A DNA stretch of 21,863 nucleotides, taken from positions 1 to 21,863 of IMG/VR virus record IMGVR_UViG_3300042450_002070, one strand, 5' to 3'. This document shows, in pieces, positions 1-21,863 of this stretch; positions within the stretch are counted from its first letter, which is position 1; each line of letters begins with the position of its first letter. A program made the translations under genes and the position numbers. The notes beneath the pieces were generated by a model. It was not told where the DNA came from, did no database searches, and saw only the letters and a program-made list of their open reading frames with translations. The stretch is from a virus.

Positions 1-2
1 AT

Positions 3-110
3 GGGCGTGCGTGGTTGTGCGAAAAGAATATTCAAGGATGGGGTTTCGACGCCTATTCCGTCTCGGCAATTGCAACGATCACGCCTGACACGGCACCTGC
101 ACTAAATTAA
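3..110 (+). CDS. 3' end of an upstream phage structural gene (partial)
   Basis: The frame starting at base 3 is open from the window edge to a TAA at 108-110, directly abutting the ATG of the head protein gene at 111. Only about 35 residues are visible (ending ...TPDTAPALN). The segment is aromatic and mixed in composition, as expected of a real protein end, whereas the other two forward frames give arginine-rich or early-stopping peptides. In this class of phage the gene before the gp7/F-type head protein is normally the portal protein, so portal is the positional guess. Nothing in the fragment itself proves it. Confidence 0.5.
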   Translation, partial: GRAWLCEKNIQGWGFDAYSVSAIATITPDTAPALN

Positions 111-1010
111 ATGAAACGCAAAACACCCCGAAGTCGGCTCAATGCCATGCCAAGCGGCACGGAGTTGGAGCGTATTGCCCGCCGGATCCTCACGGAGCTG
201 GGCAACAACGTGGCAAAACCGTGGCTTGCCATCTACGATCGAAAAAAGGAAGCCGACCCGTTCACCGCACCATTGGATATGGCTGGTCAATTTATTCCAG
301 TGATTGAGGCATGGATCGACCAGTCAGGCCGGTCGTTGTTGGTGTCGCTGGACCAACAGGATGCCGATCAATGGCTAGTCCGTGCTCCAGAGGTGCTTCA
401 AGCCGCTCGCGAGGCTGTGCTGGACCTGTGCAACGAAACGATTGAGCAATTCACCAACGACACGCTCCGCACGTTGGAAGGCATGCGGCTGGATATCGCA
501 GCATCTATCGAATCCGGTGAAACGGCTGGTGAACTAACCAACCGAATCAGCACTTGGGTCAAGGACAACGCCCGCTGGCGTGCCCGCCGAATTGCAATCA
601 CGGAATCAGCACGGGCCTATAACACCGGACTGGTTAAAGCCGCCGAAAGCCTTGATTTCGTGGCCGGTTGGGAGTTGCTCGTCTCGGGTGATGCCTGCCC
701 CATGTGTCACATGATATTCCGGCTGTGTCCGATTATCCCCAAGGGCGGGACATTTGGAACGAACGGCAACAACAAGACCTACAAGGACTTGAAATTCCCG
801 CCTTTCCATCCCGGTTGCCGGTGCAGTCTGTTAGAGGTGTTCGATGATGAAATGCCCAAGACTCTCAAACCGCCTGCCAGACCCGGTGAAAACGGCTACC
901 TGAGACCATCCGAAGCGGACTACGAAACAGCGGATCAAGGCGGTTATTTATCGGTTGCAATCGGCAACGCCAAGTCGTTCACAAAAACTGGCAGAATTCT
1001 GGAGTCCTGA
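111..1010 (+). CDS. Phage head morphogenesis / minor head protein (SPP1 gp7, Mu F family)
   Basis: The 299-residue protein has the hallmarks of the phage Mu F / SPP1 gp7 family, a minor capsid protein that binds the portal during procapsid assembly. A long helical N-terminal half is followed by the conserved ARRIAITESARAYNTG stretch (about residues 158-173). A cysteine pair C196/C199 (GDACPMC) follows, then the family signature HPGCRC with H233, C236 and C238. The C-terminal 60 residues are low in conservation features. The ATG directly abuts the stop of the preceding frame, which suggests translational coupling. The gene lies immediately before the prohead protease, the usual order in HK97-type phages. 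Function is assigned from motif and context. The exact role of the Cys/His cluster (probably metal binding) is inference. Confidence 0.85.
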   Translation: MKRKTPRSRLNAMPSGTELERIARRILTELGNNVAKPWLAIYDRKKEADPFTAPLDMAGQFIPVIEAWIDQSGRSLLVSLDQQDADQWLVRAPEVLQAAREAVLDLCNETIEQFTNDTLRTLEGMRLDIAASIESGETAGELTNRISTWVKDNARWRARRIAITESARAYNTGLVKAAESLDFVAGWELLVSGDACPMCHMIFRLCPIIPKGGTFGTNGNNKTYKDLKFPPFHPGCRCSLLEVFDDEMPKTLKPPARPGENGYLRPSEADYETADQGGYLSVAIGNAKSFTKTGRILES

Positions 1011-1013
1011 TAC

Positions 1014-1643
1014 ATGGATCTGATGACAAAAGCAATCGAATCAGGCTTGTCAGAGTCTGATTCAGGGGGCTTTACAGCCTATGCCAGTCGGTTTCTCAAC
1101 ATTGACCGGCAAGGTGACATGATCCTGCCGGGTGCCTACAACAAGGCCCTGCCAGAGTTTCTGGACGATGGCGGGGTGATACTTGCCGACCACATCAATA
1201 AGACGATGTCCGTAGCTGCCACCATGCGTGATGCACGCGAGGACCGCAATGGACTGCTGGTTGATGGCTCATTTTCAGCCACAGAAACAGGCCAGCGGAT
1301 ACGACAACTGCTGAAAGAAAAAGCCGTCAATAAAATGTCAATTTCATTTCGGGCCGCATCTCGCAAGATCAAGGAAGCGGACGTGCTCGAAATCTGGAAC
1401 CGCTACAACTACAAGCCCACAGGCACGCAAAAGCAACTTGCCAAGAGTGGAGCTAATTTGATTTCCGAGGTCAATGAAATCCTCGAAGTTTCATTTGTGC
1501 CGATCCCAGCCAATAAAGACGCTGGAATCCTCACGGTGAAATCACTTGAAACACCGACCCCGGTGGTGGATGCCGATCGCCTGTTGGAACTGTTCCAACG
1601 GGCTGAATTGGCTGATTCGATCCTGACCGCCGCCAAGCGGTAA
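1014..1643 (+). CDS. Prohead protease (peptidase family S78, HK97 gp4-like)
   Basis: This is a 209-residue serine protease of the HK97 prohead protease family. It processes scaffold and capsid N-termini inside the procapsid. The N-terminal FTAYASRFLNIDRQGDMILPGAY stretch resembles the family opening (core 'Y..fn..D..gd.i.pGaf'). H60, in the ADHI segment, is the likely catalytic histidine. S109, in KMSISF, is at the place of the usual 'lSigF' catalytic serine. Length is typical for the family. The gene follows the head protein after three bases and precedes the capsid gene, as in most HK97-like phages. There is no separate scaffold gene. The N-terminal helical part of the capsid protein probably serves as the delta-type scaffold that this enzyme removes. 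Confidence 0.88.
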   Translation: MDLMTKAIESGLSESDSGGFTAYASRFLNIDRQGDMILPGAYNKALPEFLDDGGVILADHINKTMSVAATMRDAREDRNGLLVDGSFSATETGQRIRQLLKEKAVNKMSISFRAASRKIKEADVLEIWNRYNYKPTGTQKQLAKSGANLISEVNEILEVSFVPIPANKDAGILTVKSLETPTPVVDADRLLELFQRAELADSILTAAKR

Positions 1644-1658
1644 ACGAAAGGTCCTGCT

Positions 1659-3065
1659 ATGAGTATTGCATCTGCTTCTGAAATCCGTTCGGCGGCCACA
1701 ATCGCCGAAGATCGCCTTGTTTTGGCCAACAAAGTCAAATCACTGCGAGATGAAATGATCGCCGGCTCGGACGAAATCCGCTCCGAAAAGTCTGGTGAAT
1801 TGCAATCGACTATCGACCAGCTTGAAGCCTGTGACGGGCAATATCAACTGGTCAAGGCGCTCGAAAATGCAAACGCAATGGTTGAAAAGTATTCGCAACA
1901 ACCTCAACGCCCACAGGCCACAAGTAAGGCCGCTGTACTTGACCGCCAGTCTGGCCAGGTCGTTTCGGGTGGCGAGCTTGCCACACTCTCAGAGGCCGAG
2001 GTGATGGGCAGTTACGACTACCACAAAGCCTTCGAGTCGTTCTTGGGTGCGCGTGGCAAGCTGGAAGATGTCAAGAGCCGCAATCATCGCGATGTCCTTG
2101 AACGATACGGCAAGGGTGGCGATAGAACCTTGTCGCCAAACGAGATCTTCGCCCCGTTTCGCAAGGACATGTACCTCGCGTCGACCAGCCTCGGATCGAA
2201 TGCCGTGGCCCCTGACTTTCGCTTTGACATCATCACGCCTCGGACTGTCCAGCCCGTGATGCCGCGAATCTGCCAAACCCTTAGCACGAACGTCAGTTCG
2301 GTGACGATCCCTAAAAATAACGATGTCAACACTGACACACGTTATGGCACCACATTCCGCCCAACGAAAGGTGAAAGCCCGAACGGAACCGCGAATCAGA
2401 AGGACACCGGGCCGTTTGGCCAAATGGTGATTAATGCAAATACCGGCTCGATGTTTGCGGATGTCTCGCGTGACTTTTTTCAAGACGCGCCGGGTCTGTC
2501 CAGTTATCTCCAAGGCGAGGCGTCAAAAGCCTTCGCCGCTGTACTGGACGATGAAATCATCAACGGTCTCACCGGCTCAATTCAGGCCGAGGGGATCCTG
2601 ACCAACACCAGCATTGGCATCACCAAGACCGGCGTGGCGAACACGCTAACAGGTCCGAAGATCACGGACGCTTACTACGCGTTTCGCCAACAATACAGCC
2701 CCAACCTGTCATGGGTGATGGCTCGCGGCACTCACGGCAAGCTGTTGCAACTCTTGGATACCACTGGCCGCCCATTGTTCCTGCCAAACAGTTTGGCTGG
2801 ATACACGCAGGCTCCACAGCCGGACGTCCTTGGTTCTCCTGTGTACTTCAACGAATTCGTTCCAATCTCTGGGACGAGCTCGCCGAAGTCAATTATCGTC
2901 GGAAATTTCAGCGAGTATTTCCTCTTGCTGCGTCAGGGCTTTACGGTTCTGGTCGATGATATTTCGATGGCTTATAAGAACCGAATTCGGGTTTCGTTCT
3001 CGTACCGTTTTGGCGGTGCTGTGCGTGATCCAAAGGCTTTCCAGATCGTTCACGAAGCCGTCTGA
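1659..3065 (+). CDS. Major capsid protein, HK97 fold
   Basis: The 468-residue protein has the two-part layout of HK97-type capsid precursors. A helical, charged N-terminal region of roughly 90-130 residues (coiled-coil scaffold or delta domain) is followed by a low-complexity linker and the capsid fold. The fold begins near MYLASTSLGSNAVAPDFR and ends in SYRFGGAVRDPKAFQIV, a typical C-terminal strand of this family. The ATG is preceded by a GAAAGG ribosome site about 10 bases upstream. The protease gene just before it should cleave at the end of the N-terminal domain. The exact cleavage site cannot be read from sequence. A hairpin terminator lies directly behind the gene. Confidence 0.9.
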   Translation: MSIASASEIRSAATIAEDRLVLANKVKSLRDEMIAGSDEIRSEKSGELQSTIDQLEACDGQYQLVKALENANAMVEKYSQQPQRPQATSKAAVLDRQSGQVVSGGELATLSEAEVMGSYDYHKAFESFLGARGKLEDVKSRNHRDVLERYGKGGDRTLSPNEIFAPFRKDMYLASTSLGSNAVAPDFRFDIITPRTVQPVMPRICQTLSTNVSSVTIPKNNDVNTDTRYGTTFRPTKGESPNGTANQKDTGPFGQMVINANTGSMFADVSRDFFQDAPGLSSYLQGEASKAFAAVLDDEIINGLTGSIQAEGILTNTSIGITKTGVANTLTGPKITDAYYAFRQQYSPNLSWVMARGTHGKLLQLLDTTGRPLFLPNSLAGYTQAPQPDVLGSPVYFNEFVPISGTSSPKSIIVGNFSEYFLLLRQGFTVLVDDISMAYKNRIRVSFSYRFGGAVRDPKAFQIVHEAV

Positions 3066-3089
3066 TTTTGGTTTGTCGGTTTGGTAGTC

Positions 3090-3126
3090 AACCCGGCGGG
3101 TCCTTCCCTGCCCGCCGGGTTTCATT
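3090..3126 (+). terminator. Hairpin terminator behind the capsid gene
   Basis: An 11-bp perfect stem (AACCCGGCGGG at 3090-3100 with CCCGCCGGGTT at 3111-3121) encloses a 10-base loop and is followed by a short T-rich tail (TTTCATTT). It lies 25 bases after the capsid stop codon and before the connector gene. The stem is strong and the T tract is weak, so it may be a partial terminator or an mRNA-stabilising 3' end. Confidence 0.65.
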
Positions 3127-3144
3127 TACATTTTGAGGCAAATC

Positions 3145-3483
3145 ATGGCCGCTTACATCTCGCAATCTGAAGCAACAACCTACACCGATGTGATCGGCAC
3201 CTGGACCGCTGCCGCTGCCGTGGCCTACCTGTCCGCGGCATCGTCATTGATCGACCAATATTGTGCCCGCTCCTTTTTACCTGCGGACCTGACAGCCGAT
3301 GTCAAATTGGCGATCGCATTGACGGCGGTTCATTTGAAAAACAATGGCCAGAATCCGGCACCACTTCAGATGGAGCGCATCGGCGATTACTCCGCAATGT
3401 ATCAGATCTTGAACACGGGAAGCGTCTTGCCCGCACTTGTGACGCAGCTATTGCAGCCTTATCGAAATGTGGTGATGGGATGA
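3145..3483 (+). CDS. Head-tail connector / DNA packaging protein (gp6-like)
   Basis: This is a 112-residue, mostly helical protein. Its opening (ISQSEATTYTDV...W) and the segment AASSLIDQYCARSFLP, followed by a helix with KLAIALTAVHL, resemble the small head-tail connector proteins of HK97 gp6 and SPP1 gp15 type, which form the ring under the portal. Position directly after the capsid gene supports this. I chose the ATG at 3145 because GAGG at 3135-3138 stands at normal ribosome-site distance. An in-frame TTG at 3133 would put that site inside the gene. The stop codon overlaps the next start in an ATGA. Family assignment rests on fold-like pattern and position, not on a catalytic motif. Confidence 0.7.
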   Translation: MAAYISQSEATTYTDVIGTWTAAAAVAYLSAASSLIDQYCARSFLPADLTADVKLAIALTAVHLKNNGQNPAPLQMERIGDYSAMYQILNTGSVLPALVTQLLQPYRNVVMG

Positions 3484-4085
3484 TTAGCCGTAATTTCTAT
3501 CTGGAGTGGGAGGGCGAAGCGTACAAGGCTCGCCTCCACAAAGAAATATCAAAGGCAATCCGCATCTCGGCAGGCAAGGTCCGAAACGCGGCTGTCAGGT
3601 TGTTGAACGTGACAGGAAAAGCGGCCACAAAGAGCCTGAATAAACAGACAGGCAAGGCTTTCAAAGGGCTAAATGCAACCCAGAAAAACGCTCTGACGTT
3701 TTCAAACGGACTGAAAACAATTCAGAAGTTGAAAACAGTGAAGGGTCGTAAAAAAACAATGCGATTCGGCGGTGAACACGGCGGGGCAAGTCGAATCTAC
3801 TGGTACGACTCACCACTGAACCGTTGGGTATCCGCTTCACAGCCGGGCACACCTCCGCACAAACAGACCGGTAACCTTCAACAAATTGTGATTGAGCCAT
3901 CACGCGGCGGGCTGCATGCCAAAGTTGGGCCTAAAAGCGGCCTGAAATACGCTCGCATCCAAGAACTTGGCGGCAAGGGAATGCTTAATCTTGCACCCCG
4001 CCCGTACATGCGGCCTGCTGTCGAGTCGCAGCAAGCGGGAATCATGGACCGTTTCGACCAAGCCATCCTGAAGGCATCGACATAA
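3480..4085 (+). CDS. HK97 gp10-like head-tail / neck protein
   Basis: The protein has 201 residues and starts at the ATG at 3480 that overlaps the previous stop (ATGA). The frame stays open upstream to 3261, but that part lies inside the connector gene. The C-terminal half carries the family pattern: a TPPHKQTGNL segment, then YARIQELGG, then PRPYMRPAV, matching the 'y...iEfGt...p.PflrPa' signature of HK97 gp10-type minor tail/neck proteins. The N-terminal half is rich in lysine and helical and is longer than in most relatives. The protein is expected to sit at the junction between connector and tail. The coupled start suggests production in step with the connector. Confidence 0.75.
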   Translation: MISRNFYLEWEGEAYKARLHKEISKAIRISAGKVRNAAVRLLNVTGKAATKSLNKQTGKAFKGLNATQKNALTFSNGLKTIQKLKTVKGRKKTMRFGGEHGGASRIYWYDSPLNRWVSASQPGTPPHKQTGNLQQIVIEPSRGGLHAKVGPKSGLKYARIQELGGKGMLNLAPRPYMRPAVESQQAGIMDRFDQAILKAST

Positions 4086-4101
4086 ACCGAAAGAGGGAAA
4101 A

Positions 4102-4458
4102 ATGCCACTGCCGGAACGACTGTTAAACTCCTGTGCCACGATCTACCTGGAAGCCAACGCCAAAGGTTCCATGGGCCAACCGGTGCAGACCCTGACCGTG
4201 ATCGGCACGCCAAAATGCCGAGTCGATTTTAAGTCCATCCAGCGAGATGGGCCGCCGATCGAAGGTGAGGCCCAGGTATTTTCCGTCTACTTGGCCGGAT
4301 CATGGCCGTTGACCGCTAGTCATTGGGTCAAGGTGCTGACCGCATCAGGCCGTGAAGCCACCGGTCAAGTCTCCACATCATCCGAGGCCGCTGGACTGGG
4401 CCACAACACGGCTCTGACTGTGATCTGCCGCACGCCTGTGCCGGTGGTGGCCTCATGA
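4102..4458 (+). CDS. Head-tail adaptor / joining protein
   Basis: The 118-residue protein is preceded by a good ribosome site (AAAGAGGGA) in a 16-base gap. It is strand-rich, with a QRDGPPIEGEAQVFSVYLAGSW-type core (split here by eye into 'Q.....eg.a.vf.Vyl.gs.pl...h.vkv'), which is the pattern of SPP1 gp16/lambda FII-type head-tail joining proteins. In HK97-like gene order this protein stands beside the gp10-like protein and before the tail terminator, as here. The stop overlaps the next start in ATGA. Assignment is by pattern and order. Confidence 0.65.
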   Translation: MPLPERLLNSCATIYLEANAKGSMGQPVQTLTVIGTPKCRVDFKSIQRDGPPIEGEAQVFSVYLAGSWPLTASHWVKVLTASGREATGQVSTSSEAAGLGHNTALTVICRTPVPVVAS

Positions 4459-4832
4459 GCTACAACGTTCCGCTGGCTATCCAATCGCACTGGGCCGCTC
4501 AGACAGGATTGCCCAGTTTATGGCTGGAATATGCACCCGATCCGCTTGTTCCACCCTTGGCGGTGATGGAAGCAACCGGCTTCTCGCGAACTCCGCTTTC
4601 GGCTAACTCGCATATGGATTCGCACAACTACCGAATCTCTATCTTGACCACATCAGCTGAATCAACCTGGTCAATTGGCGAGTCGGCAATCGAGAAAATG
4701 GACACTCTGGCGGGTGACAAGATTACCTCGGTTCAGATTGAACCGGATAGCCTGGCACGCCCCGCAAAGGTCGGACAGTTGGACGTTTGGGTATTCGAAT
4801 TCACAATGAAGGTCGAAATCTTCGACAATTGA
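4455..4832 (+). CDS. Tail terminator / tail completion-like protein
   Basis: The 125-residue protein starts at an ATG overlapping the adaptor stop (ATGA). Its alternating pattern (MDSHNYRISILTTSA in the middle, VGQLDVWVFEFTMKVEIFDN at the end) fits the alpha/beta fold of tail terminators such as lambda gpU or the DUF3168-type proteins, which cap the tail tube and join it to the head. It lies exactly between the adaptor and the major tail protein, where this gene is expected. No short diagnostic motif is visible, so the function rests mainly on position and secondary-structure pattern. Confidence 0.55.
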   Translation: MSYNVPLAIQSHWAAQTGLPSLWLEYAPDPLVPPLAVMEATGFSRTPLSANSHMDSHNYRISILTTSAESTWSIGESAIEKMDTLAGDKITSVQIEPDSLARPAKVGQLDVWVFEFTMKVEIFDN

Positions 4833-4844
4833 AAGAGGTTAGAC

Positions 4845-5294
4845 ATGGCCATGAAAGGCAAACCGGTTACATTCCGGAACGGATCCATTACGCTCACTCC
4901 ACTGCTCACCACAGGGCTGGCGAACACCACGGCGGCCATCAATCTGATCGCCAAATCAGGCTCACTTGACGACAACATTTCGGTTGCCGAAGCCAATGTC
5001 AATTGCGTGGGTAAAATCCGTGCCGCTGGCTCTGCCGATGTGAGCATTGAGGTCAACGCCTTTGCATCTGCAAGCGGCGGGACAGGCAATCTGACAGGCA
5101 CGGTTCTGCCATTTATTGTGGGTGATTACATCAACTGCAACTTGGTTGCCGGTGCCGTCAATTACGAGGGCGAATTTATTGTCGAATCATTGAAGGCGTC
5201 GCTTGATGCGGCGGACTTCGTGACGCTCGATATTAGCTTGAAAAACAACGGTGATCCCCGTACCCGCGTCATCTCTGTTGTAACTTGCGTCTAA
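4845..5294 (+). CDS. Major tail protein (tail tube subunit)
   Basis: This is a 149-residue, strand-rich, cysteine-poor protein. Its second half (YEGEFIVESLKASLDAADF, then LDISLKNNGDP) matches the usual end of tail-tube proteins, where a beta sandwich closes with a 'g.v..l......d.v..d.sf.g.G' pattern. It has a strong ribosome site (GAAAGAGG) and is followed by the tail assembly chaperone pair and the tape measure, the invariant order of long-tailed phages. It should polymerise around the tape measure to form the tail tube. Confidence 0.75.
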   Translation: MAMKGKPVTFRNGSITLTPLLTTGLANTTAAINLIAKSGSLDDNISVAEANVNCVGKIRAAGSADVSIEVNAFASASGGTGNLTGTVLPFIVGDYINCNLVAGAVNYEGEFIVESLKASLDAADFVTLDISLKNNGDPRTRVISVVTCV

Positions 5295-5307
5295 AAAAAG
5301 GGAACAA

Positions 5308-5778
5308 ATGGTATTTGATATTGATGACCTGATCGCTCGCAAATTCCAGTTCCGGCTTAACAGCCGGAGTTGGATCTTATCCGAGCTGACCGCTGGCGAC
5401 CGTGCTGAAATCGGCAACGTGATGCGTGGAGTCGTGCCTAATCCACTGACTGACGCCAAGGAAGCGTGTCGCGACTTACCCCCGGCCACAGCGAAAGAGA
5501 TCTGGAAAGAAGCCAAGAGGCAATACGCCTACTGGCCACCACTTCCTGAAAGTGAAGATGGTCAAGCCTATCTGTTCAGCTCTCGCGAGGTTCAGCAAGC
5601 TGTCCTTTATCACGGACTGAAGCGAAACCAGACCGTCACACAAGATGAGGTCAAGGCATTGGTTGACTCCATCCCTTACCAAACCGCTCTGATCAAACTG
5701 CTGATGTTCGCCATCACCGGGCGGAGCGCAGACGACCCAAAAGGCAACACCTCTCAGGCGTCAACTGGCACGATCTGA
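5308..5778 (+). CDS. Tail assembly chaperone, zero-frame product (gpG-type)
   Basis: The 156-residue protein lies between the major tail protein and the tape measure, the place of lambda gpG-type tail assembly chaperones. It is helical and charged, with a ribosome site AAAAAGGGAA before the ATG. Near its end, codons GAC CCA AAA GGC contain the heptamer C CCA AAA (5736-5742) in the correct phase for -1 slippage. The -1 frame is open from there into the small downstream frame that ends at 5951. The zero frame adds only 11 residues after the slip site before its TGA. A fused product of about 214 residues (145 + 69) is therefore predicted, analogous to lambda gpGT. Confidence 0.75.
   Translation: MVFDIDDLIARKFQFRLNSRSWILSELTAGDRAEIGNVMRGVVPNPLTDAKEACRDLPPATAKEIWKEAKRQYAYWPPLPESEDGQAYLFSSREVQQAVLYHGLKRNQTVTQDEVKALVDSIPYQTALIKLLMFAITGRSADDPKGNTSQASTGTI
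5736..5742 (+). promoter_or_regulatory. Programmed -1 ribosomal frameshift site (slippery heptamer CCCAAAA)
   Basis: The heptamer C CCA AAA is read in the zero frame as CCA AAA, so both tRNAs can re-pair on CCC AAA after a -1 slip. A Shine-Dalgarno-like GGAG (5723-5726) stands nine bases upstream, close to the spacing of the stimulatory element at the dnaX frameshift site. The -1 frame continues as RQHLSGVNWHDLMRRL and on to the stop at 5949-5951. I could not settle on a downstream stimulatory hairpin. Confidence 0.7.
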
Positions 5779-5951
5779 TGAGGCGACTGGTCTTAGAGGG
5801 TCACATGCGTTATCAGGATGTTCTAGAGCTGACGCCTTGGCAGATCATGGTTCTGATGGTCGAAAAGCCTGACCTGACAGGCCAGTTGAGCCGCGAAACG
5901 CTGAACGAAGTGATGGACTCCGTGCCGGACAATTGGGAAGAGGTGCACTGA
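5778..5951 (+). CDS. Tail assembly chaperone -1 frame extension (T domain), or small coupled ORF
   Basis: This 57-codon frame could begin at the ATG at 5778 that overlaps the chaperone stop (TGATG). The same frame is also open back to the slippery heptamer at 5736-5742. The peptide WHDLMRRLVLEGHMRYQDVL and its following LTPWQIMVLM have the look of the T domain of GT-type chaperones. The stronger reading is that it is made as a C-terminal extension of the upstream protein by -1 frameshifting and recruits the tape measure and tail protein. Separate translation from 5778 by termination-reinitiation remains possible. The stop TGA overlaps the tape measure ATG by one base. Confidence 0.65.
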   Translation: MRRLVLEGHMRYQDVLELTPWQIMVLMVEKPDLTGQLSRETLNEVMDSVPDNWEEVH

Positions 5952-7453
5952 TGGCGACCGTTGGAAACCTGTTTGTCAATATTGGTGCCGACACGACTGC
6001 CTTGGGACGCGGTCTGGATAGAGCCAAGTCCATGCTTTCGGGCATGGGCAGTGCTGTCTCCAGTGGAGGCAAGGGCTTGCTGGCCGGTGCCATCATGGGC
6101 GGTGGTGCTGCCGCCGCCATGATGGCAATCCATGCCGCAGGGTCAGCCGTGCGTGGCATCGGATCGGCAATTGGTGAATCTTCCAGCCGTGGTGCCGACC
6201 TGAACGAGACGCTCAGCAAGACGGGCGTCTTGATGGGCGGTGCTACGGCCGATGCTGTCAAGTTCGCTCGCGAGCTGCAGGACAGCGGACAAGGCCAGAT
6301 GCAGGGCATTCTGGAGTCGATCACCGGCTCTGCCATGGCCATGCGGGGCATGGGCATGGAGACCGGCAAGGCGATCGACATGGCCAAGCAACTGGAAGCC
6401 CGCGTGGGTGATATCGCCAGCCAGGATAACATTGACCCGGCCAAGATTCGCGAGGATCTGCAATCGGCATTCGCTGGCGAGTTTCAAATTATGCGGAAAT
6501 ACAAAGTTTTCTTGGATGCCGAGTCGCTCAAAAAGACCGGCTTGCCAATGGGCGAAGCAATCGCCCAGGGGATCATGCAACAGACCGCACGTGCTAAAGG
6601 CGACTTCGCAAATACCCGTTTATCCACCTCCAACATGCAACGGACAAACTCCAATTCGGTCGAAACGATGATGACCCAATTCGGGCAGGCGATTCAGCCG
6701 GTCACGCAAGCTCTGGCCTATATGAAATCGGTTGTGTTGGCAGCACTGAGTGCGATGAATCCGGAAGGTTTCACCGGCGTGATTGACAAGATGCGAAATA
6801 CAATCATCGAAATGTCGGCCGGAATTGCAATCACGATCGTCGGGCTGGCAAACGGGTTGATGTCAGTCACTCGATTCTTCCTCAGCGCTGTCAGCGTGAT
6901 CGGCGGTTTTATCGGTGACATGTTGATCGGATTCGGCGGGTTCTCCGGAGTCTTTAACCGCATGGGTGTGGAGCTTGCCTACAGGCTCGCGCAGGGGATC
7001 GACCTACTGATCCAGCCGTTTCGATGGATCGCCAAGCAAATGGGAATCAGCCTGGGCGAGGGCATGACGGCGATCGTCGAATCACTTGGGCAGCGGCGTG
7101 AGCAACTGGATCAGGAGGCCGGTGCCAAGATCGCTGATGCTAGGGCCAAAAGCGATGCTGACAAGGCAGCAATGGCCGCTGCATTGCAACTCACCATGCC
7201 GACGGGCCAAGGCGCACTCGGTGAAATGACTGGCAAGACCATGCCGGGTGCTGCCGGCGCCGAATCGAAAGGTGGTCAACGCACATCGTTTGCGTCTCTA
7301 TTAAATAATGTCGGTGGTGAGGATAAAAAGCAAACTGCTGCACTACAGCAGATCGCTGCCAACACCGCACCAAACGGAGGCAAGCCGGGTGCCGTCAATG
7401 TTGCAACAAAGGTACCTGGCCCCGAACCGAAACCCCAACTGGCAGGAGTCTGA
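5951..7453 (+). CDS. Tail tape measure protein (short)
   Basis: The protein has 500 residues from the ATG at 5951, which overlaps the preceding TGA. An in-frame start at 5933 would lie inside the T frame. It opens with the family pattern NLFVNIGADTTALGRGLDRA, continues with glycine/alanine-rich helices, and has a hydrophobic block at about residues 260-340 (ITIVGLANGLM, FFLSAVSVIGGFIGDMLIGF) like the membrane-penetrating segment of many tape measures. A helical charged region and a low-complexity, proline-rich end follow. By the usual rule of about 0.15 nm per residue, the length implies a tail near 75 nm. The site just after the chaperones confirms the role. It sets tail length and probably takes part in DNA ejection. 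Confidence 0.88.
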   Translation: MATVGNLFVNIGADTTALGRGLDRAKSMLSGMGSAVSSGGKGLLAGAIMGGGAAAAMMAIHAAGSAVRGIGSAIGESSSRGADLNETLSKTGVLMGGATADAVKFARELQDSGQGQMQGILESITGSAMAMRGMGMETGKAIDMAKQLEARVGDIASQDNIDPAKIREDLQSAFAGEFQIMRKYKVFLDAESLKKTGLPMGEAIAQGIMQQTARAKGDFANTRLSTSNMQRTNSNSVETMMTQFGQAIQPVTQALAYMKSVVLAALSAMNPEGFTGVIDKMRNTIIEMSAGIAITIVGLANGLMSVTRFFLSAVSVIGGFIGDMLIGFGGFSGVFNRMGVELAYRLAQGIDLLIQPFRWIAKQMGISLGEGMTAIVESLGQRREQLDQEAGAKIADARAKSDADKAAMAAALQLTMPTGQGALGEMTGKTMPGAAGAESKGGQRTSFASLLNNVGGEDKKQTAALQQIAANTAPNGGKPGAVNVATKVPGPEPKPQLAGV

Positions 7454-7455
7454 CG

Positions 7456-8484
7456 ATGATATTTGCTGGATGGACACCCGTTACCGAAGGTTTCGGCTAC
7501 ACAGCCGAAGCCAATTCCGTCACTTACTCGGGCCGATGGATTGCGCCTTACACGGCTGCAAACTTGCAACTCGCCTTAACCTTGATCGACTCTAAAGAGC
7601 GTTTCTTGGCACGCAAAACTGGTGGACCATCGGCAAGTTATACGTACAAGTCGAAAATCCAACAGGGCCTTTTATCGGCATTGACCGCTCAGAAGATGTC
7701 GTTTAAACCACTGGACACCTACGCTCCCAACGTGCTCAATGGGGATGGGACCAGCGCCGATTTAAACAGCGGCTTGAACACCCTCCAGAATGCCGACCTT
7801 GCGGAGATCTCGATTGAATGGATGCAGGAACCAGAGAACACTTTGGGCCTGAATTGCTGCTGGGTCACGATGCAAGGTTCAGGTGAGTTTGTCGAGTTCG
7901 GTGAGTCCAACACAGTGGCCGCCAAGTTCACTAACGATGGGCTTGCCGGTGGTGCCGGTGCATCGTTTGCCAGCGGCACCTTTGCGCCTCTCAACAAGCC
8001 AATGCCAAGGGTCGAATCGAAGGATGTGATTCGGATCGAATACCCGTGGGTAGACGCCACGCTCGTCAGTCTGTCAGACATGACCAAGATGAGGGGCAGT
8101 TTAAATCGAAAGGATATTTCGATCTGGGCCGCCGGAACGCTGCTCTACCTTGGAAGTGACATTGAATATTCGATGTCGCCCTTGGGTTATCCAGGCTACA
8201 AGATCACGCACAATTTCGAGTCGAAACCGCAGGACTGGAACTTGATTGATTCGCCTGTGGATGTGCGACCAACTCAGAGTGTCCGAGCGAAATACCCGGG
8301 CGCTACATCGGAAATGTTGGCATGGTCTACACGCGCCCCCGTCATCGTCAACGGCGTGGCCACAACGGGTTCAACTAACGGCTGGGCCGATCGGTCGTAT
8401 CAGTACCAAGACTATAAAACAGTGCTGTTTCACTACGGCGTCGCCAGCACCGCACCCACCCCACCGGTCGTCATCTCAGCATAA
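7456..8484 (+). CDS. Distal tail / baseplate-region protein, function unknown
   Basis: The 342-residue protein begins two bases after the tape measure stop, with its ribosome site (GGCAGGAG) inside the tape measure end. It is strand-rich, with many tryptophan, tyrosine, glycine and threonine residues and no membrane segment, as is usual for virion surface or tail-tip proteins. Its place directly after the tape measure is that of the distal tail protein in siphoviruses, and that is the best guess. I do not recognise a diagnostic motif. The stretch FGYTAEANSVTYSGRW near the start and DIEYSMSPLGYPGYKITHNF in the second half look like repeated beta hairpins. Confidence 0.6.
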   Translation: MIFAGWTPVTEGFGYTAEANSVTYSGRWIAPYTAANLQLALTLIDSKERFLARKTGGPSASYTYKSKIQQGLLSALTAQKMSFKPLDTYAPNVLNGDGTSADLNSGLNTLQNADLAEISIEWMQEPENTLGLNCCWVTMQGSGEFVEFGESNTVAAKFTNDGLAGGAGASFASGTFAPLNKPMPRVESKDVIRIEYPWVDATLVSLSDMTKMRGSLNRKDISIWAAGTLLYLGSDIEYSMSPLGYPGYKITHNFESKPQDWNLIDSPVDVRPTQSVRAKYPGATSEMLAWSTRAPVIVNGVATTGSTNGWADRSYQYQDYKTVLFHYGVASTAPTPPVVISA

Positions 8485-8493
8485 AGGGCACCT

Positions 8494-8976
8494 ATGGCCA
8501 ACATCAACCGCCCGTTTACCGGACGCGGCTATCGGACCACCACCGGCACGCGGGTCAACTACTCCTGGTGCTCTGTCGGCACAGGACCCACAGACGCGAA
8601 CCCGCTCATTGTAGAGCACGGCGGCATTACGTCCACCGAATCAGCCTCAATCACCAATGTGGGAACCACAGCCTACAACGGCTGGACGGACAGTTATGCA
8701 AGTCCAGCCACGATCACCGGTGCGGTGGATGGGTTCGTGATGGCCAGCGATGGCACGCACACGACCGACCCTGTACCCGTGCGGGCAGGTACTAAAATGT
8801 ATTTGGTCGTTGCCGCCGGGACTTGGTCCTATGAGGGCTGGATTCTGATATCAAGTTTTGATGTCTCTGTAAATAGCAGTGATATGGCTTCAGTGAAGTT
8901 CGGTTTCACGTTCAAAACCGCACCTGTCAAACGAACGCTCGGAATCTACCAAGGGGGAGCCTGCGCACGATCATGA
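8494..8976 (+). CDS. Small beta-rich virion protein, possibly tail-tube fold
   Basis: This is a 160-residue, threonine/serine/glycine-rich protein with a ribosome site AAAGGG before the ATG. The end of the protein (ISSFDVSVNSSDMASVKFGF) resembles the closing strands of tail-tube and tail-sheath-adjacent beta sandwiches, the same pattern seen at the end of the major tail protein at 4845-5294. It could therefore be a second tail-tube-like subunit, such as a distal or decorative tail protein. This is pattern similarity only. The gene stop overlaps the next start (ATGA), so it is produced together with the cysteine-rich protein that follows. Confidence 0.55.
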   Translation: MANINRPFTGRGYRTTTGTRVNYSWCSVGTGPTDANPLIVEHGGITSTESASITNVGTTAYNGWTDSYASPATITGAVDGFVMASDGTHTTDPVPVRAGTKMYLVVAAGTWSYEGWILISSFDVSVNSSDMASVKFGFTFKTAPVKRTLGIYQGGACARS

Positions 8977-10166
8977 AAGACGCCCGCCCGCAACAGGCTC
9001 TCGAATACAATCTAAATATTCGGGTTCTGGCAGCAAATGAAACCGCCAGCCCGAAGAAATACTCTTGGATTCGCGTTTACCGTGACACCACAGGTAGTTG
9101 GAACAACTTGACCGAATCGGGGAACTATACCTACGATCCAGCCTACGAGTTCGGCGGCGGTGATCTGTCGATCAACTCCGTTTACAGCGCAGGACGCGAG
9201 CCGCGAACAGGGCAACTGCTTGTGTCTAAAGGTGGTGGCGGCGGTGGTACAAACACCAAGACCCAAAGCAATCCGATAATCATGCTCTTAGGCCCGTGGG
9301 CAGACTATAAAGACTGTCCCGGCGTGCCTGCCAAACCGCCGACATTCACCGCCAACGGGACTGACTTTTGCGCCCCGCCTTACGCTTGGGCCGCTTATGA
9401 TGTTTGCAATTACAAGTATGTCAAGAAATTCGATATGCGAGATTTCGGCCATTGGGCCACCGAGCTTAATGGAGGATCTGCAACCGCGTTTCGGCGGCTG
9501 TACAACGCTTATTATGGCAACTCTACTGAGAGCGCAAACCTGACAGCCAACACGCCCACAAGTTGCAAGGGTGTTAGATTCCTTGGCTTTTCATCGCAGT
9601 CGTCTCTGGTCTGCACTTGCCCCTCTTGGATGACTCCGGTTAAATGTTTAATGCTCAAATTCAAGACGATCCCGAGGCCATGTGCAGCACCATCCACTTG
9701 CGGTTATTCTTGCGGGTCCACTTTCCTTCAAATGGACGAATACGACATGTGGGATAAAGAATATACAGTGCAACTCTGTTCCACGATCAGTTGCTTTTTC
9801 GGCGGGAATGTCGGCAGCACCCCGTGGACGGTTGACTTGCAATTCCTGCCGGCATACACCGCTGACCAGTGCTTTTGGGGGCCTGAAATCATCGACCCTT
9901 GCAACCCGTGCGATGGGTTCGGCAAGTTTACTCTGGGAATTCTTTCAGGTATTCAGGCCTCGGATTGCGGCGGGGCGGGAATCATCACATCGACAATCAC
10001 GGATGTCGAGATGAAAGACTTGGTGACGAATTGCGTAGCGAAAAAGCCGACAAATATAGTCATGTGTAACAATTGTCAGAACGCCGGCGTTCCGATCAAT
10101 TTTATTTTGCCGGAGACAGTCGAGCTGTCCTGTTGCATACCGAAAAACCTAGGCACTTGCCCATGA
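8973..10166 (+). CDS. Cysteine-rich tail-tip / adhesin-like protein, unknown family
   Basis: The 397-residue protein divides into two parts. Residues 1-86 are free of cysteine and start with a beta-rich segment (NIRVLAANETASPKKYSWIRVY). A run of six glycines (residues 87-92) follows as a hinge. The remaining 300 residues hold 22 cysteines, many in close pairs (CTC, CGYSC, CNPC, CNNC, CC). Such density points to a disulfide- or metal-stabilised surface protein. The position among distal tail genes suggests a receptor-binding or tail-tip role. No signal peptide is present, so disulfides would have to form after assembly or lysis, and metal binding is the alternative. No family was recognised. 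The start overlaps the previous stop and the stop overlaps the next start, both as ATGA. Confidence 0.65.
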   Translation: MKDARPQQALEYNLNIRVLAANETASPKKYSWIRVYRDTTGSWNNLTESGNYTYDPAYEFGGGDLSINSVYSAGREPRTGQLLVSKGGGGGGTNTKTQSNPIIMLLGPWADYKDCPGVPAKPPTFTANGTDFCAPPYAWAAYDVCNYKYVKKFDMRDFGHWATELNGGSATAFRRLYNAYYGNSTESANLTANTPTSCKGVRFLGFSSQSSLVCTCPSWMTPVKCLMLKFKTIPRPCAAPSTCGYSCGSTFLQMDEYDMWDKEYTVQLCSTISCFFGGNVGSTPWTVDLQFLPAYTADQCFWGPEIIDPCNPCDGFGKFTLGILSGIQASDCGGAGIITSTITDVEMKDLVTNCVAKKPTNIVMCNNCQNAGVPINFILPETVELSCCIPKNLGTCP

Positions 10167-10501
10167 TTTGCCAATGCACACATCCCGGTCACTGCCCAAT
10201 TCGCGGCACAGCCACCACCGAAGCGATGGTTTCAGTCTGCGTCCCATATCAACCGCTGCCGTGGGAGTTGACGCCAGCTCTGACCACTCAGTCACAAGTG
10301 GTCGGCAAGAGCTGCAGATCATGCGTCAACCGTGGCGAGCCGGTGATGGCGGCCAATGGGCGGCAAGTCGGGTCTGAGGGCTGCGGATGTACTGCTCAAT
10401 CGGTCGCCAGCGGTCAGCTCTGGTGGACCTGTAACCAACGCGGTTCACCGGTGCGTGAGGACCGGGCCGAAAGTTGTTCAAGCCTCATCACGCTGCCCTA
10501 A
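10163..10501 (+). CDS. Small cysteine-rich (zinc-ribbon-like) protein, last gene of late operon
   Basis: The 112-residue protein starts at the ATG that overlaps the previous stop (ATGA). The frame is open upstream to 10073, but only inside the previous gene. It contains ten cysteines (residues 3, 5, 11, 26, 51, 54, 74, 76, 90, 105), beginning with MICQCTHPGHCP. Two short segments repeat: CVNRGEPV at 54-61 and CNQRGSPV at 90-97, each close to other cysteines (CxxC at 51-54, CGC at 74-76). The pattern suggests two small metal-binding knuckles. Together with the preceding cysteine-rich gene it may form a tail-tip complex. A direct biochemical role is unknown. The stop codon lies in the loop of the terminator that ends the operon. 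Confidence 0.6.
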   Translation: MICQCTHPGHCPIRGTATTEAMVSVCVPYQPLPWELTPALTTQSQVVGKSCRSCVNRGEPVMAANGRQVGSEGCGCTAQSVASGQLWWTCNQRGSPVREDRAESCSSLITLP

Positions 10502-10519
10502 ACGGGGCGGCTTTTTTTT
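10492..10519 (+). terminator. Rho-independent terminator of the late operon
   Basis: GCTGCCC (10492-10498) pairs with GGGCGGC (10505-10511) through seven base pairs including one G-T, with a six-base loop containing the TAA stop of the last gene, followed by eight T residues (10512-10519). This is a classic intrinsic terminator. Confidence 0.85.
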
Positions 10520-10524
10520 GTGCC

Positions 10525-10568
10525 CATAAATAAAATAAAACACGCCATCCTTCTAGTGAAAGCGTGTT
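10525..10568 (-). terminator. Terminator of the minus-strand accessory operon
   Basis: Read on the minus strand, AACACGC (10568-10562) pairs with GCGTGTT (10545-10539) across a loop of about 16 bases and runs into a T-rich tail (TTATTTTATTTAT). It faces the plus-strand terminator just before it, so the two operons end tail to tail. About 120 bases between this hairpin and the next gene (10569-10691) show no gene or clear signal. Confidence 0.55.
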
Positions 10569-10691
10569 CTAACTTCCCGAATACGTTGATCCCCGATCCG
10601 AGCGCTCCGTGGTTGCGGTCCCGTTAGTCAGTGAACATACCAACCAACAATTCCGCTCTGGCCTTCGCCAGTTGTGTGAGACTGGATTATA

Positions 10692-10913
10692 TCATAACCT
10701 TGCAAGTTTGCGTGGGCTGCCTGTACGCCTGCCGCCGCAGGCAGTGCAACTCCAGCCACCAAACCGCCAGGACAACAGGAACCAAACAGGCAACCACAGT
10801 CCCAGCGTGCACACACTTATAAGCAGGTGCAAAATGTGGTTTGCACTCTTGCGGTAAAGGGTGATATTCTTTTCGCAGTCCTTGCAGTATCCGCTTGTCT
10901 TTGATTCTGGCAT
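10692..10913 (-). CDS. Small zinc-ribbon membrane protein
   Basis: The 73-residue protein has a CxxC pair at residues 10 and 13, a hydrophobic segment at about 26-48 (NHILHLLISVCTLGLWLPVW), and a second CxxC at 56 and 59 followed by glycine and basic residues. I know this arrangement (split zinc ribbon around one membrane hairpin, 'NHilHllltl.t.GlWl.vW') from small uncharacterised bacterial and phage proteins. The ATG has a GGAG five bases upstream on the minus strand. It is the last gene of the minus-strand accessory operon. A membrane role such as superinfection exclusion or a lysis accessory is conceivable but unproved. Confidence 0.65.
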   Translation of the reverse strand: MPESKTSGYCKDCEKNITLYRKSANHILHLLISVCTLGLWLPVWFLLSWRFGGWSCTACGGRRTGSPRKLARL

Positions 10914-10936
10914 CTCAACTCCACACTGCTTTAGAG

Positions 10937-11191
10937 TTACTTATCAACCATCGGAGCGACATTGCTCCTGTGCATCCTCACACCAGCTTCACACCACTCG
11001 CGCACCACATCCGCCTCATTGACACCACGGCTTGAAGCAACGTCACGGATGTCCGCCCGCAGCTGCGGCGACATCGAAAAGGCGAACCGCTCGGCAAGAC
11101 CCGCCGCTTTAGTCAGTTTGTACACTCGGCGTTGACGTTGCATTTTATCGACACATGGCCTACCTCGGCCGCGTTTGACGGGGTCACTCAC
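10937..11191 (-). CDS. Putative DNA-binding protein with AT-hook and ribbon-helix-helix-like domain
   Basis: I place the start at a GTG (11191-11189) that overlaps the previous stop as GTGA and is preceded by AGAGGTGG at good distance, giving 84 residues. An ATG at 11236 would overlap the upstream gene by about 50 bases. Residues 6-12 (KRGRGRP) look like an AT-hook. Further on, a short strand RFAFSMSP is followed by two helices (QLRADIRDVASSRG and NEADVVREWCEAGV), the layout of a ribbon-helix-helix domain. It is therefore a likely transcription regulator or nucleoid-type protein. The fold call is by eye. No operator is known. Confidence 0.55.
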   Translation of the reverse strand: MSDPVKRGRGRPCVDKMQRQRRVYKLTKAAGLAERFAFSMSPQLRADIRDVASSRGVNEADVVREWCEAGVRMHRSNVAPMVDK

Positions 11192-11616
11192 GGGGTTACC
11201 ACCTCTACTCTTTGGGGTTGATATTCTCCACACCATTCATGACCACCTATGACGGGGAACAGGCTGTAAGCAACCCCAACCCCATCGAATTCTGATTCAG
11301 CAATAACCGTTCCGATCGCTGGCGGATTGCGGCGGCATACCCCCATAGCTTTCGAGTATTTGAGCGGTATCGCTAGCTCAAGCCGTCCTTTCTGTATTTC
11401 TTCTTTCGTGTCTAACAGCCACCCGTTACTTCTCTGGCTCAGACTCTCTTTGTTGTCCCTGAACAAACTGGCAGTGTCGCAACCACTGAACCCAGCGTCG
11501 CCGCTGGTGTACTCTTTCATGAGTGGGTGGCCTGATTCGTTCACCTCTTCAAACTCATCGATGGAGCGGACTACTGCGCCTCTGTAAAACCTGCAATTCG
11601 CACATGATTCACTCAT
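11188..11616 (-). CDS. Small cysteine protein of the CxxC...CRRxPP...WCGE type, unknown function
   Basis: The 142-residue protein starts at the ATG at 11616, which overlaps the upstream stop (ATGA) and has AAGGA nine bases before it. The frame runs on to 11724 but there crosses the neighbour. It has ESCANCRFYRG near the start (C5, C8), CRRNPP (C94) and HEWCGEYQP (C129) near the end. This four-cysteine framework is common in small phage and bacterial proteins of unknown function that probably bind a metal. Here about 80 residues are inserted between the first CxxC and CRRNPP. Relatives I recall are much more compact. Part of the accessory operon driven from 12421. Confidence 0.6.
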   Translation of the reverse strand: MSESCANCRFYRGAVVRSIDEFEEVNESGHPLMKEYTSGDAGFSGCDTASLFRDNKESLSQRSNGWLLDTKEEIQKGRLELAIPLKYSKAMGVCRRNPPAIGTVIAESEFDGVGVAYSLFPVIGGHEWCGEYQPQRVEVVTP

Positions 11617-11819
11617 AGTTTCCATTCCTTTTTCATGGCTTCTCCAGCCTGACTGCACAGCCTGGCCAGTCGATCGGCCGGCCATTTTGGGCACTTGTCC
11701 ATGTTGACTACCAAACCATCCCAATAGCCTTGGGGAGTCCGTTCGAACTCCCAGACTAAGCCGGTTGGGAGGTGTGTCACTTCGGGCTTGTCTTTCGAGA
11801 CGAGAAAATCAGAAAGCAT
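11613..11819 (-). CDS. Small hypothetical protein
   Basis: The 68-residue protein has no recognised family. Its ATG has a ribosome site GGGAGA seven bases upstream, and its stop overlaps the next start in ATGA. It is rich in tryptophan, with WEFERTPQGYWDGLVV in the middle, and acidic/basic at the ends. The leader before it (CTAACAGGGAGACAGAAC) is nearly the same as that of the gene upstream. Both points support a real, translated gene of the accessory operon. Confidence 0.55.
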   Translation of the reverse strand: MLSDFLVSKDKPEVTHLPTGLVWEFERTPQGYWDGLVVNMDKCPKWPADRLARLCSQAGEAMKKEWKL

Positions 11820-11847
11820 CGTTCTGTCTCCCTGTTAGTGGTGGTAA

Positions 11848-12342
11848 TTAGACTGAGGTTAAAGCGGATTCGCGTGTTTCGGCAAGTTCTTCGCCGCTGT
11901 TCATCCAGTTACCCAGGGCACACTCTGACACTCCGTGTGGACCGACCGCGTACCGAAGCCCGGCGTTAGTGCCAACAGTTACCAGTGTGATCGGGTTATC
12001 GTTGACAGTGCCTTCTTCGAGGTACTCGCCATCAATCAGGTCGGCTGGCCAGTCGCGGCTGCTGCCGGGTGGCTTGTCTGTGAAGTCCAAAGTCGCAAAG
12101 CACTCGCCAAACTCGCCGTTGCCGTTTTCGGACTTCAAGGCCTCTAAGACCCGCTCCGAGTCGCCAAATACCTCGCCACTGTCACTTGCCAGCTTAACCC
12201 AGCCGTTAGGCAGTGATCCGGTGGCCTCAACGTTAAAAGCACAAGGCTGGTCGCCTGTGGCCAACCAATCAAGGTCGTTAAGCTCGGCCTCGATTTTGGC
12301 TACGATTTCGGCGATTTCAGCGGCTGATTTGAGTGTCATCAT
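11848..12342 (-). CDS. Hypothetical acidic protein, first gene of minus-strand accessory operon
   Basis: The 164-residue protein has no recognised family. A short helix (SAAEIAEIVAKIEAELNDLD) is followed by an acidic, glycine-rich body with single tryptophans, without cysteine clusters or membrane segments. The strong acidity could suit a protein that binds another protein or mimics DNA, but that is speculation. AGGAG stands nine bases before the ATG at 12342 (a second ATG follows at once). It lies about 45 bases downstream of the predicted start site of the promoter at 12394-12421. Confidence 0.6.
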   Translation of the reverse strand: MMTLKSAAEIAEIVAKIEAELNDLDWLATGDQPCAFNVEATGSLPNGWVKLASDSGEVFGDSERVLEALKSENGNGEFGECFATLDFTDKPPGSSRDWPADLIDGEYLEEGTVNDNPITLVTVGTNAGLRYAVGPHGVSECALGNWMNSGEELAETRESALTSV

Positions 12343-12393
12343 TGTTCTGACTCCTGTTAGGTGTTTCTTACTTTTCTTTCCCTTACACTTATC

Positions 12394-12421
12394 AATATAT
12401 CAAACTCTGATACAGAGTCAA
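12394..12421 (-). promoter_or_regulatory. Sigma70-type promoter of accessory operon with internal palindromic operator
   Basis: On the minus strand TTGACT (12421-12416) and TATATT (12399-12394) are separated by 16 bases. A palindrome ACTCTG-ATA-CAGAGT (12404-12418) occupies the spacer and overlaps the -35 box, an ideal place for a repressor. A second palindrome, TGGGA-CAA-TCCCA (12431-12443), lies just upstream. The predicted transcript starts near 12387 and leads into the gene at 12342. Confidence 0.6.
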
Positions 12422-12452
12422 GACTATTTATGGGACAATCCCAAAATAATTT

Positions 12453-12761
12453 TCACGCCCCCTCCCCTGCCCCACTCTCGACCACCGTTTCAGCCACATT
12501 TTCAACCGCCTGAATCGACCGTTTCAGCCGCGACAAACTAGCCCCTCTTAACCGCATCATCGCGACGATGCCATCACTCTGGGAGCGTGGGAGCGTGTCG
12601 ATCATCGCCACGATTGATCGGGTGACAATCTGACCGGATCCGCAGTGGAGCGTATATTCCAAAGCACCCAAGAGCGCCGAGGCGTCGGGCGAAAGGTTGC
12701 ATCCCAACTTTTGACCGACGGGCAGATTCTTCGAATCTTCGCGGTGTAATTTCTTCGCCAT
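12453..12761 (-). CDS. Ribbon-helix-helix-like small protein
   Basis: The 102-residue protein has AAGGAG six bases before its ATG. After a basic N-terminus, a short strand (QKLGCNLSP) is followed by helix DASALLGALEYTLHC and helix GQIVTRSIVAMIDTLP, the layout of ribbon-helix-helix DNA-binding proteins. The helical C-terminal 40 residues could mediate assembly. It stands alone between the integrase terminator and the accessory-operon promoter, about 30 bases from the palindrome at 12431. It is therefore a candidate to bind the palindromes in that promoter. The fold is inferred by eye. An alternative is a non-DNA-binding helical protein. Confidence 0.55.
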   Translation of the reverse strand: MAKKLHREDSKNLPVGQKLGCNLSPDASALLGALEYTLHCGSGQIVTRSIVAMIDTLPRSQSDGIVAMMRLRGASLSRLKRSIQAVENVAETVVESGAGEGA

Positions 12762-12787
12762 CTCGACTCCTTACATCTTCAAATGAT

Positions 12788-12810
12788 CCCGCCATCGTCG
12801 TGATGGCGGG
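12788..12810 (-). terminator. Hairpin terminator behind the integrase gene
   Basis: CCCGCCATC and GATGGCGGG form a perfect nine-base-pair stem with a five-base loop. On the minus strand it follows the integrase stop by about 30 bases and is followed by ATCATTT. The T tract is weak, but the position between two minus-strand genes fits a terminator. Confidence 0.5.
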
Positions 12811-12838
12811 CGTTTAGCCAGTTGGACTTAGTTTATCT

Positions 12839-13933
12839 CTACCCCCCCCCCCCCCCCCCCCCTAAATTAACATCGGGGTAGAGTTGATCGGCTACGCTTA
12901 ACAAGCCTTCCACAGTCTCTTTAGAGTACCTTCGCGTCATGCGTGGATCTGTGTGTCGGAGTACCTTTTGAGCCGCTTCGATATTCAACTTTTCGTTTAT
13001 CTCAGTCGCTAGATTATGACGTAATTGGTGCGGATACCAATGTGGTACACCAGCGGACAGGCACGCACGCGCGACACTCTTTTGTTGATGTCCCACGCTC
13101 CACGGGAACCATCGGTCACAAAATGTCTTCGGCATACAGGCCTGCAACAACTCGACAGCCGGCGCCGGGATCAAGACATAAGCAACGCCGATGTGCTTTT
13201 CGGTCTTGTGCTTTTCAAGGCGATAGATCCAGTGCTCACGTGACATGTCGCAATCTTGCGGGCACATGGACAGCAGTTCCTTGGACCTCATGCCGGTCAG
13301 TCGCTGGACCTGAATCGCGATCTTGACACCGGCCGGAAGGTAGGGCAGGGCCAGTTCGTACTGACTGGAAGTGACTGGTTCCACGGCTGGATTGTCGATA
13401 GCACCCTCTCGCCCAGGTGCAATTGGTTTGACGGCGGACAGCCGCTGCCACACGTCCGGTTCTACCAGACCCTCTTCGACCGCCCATTTAAAGCAAGCGA
13501 TGATCTGGGTGGCTCGCTTATTGACTGACCGGCGGACGTGACCTTTTTTGATGAGGGACTTACGAACCGCCTTAAGTTGTGGTGGACCGAACTCGCCAGC
13601 GAGCCGACTCCCGTACAGATCAGTCAGCGAATCCACCGCATAGCGCAGGTTCACCGCTTCGGTTCGACCGTTCTTGTTTTGGCCGTAGTAGGTGACGCAA
13701 AAGGCGAGATACCTGATTCCCAGTTCCATCACCGTGAGTGGCTTTTCGGGCACGACCTCAACAGGCCAGTCACCGGTTGCGTGGATGATCTCGCACATTT
13801 CATAAAACGCCTGCCGTGATTCGGGCGAGTTATAGTCGCCTGGTAGATACTTATACACGCTGTTAAAATAGATTCTGGCGCGACCAGAACTATGTAACAT
13901 GTACTTGGGTATAGGGTTAGGTGGGCGTGCCAT
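12839..13933 (-). CDS. int: Tyrosine recombinase / phage integrase
   Basis: The 364-residue protein has the full catalytic set of a tyrosine recombinase. R216 lies in LTGMRSKEL, K243 in the HKTEKH region, H302/R305 in HQLRHNLA, H327 in LRHTDPRMT and Y336 in TRRYSKE. The N-terminal part holds a SAM-like core-binding region around residues 65-170. It should catalyse integration and excision at an attP site next to its own gene (see 14038-14079). I chose the ATG at 13933, with GGTGG close upstream. An in-frame ATG at 13960 adds nine residues and has no better site. The protein ends in seven glycines encoded by an uninterrupted run of 21 G residues just before the TAG stop, which is not part of the recombinase fold. 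Confidence 0.9.
   Translation of the reverse strand: MARPPNPIPKYMLHSSGRARIYFNSVYKYLPGDYNSPESRQAFYEMCEIIHATGDWPVEVVPEKPLTVMELGIRYLAFCVTYYGQNKNGRTEAVNLRYAVDSLTDLYGSRLAGEFGPPQLKAVRKSLIKKGHVRRSVNKRATQIIACFKWAVEEGLVEPDVWQRLSAVKPIAPGREGAIDNPAVEPVTSSQYELALPYLPAGVKIAIQVQRLTGMRSKELLSMCPQDCDMSREHWIYRLEKHKTEKHIGVAYVLIPAPAVELLQACMPKTFCDRWFPWSVGHQQKSVARACLSAGVPHWYPHQLRHNLATEINEKLNIEAAQKVLRHTDPRMTRRYSKETVEGLLSVADQLYPDVNLGGGGGGG
12842..12862. repeat. 21-bp poly(C)/poly(G) homopolymer at the integrase 3' end
   Basis: Twenty-one consecutive C on the plus strand (G on the coding strand) encode the last seven glycines of the integrase. Such a tract is prone to slippage. A change of one base would replace the stop by GRDKLSPTG (one shorter) or VEIN (one longer). 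The exact length in a sequence assembly is also unreliable. Confidence 0.95.
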
Positions 13934-14001
13934 GTCGCCACCGGTGAAGATTCTCAACATTGTTGTCTAAGAAGTCCGGAGAGTTCGAACACTTAACGTC
14001 T

Positions 14002-14018
14002 TGTCTTAAATGTCTTAA
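14002..14018. repeat. Direct repeats TGTCTTAA, candidate integrase arm-type sites
   Basis: TGTCTTAA occurs at 14002-14009 and 14011-14018 (nine-base period). Related sequences are nearby: GTCTAAG near 13964, and AAGACTTA as a diverged inverse near 14024. They lie between the integrase gene and the probable att core, where integrases of this class bind arm sites. Confidence 0.4.
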
Positions 14019-14037
14019 TCCTAAAGACTTACCGCAA

Positions 14038-14079
14038 TACACCCGCCCCGATTTGAACGGGGGACCTTTTGCTCCGGAG
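14038..14079 (-). other. attP: Probable attP core: 3' part of a tRNA-Arg(CCG) gene
   Basis: Read on the minus strand, this 42-base stretch begins with an anticodon loop CTCCGGA (anticodon CCG, U33 and A38 in place). It continues with GCAAA as the 3' side of the anticodon stem and a five-base variable loop. A perfect T arm follows (CCCCG, loop TTCAAAT, CGGGG), then a seven-base 3' acceptor strand CGGGTGT and a discriminator A. The sequence before the anticodon loop does not pair with the anticodon stem, and no full 5' acceptor strand matches, so only the 3' part of a tRNA is present. Phages that integrate into tRNA genes carry exactly such a piece, from anticodon loop to 3' end, so that the host tRNA is restored. 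It lies about 100 bases from the integrase start with arm-like repeats between. Confidence 0.6.
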
Positions 14080-14163
14080 ATTTGCAAGGTCGTCGATTCA
14101 GATCTTCTCGGTGTGTAACCCATGTGTCACCAACGGATTGCGAGTTTAAAGGGGGAGGACGGG

Positions 14164-14463
14164 TTAGTTAGACGTACCAACCGCAGACGGCGGGTTTGGT
14201 AAAGCGAACAATTTCGGGGCTGGCTCAGCGAGTCTTTTCTCGTATTGCTCGACCCGTTTTTCGTACAGCTTGTTTCGGATCTCCTCAGGGATCGAAAGGA
14301 ATTCCTCCACCGCCGCCATGATCACGACAGCCTGTTTGGCTTTGCGGCCACCAAAGGTGACACCGGCACGCCGCAACCGGATTGACTCCATGTCAATCAA
14401 GTCGCAAATTTCGGGAAACACCCTCAGGGATACACGCCCGGATAAGGCATCTTGCTTACTCAT
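14164..14463 (-). CDS. Ribbon-helix-helix-type regulator (lysogeny side of the control region)
   Basis: I start the gene at the ATG at 14463, with GGTGA just upstream. The frame is open to 14574 but that part lies over the promoter boxes. The 99-residue protein begins SGRVSLRVFPEICDLIDMES (strand then helix) and continues with GRKAKQAVVIMAAVEEFLSIP (second helix), an arrangement like ribbon-helix-helix repressors. A charged helix follows (EIRNKLYEKRVEQYEKRLAE), able to form a coiled coil, and a proline-rich tail. It is divergent from the early operon and read from the promoter at 14530-14558. It is therefore a good candidate for the regulator that recognises the repeated TGACGT boxes. The fold and target are inferred. 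Confidence 0.6.
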   Translation of the reverse strand: MSKQDALSGRVSLRVFPEICDLIDMESIRLRRAGVTFGGRKAKQAVVIMAAVEEFLSIPEEIRNKLYEKRVEQYEKRLAEPAPKLFALPNPPSAVGTSN

Positions 14464-14529
14464 TACATTCACCATCATATGTACGCTCACTAGTCTCACC
14501 TCTTTCACTACGGTTTCTGTTCCATATCC

Positions 14530-14558
14530 ATAGTACGCCAAAAAGACAAATACGTCAA
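14530..14558 (-). promoter_or_regulatory. Promoter for the minus-strand regulator gene
   Basis: On the minus strand TTGACG (14558-14553) and TACTAT (14535-14530) are 17 bases apart, close to the sigma70 consensus. The -35 box is part of a TGACGTA repeat unit, and a second TGACGTA (14573-14567) lies just upstream. The transcript would begin near 14523, about 60 bases before the ATG at 14463. Confidence 0.6.
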
Positions 14559-14636
14559 ATAGAAAATACGTCATTTTGTTCTTGACCTACGGACTAAAAA
14601 GGCGTAAGTTGGTAATAGACGTCAAATAGGTGACGC
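14551..14636. promoter_or_regulatory. Cluster of TGACGT operator boxes in the divergent control region
   Basis: TACGTCA occurs at 14551-14557 and 14567-14573 (16-base spacing), GACGTCA at 14618-14624 and TGACGC at 14631-14636. An exact 11-mer ACGTCAAATAG is repeated at 14552-14562 and 14619-14629. The boxes overlap the -35 of the minus promoter and the predicted start point of the plus promoter, and they recur at the promoter at 18482. This is what a shared repressor operator would look like. Confidence 0.55.
14582..14610 (+). promoter_or_regulatory. Possible promoter of the early/replication operon
   Basis: TTGACC (14582-14587) and TAAGTT (14605-14610) are 17 bases apart. The -35 box is good and the -10 box weak. 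The start would fall at about 14617, directly at the GACGTCAAATAG box. No better candidate was found before the ATG at 14654. Confidence 0.4.
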
Positions 14637-14653
14637 ACACAGGGGATTTGTCT

Positions 14654-14857
14654 ATGCAAAGTTCGTTGAAGCTCGAAAAGGTTACGTTCTATCTTCCTCA
14701 AGACCTCAGGAAACAGCTACGGTTTGCGTGCGTACAACACGACACGACCATGTGCTCAATCTTGACCGACTTGACTGAGATTTATGTCGGTAAGCCGTTT
14801 CAGCCTAAAACCCAAGATCGTCGCAAGACGCGATTTAGCAAAGCAGTTGCCAAATGA
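14654..14857 (+). CDS. Small ribbon-helix-helix (CopG/Arc-like) protein
   Basis: The 67-residue protein starts at the ATG at 14654, preceded by AGGGGA at normal distance. A GTG at 14630 also lies in frame but would include the operator box. The strand KLEKVTFYLP is followed by helix QDLRKQLRFACVQHD and helix TMCSILTDLTEIYV, a good match to the ribbon-helix-helix fold. A basic tail (KTQDRRKTRFSKAVAK) follows. Its stop overlaps the next start (ATGA), so it is coupled to the DCL-HNH gene and the primase-helicase. The layout recalls copG-repB units of plasmids, in which the small regulator represses the Rep operon. Autoregulation through the boxes upstream is inference. Confidence 0.7.
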   Translation: MQSSLKLEKVTFYLPQDLRKQLRFACVQHDTTMCSILTDLTEIYVGKPFQPKTQDRRKTRFSKAVAK

Positions 14858-15585
14858 GTAAACCAGTCAAAGCGAGAACTAAAAACCTGATTGGTGGTCT
14901 CACAGTCAGTGAGGCCACCGAGAAAATCTACGCGATCGCGATCAAGTGCCAGTATGTAAACCGGACGGATTGGGAGATCGAGAACAAACTTCAGATGAGT
15001 TGGGTGCCGGTATGCCCTGAAGACTTCGAGTGGATCACCACTGTATTGATTCCGCGACACGGATCGGCATCAATAAAGATTGGGTGTGGAATATCGGAGA
15101 TCGCGTTCGGCAGGAATAGCCGTTTCGCATCCCGGACAGCAAAGCGGATACCGTGCTGCATGTACGTCAAGAGGACAGACGGTTCGATAGTTGATGTTTC
15201 GTGGCGGGAATGCTTATCACCTTCTCACGACCGGGCCAAGATGCTGAATGCTATGAGGAACTCCGTGCGCCCACAGATCAGGGAATTCCTGGACGCGATC
15301 AAGCCGGAACAGGGATGCCAGATTTGTGGAGTTTCGCTATCTGGGAAAGAGACTGATATTGACCACCACCCTAAACCATTTAAGCGGATTGTTGAGGAAT
15401 GGTTTTTAGCCACGAATCGGGATTGCGATAAGATCAAGGTGTGTGGCGAAAGGGATTTGCAGGTCGGTGACGACTTCGTTGACCAGTCAATTAAGTTAGA
15501 GTGGACCGTCTACCACAGAGAATCAACGGTTGACGGGTTGCGAGCGTTATGCAGGCCGTGTCATTCAACTCTTAAAAGGACCTAA
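14854..15585 (+). CDS. DCL-family (DUF3223) protein with C-terminal HNH-like nuclease motif
   Basis: This is a 243-residue, two-domain protein. The central part (about residues 55-121) follows the DCL/DUF3223 pattern: a helix, then RHGSASIKIGCGISEIAF, then a cysteine/aromatic strand and VKRTDGSIVDVSWRECL. The domain is known from plant DCL proteins needed for plastid rRNA processing and from RNA polymerase-linked proteins, where it is thought to contact nucleic acid or protein. The C-terminal part has HNH-like features: C155/C158, DIDHHPKPF (H171, H172), YH at 220-221, and CRPCH (C233, C236). An endonuclease is likely but activity is unproved. The gene sits between the CopG-like regulator (ATGA overlap) and the primase-helicase (one-base gap), so a replication or DNA-processing role is suggested. 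Confidence 0.7.
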   Translation: MSKPVKARTKNLIGGLTVSEATEKIYAIAIKCQYVNRTDWEIENKLQMSWVPVCPEDFEWITTVLIPRHGSASIKIGCGISEIAFGRNSRFASRTAKRIPCCMYVKRTDGSIVDVSWRECLSPSHDRAKMLNAMRNSVRPQIREFLDAIKPEQGCQICGVSLSGKETDIDHHPKPFKRIVEEWFLATNRDCDKIKVCGERDLQVGDDFVDQSIKLEWTVYHRESTVDGLRALCRPCHSTLKRT

Positions 15586-15586
15586 A

Positions 15587-18010
15587 ATGTCGTGGGAAGA
15601 CTATTTTCGGGCGGTTGAAGCGAACGACTTGACGAGGGCATTCGATGCCCTCGTTAGCGTTGGCGCTTTACCACTAATGATCGGGGCCGACGACAAGGGG
15701 AAATACAAGGATCCCGGCGTCAATGGCAAGGGATGGGGCGTTTCGACAATTGAACAACGGCGGAAACGGCTGATTGATAGCATCGCCAAAGGTCGAAAGG
15801 TGGGTCTAGGCTGTCAGCCGATCGGCTACGTTGTTATCGACATTGACACGCCAGACAAAGATCGCAACCTAATCGACACCGCAACCGAAGAGACAAGAGC
15901 AATCGTATTCGCTGGGAACATGCCGCCCACCCTGACCATCGGAACTCAGGGCGGGCGGCATCTTTGGTTTATCGCTCCAAAATCATTGATTGAATTCTGG
16001 GGAGACAAAGGGAAACAGGAGATTAAACTGCCAAGCGGTGGTGCTGCCGAAATCTTCCTCGGTATTGCGACAAAACAGACGCAAGTGGCTGTTCCACCAT
16101 CGGACGGTAAAGCGATCGAAGTTGAAATGGAACCGGTGATGCTGCCGGATTGGGCGGTTGATTCGATCATATTTCACCTGTTACCACCGAAGAAAAGCAT
16201 CTTTCCTGCCGCTGTTCGTAATGTTGCCAGCGGATCCGATGAAGAGGATTGGTACAGGCGACACACTGAAAAGATTGTTGACGGGATCGCCCGGGCTTTG
16301 CATCCGGAACGACACAAGAAATTTCGGAATGGAGCCTTCGTACTTGCCGGATATGCCACCGGTATCGGTTGCCACCATCTAAGAGAATGGGCCACATCAA
16401 GGGTTCGTGAGGCTCATAAATACGCCAAACCGGAAGTCAGTCCACTTGTGTTAGGAATGACTCCTGAAACAGCCTGGACAATCGGATCCCGGGAATCTCT
16501 TCTACCCAACTGGATTATAAGAAAGCAAAAGGGAATGCCGTACTCAAAAGAATCGGTCGAAGAGGCACATGATCTCGCAGCTGCGGAACAGGTCGATCCA
16601 ATTGTCAGGGAAGATCCTGATCTGGTCAGCTTTTCCAACCCTCACAAACTGGCTCGCGACTGGATCGCCGCTCAGTCCATTGAACAGGTCATTTACTGGC
16701 AAGGGGAATTCTGGCAATGGTCAATGGGTCGTTACGAGTCGATCCCGGACGAGGAAATGGATAGCCGATTATCACGCTGGATTGACGGGGTATTCGCTAC
16801 AGCTGCGAAGGATCAATTCTTCCAGACTCAAGACCCAAAAGAGCGGGCTAAAATCAGAGTTAAATCAGTCACGCCGGGCGTGGTCGAATCGGTCAGGAAA
16901 GCGATCGCCAGCCTGACGACCAAAGAGGTGCGTGAAATTGATGCCATGCCTGCATGGATCCTACCACGGGACGATTGGGACGTTCGTGATGTGGTGTGTA
17001 TGCGAAACGCGATTATCAATCCTCGACTTGGTGGGATCGAAACACTCACGCCCAACCTGTTCTCCCGATACCGAACGGATTATGACTGGATCAACGATGC
17101 TCCAAAACCGAAACGATGGTTGGAATTCCTGAGAGGAATCTGGCCTGACGAAAAGGACTGCATTGAGGCTTTGCAGATGTGGTTCGGATATGTCCTGACA
17201 CAAGACACGCGGATGCAAAAAATCCTGCTCCTGATCGGTCCACCCAGATCAGGCAAAGGGACGATTTCACGGATCATCACCGCAATGGTCGGTACAGGCA
17301 ATGTCGCAAGCCCATCGCTCGGCGACTTAGCACAGCCGTTTGGACTGGCCAGGTGCATCGGCAGGCCGCTTGCAATTATCCCAGATGCCAGAATCGGGAA
17401 TAGGATCGACCAAGCTGTGATCGTGGAACGTCTCTTGTCTATCAGCGGTGAGGACCGCGTGGCCATCGACCGTAAGTATCGGGAATCGTGGGAAGGCCGA
17501 TTGCCCACCCGTCTCATGATCTGCTCAAACGAATTGCCACGATTGCAGGATACCACCGGAGCTTTGCCAAACCGATATATCGTGTTGCCCATGACCAAGT
17601 CGTTTCTCGGATCTGAAGATCGAGAACTGGAATCAGACATCTTGAAGGAGTTGCCAGGCATCGTGACCTGGGCGATTGACGGTTTTCAGAAACTCGCAAA
17701 AGCGGGTCGATTTACCCAACCGGAGTCCGGAAAAGTGCGTCTGAAGGTGCTCGAGGAACTCTGTTCCCCGATCGTCGCGTTCGTTTCCGACCACTATCTG
17801 GTCACTGGAAGCGACAAGGATCGGATCCCAGCAGACAATATTCAGGCCAATTGGAAGCAATGGTGCGAAGAAACGGGGCATTTTCCGGGATCTGTACACC
17901 GTTTCGTCAAAGATCTGACGGATGCTTACCCTGCCGTCAGCAAGAAAAAAATTCGCTCAACCGACTCCGTCACATGGGGTTACGTTGGAATCGAGAAGAA
18001 GTCGGATTGA
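15587..18010 (+). CDS. Replication protein: primase-polymerase fused to SF3/D5-type helicase
   Basis: I use the ATG at 15587, with AAAAGGA upstream. The open frame extends back to 15530 inside the previous gene. The 807-residue protein begins with an archaeo-eukaryotic-type primase-polymerase domain. VVIDIDTP carries the metal-binding D85/D87, GGRHLWF contains H125, and EIFLGIATKQTQVAVPPS is the third motif. A middle linker (about 230-500) precedes a helicase of superfamily 3/D5 type: Walker A GPPRSGKG at about 551-558, an IIPDAR segment as the Walker B region, RLMICSNELP as motif C and NRYIVLPM with the arginine finger. The C-terminus holds a helical, winged-helix-like tail (DNIQANWKQWCEETG). 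It should melt the origin, prime and unwind DNA for phage replication. The repeat cluster directly behind it is a candidate binding site. Confidence 0.9.
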   Translation: MSWEDYFRAVEANDLTRAFDALVSVGALPLMIGADDKGKYKDPGVNGKGWGVSTIEQRRKRLIDSIAKGRKVGLGCQPIGYVVIDIDTPDKDRNLIDTATEETRAIVFAGNMPPTLTIGTQGGRHLWFIAPKSLIEFWGDKGKQEIKLPSGGAAEIFLGIATKQTQVAVPPSDGKAIEVEMEPVMLPDWAVDSIIFHLLPPKKSIFPAAVRNVASGSDEEDWYRRHTEKIVDGIARALHPERHKKFRNGAFVLAGYATGIGCHHLREWATSRVREAHKYAKPEVSPLVLGMTPETAWTIGSRESLLPNWIIRKQKGMPYSKESVEEAHDLAAAEQVDPIVREDPDLVSFSNPHKLARDWIAAQSIEQVIYWQGEFWQWSMGRYESIPDEEMDSRLSRWIDGVFATAAKDQFFQTQDPKERAKIRVKSVTPGVVESVRKAIASLTTKEVREIDAMPAWILPRDDWDVRDVVCMRNAIINPRLGGIETLTPNLFSRYRTDYDWINDAPKPKRWLEFLRGIWPDEKDCIEALQMWFGYVLTQDTRMQKILLLIGPPRSGKGTISRIITAMVGTGNVASPSLGDLAQPFGLARCIGRPLAIIPDARIGNRIDQAVIVERLLSISGEDRVAIDRKYRESWEGRLPTRLMICSNELPRLQDTTGALPNRYIVLPMTKSFLGSEDRELESDILKELPGIVTWAIDGFQKLAKAGRFTQPESGKVRLKVLEELCSPIVAFVSDHYLVTGSDKDRIPADNIQANWKQWCEETGHFPGSVHRFVKDLTDAYPAVSKKKIRSTDSVTWGYVGIEKKSD

Positions 18011-18014
18011 TAAA

Positions 18015-18303
18015 TGTTCCAAGTCTGAAAGGTACTTGGAACAACATTGGAACATTTTAATTCTATACTGTCATAGGATTTATATCATAATGTTCCGTGT
18101 TCCATGTTTTAGACGAAACATTTAGTAAAAACAAAAAGAGAGAGAAAGAGGCCAGGAATGGCAGAATCAGAAAAGGAGATAACAATGGAAAAAACTTGGA
18201 ACATACGGAACATTTCGCTTCCTTCATGGACGCAAGATGATGATCTGCATGGTACTTGTGACAAAAAAGACACCCATTCGGAACTTGGAACAAACTTGGA
18301 ACA
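18015..18303. repeat. Iteron-like TTGGAACA repeat cluster, candidate replication origin
   Basis: TTGGAACA occurs at 18036-18043, 18047-18054, 18196-18203, 18285-18292 and 18296-18303, with GGAACA at 18207-18212. The inverse TGTTCCAA stands at 18015-18022, and TGTTCC at 18091-18096 and 18098-18103. Two of the pairs are 11 bases apart, one helical turn. Three pairs share a larger frame, ACTTGGAACA followed by GGAACATTT (about 18034-18057, 18194-18215, 18283-18306). Between them lies an A+T-rich stretch (18055-18150). Position immediately after the primase-helicase gene fits an origin with iterons. A transcriptional operator is the alternative. Confidence 0.6.
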
Positions 18304-18499
18304 TTTGCCAGAGGTGCCAGAACCAACCATGACGACCGCCTGGGTGTCGGTGGTCAAGTATTGGACTCCGGCAATGACCGTAAAGGCTTGGCCGATGCTG
18401 GATTGGATCATCAAGAACCACGGCGAAATCGAGGCCGCCGAATGGATCTGCACAAAATCGACAAAATTTTTTACTTTAGGCTTGACGTCTAATCTGTAA
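18185..18499 (+). CDS. Hypothetical protein overlapping the repeat cluster (uncertain)
   Basis: This is a frame of 104 codons from the ATG at 18185, which has AAGGAG six bases upstream. An in-frame ATG at 18158 with AGAGG before it is also possible. Its N-terminal part is the translation of the TTGGAACA repeats (TWNIRNISLPSW, LGTNLEHLPEVP). The C-terminal half (AWVSVVKYWTPAMTVKAWPM, then LDWIIKNHGEIEAAEWIC) looks more like an ordinary helical protein. No family was recognised. The gene may be real, or the frame may be open only by chance across an origin. The stop at 18497-18499 lies within the promoter of the next operon. Confidence 0.4.
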   Translation: MEKTWNIRNISLPSWTQDDDLHGTCDKKDTHSELGTNLEHLPEVPEPTMTTAWVSVVKYWTPAMTVKAWPMLDWIIKNHGEIEAAEWICTKSTKFFTLGLTSNL

Positions 18500-18510
18500 A
18501 AACGTATATT
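18482..18510 (+). promoter_or_regulatory. Strong sigma70-type promoter of second early operon
   Basis: TTGACG (18482-18487) and TATATT (18505-18510) are separated by 17 bases, a near-consensus promoter whose transcript would begin near 18517. The -35 box lies in TTGACGTCTAAT, nearly the same as TTGACGTCTATT read on the minus strand at 14624 in the divergent control region. This suggests control by the same phage regulator. Confidence 0.7.
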
Positions 18511-18530
18511 GATTTTGCAGTCAGTTGATT

Positions 18531-18568
18531 CTGACGTCAGTAAGTAAAACAGTCAGCCCAGTAAGTAA
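18531..18568. promoter_or_regulatory. Operator palindrome CTGACGTCAG and CAGTAAGTAA direct repeats
   Basis: A perfect ten-base palindrome CTGACGTCAG (18531-18540) lies about 15 bases after the predicted transcription start. CAGTAAGTAA is repeated at 18538-18547 and 18559-18568. A repressor bound here would block the promoter just upstream. It is the most symmetrical of the TGACGT boxes in the window. Confidence 0.5.
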
Positions 18569-18591
18569 CACTCTTCGCGGAGCACAACACA

Positions 18592-18903
18592 ATGAACAGC
18601 ACGTTAGATCAAGACCTATCCGCAGACCACCAAGCCCGCCTTACGGCTGGCCTGCGTGATTACGACGAGCAATGGATCGAGAGGGAGCGAATGGCTCGTG
18701 AACTTCAGACACGGTTCGAATCCAGCCGCCAGCGTGAGGAAGAGCAAGACGCTCGACTCCTGGACACCGCTTTTCAGTCCGAACAGCGTCTACTCATCAC
18801 GATCGAATCGGCCTTATTGGACGATGACCACACCGCCAATCTGTCGCACGCCGCCGTCACAATCGCACGGCTTCGCAGCCGGTTGACGGAGGTGACACGA
18901 TGA
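18592..18903 (+). CDS. Hypothetical coiled-coil protein
   Basis: This is a 103-residue, strongly charged helical protein (DEQWIERERMARELQTRFES, then EEEQDARLLDTAFQSEQRLL), very probably a coiled coil, with no recognised family. GGAG stands about ten bases before the ATG. It is the first gene of the operon starting at the 18482 promoter and overlaps the next gene by ATGA. Composition and size suit an early phage protein acting by protein contact, but no function can be assigned. Confidence 0.6.
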   Translation: MNSTLDQDLSADHQARLTAGLRDYDEQWIERERMARELQTRFESSRQREEEQDARLLDTAFQSEQRLLITIESALLDDDHTANLSHAAVTIARLRSRLTEVTR

Positions 18904-19121
18904 ACACCATTGACATGCGAGACGTGGACCGAACGAACCGTCTAGTTATTCGCCAAGCCGAAGAAATCATCCGCCTCAAGAACCAGCTCACCACGCTCAC
19001 TTGGGCGGCACATATCCCACTGTCGCTGCCTGTTGGCGAGGCAATGACCGCCTGTGATATTGGCGTGCTCCGATCCGAAGTGGACTCCGCAGAAGAATTG
19101 CTAGGAGGTGCCAAGCCATGA
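18900..19121 (+). CDS. Hypothetical small protein
   Basis: The 73-residue protein has overlapping ATGA junctions at both ends, evidence for coupled translation with its neighbours. The first half is a basic/acidic helix with hydrophobic heptads (TNRLVIRQAEEIIRLKNQLT), likely a coiled coil. The second half is less regular. The family is unknown. It may pair with the coiled-coil proteins encoded on either side. Confidence 0.55.
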   Translation: MNTIDMRDVDRTNRLVIRQAEEIIRLKNQLTTLTWAAHIPLSLPVGEAMTACDIGVLRSEVDSAEELLGGAKP

Positions 19122-19426
19122 GCATTGAAATTGACTGCTTAAAAGCCGAACTGCGTGACATTGCTGTCCGCAGCTACGAGTACGAAAGACTCGTCAGAGA
19201 AGTTATGGCCAAGCGAGTTGAGCAGGCCAAGGAAAAAGGCGAGAACGCTCGCTGGCTCCTGAAGTTTGTCACTCTCGCCGATGCTGGTCAGAAACTTGAC
19301 TGGGTCGAATCGGAATTAAGTTGGCTGGAAGAGGACGGGTTACATCCTGTCCGCAGTCATCTTGTCGTTCAAGCGATCGCCCTGGCTAAAAAGGCGATCG
19401 CCAACCAGACACCTTCATTGGTGTGA
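19118..19426 (+). CDS. Hypothetical helical protein
   Basis: This is a 102-residue, almost fully helical protein (EYERLVREVMAKRVEQAKEK, then LDWVESELSWLEEDG), starting at an ATG within the previous stop (ATGA). No family was recognised. It is the last gene before the terminator at 19436, so the three small proteins 18592-19426 form one transcription unit from the 18482 promoter, with possible read-through to the ssDNA-binding protein. Confidence 0.55.
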   Translation: MSIEIDCLKAELRDIAVRSYEYERLVREVMAKRVEQAKEKGENARWLLKFVTLADAGQKLDWVESELSWLEEDGLHPVRSHLVVQAIALAKKAIANQTPSLV

Positions 19427-19435
19427 CGCCGCGAA

Positions 19436-19473
19436 GCCACGGCCAATCGGATTTTGGCCGTGGCGTGTTTTCT
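19436..19473 (+). terminator. Intrinsic terminator after the small-protein group
   Basis: GCCACGGCCAA (19436-19446) and TTGGCCGTGGC (19454-19464) form a perfect 11-base-pair stem with a seven-base loop, followed by GTGTTTTCT. The stem is strong and the T run is short, so some read-through into the next gene is likely. Confidence 0.7.
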
Positions 19474-19519
19474 AGCACGTTTCAACAGATTCACACATAG
19501 ACAAGTAAAGAGGCATCCC

Positions 19520-20230
19520 ATGTCAGATCTCGTATTCGGTCCAAATCGTTCACCCGTCGGTCGCATCAGTTACCCGTTCATTTGGACACCCCGCGAGTCC
19601 CAGGACGGCAAAGGTAAACCCCGTTACTCGGCCTCGCTGATCCTTGATCGGCAAGACCCGATTGTCCAGGTGATTTACGACGATTGCGTGGCGGTCGCCA
19701 GAGAGTTTTTTGGGGCACGTTGGGGCGGCAATCCAGCCGGCTTTAAAGAGCATTGGCCGATTAAAAATCGCGACCTTGAAACCAAGGTGCAAGGCGATCC
19801 AGCCTTCGGTAATGTGGTCCTGAACGCATCCTGCTCCGATAAACGGTCGCCGCGGATCATGGACCGTAATAACAAGCCGATCCAAAGTCAGACGGAGATT
19901 TACGGCGGCATGATCGGTGCCATCCATGTCCAAGCTATGGCTTACGACCAAAACGGCTTCAAGGGTGTCAAGCTGTGGCTCAACGGGCTCACTAAGGTGG
20001 CAGACGCCGAGAAGTTTGGCAATGGCGATTTTGAGCCACCGGTGGGTGAATACGCTGTCCCTGAATATCTCAGGGCCAAAGTGATCCAGCCTGCCTACAC
20101 GCAGCACCAAACGGCACCGGCCTACACCCAGTCTGATGCCGATTCGATGATGATGCGTGCGGTTAGCGGTTCGCATCACTTCCCAGCGTCTCGCGTTGTA
20201 CGAGACGACGTTGACGGCATCCCATTCTGA
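19520..20230 (+). CDS. Single-stranded DNA-binding protein (DUF2815 type) with SSB-like acidic tail
   Basis: The 236-residue protein starts at the ATG at 19520, with AAAGAGG upstream. The frame is open back to 19454 but across the terminator. The pattern follows the DUF2815 family, a phage ssDNA-binding protein related in fold to T7 gp2.5. It has RISYPFIWTPRES with PRYSASLILDRQDP near the start, a middle segment around ADPAFGN/VVLNASCSDKRSPRIMD, and YGGMIGAIHVQAMAYDQNGF with GVKLWLNGLTKV near the end. The C-terminus is RDDVDGIPF, closely like the acidic, phenylalanine-ended tip by which bacterial SSB recruits repair and replication proteins. It should coat single strands during replication with the primase-helicase. 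Terminators stand on both sides. Confidence 0.8.
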   Translation: MSDLVFGPNRSPVGRISYPFIWTPRESQDGKGKPRYSASLILDRQDPIVQVIYDDCVAVAREFFGARWGGNPAGFKEHWPIKNRDLETKVQGDPAFGNVVLNASCSDKRSPRIMDRNNKPIQSQTEIYGGMIGAIHVQAMAYDQNGFKGVKLWLNGLTKVADAEKFGNGDFEPPVGEYAVPEYLRAKVIQPAYTQHQTAPAYTQSDADSMMMRAVSGSHHFPASRVVRDDVDGIPF

Positions 20231-20246
20231 CCCCCACGGACGGTCG

Positions 20247-20282
20247 CCCAGGCTGGTCATACGCAGCCAGCCTGGGATTTTT
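20247..20282 (+). terminator. Intrinsic terminator after the ssDNA-binding protein gene
   Basis: CCCAGGCTGG (20247-20256) pairs perfectly with CCAGCCTGGG (20267-20276) across a ten-base loop, followed by ATTTTT (20277-20282). A typical intrinsic terminator. Confidence 0.8.
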
Positions 20283-20314
20283 CACCACACCACTATATTT
20301 GAAAGGTAAGTAAG

Positions 20315-21217
20315 TTGAACACTGAATCAGCAATAGCGGAAGCGATACCACAGGCGAGTACAATGCTTGTGGTACCTGGGATGATACACCCGGTCGAATT
20401 CTACGCGAGTCGCCACAAGATCAATGCGATCCTAGACGATATCGGCTGTCAGGCCCACTCAGTGGAGCACGATGTAAGCACGGTAAAAGGCAGGACTTCG
20501 ATAGCCGGAACCGCTTACAAGGTGGCTCGCTCGAAGACATATCTTGACGGTCTGGGTAAACAATTGGTCGCGGAGATCAAGCAACAGGCGGCAGCGGTGG
20601 ACGCTGAACGCAAGTACATTCGCGACACGCTGGATGAACTGCGCGACTCTATCCGCAAACCACTCGACGAGTGGGAGGCGGCTGAGGAGGTCCGCAAGGC
20701 TGCACATCAAGCTAGGCTCCTTCGCCTAAGCGGGATTTCCGCATCCATACTCGACACGCCCTCTGAACTTGATGCCAAGATCGTCCAGCTAAACGCGCTG
20801 ATGGACCATCAGTGGGAAGAGTTTGGCCAACAGGCCGAAATCAGATCAGCCATTATACTTAAGTCGCTCGATGACGCTCGCGAGGCGGCAATTGCTCGGA
20901 TTGCTGAAGCCGAGAGACAAAAAGAAATCGCAGCCAAAAATGCGGCTGAAAAAGCTAAGTTGGAGGCTGAACGGAAAGAGATTGCGGCTCAACAGGAGGC
21001 TGAAAAAGCTAAGTTGGAGGCTGAACGGAAAGAGATTGCGGAGTTGCGAGCGGCATTAGTCCTGCCAGCCGTAGTGACTCCTGTCGCACAACCCGCTGGA
21101 ACGACAAGCCAAATTGATCAGTGGGCAGGAGCGAAAAGGACAATTCAGTCTTGGATCGCCTACGGCATGCATACTGATGTCACCGATTACATTGCTCACC
21201 TTGAGGTGCAATCATGA
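20315..21217 (+). CDS. Phage coiled-coil protein (DUF1351-like), probable recombination/replication accessory
   Basis: This is a 300-residue protein from a TTG start at 20315 with GAAAGG upstream. An ATG at 20363 is the alternative, but it has no better ribosome site. The stretch GTAYKVARSKTYLDGLGKQL and the following DAERKYIRDTLDELRDSIRK with PLDEWEAAEE are typical of phage proteins found beside recombinase and ssDNA-binding genes. I recall similar proteins annotated DUF1351 or 'coiled-coil protein'. Residues about 190-245 form a long helix with a tandem repeat of 18 residues (EKAKLEAERKEIA, twice). The last part contains a helix with W and DVTDYIAHLE. The neighbouring ssDNA-binding protein supports a DNA metabolism role. 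No activity can be read from it. Confidence 0.65.
   Translation: MNTESAIAEAIPQASTMLVVPGMIHPVEFYASRHKINAILDDIGCQAHSVEHDVSTVKGRTSIAGTAYKVARSKTYLDGLGKQLVAEIKQQAAAVDAERKYIRDTLDELRDSIRKPLDEWEAAEEVRKAAHQARLLRLSGISASILDTPSELDAKIVQLNALMDHQWEEFGQQAEIRSAIILKSLDDAREAAIARIAEAERQKEIAAKNAAEKAKLEAERKEIAAQQEAEKAKLEAERKEIAELRAALVLPAVVTPVAQPAGTTSQIDQWAGAKRTIQSWIAYGMHTDVTDYIAHLEVQS
20944..21041 (+). repeat. 54-bp tandem repeat within the coiled-coil gene
   Basis: A 44-base stretch at 20944-20987 recurs without change at 20998-21041 (period 54 bases, 18 codons). It encodes AEKAKLEAERKEIA twice in the coiled coil. Complete nucleotide identity suggests a recent in-frame duplication. Confidence 0.9.
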
Positions 21218-21561
21218 CCACCGCAACACTGACAGCACCGTTGACAGCCGCCGAAGCATTTCTGGCCGCACGTGAATTGAAATTCAACCTGGCCGAAATC
21301 ACCCTGATCAGTATGTGGCCAGAACGGGCGGGCAAGTACAAGTTCGCCATCGACTATGCTCGCAAAGAGGCCGCACTGGCTCTGGCTCGCAACCTGGCTG
21401 CCGACCCTGACGCTGACCCTGATGCGATTGTGCGGGCCATGAATCACCACCCTTACGACCGCATCGTCTCGCTCGGGTCGGATAAGGACGGAAACGAGTA
21501 TCTGGTGGAAGAGTCCCAGGCAGGTCGACACTGGACAGCCCACCCAGAACAGTTGACATAA
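21214..21561 (+). CDS. Hypothetical protein
   Basis: The 115-residue protein starts at an ATG within the previous stop (ATGA). A helical N-terminal half (LTAAEAFLAARELKFNLAEI, then YARKEAALALARNLAADPDA) is followed by a region that may form strands (PYDRIVSLGSDKDGNEYLVE). No family was recognised. It is translated together with the coiled-coil protein and is therefore probably part of the same DNA-metabolism group. Confidence 0.55.
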   Translation: MTTATLTAPLTAAEAFLAARELKFNLAEITLISMWPERAGKYKFAIDYARKEAALALARNLAADPDADPDAIVRAMNHHPYDRIVSLGSDKDGNEYLVEESQAGRHWTAHPEQLT

Positions 21562-21604
21562 GATCAGCACCCGTAAGCCGCTATCTGCTCCGATTTCATC
21601 TCTA

Positions 21605-21796
21605 GGCGGTGGTAATTGTGTCCGGTGGAATCCTTACCACCCGCCCTGTCGTGGGGGCAGGACGATCGGGGCTGGGACCTGAGCGATTACCAAGCGGGGC
21701 TGCATCCGCCGTTAAGTGGTCTGAGGGGCACTAAAACCCCCGGGCAGGTTCGATTCCTGCCAGCGGCTTGTCAGGGGGTAAATCCACCCTGCTGAC
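21605..21796 (+). ncRNA. Structured region without an ORF, possible noncoding RNA
   Basis: The last 300 bases (21562-21863) have no convincing gene. Several good hairpins stand in a row. GGCGGTGGTAA (21605-21615) pairs with TTACCACCCGCC (21634-21645, one bulged C). GGGG (21725-21728) pairs with CCCC (21737-21740). A tRNA-like T arm follows (21744-21760), then GTCAG...CTGAC (21770-21796) with inner pairs GGGT/ACCC. Such density suggests a structured RNA, perhaps a phage ncRNA extending beyond the window, or a tRNA cluster remnant. Confidence 0.35.
21708..21768 (+). tRNA. tRNA-like element, probably incomplete or atypical
   Basis: GCAGG-TTCGATT-CCTGC (21744-21760) is a perfect T arm with the conserved loop. 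It is followed by AGCGGC (21762-21767), which pairs with GCCGTT (21708-21713), including one G-T, as an acceptor stem. Between them is a GGGG/CCCC stem with the loop CACTAAAA, but no normal D arm, and T33 is not in place. It could be a degenerate tRNA, a tRNA-like domain of a larger RNA, or chance. Confidence 0.3.
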
Positions 21797-21827
21797 TGAC
21801 TCCTAGTTGGTTGATTCGAGTTTGTTC

Positions 21828-21863
21828 ATGGGCAATCAGCCTGTCGAACTCACAAGGATACCA
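21828..21863 (+). CDS. Possible start of another gene (partial)
   Basis: An ATG at 21828 opens a frame (MGNQPVELTRIP) that continues to the window edge. There is no clear ribosome site, and only 12 codons are visible. Confidence 0.2.
   Translation, partial: MGNQPVELTRIP

Follow-up and report, generated by a model that had tools for sequence, protein, structure and literature searches.

The question raised by this locus is what function is served by a crowd of short repeats lying directly behind a primase-helicase gene. The window, that is, the whole stretch of DNA analysed here (virus record IMGVR_UViG_3300042450_002070, 21,863 nt, ~21.9 kb), encodes a minor head protein, a head protease, a major head protein and a connector (PHROG matches), an integrase on the minus strand and an Enc34-type ssDNA-binding protein, and its source is, as judged from these genes, a temperate tailed phage, represented by a fragment. 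A DNA similarity search of phage records gave weak, chance-level matches only. The first-pass annotation had proposed that the repeats form a candidate phage origin beside the initiator gene, and this proved to be the best-supported reading by virtue of the position of the cluster, the crowding of its copies and its retention in relatives: most probably, the cluster serves the phage as its origin of replication, one of the SaPI/PICI Rep-ori type.

A cluster of iterons behind the primase-helicase gene

Nine exact GGAACA/TGTTCC hexamers were counted at 18015-18303 (Table 1), in agreement with the earlier claim of at least eight octamer or hexamer copies in 290 bases, and the remaining 21.5 kb of the window holds 13 hexamer copies. 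The octamer TTGGAACA is exact at six of the nine hexamers, and the copy at 18098 differs from it by one mismatch. Over the entire window this octamer is not enriched (29 matches with at most one mismatch vs. 21 expected); the signal is the local crowding of the copies, not their window-wide abundance. The hexamer occurred on average 0.32 times and at most four times in 20,000 Markov simulations of 18011-18310, and 2,000 simulations in which any hexamer was allowed peaked at seven copies. When the whole window was scanned, the top enriched 500-bp stretch was the iteron cluster (P ~5e-10), with the next unrelated stretch at 6e-6. A literature search for TTGGAACA retrieved nothing relevant among the matches listed.

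The iterons follow the strand order -++--++++, and close neighbours on the same strand are spaced by 11, 7, 9 and 11. Two iteron sets (18015-18054 and 18091-18103) surround DNA that is 81% AT, as anticipated by the earlier mention of an A+T-rich stretch between the repeats, and the second half of the iterons (18198-18303) lies across the central spacer; the symmetry of this layout is imperfect, and lower than in many relatives. AT content amounts to 72% over 18050-18149, vs. 47% for the window. The pairs with 11-base spacing, formerly described as part of a frame repeated three times, are exact at 18036/18047 and 18285/18296, but the third frame (18185/18196) is approximate, since its first copy (ATGGAAAA) is degenerate; moreover, spacings range from 7 to 12 overall, the 11-base frame being only one component of this wider pattern. 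An origin based on DnaA boxes was discarded, exact matches to TTWTNCACA being absent from the window and one-mismatch matches being below chance window-wide. The cumulative GC skew of the contig, which is a fragment, makes no turn near 18 kb and has its minimum at ~14.5 kb, where gene orientation switches.

Table 1. Positions of the replication gene, the elements of the candidate origin and the overlapping gene in the window.
Feature	Position	Strand	Basis
Primase-helicase, Prim-Pol + DUF5906/D5-type helicase, probable initiator	15530-18010	+	Pfam, PHROG, profile match
C-terminal winged-helix tail (predicted), putative iteron-binding domain	17831-18007	+	AlphaFold model, Foldseek
Iteron 1 (TGTTCC), outer left, first hairpin arm	18015-18020	-	sequence
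Perfect 10-bp inverted repeat, 9-nt loop, two opposed iterons	18015-18043	.	single-strand z ~-3.4
Iteron 2 (GGAACA), outer left, second hairpin arm	18038-18043	+	sequence
Iteron 3 (GGAACA), 11 bp from iteron 2	18049-18054	+	sequence
AT-rich stretch, 81% AT, candidate melting region	18055-18090	.	base composition
Iterons 4 and 5 (TGTTCC at 18091, 18098; spacing 7), inner left pair	18091-18103	-	
Central spacer, 67% AT, with polypurine tract	18104-18197	.	
Small conserved gene, 104 aa, overlapping right half of candidate origin	18185-18499	+	AAGGAG upstream of ATG; orthologues
Iterons 6 and 7 (GGAACA at 18198, 18207; spacing 9), inner right pair, within ORF	18198-18212	+	
Iterons 8 and 9 (GGAACA at 18287, 18298; spacing 11), outer right pair, within ORF	18287-18303	+	

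Beyond the cluster, window 18482-18539 contains a sigma-70-like promoter (TTGACG, 17 bp, TATATT) with a GACGTC palindrome on either side (18484, 18533); this arrangement is kept in contigs L005 and L006 and is likely to be the promoter and operator of the genes from 18592 onward. A direct repeat (CAGTAAGTAAAAC / CAGTAAGTAACAC, 21 bp apart) occupies 18538-18571, shortly 5' of the gene at 18592.

The probable initiator, the overlapping gene and their relatives

The product of the gene preceding the cluster matched DUF5906 (4e-13) and Prim-Pol (6.5e-7) in Pfam and a DNA primase in PHROG (1e-61), and its helicase half gave a profile match to the SaPI5 primase-helicase (7OLA) with E=1.9e-79. The true start of the gene is likely the ATG at 15587, because relatives begin at the residue encoded there. 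A DUF3223 protein is encoded upstream of the primase (14854-15585). In the AlphaFold model (pLDDT 86), the C-terminus consists of two helices followed by a beta hairpin, and the best Foldseek match was again the SaPI5 primase-helicase (TM 0.71 over the modelled region), which, by profile and predicted fold, is the closest solved relative of this D5-like, SaPI-Rep-homologous helicase. The first iteron lies only 5 bp behind the stop codon, placing the candidate origin immediately 3' of the gene, and the predicted C-terminal winged helix would be the reader of the iterons.

The ORF at 18185-18499 had been regarded as weakly supported. It is, instead, a real conserved gene, with AAGGAG before its ATG and orthologues in contigs L004, L005 and L006 that share a conserved C-terminal part (WTP..TVKA..P). 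The 104-aa protein has no Pfam or PHROG match, and a search for it found a match only in a near-identical contig. Its N-terminal, iteron-bearing part is poorly conserved in comparison with the C-terminal one, and the identical codons in the 5' part of the ORF fall mostly on iterons (CGG AAC ATT; GGA ACA .. TTG GAA CA). Because the N-terminal protein drifts and the identical codons track the iterons, the DNA signal, previously suggested to be primary, can be considered to lead in the 5' part of the ORF, and the protein in the 3' part; strong conservation of the protein with synonymous drift through the repeats was looked for and not found.

Relatives of the primase were identified in three viral contigs (99%, 60% and 60% identity), and all three carry 9-10 hexamers right behind the primase gene, so that no relative was found that keeps the gene and lacks the repeats. 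At 60% primase identity, iteron copies have been gained, lost and moved, and the strand order has drifted from that of the window to +++--++-++ in L005. This drift of the arrangement, with the cluster being kept, is what would be expected if the iterons act as binding sites. In L004, as compared with the window, 18008-18222 is free of substitutions, vs. ten in the 244 bp of 17764-18007.

Known origins and the wider family of helicases

SaPI origins are found just downstream of rep and contain iterons (PMC7581432). In E. coli PICIs, the origin directly follows the initiator gene and invariably consists of an AT-rich region with an iteron set on each side (PMC6092414). The locus shares with the SaPI/PICI Rep-ori systems (SaPI5, PDB 7OLA/7OM0) a homologous primase-helicase and an origin immediately 3' of its gene, with iteron sets around AT-rich DNA (PMC6092414, PMC7581432), and differs from them in that the right half of its candidate origin is shared with the 104-aa gene; the likeness to SaPIs and E. 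coli PICIs is one of layout and, for SaPIs, of initiator homology, iteron words aside. Unlike these satellites, the phage represented by the window encodes head proteins and an integrase of its own. The possibility of a PICI satellite, using the capsid genes of a helper phage, was rejected in view of these head genes, and the window is read as a phage using a PICI-type origin rather than as a PICI itself.

Other systems resemble the locus in part. The SCCmec Cch2/Cch helicase genes also have iterons just downstream, and the isolated C-terminal domain of Cch2 binds the repeats behind its own gene; the Cch2 iteron, however, is AAGTG, and its primase is a separate protein pair (PMC7581432). The origin of Streptococcus phage Sfi21 (NC_000872, 302 bp) is likewise a stretch right behind the primase gene with two-strand iterons and an AT-rich core, but its word is AGTAAC/GTAACT instead of GGAACA, and it is noncoding, whereas the candidate origin in the window is half coding. 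In pRN1, ORF904 is a prim-pol/helicase/winged-helix protein with the origin downstream of its gene, but that origin is a 100-nt stem-loop without iterons (PMC4234260). A pRN1-type origin was dismissed for the window, where iterons are present and the sole hairpin is the 10-bp one formed by two of them.

By analogy with SaPI Rep and Cch2, the primase-helicase of the phage would bind the GGAACA iterons through its C-terminal winged helix, and each of the two iteron sets would be an assembly site for helicase rings. Melting of the intervening AT-rich DNA would follow, and the Prim-Pol domain would prime synthesis at the opened origin, leading to its firing.

The generality of this arrangement was evaluated with 88 DUF5906 helicase genes from three bacterial phyla, picked by protein alone, by recording, for 500-bp stretches, any hexamer whose enrichment reached P<1e-5. 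Such a hexamer was present behind the stop at 35 of the 88 loci (40%), vs. 5% for the last 500 bp of the gene, 3% for the stretch 500-1000 bp behind it, 5% for the upstream end of the locus and 0.5% for Markov simulations. Some ORFs among the test loci resemble antisense frames, and the figure of 40% is therefore conservative; the value for stretches following other ORFs of the viral control loci (18%) comes from a set selected for repeats, which is not a clean control. The remaining 53 loci showed no enriched hexamer behind the stop and, therefore, the arrangement is not universal. As a positive control, the annotated 302-bp origin of Sfi21 passed the test (AGTAAC, seven copies). The enriched words vary by locus (ACGTCC, AGGTAA, GGTTAC, GGCACA and others), and GGAACA as a universal D5-helicase iteron was rejected, since it appeared at only one of the 88 loci (L501), the others having their own words; it is only one iteron word among several. 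Judging from sequence, many related replication genes, in bacteria as well as in other phages, thus appear to be followed by candidate origins comparable to that of the window. In Marinobacter phage PS6 (L129), the 500 bp behind position 4074, after the primase gene, contain GGGACA ten times, an unannotated candidate origin whose word is one letter off GGAACA. A GTTGATAT / CTTGATATATAAG-like motif recurs in the candidate origins of L013, L075, L044 and L586, as well as in the Sfi21 origin.

A gene-blind search for three GGAACA copies in close succession also ended at such helicases. Many dense matches were discounted, being repeats within repeat-protein genes (L280, L284, L295, L306, L348 and others). 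Two-strand intergenic GGAACA clusters were present, among the matches listed, in 49/120 viral loci and 24/118 loci from bacterial genomes; for control words in viral loci, the corresponding counts among the matches listed were 30/120 (GGCACA), 9/120 (scrambled, GAGACA) and 2/120 (reversed, ACAAGG). As GGCACA and GAGACA also cluster, GGAACA is common, not unique. In 75 non-redundant clusters among the matches listed, spacings were concentrated between 8 and 12 bp and peaked at 9 and 11; since the search pattern itself demands this range, only the peaks inside it and the second-strand copies are informative. Among these same listed matches, minus copies lay left of plus copies in 53 of the 75 clusters, and 71 were more AT-rich than their surroundings.

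Clusters of this type immediately follow DUF5906/D5 genes (Runella, Neobacillus, Companilactobacillus, Emticicia and several viral contigs), VapE-like genes, and also DUF927 genes (Serratia and one viral contig), so that, in several phyla, the word occurs behind helicases of the D5, VapE and DUF927 (Cch-type) kinds. In a second group of viral contigs, the cluster is near terminase genes, mostly without an SF3 helicase match; a DUF927 (Cch-type) helicase was found elsewhere in the contig in 8 of the 24 searched, vs. none of 24 controls. This group includes L014, L007, L064, L076 and similar viral contigs, whose clusters have the same layout and sit in large noncoding gaps; the contig of L076 encodes a DUF927 helicase together with an A-family DNA polymerase. 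In L115, a GGAACA cluster (9756-9989) lies right behind a DNA methylase gene, near a DUF6371 protein, and no DUF5906, VapE or DUF927 helicase was found in that contig.

A tentative and rather doubtful extension of these observations is that GGAACA may be a shared word, read by unrelated self-loading helicases (D5/DUF5906, VapE and DUF927/Cch-type) via a common C-terminal winged helix, in which case origin specificity would be a module moving between helicase cores, across phyla. A K[KR]x?R motif was present in the last 75 residues of 14 of 23 GGAACA-type proteins vs. 13 of 87 others (p=2.5e-5, uncorrected for kinship and for a motif picked after looking). The C-termini of D5 and DUF927 proteins gave a weak profile match (P=4e-4), and those of D5 and VapE proteins gave none. 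The single occurrence among the 88 protein-selected genes argues against a universal GGAACA code.

Alternative explanations and meaning of the locus

The repeats might take no part in initiation and be, instead, operator sites through which a phage regulator, perhaps the 104-aa protein, controls transcription downstream of the primase. The iterons are indeed located upstream of and within the small gene, two of them form a hairpin right behind the primase stop, and many initiators also autoregulate. We consider this explanation unlikely: the sole plus-strand sigma-70-like site in 17950-18620 (18482-18510) lies behind the cluster, helicase genes of other phyla are followed by the same clusters in the gene-blind searches, while a search for the 104-aa protein found it only in the near-identical contig, and nine sites over 290 bp with mixed spacings would be unusual for an operator.

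The consensus of the alphaproteobacterial LexA box is GAAC-N7-GAAC, and both 11-base pairs, the only two such in the window, fit GAACN7GAAC exactly. Even so, it is very improbable that they represent LexA boxes of this type, given that five of the nine copies are outside such pairs, that similar clusters exist in Bacillota, Bacteroidota and others, and that spacings of 8 and 9 outnumber 11 over the 75 clusters among the matches listed. The notion that the repeats merely reflect coding constraint in the ORF at 18185-18499 gains something from this gene being real and conserved in relatives, yet it is scarcely credible: it was already contradicted by the intergenic copies (five of the nine are outside the ORF), the copies inside use two reading frames (TGG AAC / CGG AAC; GGA ACA / TTG GAA CA), and they fall in the less conserved part of the protein.

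The reading of the cluster as a replication origin is preferred because its crowding is beyond chance, it is kept in relatives, the neighbouring gene product is homologous to the SaPI5 protein, and 40% of the DUF5906 loci tested have an enriched hexamer in the same place; these, like the position and the AT-rich DNA, are computational observations. Three aspects are new: an origin of this kind is present in a full phage, a conserved small gene overlaps it, and there is evidence that such origins are frequent behind D5-type helicases. Should it hold true that the origin of D5-type primase-helicases is often located in the 500 bp after the gene, sequence alone could suffice to read many origins of phages and islands. 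Helicase tails paired with iteron words would make up a data set on which residues read which word. Finally, the occurrence of the SaPI/PICI layout in a full phage, together with a homologous initiator, is relevant to the question of how PICIs originated.
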